NCBI GenBank assembly: GCA_028288395.1
Contig: JAQBNV010000306.1
Location: forward strand, 1 to 13,233
Direction: 5' to 3'
Origin: Adhaeribacter sp.
GTDB lineage: Bacteria > Bacteroidota > Bacteroidia > Cytophagales > Hymenobacteraceae
Length of the DNA stretch: 13,233 nt
Shown here piece after piece: positions 1 through 13,233 of this stretch. Below the pieces are notes generated by a model. That model saw nothing but the letters and a program-made list of their open reading frames with translations, made no database searches and was not told the DNA's origin. The position numbers were made by a program, and so were the translations under genes. How positions within the stretch are numbered: the stretch's first letter is position 1; each line of letters opens with the position of its first letter.

Positions 1-187
1 AGGGCATTTTTCGCCGTTGGTTATAAAATTCGAGAACCAGCTCCGGATCTTGTTGCCAGCCTTCCGGCGATGCTACTGCCATCACATCATGGCCTTCCCA
101 CAAACCATTCGCATCTCTAAAGGTTGCAATCCCGCTTTCGGCACTAATACCAGCACCGCTTAAAACCACTAGTTTTTTCTTTACCAT
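1..187 (-). CDS. cobB: Sir2-family NAD-dependent protein deacylase, CobB/SIRT5 type (N-terminal 62 residues; runs off the window)
   Basis: Sirtuins use NAD+ to remove acyl groups from lysines in cytoplasmic proteins. Reading the minus strand from the ATG at 187-185 gives an uninterrupted 62 codons to the window edge. The start of the Rossmann fold is clear: a [18 protein letters not shown] block at residues 3-20 (the NAD-binding GAGIS motif), then [11 protein letters not shown] at 22-32. Residues 54-59 read FYNQRR. This places Tyr55 and Arg58 in the Y-x-x-R arrangement that in CobB and SIRT5 recognises acidic acyl groups, so desuccinylase or demalonylase activity is plausible (inference from the family). 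The zinc-binding and catalytic His regions lie outside the window. It sits just downstream of topA on the same strand, only 13 bp after the T-run of the topA terminator, so its promoter is not obvious. There is no clear Shine-Dalgarno, and the start is fixed by family alignment. Confidence 0.9.
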
Positions 188-197
188 GCGCTAACCG

Positions 198-256
198 TTT
201 AAAAAAAAACCTCTAACCTTAATTTTCTTCGGAGGAAAAAATATAAAGTTAGAGGT
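198..256 (-). terminator. Rho-independent terminator of topA
   Basis: The + strand shows the arms ACCTCTAAC (209-217) and GTTAGAGGT (248-256), a perfect 9-bp inverted repeat. On the minus strand the hairpin is followed at once by nine T residues (209-201), the classic intrinsic terminator layout, 20 nt after the topA stop. The 30-nt loop holds a second small stem around a C-UUCG-G-like tetraloop. Orientation fits termination of topA. The next gene on the strand starts at 187, so any read-through would feed it. Confidence 0.85.
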
Positions 257-275
257 CTAAAAATATAATGGGTTT

Positions 276-2705
276 TTATTTCTTTTTGCTTGCCGTTACC
301 GCTTTTTTAGTTGTAGCAGCCGTTTTTTTCTTCGGGGCAGCTTTCTTTTTGGGTGCTTCTTTTTCGGGCTTTTCAGCTACGGCTTTCTTCTTGAAGCCTC
401 CCCGGGCCGGTTTGTCAGGGGTCTGCTCAGCCAGAACCAGACATTCTTCTAAAGTAAGTTCGCTTGGTTCTTTTCCTTTCGGAATTTTTACGTTCTTCTT
501 GCTCACCACAATGTAAGGGCCGAAGCGTCCGTTTAAAACCTGTACATCGGGGTTTTCGGCAAAAGTCTTGATGCACTTTTCAGCATCTGCTTTACGTTTT
601 CCTTCTATAATGGCGATGGCTTCTTCTGCATTAACCGTGAAAGGATCGTACTGTTTAGGTAAAGAGTAAAATTTACCCTCGTGTTTAATAAAAGGCCCAA
701 AGCGGCCAATGGCTGCTGTCATTTCTTTATCTTCGAAGAGGCCAATGTTGCGGGGTAATTTAAATAGTTCTAAACCTTCTTCGAGCGAAATACTTTCTAA
801 AAATTGACCTTTGCGTAAACTAGCGTAGGTCGGTTTTTCTGTTTTTTCCTCATTTTCTTCGCCCAACTGCACATAAGGACCAAAACGGCCAAGTTTAGCC
901 AATACTTTCTTGCCGGTCACGGGGTCGGTTCCCAATTCCCGGGCGCCGCTTACCGCCGACCGCTCGATATGCTGGCTCGATTCGATGGTTTCGTGGAAAG
1001 GCCCGTAAAAATTTTCGAGCATCTTTTCCCATTGTTTTTTGCCAGACGCTATCTGGTCAAATTCTTCTTCTACTTTAGCCGTGAAAGAATAATCAATAAT
1101 GGTCGGAAAATAATCTTCCAGAAAATCATTTACCACCATCGCCATATCGGTCGGGAATAGTTTTGATTTTTCGGCGCCCGTAATTTCGGTTCTGGTTTCG
1201 GTGTGCAATTGGTCCTGGGCCAAGGTTAAAACCTGGTATGCCCGCTCTTTCCCTTCCCGGTTATCTTTTTCGACGTATCCGCGTTTCTGAATCGTAGAAA
1301 TAGTGGGGGCGTAGGTAGAAGGCCGGCCTATTCCCATTTCCTCCAGCTTTTTTACGAGGCTTGCTTCTGTGTAGCGGGGGGCCGGCCGCGAAAACCGTTG
1401 GGTAGCCTGTAACCGATCCAGTTGCAACACCCTCCCTACGGCTAAAGGTGGCAGCATCCCTTTTATATCATCGTTCTGCTCGCCATCGTCTTTCGATTCA
1501 ATATATACTTTCAGGAATCCTTCGAAGGTCACCACCTCGCCGGTTGCTACCAATTTGGTGTTGGGCAGGGTAGAAATGCCAATGGTAGCCGTAGTTTTTT
1601 CAATGACCGCATCGGCCATTTGAGAAGCAATGGCCCGCTTCCAGATTAGTTCGTACAGCCGTTGTTCGCTGCGGTCTTCGCTGCCTTGTTTTGCGTTAAA
1701 ATCGGTAGGCCGGATGGCTTCGTGAGCTTCCTGAGCCGAACCGGATTTGGTTTTATATTGGCGGGTTTTGGCATAATCTTCGCCGAAAGCGCGGGTGATT
1801 TCGGTGGCGGCGTTGTTTATCGCTTCCTGCGACAAAAGCGTGGAGTCCGTCCGCATATAGGAGATCTTACCGGCTTCGTAAAGCTTTTGGGCCAGGTTCA
1901 TGGTCTGGGCTACCGAGTAACCCATTTTGCGGCTGGCTTCCTGCTGCAGGGTAGAGGTTGTGAAAGGAGCTGCCGGACTTCTCTTGGTAGGCTTCTTTTC
2001 AACGTTTTCTACGGTATATTCCGCGCCTTTACAATTTTCCAGAAAAGCCTGGGCTTCGGCCTGGGTTTTAAAGCGGGTTGGCAGTTCAGCCTCCAGCTTT
2101 TTCCCATCCATGGTTAAAAAAGCCACTACTTTAAAGGCAGATTCTGCTTTAAACTTTTCAATTTCCCGCTCGCGTTCCACTACCAACCGCACGGCTACCG
2201 ATTGCACGCGCCCGGCCGAAAGACCGGTTTTGATTTTTTTCCAGAGGATAGGCGAAAGTTCAAAACCAACCAGGCGATCGAGTACCCGGCGCGCTTGCTG
2301 GGCATTCACCCGGTTTATATCTATCGCCCGGGGCGATTCAATAGCGTTTAGAATTGCATTTTTAGTAATTTCCCGGAAAACAATGCGCCGGGTTTTGGCA
2401 TCGTTTAGATTCAAAGCTTCGGATAAGTGCCACGAGATGGCTTCGCCCTCGCGGTCATCATCCGATGCCAGCCAAACAATTTCGGCTTCTTTGGCTAATT
2501 TTTTCAGCTGCGCAATTATTTCTTTTTTATCTGCCGAAACTACATAGGTTGGTTTAAAGCCATTTTTTATATCAATGGCATTATTGTCTTTCGGCAAATC
2601 ACGCACGTGTCCAAAACTGGATTTAACGATAAAATCCTTCCCCAAATAACCTTCTATCGTTTTGGCTTTCGCCGGTGACTCTACTATTACTAAATTTTTA
2701 ATCAT
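276..2705 (-). CDS. topA: DNA topoisomerase I (type IA), Bacteroidota form with C-terminal repeats
   Basis: Relaxes negatively supercoiled DNA by single-strand cleavage and passage, via a 5'-phosphotyrosine link. The 809-residue product opens with the TOPRIM domain: VIVESPAKAKTIEGYLG at about residues 6-22 with the catalytic Glu9, and the acidic metal-binding run SDDDREGE at 81-88. The cleavage-site motif SYMRTDSTL at 282-290 gives active-site Tyr283 (Tyr319 in E. coli). RPSTYAPTISTIQKRGYV, typical of the family, follows in the C-terminal part of the core. Instead of the four-Cys zinc fingers of E. coli TopA, the C-terminus has about three glycine-rich GRFGPY/F repeats (topoisomerase C-terminal repeat type), then a lysine/alanine-rich tail of about 40 residues that probably adds non-specific DNA binding. 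The start is the MIKNLVIVESPAKAK-type N-terminus expected for TopA. No strong Shine-Dalgarno is seen. It ends 20 nt before a strong terminator. Confidence 0.98.
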   Translation of the reverse strand: MIKNLVIVESPAKAKTIEGYLGKDFIVKSSFGHVRDLPKDNNAIDIKNGFKPTYVVSADKKEIIAQLKKLAKEAEIVWLASDDDREGEAISWHLSEALNLNDAKTRRIVFREITKNAILNAIESPRAIDINRVNAQQARRVLDRLVGFELSPILWKKIKTGLSAGRVQSVAVRLVVEREREIEKFKAESAFKVVAFLTMDGKKLEAELPTRFKTQAEAQAFLENCKGAEYTVENVEKKPTKRSPAAPFTTSTLQQEASRKMGYSVAQTMNLAQKLYEAGKISYMRTDSTLLSQEAINNAATEITRAFGEDYAKTRQYKTKSGSAQEAHEAIRPTDFNAKQGSEDRSEQRLYELIWKRAIASQMADAVIEKTTATIGISTLPNTKLVATGEVVTFEGFLKVYIESKDDGEQNDDIKGMLPPLAVGRVLQLDRLQATQRFSRPAPRYTEASLVKKLEEMGIGRPSTYAPTISTIQKRGYVEKDNREGKERAYQVLTLAQDQLHTETRTEITGAEKSKLFPTDMAMVVNDFLEDYFPTIIDYSFTAKVEEEFDQIASGKKQWEKMLENFYGPFHETIESSQHIERSAVSGARELGTDPVTGKKVLAKLGRFGPYVQLGEENEEKTEKPTYASLRKGQFLESISLEEGLELFKLPRNIGLFEDKEMTAAIGRFGPFIKHEGKFYSLPKQYDPFTVNAEEAIAIIEGKRKADAEKCIKTFAENPDVQVLNGRFGPYIVVSKKNVKIPKGKEPSELTLEECLVLAEQTPDKPARGGFKKKAVAEKPEKEAPKKKAAPKKKTAATTKKAVTASKKK

Positions 2706-2808
2706 TCTTTATTATACTATAAATCCGACCCTTCAAGCCAATTTTGTTCAAAGATGTATATTTTTTTTTAAATAAAACAACTGCTCACCGCCTCGAAAAA
2801 TCCCGAAA

Positions 2809-2825
2809 GTTCTTATAGTAAGAAC
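2809..2825. promoter_or_regulatory. 17-bp perfect dyad, possible operator upstream of topA
   Basis: GTTCTTA-TAG-TAAGAAC is a perfect 7-3-7 inverted repeat lying 104 bp upstream of the topA start codon. Its size and short spacer fit a binding site for a dimeric regulator better than an RNA terminator, and no T-run follows on either strand. No regulator is identified. A dyad of this size could occur by chance in 950 bp of AT-rich DNA. Confidence 0.3.
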
Positions 2826-3358
2826 CCTTTGTATTAGTTAAGCCGACAAAAGTGCCACTAATTATAAGTTAATTAATGGTATTAAGCGCCAGATTTGGGC
2901 TCTCCTTTATTTAGACAAAAATGGCTGCCTTTTTGGTGCTGAAATTATCCCAAACCGCCAGCCATTGCCGGTGCAAACGCGTACCTGTACCTTATTATAA
3001 AACCTTACTATTTAAAACTAAACAGGTCTAAATAACAGATAAACACGCTTTAAAATTATTTTGCCAATATTTCGTCTCTTAAATTATTCCTGGTTATGAT
3101 AATTTTTGAGCAAGATGGTAAAGGTCAAAGCAGGTTGCCAAAATCAAGCCAGAATTTACACTTTATTAAAGCTCGAATACGGATAATTCAGCCTTTCCTT
3201 TGCCGGCTACCTGACTAACAGGAATGCAAGTATGGATTGAGGACTATAAATATAATATTTTTTCTTTTATCAAGAGCTAATATTTTAAATTTAAATCTGA
3301 AATCTCAGGAAAGTCGAGGATAGTGAAGATTAAGTTAGCTGCTAAGCTTTAAGTCCAT

Positions 3359-3387
3359 AAACTAAAATATTGCCTAAATATTAGTTT
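3359..3387. repeat. Imperfect inverted repeat in the topA/ParA spacer
   Basis: AAACTA (3359-3364) pairs with TAGTTT (3382-3387), and ATATT (3367-3371) pairs with AATAT (3377-3381). This leaves a 2-nt bulge and a 5-nt loop: 11 base pairs, almost all A-T. It could form a weak RNA hairpin or be a protein site. Nothing around it gives a function. Confidence 0.3.
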
Positions 3388-3654
3388 TCGGAGAATGTGA
3401 GAAATAATAGCTGAACTTACCGGACCAGGTTAACCAAATTTCAATATACAATTATACTGGTAATCAGATTATTCCGCTACGGCGCCTTTCCAACAGAAAT
3501 GTTTTTGTAATTTTAGCCTAAAATAGGCGGAAAAAGAATTGATAACTACCTTAAAAATCACAAGATTTGTAGTTGGATAAATGTTTAAATTTTCCTTGCA
3601 AGCGCACTACCTGAAGCAACCGCCTAAATCCTTAATAATATTTTCTTTAGCAGA

Positions 3655-4404
3655 ATGGCACCAAAAATAGTATCTGTGATTAACCAGAAAGGAGGCACAG
3701 GGAAAACTACCACCACCATAAATTTAGGAAGTGCCTTAAGCAAAGCCGGTAAAAAAATATTGCTCATCGACCTTGATCCCCAGGCCAATCTTTCCTATTC
3801 GTTAGGGGTAGAGGAACCCGAAGGTACGCTGGCAGATGTATTTACCGATAATAAAAAGTTAAAAGAAATAATTAAGCAGCAGGGCAACCTGAGTATCGCA
3901 CCGGGTTCGAACGAACTGGTGGATATTGAAATTTCTTTAGTTAACCAACCTGAAAGGGAAAAGTTTCTGAAAAATATTTTAGCCGAGGTTAAAGGCTACG
4001 ATTATATTTTAATAGATTGTCCGCCTTCGCTCTCGCTGCTGACAGTGAATGCTCTGGTCGCTTCCGATGAAGTGGTAATCCCGCTGCAAATGGAGGTTTT
4101 AACCCTTCAGGGATTGGGCCAGATTCTGAATACGGTAAAACAGGTTCGCACGGCTTTCAATCCTAAGTTGAATGTGAAAGGCATTGTGGTGGTCATGTAT
4201 GATAAAAGACGTAAACTCAGTTCGGAGATTCAGGAATACCTGGAGCAGAATGTAGCGGAAAAGATATTTAAAACCCGGATTCGCTTAAACGTAAAACTGG
4301 CCGAAGCGCCTTCTTTTGGCAAAAGTGTGCTGGATTATGATCCGGGTTCTTACGGAGCTCAGGATTACAAGGCTTTGGCAGCCGAATTTTTAAAAACAAA
4401 ATAA
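3655..4404 (+). CDS. Orphan ParA/Soj-family P-loop ATPase, probable positioning factor for the chemosensory array
   Basis: A 249-residue ATPase that by family binds DNA non-specifically as an ATP dimer and moves or spaces a cargo on the nucleoid. The deviant Walker A is at residues 12-19 (KGGTGKTT; signature lysine K12, P-loop lysine K18). The A' motif LLIDLDPQ is at 36-43, and the Walker B motif ILIDCPPS at 118-125 (Asp121). The C-terminal LNVKLAEAPSFGKSV block at about 211-225 is typical of Soj-type ParA. There is no N-terminal helix-turn-helix, so this is the short chromosomal or cargo type. No ParB follows. The next gene is a giant soluble chemoreceptor and then che genes, as for PpfA in Rhodobacter sphaeroides, where a ParA homologue distributes cytoplasmic chemoreceptor clusters. 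That role here is inferred from context. The ATG is followed directly by the first beta strand; no clear Shine-Dalgarno is seen. Confidence 0.93.
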   Translation: MAPKIVSVINQKGGTGKTTTTINLGSALSKAGKKILLIDLDPQANLSYSLGVEEPEGTLADVFTDNKKLKEIIKQQGNLSIAPGSNELVDIEISLVNQPEREKFLKNILAEVKGYDYILIDCPPSLSLLTVNALVASDEVVIPLQMEVLTLQGLGQILNTVKQVRTAFNPKLNVKGIVVVMYDKRRKLSSEIQEYLEQNVAEKIFKTRIRLNVKLAEAPSFGKSVLDYDPGSYGAQDYKALAAEFLKTK

Positions 4405-4406
4405 TT

Positions 4407-4442
4407 CGTTTATTTACAAACCAAAAATAAACGGCCTGGTTT
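4407..4442 (+). promoter_or_regulatory. Hairpin with overlapping second stem between ParA and the receptor gene
   Basis: CGTTTATTT (4407-4415) and AAATAAACG (4425-4433) form a perfect 9-bp stem with a 9-nt loop, starting just after the ParA stop. Six loop bases, AAACCA (4418-4423), are also complementary to TGGTTT (4437-4442), so an alternative stem or a partial pseudoknot is possible. No T-run follows, so it is not a standard terminator. It could attenuate or stabilise mRNA between the two genes, or be chance in AT-rich sequence. Confidence 0.35.
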
Positions 4443-4481
4443 ATAACTTTCCATTTAGTTTAAAATACATAAGCTGAAAAC

Positions 4482-6056
4482 ATGGCTTTAGGAAAAAACA
4501 TGAAGTTGAATAAAGATAAGCTGATTGCTCAACCAGATAAAAATGATTTGGAACAGGTACCAGCTGCGGAAAAGGAAGCCGTCAATCTGCCTACTGCACC
4601 TGAAACCCCGGTTACTTCGCCGGTACCGCCTTCGCCATCGCGGCGGAACGGAACACGGGCCAAAGCGGCGCCAGACGACGCGGCAACCCTGACGGCATCG
4701 GTCAATCCACGGAAAGAGGCCGGACCGTCCGCCCACAGGAATTCAGCTAATGGAACAAATGGATACAACCGGCCGGATATTTCGAATAGCGATTATGTAA
4801 ATGAACAACTGAACCGCGTTTTGTTTGCTCTGGATGCCTTTAAAAAAGGCGATATTTCGGTGAGGCTAACGAAACAGCATAACGATATTTTTGCCGATAT
4901 AGCCGAAGCTTATAACTCGATGGTGGAAATGATCGGAGGAGTAGGTGGTGAGGTATCCCGGATTTCGAAAGTAGCCGGGGTAGAAGGTAACCTCAAAGCC
5001 CGGGCTTCTGCTGAAAATGCCGCCGGCTTCTGGAAAGACATGATCAATAATATCAACGGTCTGGTCGATTCTATTGCGGTTCCGGTTTTAGAAGTAGGTA
5101 AAGTACTGAAGAATATTTCCCGCGGTAATCTCGACGAAAGCTTTCAGATTCCGGTATCCGGCGACTTTAAAGTGATGGCCGAAACGATTAACCGTACCAT
5201 CGATAACCTGAATATTTTTGCCGGGGAAGTTACGCGGGTAGCCTTGGAAGTAGGTTCTGAAGGAAAGCTGGGCGGACAGGCCACGGTACCCAATGTGGCG
5301 GGCGTCTGGAAAGAGCTGACCGATAACGTAAATACCATGGCCAGCAACCTGACCCTGCAGGTACGCGATATTGCCAACGTTGCTACGGCCGTAGCACGGG
5401 GTGACCTGAGCCAGAAAATCACGGTGGATGTAAAAGGCGAAATGCTGCAACTGAAAGAGAACATCAATCAGATGGTTGACTCGCTGAATATTTTTGGGGA
5501 TGAAGTAACCCGCGTGGCTTTTGAAGTAGGCACCGAAGGTAAATTAGGTGGGCAGGCCCGGGTACCCAATGTAGGCGGTACTTGGAAAGTGCTGACCGAT
5601 AACGTAAATACCATGGCCAGTAACCTTACCAGCCAGGTACGCGATATTGCCAACGTAGCCACCGCCGTAGCCAAAGGCGATTTGCGGCAAAAAATTACGG
5701 TAAATGTAAAAGGCGAAATGTTGCAGCTGAAGGAGAATATCAACCAGATGGTGGACTCGCTGAATATTTTCGCCGACGAAGTTACCCGCGTGGCTTTTGA
5801 AGTAGGTACCGAAGGGCGCCTGGGTGGCCAGGCCAATGTGCCTAATGTAGCGGGCGTGTGGAAAGCGTTGACTGACAATGTTAATTATATGGGTAGTAAC
5901 CTCACCAGCCAGGTGCGCGATATTGCCAACGTTGCCACAGCCGTAGCGAAAGGTGATTTAAGTCAGAAAATTACCGTAGATGTTCGCGGCGAAATGTTGC
6001 AACTGAAGGAGAATATCAACCAGATGGTGGACTCCTTGAATATTTTTTGCGGATGA
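4482..6056 (+). CDS. Receptor, N-terminal fragment before the frameshift (disordered tail, lone HAMP, units 1-4)
   Basis: The 524-residue frame starts at the ATG at 4482; a second Met seven codons in (4500) could also serve. Residues 1-20 are basic (LGKN, KLNKDK). Residues 20-105 are rich in Pro, Ala, Thr and Asn and look disordered. The DNA here (about 4600-4760) is more GC-rich than its flanks. A first HAMP-like module with KKGDISVRL follows, then four 92-residue units from residue 156. The frame ends at TGA 6054-6056 after NIFCG, where every other core unit reads on through IF/VF into (A/G)(D/G/N)EVTRV. This shows that the stop is produced by the shift and is not the natural end. Without the C-terminal part this fragment has no signalling tip and could not activate CheA. 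The gene lies 77 bp after ParA and is probably co-transcribed with it. Confidence 0.85.
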
Positions 6057-9000
6057 GGTAACCCGGGTGGCTCGTGAAGTGGGTACCGAAGGAAAATTAG
6101 GTGGACAAGCCAACGTGCCCAACGTGGCCGGGGTTTGGAAAGACCTGACTGAAAACGTGAATGCCATGGGCAGCAACTTGACCAGTCAGGTGCGCGATAT
6201 TGCCAACGTAGCCACGGCAGTAGCCAAAGGCGATTTAAGTCAGAAAATCACCGTAGATGTCCGTGGGGAGCTTTTGCAGCTGAAAGAAAATATTAACCAG
6301 ATGGTGGACTCGCTGAACGTGTTTGCCGGGGAAGTAACCCGGGTAGCGCTAGAGGTAGGGGCCGAAGGAATATTGGGTGGCCAGGCAAAAGTGCCGAACG
6401 TAGCCGGCGTTTGGAAAGAGTTGACCGATAATGTGAACTTTATGGCCGGTAACCTTACCAGTCAGGTGCGCGATATTGCCAACGTTGCCACCGCCGTAGC
6501 GAAAGGTGATTTAAGTCAGAAAATGACGGTAAACGTAAAAGGCGAAATCCTGGAACTGAAAAATATTCTGAACCAGATGGTAGACTCGCTGAATGTGTTT
6601 GCCGGGGAAGTAACCCGGGTAGCGCTGGAAGTAGGTACCGAAGGTAAACTGGGTGGCCAGGCCGAAGTGCCCAAAGTGGCCGGAGTATGGAAAGATTTGA
6701 CGGATAATGTGAACTCCATGGCGGGTAATTTAACCAACCAGGTGCGCGATATTGCCAACGTTGCCACGGCGGTAGCCCGGGGTGACCTGAGCCAGAAAAT
6801 AACGGTGGATGTGCGCGGCGAATTATTGCAACTGAAAGAAAATATAAATCAGATGGTAGACTCGCTGAACGTGTTTGCCGGGGAAGTTACCCGGGTGGCG
6901 CTGGAAGTGGGTACCGAAGGGAAACTGGGCGGCCAGGCCGCAGTACCCAACGTGGCTGGCGTATGGAAAGACCTGACGGATAATGTAAATGCCATGGGTA
7001 GCAACCTTACCAGCCAGGTGCGAGATATTGCAAATGTAGCCACAGCGGTAGCGCGAGGCGATTTAAGCCAGAAAATAACGGTGGATGTCCGCGGCGAAAT
7101 GCTACAGCTGAAAGAAAACATCAATCAGATGGTGGATTCGTTGAATATTTTTGCTGGTGAAGTAACCCGGGTGGCCCGCGAAGTAGGTACCGAAGGAAAG
7201 CTGGGCGGCCAGGCCGAAGTGCCCAAAGTGGCCGGGGTATGGAAAGATCTGACTGAAAACGTAAATGCCATGGGTAGTAACCTGACGGTGCAGTTGCGGG
7301 ATGTATCTAAAGTAGCAACAGCCATCGCTAACGGCGACCTGACCCAGAAAATAACAGTAGAAGTACAAGGCGAAATTCTGCAAATCAAAGATGTGATCAA
7401 CCGGATGGTGGATCAGTTAAGTTCGTTTGCTAATGAAGTAACGCGGGTTTCGCTGGAAGTAGGGGCTGAAGGAATATTGGGTGGTCAGGCGAAAGTGCCT
7501 AATGTGGCAGGCGTTTGGAAAGATTTAACCGACAACGTAAACTATATGGCCGGTAACCTTACCAGCCAGGTGCGCGATATTGCCAACGTTGCCACCGCCG
7601 TAGCCAAAGGAGATTTAAGTCAGAAAATGACGGTAAATGTGAAAGGGGAAATTCTGGAACTAAAAAATATTCTAAATCAGATGGTAGACTCGCTGAACGT
7701 GTTTGCCGGGGAAGTTACCCGGGTTTCGCGCGAGGTAGGTACCGAAGGGAAATTGGGCGGCCAAGCGACGGTGCCTAATGTGGCCGGCGTTTGGAAAGAT
7801 TTGACCGATAACGTGAACTTTATGGCGGGTAACTTAACCAGCCAGGTACGCGATATTGCCAATGTAGCCACCGCCGTAGCCAAAGGCGATTTAAGCCAGA
7901 AAATTACGGTCGATGTGCGCGGCGAATTATTGCAACTAAAGGAAAACATCAACCAAATGGTGGACTCCTTGAATATTTTTGCCGATGAAGTAACGCGGGT
8001 AGCCCGCGAAGTAGGTTCCGAAGGAAAATTAGGTGGTCAGGCGACGGTGCCTAATATTGCGGGTGTCTGGAAAGAATTAACCGTGAACGTAAACACCATG
8101 GCGGGTAACTTAACCAGCCAGGTGCGCGATATTGCCAACGTAGCCACGGCCGTGGCCCGTGGTGATTTAAGTCAGAAAATGACCGTAGAGGTAAAAGGAG
8201 ACATCCTGGAGCTGAAGAATATTCTGAACCAGATGGTAGACTCGCTGAATGTGTTTGCCGGCGAGGTAACGCGGGTAGCACAGGAAGTAGGTTCCGAAGG
8301 TCAGTTAGGCGGCCAAGCGAATGTACCAAACATCGCCGGCGTTTGGAAAGAACTGACAGTAAATGTAAATATTATGGCGGGTAATTTAACCAGCCAGGTG
8401 CGCGATATTGCCAATGTGGCCACGGCCGTGGCCCGCGGTGATTTAAGTCAGAAAATGACCGTAGAGGTGAAAGGTGAAATTCTGGAACTGAAAAATATTC
8501 TGAACCAGATGGTAGACTCACTGAATGTGTTTGCCGGGGAAGTAACCCGGGTTGCGCAGGAAGTAGGCTCCGAAGGTCAGTTAGGCGGACAGGCCGCGGT
8601 ACCTAATGTTGCCGGTGTTTGGAAAGAATTAACTGACAACGTAAACCGGATGGCTACCAACCTCACGGTTCAAGTGCGCGGGATTGTAAAAGTAGTTACC
8701 GCTGTTTCTAAAGGTGACCTTACCCAGAAATTAACCCTTGAAACGAAAGGCGAAATGGCCGATCTGGCCGATACCATCAACAACATGGTGGATGACCTGA
8801 ACCGCCTGGCGGGAGAAGTTAGCCGGGTAGCCCGGGTAGCGGGGGTAGAAGGTAAACTTACCGAAAGAGCCACCGTACTGGGTGTGAGCGGCAGTTGGAA
8901 AGAACTGGTTGATACCCTGAATGATTTGCTCGAATCAATTGTATCGCCGGTACTGGAAGTATCGCGGATTGTACGGGCCATTTCCGAAGGTGATTTAACT

Positions 9001-9087
9001 CAGAAAGTAGAAATTCATACCGCCGGTGATATATTGGCTATGGCCAACGCGGTGAACCTGGCGGTAGATAACCTGAACTCCCTATTG
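4947..9087 (+). repeat. Fifteen tandem 276-bp units encoding paired HAMP modules
   Basis: The period is exactly 276 bp (92 codons), counted from the Gly/Asp/Asn-Glu-Val-(T/S)RV start. Unit starts: 4947, 5223, 5499, 5775 (277 bp, extra T), 6052, 6328, 6604, 6880, 7156, 7432, 7708, 7984, 8260, 8536, 8812. Each unit has a divergent half ([27 protein letters not shown]) and a canonical half ([32 protein letters not shown]). Units 2-13 are highly alike, unit 14 diverges in its second half, and units 1 and 15 are degenerate and resemble each other. Copies keep the protein but often differ at synonymous sites, so most of the array is not a very recent expansion. Modules of this type relay conformational signals along a stacked parallel coiled coil. 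Confidence 0.95.
6043..6048 (+). other. Frameshift site: T6 run with one extra T
   Basis: Other units encode the same Asn-Ile-Phe with five T residues (for example 5491-5495 and the matching places near 7148 and 7978) or with TTTTC (near 5767-5771). Only this copy has six. Dropping one T changes TTT TGC GGA TGA into TTT GCG GAT GAG and restores [12 protein letters not shown] exactly at the unit boundary. The comparison is internal to the window and unambiguous. Whether the extra base is real cannot be told from the sequence. Confidence 0.9.
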
Positions 9088-10284
9088 GGGGAAATCAACG
9101 ACAGTTCCTTGGTGGTAGGTAGTTCCTCCGAAGAAATGGCCAATAAAGGCTTAGACATGAGCCGGGTAATGGTAGATGTAGCTTTATCTATGCAGCAAAT
9201 GGCTGAGGGCGCTACAAACCAGGCCTTGAAAACCGATGCTGCCTTCAAACTGATCGAAGAAATCATGAAGGCTACGAAGGAAACCGCCAACAAAGCTGAT
9301 GTGGTGAACCGGGCCGCCATTATGGGTGAGGAAACCTCCCAATTAGGTTTGAAAACCGTAGCGGAAGTGGTGAAGAACATGGAAGAAATTTCCACAGCGG
9401 CCGCCCTGACCGCCAAAACCATCGAAGTATTAAGTACCCGCTCGCAGGAAATTTCTAAATCCTTGGGCGTAATTACCGATATCGCTGCCCAAACCAACCT
9501 ACTGGCCCTGAACGCTGCCATAGAGGCGGCCCGGGCCGGGGAAGCTGGGCGGGGTTTTGCCGTAGTAGCCGAAGAAATCCGTAAACTGGCCGAAGGCTCC
9601 CGTAAATCGGCAAGTGAAATTGCCACTTTGGTTGACGACGTTAAAAAAGATACGTCTTCGGCGGCGGCCGCAATCTCGACGATGGAAGGTCGGGTTTCGA
9701 AAGGAAAAAATGCTACGTTTGAAGCCTCCGGGGCATTTAAAAATATTGCCACCTCCACCGGCGAAACGCTTCGTTCTTCCCAGGATATTTTAACGGCCAC
9801 AGAAGTACAAAAATCTTCTATTTCGGATGTAGTAAAATACGTGGAAGAGGTAGTAGCCATTGCGGAACAAACGGCTAATGGTACCCAGCAGGTGGCCGGA
9901 ACCGCGAAGCAATTATCGGGTTCTATGCAGGAATTAACTGCTTCCAGCCAACAACTGAACGATATTGCGGAAGATTTGCAAGTCGCTATTTCGGCCTTTA
10001 AACTAATCAACGGTAGTTATATTCCCCATACCCGGGCCATCCGTCGGATGGGCTTCCCGCAAAACAACCGGGATGTATTGGTAACGCCTCCTCGTTTGCA
10101 GGAATATAACCGGAAGGCTGATTTACGCAATGCGGCCAATTTAGCCGCGGCAGAAAATTTAAATTCGGCCCGGGGCCCGATTCCCAGTCGGCCAACGAGC
10201 CCGGCAAAAGGTTCCCCAACTCCGCCACCAGCCGAGGAGACAAAAACACCGGTTAAAAAAGTAACGCCTAAATCCAAATCGTAA
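6067..10284 (+). CDS. Receptor, C-terminal part after the frameshift (units 5-15, signalling domain, tail)
   Basis: The frame is open from at least 6049. The first usable start is GTG at 6067, which in the intact gene is simply the Val of the EVTRV repeat. If used, it gives 1405 residues: most of unit 5, units 6-15 of the HAMP array, the full methyl-accepting signalling hairpin and the basic tail. A GAGG at 6055-6058 lies 8 nt before the GTG and 11 bp after the upstream stop, so re-initiation would be possible, though Shine-Dalgarno use is weak in Bacteroidota. The fragment keeps everything needed to dimerise and bind CheW and CheA. It ends 5 nt before cheW, so the two are surely co-transcribed. 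As an independent gene it is doubtful; it is best read as the rest of the interrupted receptor. Confidence 0.85.
9088..10008 (+). other. Chemoreceptor (methyl-accepting) signalling domain
   Basis: About 307 residues of heptad-rich helix on both sides of a conserved hairpin tip. The tip region (about 9448-9642) contains [20 protein letters not shown], then [20 protein letters not shown] and [10 protein letters not shown], the hallmark of MCP signalling domains that contact CheW and CheA. The two arms are nearly equal (about 148 and 155 residues). The total is close to 44 heptads, so a 44H-like class is possible, but class assignment needs a profile search. Glu/Gln pairs flanked by Ala/Ser/Thr on both arms could be methylation sites for CheR and CheB. 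The domain follows directly on HAMP unit 15. Confidence 0.93.
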
Positions 10285-10289
10285 ATCCC

Positions 10290-10805
10290 ATGGAGCAGGA
10301 TGATTTGAGAAGTAAACGCGACCTGAAAGTAGAGGCTGTTGTACACCTGATAGTTTTTAAACTGGGATCAGAAGAATATGGTATTCGGATTGAGCAGGTA
10401 AAGGAAGTAACTATTACGCCGGAGATTGCCCGGATGCCCAAAACACCGCCTTTTATAAAAGGGGTAGCCAATATTAGGGGCGATATCATTGCCATTATGG
10501 ACCTGGAAGAGCGGTTTCAGATTGCTCCGCCTACGGGCGAAACGGTTCGGGACTATAAAAATACTTTTACGCTGGCCTTAGAGGCCAGCGATTTTACCAT
10601 GGGCTTAATCGTGCGGGAAATGCCGCAATCTTTAACCATTCCGATCTCGCAAATAGATAAGACGCCGGCTTTTATTCAGGATTTAAACATTAATGAGAAC
10701 TTTATTGAAGGTATCGGAAAAATTAAAGGCCGACTGATTATCGTTCTGGATATTTTGCGTATTCTTTCCAGCCTGGAAGTGCAGCAACTGAAAGCATCTT
10801 CCTGA
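10290..10805 (+). CDS. cheW: CheW-like chemotaxis adaptor
   Basis: CheW links receptor tips to the CheA P5 domain in cytoplasmic signalling arrays. The 171-residue product has the two-lobed CheW/SH3-like fold pattern. HLIVFKLGSEEYGIRIEQVKEV at about residues 19-40 is the first lobe, and FIKGVANIRGDIIAIMDLEERF at about 55-76 is the family hallmark (GVxNxRGxxIxxxDLxxRF). A second-lobe strand set includes FTLALEASDFTMGLIV, and FIEGIGKIKGRLIIVLDILRIL closes the domain near 138-159. The length is normal for CheW. It starts 5 nt after the receptor stop codon, so the two are one transcript and probably translationally coupled. There is no strong Shine-Dalgarno; the receptor gene's last codons occupy that position. 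Confidence in the family is high. Its partner is taken to be the upstream receptor from context. Confidence 0.96.
   Translation: MEQDDLRSKRDLKVEAVVHLIVFKLGSEEYGIRIEQVKEVTITPEIARMPKTPPFIKGVANIRGDIIAIMDLEERFQIAPPTGETVRDYKNTFTLALEASDFTMGLIVREMPQSLTIPISQIDKTPAFIQDLNINENFIEGIGKIKGRLIIVLDILRILSSLEVQQLKASS
10570..10590. repeat. 8-bp perfect hairpin inside cheW
   Basis: CGCTGGCC (10570-10577) and GGCCAGCG (10583-10590) are perfect complements with a 5-nt loop, the most GC-rich stem in the cluster. It encodes part of the LALEAS strand of CheW. No T-run follows, so it is unlikely to terminate. It may be a chance product of codon use. Confidence 0.4.
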
Positions 10806-10843
10806 GTAGTAAGCTTTAAAATTTAAAATCGAATTAAAAATAT

Positions 10844-11209
10844 ATGAAAAAGAGGATATTAATAGTTGATGATTCTTTCTACATGCGCACCATGTTAAAA
10901 AATATGCTGACGGATGCTGGCTACGAAGTAGTGGGAGAAGCTCCAAACGGTCAAACTGCGCTGCAAATGGCCAAAGAAACCAATCCGGATCTGATTACCC
11001 TGGATGTGATTTTGCCCGATAATACTGGGTTAGATGTATTGAAAGGTATCCGGAAAGACCAACCCGAAATGAAGGTTATAATTGTAAGTGCCGTAGGCCA
11101 GGAAGTGATTGTGACCGAAGCCATCGAATATGGGGCCCTGGCTTACATTGTTAAGCCTTTTTCGGAAGACAAAGTGCTGGAAGTAGTTGGGAATGCGCTG
11201 AAAGAATAA
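10844..11209 (+). CDS. cheY: CheY-like single-domain response regulator
   Basis: A 121-residue stand-alone receiver with all the key residues: the acidic pair Asp9-Asp10 (ILIVDDS), the phospho-acceptor Asp54 (LITLDVILP), the switch Ser82 (VIIVSAVG) and Lys104-Pro105 (AYIVKPF). It should be phosphorylated by the CheA encoded downstream and, with no output domain, act by protein-protein contact. The target (gliding or twitching machinery, or another partner) cannot be told from the sequence. The GVLD-type loop after the acceptor reads TGLDVLKGIR. The start ATG is preceded by a 38-nt, strongly A/T-rich spacer after cheW without a Shine-Dalgarno, normal for Bacteroidota. It belongs to the same transcription block as the receptor and cheW. 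A 160-bp gap with an inverted repeat follows before cheB. Confidence 0.95.
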   Translation: MKKRILIVDDSFYMRTMLKNMLTDAGYEVVGEAPNGQTALQMAKETNPDLITLDVILPDNTGLDVLKGIRKDQPEMKVIIVSAVGQEVIVTEAIEYGALAYIVKPFSEDKVLEVVGNALKE

Positions 11210-11241
11210 AGTTTATCGATTTAAATACATGGCTTGTTGAT

Positions 11242-11315
11242 GTAAACTAATATTTTAACCTTATAGTCGTAATTAACTTATATTCAGTTATTTATTGCTA
11301 ACATTATTAGTTTAC
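11242..11315. repeat. 11-bp perfect inverted repeat between cheY and cheB
   Basis: GTAAACTAATA (11242-11252) and TATTAGTTTAC (11305-11315) are perfect complements separated by 52 nt of AT-rich sequence. The loop is too long for a standard terminator. The arms could be two half-sites for a regulator, or close a larger RNA stem between cheY and cheB. The region also has to hold any separate promoter for cheB-cheA; none is clear. Confidence 0.45.
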
Positions 11316-11369
11316 TTGGTTGTGGCTAAAACGATTCGGGTAACCTGCATGGGGGATTATTATTTCGTA

Positions 11370-11485
11370 ATGGGTAGGAAAGGAGTAGTTGCACTATCAG
11401 AAAAATCAAAATAGTAATAGCTGATTTCTCGGGTTTTTCCAGGCTGGTATTAACCGATATATTAAATGCCGAGGTAGACCTGGAA
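11370..11485 (+). other. Missing 5' end of cheB: receiver start encoded without an in-frame start codon
   Basis: From 11411 the cheB frame reads IVIADFSGFSRLVLTDIL, clearly the first strand and helix of a receiver. This frame is open only back to 11378 (TAG at 11375-11377) and holds no ATG, GTG or TTG before 11486. An ATG at 11370 in another frame would give MGRKGVVALSEK and then stop at TAG 11412-11414. Adding one A to the A5 run at 11401-11405 (or to the A4 at 11408-11411) joins it smoothly to the receiver. An AGGAG at 11381-11385 lies nearby, with in-frame ATC at 11396 as a rare alternative start. Either a one-base deletion, a base-call error or an unusual start explains this. Confidence 0.6.
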
Positions 11486-12481
11486 GTGCTGGATACAGCT
11501 GAAAACGGCGAAGACCTGCTGCTGAAAATAAAAACGCATCAGCCAGACCTGGTAATTGCTGATTACGATTTACCGAAAAACAACCGCATGTTTTGTTTTC
11601 GCCGCATAAATCTGGAACACCGAATACCTATTTTACTTTTACTTAGCCGGGCCCACATAGCGGAAGATTTTATATTTGAAGCCTATAAAGTGGGGGTTTA
11701 CGATTATGTAAAAATTGGCACTCATACCATGCTACCCCAGTTTCGGAATATTCAGACAGAGATTGTGCAGAAGGTAAGGTCGGTGATGGAAGTGAAATAT
11801 TCGCAGGACCGGCAGGCGAACGAACCAATAACTATTAACCAAGAAGCTAAACCTACAACCGTACCTGTAAAGAAAGAAACGACTACCTTGCCACGGTCCT
11901 ATATTATATTGGGCGCATCTACAGGCGGTACAAAGGCTTTGGAATATATTTTAAGCCGGCTAAAACCAGGTTTAAAAACAGTAGTTTTGGTGGCTTTACA
12001 TTTGCCGGGTAGGTTTACCAGTATTTTTGCGAACCGGCTAAAAGGTTTAACGACCTTAAAAGTAATGGAAGGTAAAACCGGTACAACCCTGACAGCAGGT
12101 AAGATTATTGTTGCACCAGGCGATAAAAATATGATCCTGCTGCGGCCGTTGGGGCTACGTTCCGGATTGCGCATTGGTTTTTCTACGGAGCCGGGTGATG
12201 AATATGATTGTCCGTCGGTCGATGTGCTGATGCAATCGGTGGCCGAATTGGTGGGGCCGTGTACCCTGGGAGTGATATTAACGGGCATGGGAAAGGATGG
12301 TACGGCTGGTACCCAGGCTATTTTACAGAATGGCGGCTATACCATTGCCCAGGATGAAACCTCTTCCGTGATTTTTGGCATGGCCAAGTCGGCGATTGCT
12401 GCCGGAAGTATTAAAAAAGTTTTAAGCTTAACGCAAATACCTGATTACATTAACCGGTATGCCGAATACCACCAAATATAG
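11486..12481 (+). CDS. cheB: CheB-type protein-glutamate methylesterase with atypical receiver
   Basis: Removes methyl groups from receptor glutamates, setting adaptation. Coordinates give the longest frame with a usual start (GTG 11486, 331 residues). The true protein almost certainly begins about 30-40 codons earlier. Numbering from 11486, the receiver keeps the presumed phospho-acceptor Asp26 (VIADYDLP), but the conserved Lys-Pro is replaced by KIG. Upstream, the acidic pair is Asp-Phe. A linker (about 105-136, Thr/Lys-rich) leads to the catalytic domain: Ser145 in GASTGG, His172 in VALHLPGRF and Asp271 in LTGMGKDG form the usual Ser-His-Asp triad, so the esterase looks active. The TAG stop lies 18 nt before cheA. 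No CheR appears in the window, although methylesterase without methyltransferase makes little sense, so cheR is probably nearby. The catalytic domain is certain; control of it by phosphorylation is doubtful. Confidence 0.92.
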   Translation: MLDTAENGEDLLLKIKTHQPDLVIADYDLPKNNRMFCFRRINLEHRIPILLLLSRAHIAEDFIFEAYKVGVYDYVKIGTHTMLPQFRNIQTEIVQKVRSVMEVKYSQDRQANEPITINQEAKPTTVPVKKETTTLPRSYIILGASTGGTKALEYILSRLKPGLKTVVLVALHLPGRFTSIFANRLKGLTTLKVMEGKTGTTLTAGKIIVAPGDKNMILLRPLGLRSGLRIGFSTEPGDEYDCPSVDVLMQSVAELVGPCTLGVILTGMGKDGTAGTQAILQNGGYTIAQDETSSVIFGMAKSAIAAGSIKKVLSLTQIPDYINRYAEYHQI

Positions 12482-12499
12482 GCCGACCGAAAATTACGG

Positions 12500-13233
12500 A
12501 TGAAATCGAGAGAACAAGAATATAAGGAAATCTTTATTGCCGAAGCACTGGAGTATTACGATGCCCTGAACCGGCACATTAGTGATCTGGAAAAGAATCC
12601 GGAGAATGATGCGGTTTTGGCCGAAATATTTCGCCTTCTTCATAACATGAAGGCCAATGCCAAAGCCATTGGATACCTGAACATTTCTGATATTTCGCAC
12701 AAGCTAGAAACCGCTTTTGAGCTGGTCCGGAATAAAAAAATTGCTTTTACCGATGAGACGGTAACCGTTTTGTTTGATGGTATTGATTTCCTGGGCGAGC
12801 TGATTAATAACTTAGACCACGAAGATTATCAGATTCAGGACGAAAGTATTATTAAAAACCTGGATATTATTGTTGAGTCTGCAGAAATAAAAATTAAATC
12901 CGGGGATAAAGCAGTAGGACCGGCGAAAGCGCCAAAGTTCCTGAATGCTAAAAATATTCAGCTTTCTGACCTGATTTATATTCAGATAAAGAAACTGGAC
13001 CACATGCTGAACCTGGTAGGTGAGTTGATCATCGATCGGGACCGGATTATTTCGATAAGCAAGGAATTGGATCATCCGGATTTGAGTGCAGTTAGTTCTC
13101 ACTTGTACCGGCTTACCGAGGATTTACAGTTTAGCGTTATGGATGCCCGGCTGGTTACCATCGGGTCCTTGTTTAATAAATTCCCCCGCATTGTCCGCGA
13201 TATTGCGGTGGCCGAAAAAAAGGAATTTCACCT
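12500..13233 (+). CDS. cheA: Chemotaxis histidine kinase CheA (N-terminal 244 residues; runs off the window)
   Basis: CheA autophosphorylates when held in receptor arrays and passes phosphate to CheY and CheB. The frame is open from the ATG at 12500 to the window end. Residues about 1-125 form the P1 histidine-phosphotransfer domain, with IFRLLHNMKANAKAIGY at 43-59 giving phospho-acceptor His48. A link of about 30 residues leads directly to the P3 dimerisation hairpin, IQIKKLDHMLNLVGELIIDR at 161-180. No P2 (CheY-docking) domain fits between them. DLQFSVMDARLVTIGSLFNKF at 208-228 then FPRIVRDIAVAEKKEF is the usual approach to the P4 ATPase domain, which lies beyond the edge with P5. It starts 18 nt after cheB, clearly in one operon. 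The start fits the family; the Shine-Dalgarno is weak at best. Confidence 0.95.
   Translation, partial: MKSREQEYKEIFIAEALEYYDALNRHISDLEKNPENDAVLAEIFRLLHNMKANAKAIGYLNISDISHKLETAFELVRNKKIAFTDETVTVLFDGIDFLGELINNLDHEDYQIQDESIIKNLDIIVESAEIKIKSGDKAVGPAKAPKFLNAKNIQLSDLIYIQIKKLDHMLNLVGELIIDRDRIISISKELDHPDLSAVSSHLYRLTEDLQFSVMDARLVTIGSLFNKFPRIVRDIAVAEKKEFH

Follow-up and report, generated by a model that had tools for sequence, protein, structure and literature searches.

The locus described here raises the question of what a chemoreceptor with about 31 HAMP-like modules in series, and with no recognizable sensor, does in the cell. The window, a stretch of 13,233 nucleotides from Adhaeribacter sp., carries a chemotaxis cluster in the order ParA-MCP-CheW-CheY-CheB-CheA, with the ParA gene 77 bp upstream of the MCP gene (Table 1). 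The original prediction had considered the receptor as such, and had overlooked the adjacent ParA gene, the 15-mer at the N-terminus of the receptor and its status as the sole chemoreceptor. The adjacent ParA and the conserved 15-mer together give the seemingly 'empty' N-terminus a testable function, namely attachment for positioning by ParA. We consider it likely that the cluster encodes a cytoplasmic chemosensory array of the PpfA/TlpT kind, positioned by its own ParA, in which a poly-HAMP rod forms the stalk of the receptor.

Table 1. Coordinates of the features in the window and the evidence for each
Feature	Position	Strand	Evidence
topA (DNA topoisomerase I), left flank	276..2705	-	Pfam Topoisom_bac 395 bits
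ParA-family ATPase, 249 aa, deviant Walker A KGGTGKT, chemotaxis-linked clade	3655..4404	+	Pfam AAA_31 194.7 bits; ParA trees
N-terminal 15-residue tag of the MCP, proposed ParA contact	4482..4526	+	conservation in 46 loci; genome-wide pattern tests
Linker, residues 16-105, without recognized domain, probably disordered	4527..4796	+	Pfam; low-confidence model; variability
Lone first HAMP-like module, weak	4803..4931	+	sub-threshold Pfam; hhalign; PDB 9trk alignment
HAMP modules 2-9, four divergent/canonical pairs, ORF1	4932..6047	+	HMM count; HAMP_2 143.8 bits, HAMP 137 bits
Frame break ORF1/ORF2 at T run	6040..6066	+	intact orthologues known in relatives
HAMP modules 10-31, eleven pairs, ORF2	6067..9084	+	HMM count; HAMP 351.6 bits, HAMP_2 333.6 bits
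MCP signalling domain (MCPsignal 9325-9858) and C-terminal tail	9085..10284	+	Pfam
CheW	10290..10805	+	Pfam CheW 101.9 bits
CheY-like receiver	10844..11209	+	Pfam Response_reg 106.1 bits
CheB	11486..12481	+	Pfam CheB_methylest 177 bits; Response_reg profile positions 26-97
CheA, truncated by the window end	12500..13231	+	Pfam Hpt and H-kinase_dim

With its listed start, CheB has a receiver domain that is short at the N-terminal end. The MCP gene is read in two frames, as had been proposed, ORF1 at 4482-6056 (524 aa) and ORF2 at 6067-10284 (1405 aa), and the profile searches and counts were made on these as separate frames. HAMP and HAMP_2 matched both ORFs far beyond the cut-off. By HMM count, ORF1 has 8 modules and ORF2 has 22, in strict alternation of divergent and canonical forms; these 30 profile-supported modules and the lone first one bring the total to the predicted 31. 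The lone module on its own fell below the Pfam cut-off (HAMP_2 15.9 bits vs 24.3, E 0.013). It aligned with the canonical HAMPs of the family (hhalign probability 78.5, E 1.7e-5) and also with the start of the poly-HAMP chain in PDB 9trk. The array had been described as fifteen exact 92-residue units; the spacing is indeed exact, with two HAMPs per unit, but the units are not identical, the best pairs reaching up to 96% identity. Tandem Repeats Finder reported a single repeat array at 5208-8645 (period 276 bp, 12.5 copies, 78% matches, 0% indels). Four other families, ATG17_like (105.3 bits, cut-off 43), PhoR, SpoIIID and GatB_Yqey, exceeded their whole-protein cut-offs and were read as repeat artefacts, since their scores are summed over the HAMP repeats and no single stretch passes.

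We observed no membrane segment in either ORF, the maximum 19-residue Kyte-Doolittle means being 1.35 and 1.24, as compared to 2.72 for the membrane MCP of another locus (L146). No Pfam family matched residues 1-105 at E up to 1, and no PAS or ligand-binding family was found by Pfam in ORF1 or ORF2. We rejected a membrane or sensor domain hidden in the first 105 residues, since neither Pfam nor hydropathy showed one. The receptor is therefore, as predicted, a soluble (cytoplasmic) MCP with a normal tip and no visible sensor. Its concatenated canonical and divergent HAMPs make it a poly-HAMP protein, and with no recognized ligand or PAS domain it does not belong to the sensor-domain MCPs (Aer2, PAS-MCPs).

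Surveys have described HAMP arrays of around 30 modules; among the papers listed in our literature search, '31 HAMP' occurs in none. Poly-HAMP chains are a described class, which includes Pseudomonas aeruginosa Aer2 with three HAMPs (PMC3570549), and the group III hybrid kinases and Myxococcus AskA/AskB, for which the available text gives 'frequently more than 5' or six (PMC7643160, PMC11253588). A solved poly-HAMP chain, PDB 9trk (also 9trj), is clearly homologous to the window receptor (269.6 bits). The earlier premise, which confined HAMPs to single modules or short chains, was thus too strong. The window receptor shares with these proteins the consecutive canonical and divergent HAMPs; a ParA tag is not mentioned in the available parts of those reports.

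A T run (6040-6056) marks the point at which the MCP gene breaks into ORF1 and ORF2, and the window's genome is a draft of 681 contigs, 78.6% complete; the break may be real or an assembly error. The window's own gene could accordingly be a dead pseudogene, or its array could be partly a product of assembly. One more locus (L065) is likewise frame-broken, with its 15-mer upstream of the break, and the 15-mer and the tip lie on separate contigs in four genomes (G001, G008, G100 and G128). However, most relatives carry long open frames of the same architecture, and these intact orthologues include single-contig genomes (a 1924-aa frame in G012). We therefore regard a dead gene, or an array made in part by assembly, as unlikely for this genome.

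The N-terminus of the MCP is a near-invariant basic 15-mer, MALGKNxKxxKxKLI (the tag). Eleven of its 15 positions are invariant in 46 loci, among them four lysines and the non-basic A2, L3, G4, N6, L14 and I15. Past the tag, entropy exceeds 1 bit at positions 16-18 and from position 20 on, and the linker varies among loci in both length and sequence. A low-confidence model of residues 1-259 (mean pLDDT 45.9), used for secondary structure only, was free of helix up to residue 102, and the linker (residues 16-105) is probably disordered. By eye, the ALG(K/R)GL of chromosomal ParB resembles MALGKN(L/M)K, which is only a hint, as the length differs after the motif. ParB was not found in the window's own genome, which is incomplete, and for this reason the ParB N-termini were taken from relatives.

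The tag was found together with one clade of ParA. There were 80 named loci, of which 12 were excluded because a contig ends within the gene, and the frame-broken L065 was not counted as untagged. The clade ParA was present in 46/46 tagged loci, adjacent to the MCP in every one, vs 0/21 untagged readable loci. In one Hymenobacter, H. negativus (L111), topA adjoins the MCP directly, with no ParA between (map and Pfam). The family pattern MALGKNxK, searched within Hymenobacteraceae only, matched once each in 76 of 150 genomes, and the reversed pattern in none. The tag was present in four of the six genera sampled (76/76 genomes in g1, g2, g3 and g6 vs 0/74 in g4 and g5), a split that may be a single event.

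We also evaluated the order Cytophagales, where an order pattern matched in 20 of 291 genomes; the same pattern gave 0 matches in 395 genomes sampled across the phylum. Three matches were discarded as short non-gene frames, and the other 17 begin chemotaxis genes (16 MCP, 1 CheW). For 14 of these genes a ParA lies 14-356 bp upstream, and the remaining three genomes have a clade ParA elsewhere. In the reverse test on the 291 genomes, clade ParA was present in 27/27 tagged genomes vs 9/264 others. Eight of these nine carry a variant of the tag, which indicates that the exact patterns miss variants. In G265, which has a clade ParA, the tag was not found on its 17-kb contig, the only contig examined. 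G384 lacks a clade ParA and carries a degenerate form of the tag, MALGKNSQKETL (L149). The G197 ParA did not pass the E-value cut; in the tree it groups with the clade, on a long branch whose placement is unsure. Without it, 26/27 tagged genomes have a clade ParA.

The score margin of the ParA clade is narrow, the lowest member having 224.5 bits vs 220.7 for the best chromosomal-type ParA. We enlarged the ParA tree by adding 14 clade candidates and two chromosomal ParAs to the earlier set (G300 entered once). One branch (99/97, 100% of bootstrap trees) split 39 chemotaxis-linked rows from 19 others; the chemotaxis-linked ParA clade is separate from the chromosomal ParAs. Mapped on a tree of 35 MCP tips, the tag takes 5 changes, at least 4 of them forced, and ParA follows the tag. 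Elsewhere in the order the tag is carried by soluble PAS-array MCPs, a CheW (101.6 bits) and a small PAS-like protein. PAS was found in 7/7 of the tagged soluble MCPs scanned, and the tagged MCPs there have a single HAMP pair with PAS arrays. The tag and the ParA clade have been gained or lost several times, on different host proteins. Since many of the 46 loci and 27 genomes are close kin, their co-occurrence could also be explained by operon inheritance.

ParA genes in che operons have been known since 2010, in 77/206 species (PMC2829493). In the PpfA/TlpT cytoplasmic cluster of Rhodobacter sphaeroides, the gene for a soluble MCP adjoins an orphan ParA gene (PMC3964821, PMC9178275, PMC7993993), and the N-terminus of TlpT is thought to stimulate ParA as ParB does (PMC7993993). 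The window likewise has an orphan ParA beside a cytoplasmic MCP, and this partner begins with a short peptide of positive charge. We liken the window ParA to PpfA by its presumed mode of working, with no claim of identity. TlpT has 567 aa, whereas most relatives of the window receptor have 1.2-1.9 thousand residues; window-type receptors also differ in having 17-31 HAMPs, in being the sole receptor and in a specific 15-mer that is common to different protein types. Positively charged N-terminal peptides of PomX and ParB are described as stimulating the ParA ATPase (PMC7993993), and in an account of the ParA/MinD positioning systems of H. neapolitanus the partner peptide is likened to a 'luggage tag' (PMC10241942). 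PomX, ParB and McdB resemble the window receptor in that a cargo or partner protein starts with a short charged peptide, which in PomX is followed by an Ala/Pro-rich region. Their peptides vary between systems, while the window-type tag is one sequence on MCP, CheW and PAS-like proteins.

Judged from sequence, the peptide probably tethers the receptor to a chromosome-associated ParA motor that positions it. By analogy with the N-termini of ParB, PomX and TlpT, the 15-mer would contact the ParA dimer and stimulate its ATPase, and nucleoid-bound ParA would spread and share out the receptor clusters. The flexible linker would connect the tag to a dimeric poly-HAMP rod. From helix length, at ~2.5 nm per HAMP, we estimate roughly 75-80 nm for 31 HAMPs. 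Such a rod may hold the MCP tip, CheW and CheA off the nucleoid surface and relay conformational signals; the data are consistent with a stalk that determines where the tip sits.

The basic N-terminus might instead bind DNA directly, with the neighbouring ParA acting separately. Such direct binding is described for Myxococcus FrzCD, the soluble MCP of a gliding bacterium, in which a positively charged N-terminal tail binds the nucleoid (PMC5716589) and two HAMPs lie between tail and tip (PMC12077210). The likeness extends to the basic N-terminus, the HAMPs, the nucleoid as scaffold and the non-flagellar host, and the tag does have its four invariant lysines. However, FrzCD binds DNA itself, apparently through charge, which is suggested to matter rather than a specific sequence (PMC5716589), and has only two HAMPs. 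The tag is invariant at its non-basic positions as well, which argues for a specific partner, and it follows the ParA clade genome by genome. Direct binding to DNA thus seems very improbable, and we retain positioning through ParA.

PF00015 matched exactly once in 24/24 Hymenobacteraceae genomes tested, so that this is the sole chemoreceptor, and the MCP tip was found in 150/150 family genomes searched. The labels returned by protein searches were names only ('HAMP domain-containing protein', 'methyl-accepting chemotaxis protein'). Hymenobacter has neither ParA nor tag and has kept the poly-HAMP MCP and the Che genes. The rod therefore needs neither of the two, and positioning would be an add-on to a conserved signalling rod. 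Only 4/24 genomes had a CheR match in a normal-sized frame (276-281 aa); there was no match in G004, and the remaining matches were in frames of 363-2707 aa. Adaptation by methylation is for this reason uncertain in the pathway of this family.

When HAMPs were counted in the homologues, alternation was strict in 66/66 readable named loci (L065 and L103 excluded), with a minimum of 16 counted modules. The numbers differ mostly by whole pairs among relatives and group by genus: 22 modules in 22/33 Pontibacter/Botryobacter, and 19-20 in 19/21 Hymenobacter/Solirubrum. The repeat could be mainly a neutral expansion by unequal recombination, its length having no role. Most middle units nearly duplicate one another, whereas units at the ends match those of the sister species, and close relatives differ in count (22 in A. 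rhizoryzae, L052, vs 30 in the window). Yet the alternation, the minimum and the clustering by genus speak against neutrality, as does a tagged receptor of another family that is very long by way of PAS repeats (L142, 2084 aa, 13 PAS_3 stretches); we find a length without any role rather doubtful.

The array may be the sensor itself, as originally suggested for osmotic state, crowding or tension; ionic strength or a small molecule are further candidate inputs. ParA would then only distribute the clusters, and this is compatible with ParA positioning. For the group III hybrid histidine kinases the poly-HAMP chain has been put forward as the sensor, and kinases with an N-terminal poly-HAMP and no membrane segment are reported to serve osmotic and drug responses (PMC7643160, PMC11253588). 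The sole MCP in 24/24 genomes has no other recognized input domain, which favours such a role. However, a ligand or physical response cannot be read from sequence, and the single HAMP pair with PAS arrays in the tagged MCPs elsewhere in the order fits the pair as a relay whose copy number grew. A sensing array is a fair possibility that we hold tentatively, at somewhat less than even chance.

Poly-HAMP chains and che-operon ParA genes are already known; literature searches of titles and abstract beginnings returned nothing on the tag peptide or on a receptor of the window type. A bolder reading, which we offer as a long shot, is that of a portable ParA tag: one peptide, echoing the ALG(K/R)GL of chromosomal ParB, would hand MCPs, CheW and PAS-like proteins each to a dedicated ParA clade. 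In Hymenobacteraceae it would have become fixed to the only chemoreceptor, with the sensor replaced by a HAMP rod, and the input might be ParA/nucleoid engagement (chromosome or energy state) instead of a chemical, the rod serving as the mechanical reader. For the family, the poly-HAMP chain is the only input-side structure of the sole receptor (24/24 genomes), which makes it a natural experiment on poly-HAMP function. As to how ParA chooses its cargo, a defined peptide is paired here with a dedicated clade of ParA, through several gains or losses and on various host proteins, which makes specificity testable with a peptide of 15 residues.

We observed that the chemoreceptor (MCP) of the window carries fifteen pairs of HAMP modules (8 + 22 modules by profile), each pair made of one divergent and one canonical HAMP, with a lone, weakly matching module ahead of them. 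The original prediction had described fifteen exact 92-residue units with two HAMP-like halves each, plus one lone module. The HAMP halves were confirmed, as were the count and the exact 92-residue spacing (no indels), the lone module being a weak match; the units are not identical in sequence. HAMP counting in homologues, which had been proposed as a check, gave 16 to 30 modules (excluding the lone first module) and strict divergent/canonical alternation in all 66 readable named loci, and the counts cluster by genus. The middle units of the window array are mostly near copies of one another, and at either end the outermost unit that was fully compared shows 100% identity to its Adhaeribacter rhizoryzae counterpart (the pattern recognized 13 of the 15 window pairs), which fits turnover within the array. 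More remote MCPs in the order (18 loci) have one HAMP pair in 15 cases, three counted modules in two and one module in one. The structure of a homologous poly-HAMP chain is already deposited (PDB 9trk). In the second frame (6067-10284) a weak SpoIIID match overlaps the HAMP repeat; partial SpoIIID-like matches over HAMPs are likewise described for AskA/AskB of Myxococcus and for Amb07 in PMC7643160.

The genes around the receptor are listed in the table. The window genome is a draft (3.95 Mb, 681 contigs, completeness 78.6%); among named organisms its nearest relatives belong to Adhaeribacter (Hymenobacteraceae). Past CheA, CheC/CheX was seen in both relatives scanned that far, A. rhizoryzae (L052) and Hymenobacter negativus (L111). 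An arginase-family gene lies past the Che genes in 3/3 relatives scanned (L052:16684-17790, L111:15544-16692, L083:17733-18821). Between topA and ParA, two relatives encode a His_Phos_1 histidine phosphatase (L052:5546-6019, L083:5706-6191), which we take to be SixA-like; no reading frame longer than 54 aa was found in the corresponding gap of the window (2706-3654). The listed GTG start of CheB (11486) cuts its receiver domain, and by eye homologous sequence seems to run on upstream (11200-11486), an obvious ATG being absent.

Chemotaxis cluster of the window, and small tagged proteins of one genus of another family
Feature	Position	Strand	Remark
topA	left of cluster	-	
ParA	3655-4404	+	head of che cluster
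poly-HAMP MCP, two frames	4482-6056, 6067-10284	+	directly after ParA
CheW, CheY, CheB, CheA start	downstream of MCP, in that order	+	
small tagged protein	L274:4375-5028		after clade ParA
small tagged protein	L277:3801-4451	-	after clade ParA
small tagged protein	L278:3997-4647		after clade ParA
small tagged protein	L280:3479-4153		after clade ParA

The two MCP frames are divided by a T run within 6040-6056, and intact orthologues are common in the family. The signalling tip was found in 150/150 family genomes, mostly within reading frames 1.2-1.9 thousand residues long. A break within the HAMP chain also affects one other named locus (L065), the Pontibacter harenae frame stops prematurely in the tip region (L103:10216, with CheW 1086 bp beyond), and tag and tip fall on separate contigs in four genomes (G001, G008, G100, G128); the repeat is thus hard to assemble.

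A domain search of the N-terminal 105 residues matched nothing, in keeping with the predicted lack of a sensor there. The protein starts with a basic 15-residue tag (MALGKNxKxxKxKLI), of which 11 positions are invariant in 46 named loci; in these, entropy exceeds 1 bit at positions 16-18 and from 20 on, and the probably disordered linker that follows spans 61-110 residues. The predicted model of residues 1-259 was poor (mean pLDDT 45.9), with helix absent before residue 103 and then a helix-loop-helix. The pattern MALGKNxK matched once in each of 76 of the 150 family genomes, namely 76/76 in genera g1, g2, g3 and g6 and 0/74 in g4 and g5 (reversed pattern, 0).

The tag goes together with ParA. 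A ParA gene adjoins the MCP in 46/46 tagged named loci, and 21 of the other 22 readable loci (Hymenobacter, Solirubrum) lack both, the remaining one being the broken L065. In H. negativus topA is immediately next to the MCP, so ParA is absent there as a block. A looser tag pattern matched once in each of 20 of 291 order genomes (reversed pattern, 0): 17 matches begin chemotaxis genes (16 MCP, one CheW), and three were dropped as short non-gene frames. ParA lies 14-356 bp upstream of 14 of these 17 genes; the other three genomes (G166, G213, G223) have a ParA of the distinct chemotaxis-linked clade elsewhere. The tag pattern had no match in 395 genomes across the phylum, a sample that included 15 from the order.

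Clade ParA reached at least 224 bits in 35/291 order genomes, the gap to chromosomal ParAs by score alone being narrow (224.5 vs 220.7 bits); the ParA of G197 falls under this cut, yet in trees it joins the clade, at the end of a long branch. Clade ParA was present in 27/27 genomes tagged by either pattern vs 9/264 others (Fisher 1e-30, uncorrected for kinship, many genomes being close kin). In six of these nine (G173, G202, G227, G253, G240, G330) a variant of the tag follows immediately after ParA, and in two (G188, G215) an MCP elsewhere bears one; the single contig of G265 that was examined showed none. Against the pairing counts G384 (L149), where the MALG start is degenerate and clade ParA is lacking.

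When 58 ParA sequences were placed in an enlarged tree, a single branch (99/97; recovered in 100% of bootstraps) split 39 chemotaxis-linked sequences from 19 others, all nine pattern-negative genomes falling on the chemotaxis-linked side. Of the 36 genomes with clade ParA (G197 counted), G221 and six from the family lie outside this tree and were assigned to the clade by score. On a 35-tip tree the tag needs five changes, at least four of them forced. Clade ParA accompanies each of the 16 tagged tips, in the genome or at the locus; of the 19 untagged tips G368 alone has it, and there the tag is located on CheW (ParA presence at four Hymenobacter and Solirubrum tips was judged by neighbourhood). 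Within the tagged clade sit two poly-HAMP MCPs of other families (G270, G370) that have no tag and whose genomes lack clade ParA, a placement that looks as if they had been transferred without ParA.

Other proteins also carry the tag. All seven tagged distant MCPs scanned have PAS domains ahead of HAMP and none has a membrane segment. One of them (L142:4133-10384), 2084 aa long, combines 13 PAS_3 stretches with a single HAMP pair and is a PAS counterpart of the poly-HAMP rod; tagged receptors therefore attain their length either through PAS repeats or through HAMP repeats. In the Hymenobacteraceae the relay pair seems to have multiplied into the rod while the sensor was lost. In G368 the tagged CheW lies behind ParA (L155:1501-2169; Pfam CheW 101.6 bits), and the best-matching MCP (L146) is probably a membrane receptor, judging by one stretch of high hydrophobicity (Kyte-Doolittle 2.72). 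In G173, G202, G227 and G253 the tagged protein has just 217-225 residues; three that were scanned gave borderline PAS matches, one above the Pfam cut-off, and no MCP match was found near these genes within the fetched stretches.

Exactly one PF00015 match was found in each of 24/24 Hymenobacteraceae genomes searched, 23 of which comprise one to four contigs. Ordinary-size CheR frames were seen in just four of them, and a number of loci gave no downstream CheB match; classical methylation adaptation is thus questionable for much of the family.

According to PMC7993993, proteins that partner ParA/MinD ATPases touch them with a short, charged peptide at the N-terminus; TlpT is given there as a suggested case. 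For PomX, whose N-domain is Ala/Pro-rich, the paper reports that a 22-residue peptide is enough for ATPase activation, more weakly than the whole N-domain. The tag and linker have, in sequence, the same layout as such N-termini. By this analogy, the receptor probably works by ParA positioning and rod relay. Nucleoid-bound ParA would move and distribute receptor clusters; the rod, which we estimate at ~75-80 nm (2.5 nm per module), would keep the signalling tips off the nucleoid and pass on conformational change. Its input may be some bound protein, a physical state or the engagement with ParA itself.

Poly-HAMP chains and cytoplasmic clusters positioned by ParA are already known, as are che operons with ParA genes (PMC2829493). 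As far as literature searches show, what is new is a tag that has a ParA clade to itself and sits on proteins of several kinds, together with a family that, in the genomes tested, has a sensor-less HAMP rod as its only chemoreceptor.
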